A stretch of 6,770 nt of DNA from an uncultured Pseudomonadota bacterium (GTDB lineage Bacteria > Pseudomonadota > Gammaproteobacteria > Burkholderiales > SG8-39): assembly GCA_903864555.1 (NCBI GenBank), contig CAIPGJ010000331.1:1-6770 (forward strand), given 5' to 3'. Below are positions 1-6,770 of this stretch, one piece after another. The position numbers and the translations under genes are program-made. The first letter of the stretch is position 1; each line of letters begins with the position of its first letter. The notes beneath the pieces are model-generated. The model did not search any database. It saw only the letters and a program-made list of their open reading frames with translations, and was not told where the DNA came from.

Positions 1-148
1 CCCCGCGGCAATCATCATTGACCGTCAAGGATGCAGCACGTCGACGGTTTCGGGGCCCTGCGTCCCTGCTTTGCGGGCACGTCGTTACAGTGACTTCAAT
101 TGCTTTAGCGCAGGATTATCTTGTTATATTCGATGGATGGATTTTCCA

Positions 149-352
149 GTGGCTACTGGCACAGTAAAGTGGTTCAACGACGCTAAGGGTTTCGGCTTCA
201 TCACACCTGATGATGGCGGAGCAGATCTGTTTGCACATTTTTCCGAGATTCAGTCGAGCGGCTTCAAATCCCTCGCTGAAGGCCAGAAGGTCAGCTTTGA
301 AGTGACCCAGGGCAAGAAGGGCATGCAGGCATCAAGCATCAAGCCCGCCTAG
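149..352 (+). CDS. CspA-family cold-shock protein (67 aa, GTG start)
   Basis: This is a single cold-shock domain protein that binds single-stranded RNA and DNA in the cytoplasm; members act as RNA chaperones or transcription antiterminators. The whole 67-residue protein is one OB-fold domain. It opens [10 protein letters not shown], has the RNP1 motif KGFGFI at residues 13-18 and an RNP2-like LFAHF at 27-31, and ends [17 protein letters not shown], which is the usual length and ending for the family. The frame is open upstream to 71, and an ATG at 137 would add four residues (MDFP). I chose the GTG at 149 because it gives the canonical N-terminus; the Shine-Dalgarno there (GGATGGA region) is weak. 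A strong terminator follows. Which csp paralogue this is, and whether it is cold-inducible, cannot be told. Confidence 0.95.
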
Positions 353-367
353 TCGGACGATAACCCT

Positions 368-402
368 GGCCGACCCGTCCCCGGACGGTCGGCCTTTTTT
401 TT
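368..402 (+). terminator. Intrinsic terminator after the cold-shock gene
   Basis: A GC-rich hairpin occupies 368-394. The left arm GGCCGACCCGTC and right arm GACGGTCGGCC pair fully apart from one bulged C, around a loop of about four bases. Eight T residues follow at 395-402. It lies 15 bases after the csp stop codon, so it fits rho-independent termination of that transcript. The Shine-Dalgarno of the next gene begins directly after the T-run. Confidence 0.9.
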
Positions 403-411
403 GAGGCCTTG

Positions 412-588
412 ATGGCGAAGCCCAACTACGGATTTGCGAAGCACCAGCGCGAAATGGCGAAGAAAAAGAAGCTGGAAGAAAAGCGCCAGAAGAAGGAATC
501 TGCCAAGCAGCAGGACGAGAACAACGGGCAACCCGGCGCAGACACCACGCCTGGTGAAGGCACCCCACCGGGAACCTCCGGCTCCTGA
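412..588 (+). CDS. Small basic protein of the MAKPNYGF type (58 aa)
   Basis: This 58-residue protein starts MAKPNYGFAKHQREMAKKKK. Short proteins with a nearly identical MAKPNY-F-K-Q-E-AKK start are common conserved hypotheticals in beta- and gammaproteobacteria, as I recall; their function is unknown. Residues 9-34 form a highly charged Lys/Arg/Glu/Gln helix. Residues 35-58 form a flexible tail rich in Gly, Pro, Thr and Ser. No signal peptide or membrane segment is present, so a small cytoplasmic protein, possibly nucleic-acid associated, is plausible but is only inference from charge. A GAGG Shine-Dalgarno at 403-406 lies five bases before the ATG. The gene sits 59 bases after csp, on the far side of the csp terminator, so it needs read-through or a promoter of its own. 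Confidence 0.85.
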   Translation: MAKPNYGFAKHQREMAKKKKLEEKRQKKESAKQQDENNGQPGADTTPGEGTPPGTSGS

Positions 589-598
589 AGCCCGGATT

Positions 599-619
599 GG
601 CCGGGCACGGCGCCCGGCC
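599..619. repeat. Perfect 8-bp inverted repeat (hairpin)
   Basis: GGCCGGGC at 599-606 and GCCCGGCC at 612-619 flank a five-base loop, ACGGC. The hairpin lies 10 bases after the stop of the 58-residue gene, in the gap between it and the converging minus-strand gene. No T-run follows on either strand, so it is not a classical intrinsic terminator. It may still stabilise an mRNA 3' end or assist termination. Confidence 0.5.
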
Positions 620-662
620 CGCCAACATCTGCAGCACTTCCCGGTTCTGCCGGCTCACTACC

Positions 663-1086
663 AGACTGTGATCAGACAGCGGCACACCGCAGTCACACCA
701 TGGCCAGCTTGAGCACCAGCCGGACCAGCAGCAGCAAAGACCCCACCAGCACGGCGGCGCCGATCAGGCCACCCACGATGATCTGTCCCGGCGTCACCTG
801 CGCGCCGTCCTTCTCCCAGGTGCCCTTCTTGCCGATCATGACAAAGCTGAAGAAGATGGTGGCAACGACCTGCATCAGGCCGGCCCTGCGCACGGGCTTG
901 TTGCTGCCGGGGATGGGATCTTGCGGGTTGTTCACGGTGAGACCTGACGGGGTGCGCTGGAGGAATCCAGAAGACACCTATTCTACCGAGGCCGATCCCT
1001 CAGCCCGGAAGTCTGCCAGTCAATATGATCATTTACATGCGCTTGTATTTTCTATCATTAGCCTTACAGTCAGATTGTGATCAAAC
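663..1086. repeat. Two near-identical 15-bp copies downstream of the two minus-strand genes
   Basis: The copies are AGACTGTGATCAGAC at 663-677 and AGATTGTGATCAAAC at 1072-1086, 13 of 15 identical and both preceded by C. Each lies 3' of a minus-strand gene: the first 16 bases past the DUF2970 stop, the second 15 bases past the DUF2189 stop. Each contains TGTGATCA. The coordinates span both copies; the DNA between them is not part of the repeat. The function is unknown, and chance similarity is possible. Confidence 0.35.
693..935 (-). CDS. DUF2970-type small membrane protein (80 aa)
   Basis: This short inner-membrane protein has no known function. From a GTG start at 935 it is 80 residues. The first 15 are polar and Pro-rich. 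Residues 16-38 (RRAGLMQVVATIFFSFVMIG) match the front of the DUF2970 pattern, a basic residue pair then an amphipathic or hydrophobic helix ending before a charged loop (KKGTWEKD). VTPGQIIVGGLIGAAVLVGS and the following LLLLVRLVLK form the single clear transmembrane segment (about 52-74). AGG seven bases before the 935 GTG serves as a modest ribosome site. A second in-frame GTG at 977 would add 14 residues with no family likeness and a poorer ribosome site. The gene lies 165 bases downstream of the DUF2189 gene on the same strand. The family assignment is from recalled pattern. Confidence 0.75.
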   Translation of the reverse strand: MNNPQDPIPGSNKPVRRAGLMQVVATIFFSFVMIGKKGTWEKDGAQVTPGQIIVGGLIGAAVLVGSLLLLVRLVLKLAMV

Positions 1087-1100
1087 GCATTCACACCCTG

Positions 1101-1931
1101 TCAGCGATTGAGCGGCCAGGCCGACGCATCGATGGTGTCGCAGTAGGCATGCCAGGTGGCATAACCCAGCAGCGGGATGATGATCGCCAGGCCCAACAGG
1201 GCCGTGGCAAAACCGATGGCCGTCAGCGCCACGATGAGCAAGGCCCATAAGGCCATCACCGCCTTGTTGCGCAGTACCGCATTGACACTGGTGACAATGG
1301 CCGTCACCGCGTCGCAGTCCCGGTCGCAGATCATCGGCAGCGAATAGGCGCTGAACAGGAAGGTGATGAAGGAGAACACCGAACCCACGGCGGTGCCGAT
1401 GGCCAGGAAGGTGGCCATCTGGGCAAGGTCTGGATGGGCGGTCGTCGGAAAGAACACGTGCACCATGGACGCGGAGCGCGCCCAGATGAGAAACAGCACC
1501 AGCAAGGCCAGCGCGAAGACCATGGCCGTGCCCAGCGAACGACGCATGGAATCCAGGCCCGCGGCCAGTGACGGCGTGGCCCCCAGCGCAATCTGACGGC
1601 TGATGGCGTACAGCCCCAGCGCCAGCAGGGGCGCGATGAAGACAAATCCCGAGAGCAGCACCAGCGCCGCCCAGTAGCTGCCGAACTTCAGGCCGATGCC
1701 CGTCACCAGCCAGGACAGCGCCACGATCACCGCGCCATAGGTGAGGCTCTGCCGCGGCGCCCGGCACAGGTCGGTCCAGCCGTGTTTCAACCAGCGCAGC
1801 GGTGCGCCGGGGTCAAGGTCACGCGCCGGCGCCATGAACGGCAGCAGGCTGCGATCGATACTGTCAGCCGCAACATCCTTGACAGCAGTTTCATGGATGG
1901 CCATCGGATCGACGGCACCTTGTTCTGTCAT
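1101..1931 (-). CDS. DUF2189 family integral membrane protein (276 aa)
   Basis: This predicted inner-membrane protein of the DUF2189 family has no known biochemical role. A soluble N-terminal part of about 60 residues contains the motif LRWLKHGWTDLCRAP (45-59), typical of the family start. Hydrophobic segments follow at about 64-80, 86-110, 133-151, 171-200 (long, possibly two passes) and 224-256 (two passes), giving roughly six helices. The polar loops are short, such as ISRQIALGATPSLAAGLDS and CDRDCDAVTAIVTSVNAVLRN. There is no signal peptide. The ATG at 1931 has a purine-rich GGAGG site about 10 bases upstream, with a second GGGAAGG nearer. An ATG at codon 10 is the alternative start. The gene is divergent from the solute-binding protein gene at 2117 and upstream of the DUF2970 gene, with which it may share a transcript. 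Codon use is high-GC like its neighbours. Confidence 0.88.
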   Translation of the reverse strand: MTEQGAVDPMAIHETAVKDVAADSIDRSLLPFMAPARDLDPGAPLRWLKHGWTDLCRAPRQSLTYGAVIVALSWLVTGIGLKFGSYWAALVLLSGFVFIAPLLALGLYAISRQIALGATPSLAAGLDSMRRSLGTAMVFALALLVLFLIWARSASMVHVFFPTTAHPDLAQMATFLAIGTAVGSVFSFITFLFSAYSLPMICDRDCDAVTAIVTSVNAVLRNKAVMALWALLIVALTAIGFATALLGLAIIIPLLGYATWHAYCDTIDASAWPLNR

Positions 1932-2116
1932 GGCCTTCCCCCTCCAGGTTTGGCGAACGGCAGAGGGCAGTATCGGCGCGCGGGATTGCCCGGGTCAAGC
2001 GGCACTGCAAACTGCGTGACGCTGTCTCGCGGGCGGGCCATGGCAGGGAGGCCATCGCAAAACTGCCATAATCCCGCCCCATAGCGCCCTGCTCCCACCC
2101 AACACAAGAGGCTTAC

Positions 2117-2848
2117 ATGGTCGACAAGAAAATCATCGAAGAACTGGCCCCCACCGGCGTGCTGCGTGCCGCCATCAACATGGGCAACATGCTGCTGGTC
2201 ACCGGCCGTGAAGCCAACGGCGACCCGCAGGGGGTATCACCCGACATGGCGCGCGCCATCGCCGAGCGCCTGGGCGTGCCGGTGCAGTTCGTGCCCTATG
2301 CCAAGCCCAGCGAACTCGCCGACGATGCCGGCCGCGGCCTGTGGGATATCGGCAACATCGGCGCCGAACCGCAGCGCGCCGAGAAAATCTTCTTCACCGC
2401 CGCCTATGCCGAAATCGAAGCCACCTATCTGGTACCGGCCGGCTCGCCCATCAAGACCCTTGCCGAAGTGGACCAGCCCGGTGTGCGCATCTGCACCAAC
2501 AAGGGCTCGGCCTACGACCTGTGGCTGGACCGCAACATCAAGCAGGCCACCCTGGTGCGCCCGCCCAAGGGCGTGAAGCCCTTCGACCTGTTCGTGCAGG
2601 ACCAGCTGGAAGCCTTCGCCTCGCTGCGCCCGGCGCTGGTCGAGGACGTGAAAAAACTGCCTGGCGCGCGCATCCTCGACGGCCAGTTCGCCTCGGTGCA
2701 GCAGGCCGTGGGCACCGCCAAGACCAATGTCGCAGGCGCCGCCTTCCTGGCCGCCTTCGTGGAAGAAGCCAAGGCCTCGGGCCTGGTGGCGCGCTTGATC
2801 GAGAACCGCGGCGTGAAAGGCAAGCTCTCGGTCGCCCCGGCGGCCTGA
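2117..2848 (+). CDS. Family-3 solute-binding-like protein without a signal peptide (243 aa)
   Basis: This is a periplasmic-binding-protein fold of family 3 (SBP_bac_3), the receptors for polar amino acids and similar small molecules. Residues 12-24 (PTGVLRAAINMGN) form the first strand. QGVSPDMARAIAERLGVPV (38-56) is the classic helix region. DIGNIGAEPQRAEKIFFTAAY (77-97) and the following Y104LVPAGSPIKTLAEVD match the family core, including the Arg-containing ligand-site region, and KGSAYDLWLDR (129-139) starts the second lobe. The protein begins MVDKKIIEELAP with no hydrophobic signal. The frame has no ATG, GTG or TTG between the TAA at 2069 and the ATG at 2117, so no longer start exists. 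AAGAGG lies five bases before the ATG. The MFS gene follows after 48 bases. Either the protein works in the cytoplasm as a ligand sensor or enzyme-like protein, or it leaves the cell another way. The ligand is unknown. Confidence 0.85.
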   Translation: MVDKKIIEELAPTGVLRAAINMGNMLLVTGREANGDPQGVSPDMARAIAERLGVPVQFVPYAKPSELADDAGRGLWDIGNIGAEPQRAEKIFFTAAYAEIEATYLVPAGSPIKTLAEVDQPGVRICTNKGSAYDLWLDRNIKQATLVRPPKGVKPFDLFVQDQLEAFASLRPALVEDVKKLPGARILDGQFASVQQAVGTAKTNVAGAAFLAAFVEEAKASGLVARLIENRGVKGKLSVAPAA

Positions 2849-2896
2849 TCCCGCTCCACCCATGCCCGCCCTGCACCGTAGCGAGGCCTGCACGGC

Positions 2897-4162
2897 ATGA
2901 CGGCAGCCGGTACAGGCGATGCCCGCCTCGTCGCGCTGGTCTGTGCCGCGCAGGTGCTGGTGCAGATCGGTGCCTTCTTCTGGCCGGCACTGCTGCCGGA
3001 CATGATGCGGCTGTGGTCGCTCTCCAACAGCGAGGCGGGCTGGGTCACCGCCGCCTTCTACGCCGCCTACATGGTGTCGGTGCCGGTGCTGGTGACACTC
3101 ACCGACCGCATCGATCCCAAACGCATCTATCTCTTCGGTGTCGCCTGCACCGTCATCGGCCATCTGTGCTTCGGGTTGTTCGCCGAGGGCTTCTGGTCGG
3201 CGCTGGGCTTTCGCGCGCTCACCGGGATGGGCTGGGCCGGCACCTACATGACCGGCGTGAAGCTGCTTGCCGACAAGGTGGACGAGAAACTCATGTCGCG
3301 TGCCGTGGCGGGGCACGCTGCGAGCATCGGCATCTCCGGCGCCCTGTCCTTCGCCGTGGCCGACCTGCTGGCCAGCCACCTGGGCTGGCAGGCGGCCTTC
3401 ATCATCGCCGCCCTCAGCGCCGGGGGCGCCTGGATCATGGTGGCGGCCGTGGTGCCCCGACGCAGCAGCGCGCCCAGGCCGGCTGCCGATGGTGGCGGCC
3501 TGTTCGACTTCCGCTTCGTGTTCCGCAACCGTTCGGCCATGGCCTATGCCCAGGCCTATTGCGTGCACACGCTGGAGATGAACGCGCTGCGTGGCTGGGC
3601 CATCGCCTTCCTGGGCTATGTCGCCGCCAGCAGCGGTGATGGCAACGCAGCCATCCCGCCCACGGTCGTCGCCACCGTGCTGGGCCTGGTCGGCACGGCC
3701 GCCAGCGTCATGGGCAATGAAGCAGCGATCCGCCTGGGCCGGCGGCGCCTGGTGGCGCTGGCCATGGCGGGCTCGGTGGTGATGGCGGCGGTGCTCGCCT
3801 GGGCCGGCACCTGGTCCTATGCCATCGCTGCCGGACTGCTGCTCGCCTACAGCACCCTGTGCTGGCTGGATTCATCTTCCCTCACGGCCGGTGCGGCCGG
3901 CACCGCCGAACCCTCGCGCCGCGGCGCCACCCTGGCCGTGCACTCGATGCTGGGCTATGCCGGGGGCTTCGTCGGCCCGCTGATGATCGGCTACACGCTC
4001 GACCTGGCAGGCGGCATGTCGGCGGCCGGATGGGGCGCCGCCTTCCTGTCGATTGCCGTGCTGATGGCCATTTCGCTGACCGCCTTCCTGATCATGCGGC
4101 CGCGGGAAGTGGCGGGGGATGAGAAGCTCAGGAAAGACACTCTGTCCGTGCGACAAGCCTGA
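2897..4162 (+). CDS. Major facilitator superfamily transporter (421 aa)
   Basis: This is an inner-membrane secondary transporter of the MFS with unknown substrate. Its 421 residues and about 12 hydrophobic segments are standard for the superfamily. Helix 1 is at about 11-33. LTDRIDPKRIYLFG at 68-81, between helices 2 and 3, is the diagnostic MFS motif A equivalent (usually G-x3-D-R-x-G-R-R). FRALTGMGWAGTYMTGVKLL (105-124) is the helix 4 R-G-x-G motif region. A hydrophilic central loop at 187-212 separates the halves. The second half has IRLGRRRLV (278-286) in place of the second motif A, and a helix 11 GGFVGPLMIGYTLD. The overall layout is like the NimT/CynX or general anion groups, but I cannot name the group. 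The ATG at 2897 has GAGG 10 bases upstream. The gene follows the solute-binding-like gene closely, so the two are probably one operon, with the transporter moving the ligand and its partner perhaps sensing it. Confidence 0.9.
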   Translation: MTAAGTGDARLVALVCAAQVLVQIGAFFWPALLPDMMRLWSLSNSEAGWVTAAFYAAYMVSVPVLVTLTDRIDPKRIYLFGVACTVIGHLCFGLFAEGFWSALGFRALTGMGWAGTYMTGVKLLADKVDEKLMSRAVAGHAASIGISGALSFAVADLLASHLGWQAAFIIAALSAGGAWIMVAAVVPRRSSAPRPAADGGGLFDFRFVFRNRSAMAYAQAYCVHTLEMNALRGWAIAFLGYVAASSGDGNAAIPPTVVATVLGLVGTAASVMGNEAAIRLGRRRLVALAMAGSVVMAAVLAWAGTWSYAIAAGLLLAYSTLCWLDSSSLTAGAAGTAEPSRRGATLAVHSMLGYAGGFVGPLMIGYTLDLAGGMSAAGWGAAFLSIAVLMAISLTAFLIMRPREVAGDEKLRKDTLSVRQA

Positions 4163-4384
4163 CGATCAGCGCTTCTTGCGGCATCACCAAACGTCACTGT
4201 TGCAGCGCTTCTGGCCAGGTCATGGAGCAGTCTTTCAATCGAACCGAAGGAAACGGTGTCCGCGTGGCTTTTGACGACTGACCTCTCTTCCTGCGGTCCG
4301 GCCGGAGACCTTACCCGACCGTTACCGCGTGCCAGACCCTCCGGAATTACAGACAGTCTTAGCCCGCGCAAGCCCTTCTTCCAT
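4163..4384. other. Intergenic gap between converging genes
   Basis: These 222 bases separate the MFS stop from the stop of the minus-strand 346-residue gene. I see no gene. A 10-base direct repeat, CAGCGCTTCT, occurs at 4167-4176 and 4203-4212. No hairpin with a T-run was found for either converging transcript. A palindrome TCCGGCCGGA lies near 4300 but has no loop. Confidence 0.6.
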
Positions 4385-5425
4385 TCATATGCGCTCAGTG
4401 ATACTCAGCGTCTCGCCGCCAAAGCTGGGAATCACCATGGAGTGCAGGCCAGCCCCGCCAGCCACGGCAATGAGGATCTGCCGGGGATCATCGAAGTAGG
4501 ACACTTCGGTCACCTCCGGCCCCAAATTGAAAGCCGCGCGTCGCCCGCGATAGAAATTGTGCAGGCCTTTCCCCACCCGGCTTAGATCAAGGCGCAGGCG
4601 GCGATGCAGTTCCTCGCGGATGTCCTGCTTGCTCATGCCATCGCGCGCCAGGATCTGCGCATGCTCGGGCCCGAGCACGAGCATCATTTCGCCACACAGC
4701 CCCGCATTATTGTTACCGGTCACATTCATGGTGTCGGCAATGGTGAGCAGCAATTCTTTGGCCGTCCGGCTGCCATGATCCTGAATATTGTGGGGCGCTT
4801 CGCCCGCATGCACGGTCACGGCGCTCTCTTCGGCCGCCATGCCCTGATCCACGTGATAGGGCGCCCAGGGACTTTGTTCCTCGTTCTCGCCAGCACAGAA
4901 ACTGAACTTGCAGGGTGAGCCGAAGGTAGCCATGTCGGTCTTGCCAGGCAGCCCCTGGCCGACATTCATGAGCACCAGGCGCACGGCCCGGCCGATGGTG
5001 GCGTTGGCGCGGAATCCCTGGCCGAACACATTGCTGCCGCAATTCAATCCGATGCGCCCACGCACCGGCCCGTTGACCAGCAGAAACGGTGCTGCTGGAT
5101 GGGTGGTGCCCTGCACACTGGCCAGGTTGAACTCCGGGCGCGCCAGGGCGCGTAATGCCGCCAGCACCACCGGCATGTACTCCGGCCTGCAGCCGGCCAT
5201 CACCGCATTGATGGCAACCTTCTCCACCGTGGCCATGACCAGGCTGGGCGCCATGAGGGCCACGTCGGCCTCGGGCGGCAGGCCACTGCCCTCCACCATG
5301 GTCGTCACCAGTTCCGGTGTGGGCGGCACCACCGGCAGCCCGTCGGTCCAGCCCTGCGCTTCGAAGTAATTCTGCATGCCCGCCGGACTCGCATCCACGT
5401 GCAACACCTGCGCCTTCAGTCCCAT
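4385..5425 (-). CDS. Conserved protein of unknown function partnered with the UGSC selenoprotein (346 aa)
   Basis: I recognise this as a conserved soluble family often seen with UGSC-type proteins, but its reaction is not known to me. Conserved-looking blocks, in order, are GWTDGLPVVPPTPELV (25-40), ATVEKVAINAVMAGCRPEYM (65-84), the TTHPAAPFLLVNGP block (107-120), GLNCGSNVFGQGFRANATIG (126-145), TDMATFGSP (163-171) and CAGENEEQSPWAPYHVD (177-193). An Asn-rich TGNNNAGLCGE lies at 236-246. Cys residues are at 79, 129, 172, 177 and 244; the repeated Asn, Gly, His and Cys blocks suggest an active site or a metal or cofactor site. There is no signal peptide or membrane helix. The ATG at 5425 has a perfect AGGAGG five bases upstream and begins 14 bases after the selenoprotein stop, so the two are almost surely co-translated and functionally linked. 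Homologues I recall have Ala or Gly near the NCGSN position, so Cys129 may be a variant. Confidence 0.8.
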   Translation of the reverse strand: MGLKAQVLHVDASPAGMQNYFEAQGWTDGLPVVPPTPELVTTMVEGSGLPPEADVALMAPSLVMATVEKVAINAVMAGCRPEYMPVVLAALRALARPEFNLASVQGTTHPAAPFLLVNGPVRGRIGLNCGSNVFGQGFRANATIGRAVRLVLMNVGQGLPGKTDMATFGSPCKFSFCAGENEEQSPWAPYHVDQGMAAEESAVTVHAGEAPHNIQDHGSRTAKELLLTIADTMNVTGNNNAGLCGEMMLVLGPEHAQILARDGMSKQDIREELHRRLRLDLSRVGKGLHNFYRGRRAAFNLGPEVTEVSYFDDPRQILIAVAGGAGLHSMVIPSFGGETLSITERI

Positions 5426-5439
5426 TGCAGCCTCCTTTT

Positions 5440-6060
5440 CTATTCCTCGTCCGTGCCGCCGGGCACCGGTCCAACAAAGGTGCGGGCGACCGTCGCCACC
5501 ACATCATCCGCAATCGAGCCGATTTCCTCGGCGGTGCGGATCATCATGGGATGCGGCAGGTGGACCAGCGGCAAATCCGGAAGGCGCAACATTTCCCGGC
5601 GACGCGTGGCCAGCACGCTGAAGGGCGGGGTAATGAAGGTGACAGTCGGGATGCCCTGCGACTCTAGGCTGTAGGCGTCGTGGACACTCCACGACGTACA
5701 GGCGCCTCAGTCGCCCAGACCGGTCAGCACCAGATCGGGCTTCCAGTCGAGCAGTTCCTGGAAGAAGTGCTGGCCCGATTCGCCGGCGTTGGGCTTGCCC
5801 CAGGTCCGTGTTTCGGCGACACCAAATTGCGCTTCCAGTCGCTTGCCCACGGCCGTGAGAATTTCAAGGGCATTCACCTTGCCATTCTGGAACAGCGCCA
5901 GCCGCCGGCCCCGCAGCGACGACAGTCGCGGCGCAAGATTGCGCGGCGCAGGCCGGGGAGCGCCCGGCACGACCTTCTGAGAGCCCGTCTCCGCCATTTC
6001 CACACCGGGATGCAACACCGCCAGGGTGCCTGCTCCCGCAAGACCACTCGATTCCGTCAT
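5440..6060 (-). CDS. UGSC-family selenoprotein with in-frame TGA (Sec118, 206 aa)
   Basis: The gene reads 117 codons from the ATG at 6060 to a TGA at 5709-5707, then 88 more codons in the same frame to TAG at 5442-5440. Taken as selenocysteine, the TGA is Sec118 in the motif VLTGLGD-U-GACTSWSVHDAYSLE. This is the UGSC-family motif (usual form U-G-S-C-T-S-x-S-V-H-D-A), here with Ala for Ser, giving a U-x-x-C redox pair of Sec118 and Cys121. The N-terminal half has RRLALFQNGKVNALEIL (52-68), and the C-terminal half has GIPTVTFITPPFSVLA (136-151) and LPLVHLPHPM (163-172), which recall the end of glycine reductase GrdB. A SECIS-like hairpin follows the TGA. AGGAGG lies four bases before the ATG. 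No signal peptide or helix is evident, so it is probably cytoplasmic. A Cys-less truncated gene or a nonsense mutation is the alternative; motif position, intact downstream frame and hairpin argue against it. Selenocysteine needs selA, selB, selC and selD, not in this window. Confidence 0.88.
5669..5709 (-). promoter_or_regulatory. Bacterial SECIS element with its UGA codon
   Basis: On the minus strand the UGA (5709-5707) is followed by a two-part stem. CTGTA (5701-5697) pairs with TACAG (5673-5669). After a small internal loop, GTCGTGG (5695-5689) pairs perfectly with CCACGAC (5683-5677). The apical loop is AGTGT (5688-5684), with a G at the second position. It begins 18 bases after the UGA. 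These values fit the known bacterial SECIS rules (hairpin right after UGA, apical loop about 16-37 nt away, G among the first two loop bases). I see no bulged U in the upper stem as in E. coli fdhF. The hairpin encodes the conserved residues following Sec. Confidence 0.8.
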
Positions 6061-6506
6061 CCTTCCTCCTTTGCGAATTCATCAATACTCGCTTCGATAT
6101 GGCCGGCTGCTTGATGGCCAACTGCCTCACAGTCAGCGGCCACTCCATGACTGTTTCAGCAGATATTAGCAGCAGCTTCACAGGATGCTTTGAAGAACAT
6201 CGGCTCTTGGGGGATTTCATACGGGTGACGGGGATGTTTGCGAGTTCTTCAAGAGCTTGCCCAAGTTGGAGTATTCTTCCGGAAGGACTGAACCAGTGGG
6301 CGCATATTCGCAACTGCACCGCCTTGTAGATCCCCCACTTTAGAGGAAACCTTTGAACGACTATCCTCGATTCAAGACTTGATCAGTGTTTCCTTTAGAG
6401 ACAGCGACAGAAACTGCAGCCCTTCGGCCAATAAAGCCGGCCTGAAATCAACATACGGCTGCAGTGCTCTACCTCTCAGGCGGTGATGCTTCCAGGAGTG
6501 GAGAAC
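6061..6506. other. Divergent intergenic region between the selenoprotein and Bug genes
   Basis: These 446 bases hold the promoters of both divergent genes, though I see no convincing -35/-10 pair. The base composition is visibly less GC-rich than the flanking genes. Contents: AGGAGG for the selenoprotein at 6065-6070; an inverted repeat at 6129-6154; an AGGAAAC/GTTTCCT inverted pair at 6344-6350 and 6388-6394; a repeated CTTTAGAG near 6338 and 6393; and AGGAG at 6494-6498 for the Bug gene. On the minus strand, one frame encodes LTVRQLAIKQPAISKRV (about 6133-6083), which resembles a LysR helix-turn-helix. A second frame encodes a short acidic peptide that ends in TGA overlapping the selenoprotein ATG. 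I call neither a real gene. Confidence 0.55.
6129..6154. promoter_or_regulatory. 7-bp inverted repeat, candidate operator upstream of the selenoprotein gene
   Basis: ACAGTCA (6129-6135) and TGACTGT (6148-6154) are perfect reverse complements separated by 12 bases. The repeat lies 69 bases upstream of the selenoprotein ATG, a place where a dimeric repressor or activator would bind. A 7-bp repeat of this kind can arise by chance in 446 bases, so the call is tentative. Confidence 0.3.
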
Positions 6507-6770
6507 ATGAAACGGTTCAACGGATTGTTCGCGGGAATGGTTCTGGGGATTTGTGCCACAACGATTCAGGCCGCCGACATTTTTCCCACGCGCCCTGTTC
6601 GCATCATCGTTCCCACTGGAGCAGGCGGTATCACCGACATCCTGGCCCGGGTGATCGGGCATAAGCTTCGCGACAGCTTCGGCCAGCAGCCGGTGATCAT
6701 CGAAAACCGGGTGGGAGCGAGCGGCATCGTCGGCTCGCAGCTCGTGGCCAATTCCCCGCCCGACGGCTAC
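6507..6770 (+). CDS. Bug-family (TctC-like) periplasmic receptor, N-terminal part (88 aa seen)
   Basis: The gene begins at the ATG at 6507 and runs open through the window end (88 codons seen; family members are about 320 residues), so it is partial only because the window ends. Residues 1-22 form a signal peptide (basic MKR, hydrophobic core, cleavage likely after IQA, before ADIFPTRP). The mature start matches the Bug/TctC receptor pattern: FPTRPVRIIVPTGAGGITDI (25-44), then ARVIGHKLRDSFGQQPVIIE (47-66), NRVGASGIVGSQLVA (67-81) and SPPDGY at the edge. Such receptors bind small carboxylates or related molecules in the periplasm, usually for a tripartite tricarboxylate transporter; many work as orphan receptors. 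AGGAG lies eight bases before the ATG. The gene is divergent from the selenoprotein operon, suggesting a shared regulator and possibly a shared substrate. The ligand is unknown. Confidence 0.93.
   Translation, partial: MKRFNGLFAGMVLGICATTIQAADIFPTRPVRIIVPTGAGGITDILARVIGHKLRDSFGQQPVIIENRVGASGIVGSQLVANSPPDGY

Follow-up and report, generated by a model that had tools for sequence, protein, structure and literature searches.

The apparently truncated gene at positions 5440..6060 on the minus strand of the 6,770-nucleotide stretch of DNA analysed here (the window) most likely encodes a full-length selenocysteine (Sec) protein of the UGSC family. The best explanation as a whole, to which we give a probability of about 0.85, is that an in-frame TGA is read as Sec by means of a SECIS hairpin and that the UGSC gene lies upstream of a partner gene, whose product may form a single enzyme with it. 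The frame opens with ATG at 6060-6058 behind a ribosome-binding site AGGAGG (6065..6070, minus strand), runs for 117 codons to TGA at 5709-5707 and continues for 88 codons (GACTSWSVHDAYSLE...) to TAG at 5442-5440, giving 206 residues with Sec118. An earlier note on this DNA had proposed such a 206-residue frame with an in-frame TGA, and direct reading of 6060-5440 bears it out. Automatic annotation drops the catalytic half of this protein; with the corrected call, two ‘hypothetical’ genes become one testable selenoenzyme module.

The read-through protein matches the Pfam family UGSC (PF24696) with 139.5 bits over residues 39-195, spanning the TGA and covering nearly the whole domain length (gathering cut-off 25 bits), so that the family membership proposed in the earlier note stands. 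That the 88 codons are open says little in itself, since 238 of 2000 base shuffles leave them open too. The part after the TGA matches PF24696 by itself (70.2 bits, E 3.2e-19), which is decisive for the reality of the read-through frame. With the NCBIfam equivalog NF041046 (UGSC_fam) the window protein scores 121.6 bits, under the naming cut-off of 125, as do 3 of 10 relatives trimmed to the domain. The window protein is one more member of an already known, NCBI-named family, the ‘UGSC-containing protein’ of Zhang and Gladyshev (2007-2008). As in that family, the motif starts with Sec or Cys, the gene calls are cut short and a partner or fusion is present; the window protein differs in its NF041046 score and in its motif: Sec was expected at the first position and TGA is found there, but the TGA-GAC context gives UGACTSWSVHD, that is, U-G-A-C rather than U-G-S-C. 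In PMC2398784, 255 Sec and 21 Cys forms of UGSC are given for the GOS data set, and a 2026 review lists the family as NF041046, citing the 2007 Olavius paper (PMC13188914). The same review describes the functions of such families as largely uncharacterised, and we found no biochemical data on UGSC.

A structural model of the UGSC chain (pLDDT 89.2) consists of alternating strands and helices (E53-58, H64-79, E83-88, H97-106, E110-116, H119-134, E139-143, H145-157, E165-167); Sec118 falls between the strand at 110-116 and the helix at 119-134. The protein may accordingly be pictured as a beta/alpha Rossmann-type domain that would carry Sec at the start of a helix. This picture competes with the 2008 proposal that UGSC is a thiol-disulfide oxidoreductase of thioredoxin fold, serving redox defence and not catabolism. 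The UxxC motif speaks for a thioredoxin-like protein, and such a fold is called ‘likely’ in the relevant passage of PMC2398784. The beta-alpha repeats of the model speak against it, and the best structural matches are generic Rossmann or flavodoxin-like proteins, although the lack of a thioredoxin row among them excludes nothing. A general redox protein would also be ill-suited to the usual presence of a partner and to 58 family matches in one genome (both described below), and we consider this proposal unlikely.

The identity of the codon at the Sec site could be followed in many relatives. We read 158 stretches around the listed PF24696 matches as DNA; profile searches gave 189 hits, of which 3 below 25 bits were dropped. 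The 186 kept, which represent 181 distinct copies when the window is counted, all contain the motif (Sec or Cys)-G-x-(C or S); it reads UGSC in 153 of them and UGAC in 11. Among the distinct copies, the codon at the site is TGA in 173 of 181 and TGC or TGT (Cys) in the other 8; every one of the 169 distinct copies from the order of genome G250 carries TGA. The reading of the TGA at 5707..5709 (minus strand) as Sec at residue 118 rests on this conservation. The nearest relative of the window gene in the DNA set (locus L193) is 45% identical, and with 172 further distinct copies having TGA at the same codon, a sequencing error at 5707-5709 is very unlikely.

Downstream of the TGA lies a SECIS-type stem-loop of the bacterial kind (5666..5707, minus strand), with a core stem of 5695-5688 paired with 5684-5677 and a GUG loop at 5687-5685; its assignment draws on the predicted fold, on protein-preserving shuffles and on compensatory changes. 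The bSECISearch rule calls for a stem-loop downstream of the UGA with an apical loop 16-37 nt away and a G at the start of the loop; in the window, the GUG loop lies 19 nt from the UGA, in agreement with this rule. Four cuts of the post-TGA stretch gave fold z values of -2.64 to -3.65 against dinucleotide shuffles. The window hairpin alone is modest, as 51 of 1000 synonymous shuffles fold equally well. Across the family, a hairpin obeying the rule occurs in 163 of 170 de-duplicated TGA copies, where redrawing the codons while keeping the protein would lead one to expect 54.6, and in 1 of the 8 Cys copies, where 2.3 would be expected. The mean fold z is -1.51 after the TGA, compared with -0.36 to -0.57 at five control offsets. 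The pair +18/+24 beside the loop shows the strongest covariation of all column pairs (GC 99, CG 70, one mismatch). Of the 208 cells that 26 chosen sequences provide for the eight-pair stem, 95.7% are paired, and doubly changed, compensatory stem cells number 10 against 1.7 in shuffles, a level reached in 0 of 500. The hairpin, which had been predicted from the window sequence, is conserved beyond the constraint imposed by the protein.

These data bear on the reading of the TGA as a true stop, by which the locus would hold two genes or a decayed gene and the product would be the N-terminal 117 residues. Gene callers do end 30 of 34 database homologues in ‘...GD’ precisely at the TGA site, a truncation that the earlier note had foreseen. 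These endings are gene calls, however. Three of the remaining homologues (P0029, P0034 and P0035) run on with DCG(S/A)CTSW, having Cys at the TGA codon, and P0033 has Ser in place of Sec or Cys (HSGSCTSW); a further protein, P0104 (424 aa), appears by eye to start downstream of the TGA site and to extend into the partner. The independent match of the downstream half to PF24696, the restriction of the site to TGA or Cys codons among the 181 copies, the retention of the hairpin and the in-frame fusions to the partner described below together make a true stop very improbable.

The genes for Sec synthesis and insertion were sought in the genomes of relatives. A selA gene was found in 35 of 37 genomes with UGSC (it was not above the cut-off in G829 and G868), against 6 of 40 genomes of the same order that had no UGSC match and were chosen by handle number. 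Among eight UGSC genomes checked, selA, selB and tRNA-Sec were all above the cut-off in G143 and G315, which have TGA copies, and in G003, which has a Cys copy, with tRNA-Sec scores of 71-79 bits. UGSC, partner, tRNA-Sec, selB and selA lie on one stretch in G315; selA and tRNA-Sec are near UGSC in G931, and the distance between UGSC and selA is below 5 kb in G931, G788, G958 and G897. On plasmid pFER4 of Paracoccus ferrooxidans (L213, 1-24381), trxB, selA, a UGSC gene with TGA, the partner and selB fall within one 24-kb region, in which tRNA-Sec was not found; trxB and selA are about 8 kb from UGSC, whose annotation breaks it at the TGA into two hypothetical proteins. Plasmid pTAV4 of P. versutus (L214) has the same TGA gene with tRNA-Sec nearby and selA about 8 kb away. 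Genes resembling DsrE/TusA and methionine synthase lie between in the selenium region of the Paracoccus plasmids. Such named strains (P. versutus UW1 and the P. ferrooxidans plasmids) make the function of UGSC directly testable. Decoding of the UGA as another amino acid without selenium, whether as Trp under a variant code or through leaky suppression, is the least probable reading of all. A frame that is open whatever the code does not by itself speak for Sec, but TGA serves as stop codon in four other genes of the window, what replaces it at the site is Cys (8 of 181 copies) or Ser (the single database protein P0033) and not Trp, and selA and tRNA-Sec co-occur in relatives.

The partner gene of the window encodes 346 aa (4385..5425, minus strand). 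Its ribosome-binding site AGGAGG (5431..5436, minus strand) lies after the UGSC stop and before the partner's ATG (5425), which begins 14 nt after the TAG; a site just past the TAG had been noticed before and is confirmed here. A partner gene on the same strand within 400 bp accompanies 179 of the 186 UGSC copies, downstream in 117 and upstream in 62 (some loci overlap). UGSC and partner make up one read-through frame in 43 of the 173 TGA copies, among them the nearest relative L193, with the partner C-terminal and no other TGA between. A fusion of UGSC to a protein named Unknown_1, which may be the present partner, was already reported in 2008 (PMC2398784). Profile scans placed the partner in no Pfam or NCBIfam family and revealed no convincing NCBIfam similarity, and structural comparison of its model (pLDDT 90.1) gave no clear fold. 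It has at least 7999 homologues, all 7999 scored candidates having E <= 0.001.

PF24696 was above the cut-off in 37 of 349 genomes of G250's order; one phylum draw of 398 genomes gave 5, another draw of 394 gave none, and neither did a further one of 48, where the controls gave no match either. The order of G250 is probably Burkholderiales, because a copy of UGSC with TGA, accompanied by partner-like DNA, is present on a named Acidovorax plasmid and one close homologue of the partner is labelled Ramlibacter. The 37 genomes hold 310 PF24696 matches, summed per genome, with 58 in G1008, 26 in G785 and 24 in G864; among the matches listed for them, each has one in-frame TGA. In G1008, 24 of the 58 matches were read and all have TGA; the nearest paralogues are 39-70% identical and therefore unlike strain duplicates. 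Large expansions also occur in G785, G864, G980 and G746, with loci including L055, L068, L108 and L137. In the figures given by PMC13188914, the number of selenoprotein genes in a bacterium rises to 57 and 63 at most, and the selenoproteome of G1008 is possibly among the largest. For UGSC, the table of a 2016 survey covering more than 5200 organisms gives the row ‘26, 33’, which we take as organisms and genes (PMC5029168). Judging from the relatives of the window, a single uncharacterised selenoprotein family may attain 58 matches in one genome.

Profile matches in the Sec region, weak but recurring across members, link UGSC to selenoprotein B of glycine/sarcosine/betaine reductase (GrdB/GrdF/GrdH) and to D-proline reductase PrdB. 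When 70 UGSC members were scanned against NCBIfam at E <= 1, gly_red_sel_B was matched by 36 (best E 6.6e-6), TIGR01918 by 15, GrdF by 14, GrdH by 7 and PrdB by 6, while the most frequent unrelated family was matched by 7. No GrdB model was present among the 24 Pfam families matching the same 70 members at E <= 1. Scores with TIGR01917 are low, 12.4 bits for the window and at most 20.9 among ten relatives, against a cut-off of 602.2 (65.45 for TIGR01918). UxxC is common to both groups, and the longer UxxCxxC, given as the GrdB/F/H motif in PMC6778437, occurs in 49 of 181 distinct UGSC copies; 106 of 181 have UxxCxxW, and the window is among these and is without UxxCxxC. Thioredoxin reductase is sometimes near UGSC, a further likeness to GrdB/GrdF/GrdH. 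On the other side, the window protein has 206 residues whereas the profiles have 431-435 (GrdB/F/H) and 238 (PrdB), the UGSC partner resembles no reductase subunit, and no grd gene appears among the 25 of 52 UGSC neighbour families listed. The sequence comparisons thus suggest a distant relationship of UGSC to the Sec region of GrdB/PrdB, and remote kinship only. The portions of the literature on UGSC and glycine reductase that we consulted state no kinship with GrdB. Parts of the present picture may already be contained in the work of Haft and Tolstoy on selenoprotein neighbourhoods (mSystems, 2025) and in Haft and Gwadz 2023.

PMC10838667 describes the Sec of component B as the residue that probably attacks the substrate in glycine reductase, and gives the proposal that the C-F bond of fluoroacetate is cleaved by a GrdB-like pair. 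The distant similarity to GrdB/PrdB would suggest a two-part, thioredoxin-fed selenoenzyme of carboxylic-acid catabolism. Comparison supports the insertion of Sec by means of the hairpin immediately 3' of the TGA, yielding the 206-residue selenoprotein. In the mechanism that we propose, UGSC and the 346-residue partner would form one enzyme; Sec could attack or reduce a small carboxylic-acid substrate bound together with the partner, and would be re-reduced by the thioredoxin system. Such an enzyme could serve peripheral catabolic gene clusters. That UGSC and its partner form a substrate-specific two-part selenoenzyme is a tentative proposition to which we give slightly less than an even chance, and any exact reaction would have to be put lower still. 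More speculative than the two-part enzyme as such is a wider scenario, in which UGSC and partner would make up a two-part selenoenzyme system that has gone unrecognised and that has a common ancestor with the Sec domain of GrdB/PrdB. It would have radiated in a proteobacterial order into many substrate-specific paralogues (58 matches in one genome), would carry out reductive or nucleophilic steps in the catabolism of carboxylic acids and possibly of pollutants, and would also reside, with the Sec machinery, on Paracoccus megaplasmids.

The neighbours of UGSC genes appear to fit a catabolic enzyme fed by thioredoxin. A Cys-form UGSC of Roseovarius has trxB, a TRAP transporter and a CoA-transferase as neighbours, and that of Natrinema an amidohydrolase, a Rieske protein, a CoA-transferase, HMG-CoA lyase and TctC; upstream of UGSC in L014 lies an ORF that by eye resembles thioredoxin reductase. 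The nearness of TctC genes to UGSC says little, because TctC is so abundant in genomes with UGSC: each of 10 genomes, including G1008, G856 and G980, has at least 105 TctC/Bug receptor genes, and first-look candidates number up to 995 in G1008. In the window, a TctC receptor gene (6507-6770, plus strand) is divergent from the UGSC gene and runs off the window end. The window also carries a gene for a DUF2189 membrane protein (1101-1931, minus strand); a similar-looking one, judged by eye, accompanies UGSC in L052 (8293-9090, plus strand), which may be due to chance. A lysine-rich ORF of 58 residues (MAKPNYGFAKHQREMAKKKK...; 412-588, plus strand) directly follows a cold-shock gene and a terminator-like hairpin. 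Finally, two similar stretches around ‘CAGA(C/T)TGTGATCA’, at about 660-680 and at 1064-1085 of the window, look by eye like possible operator copies.
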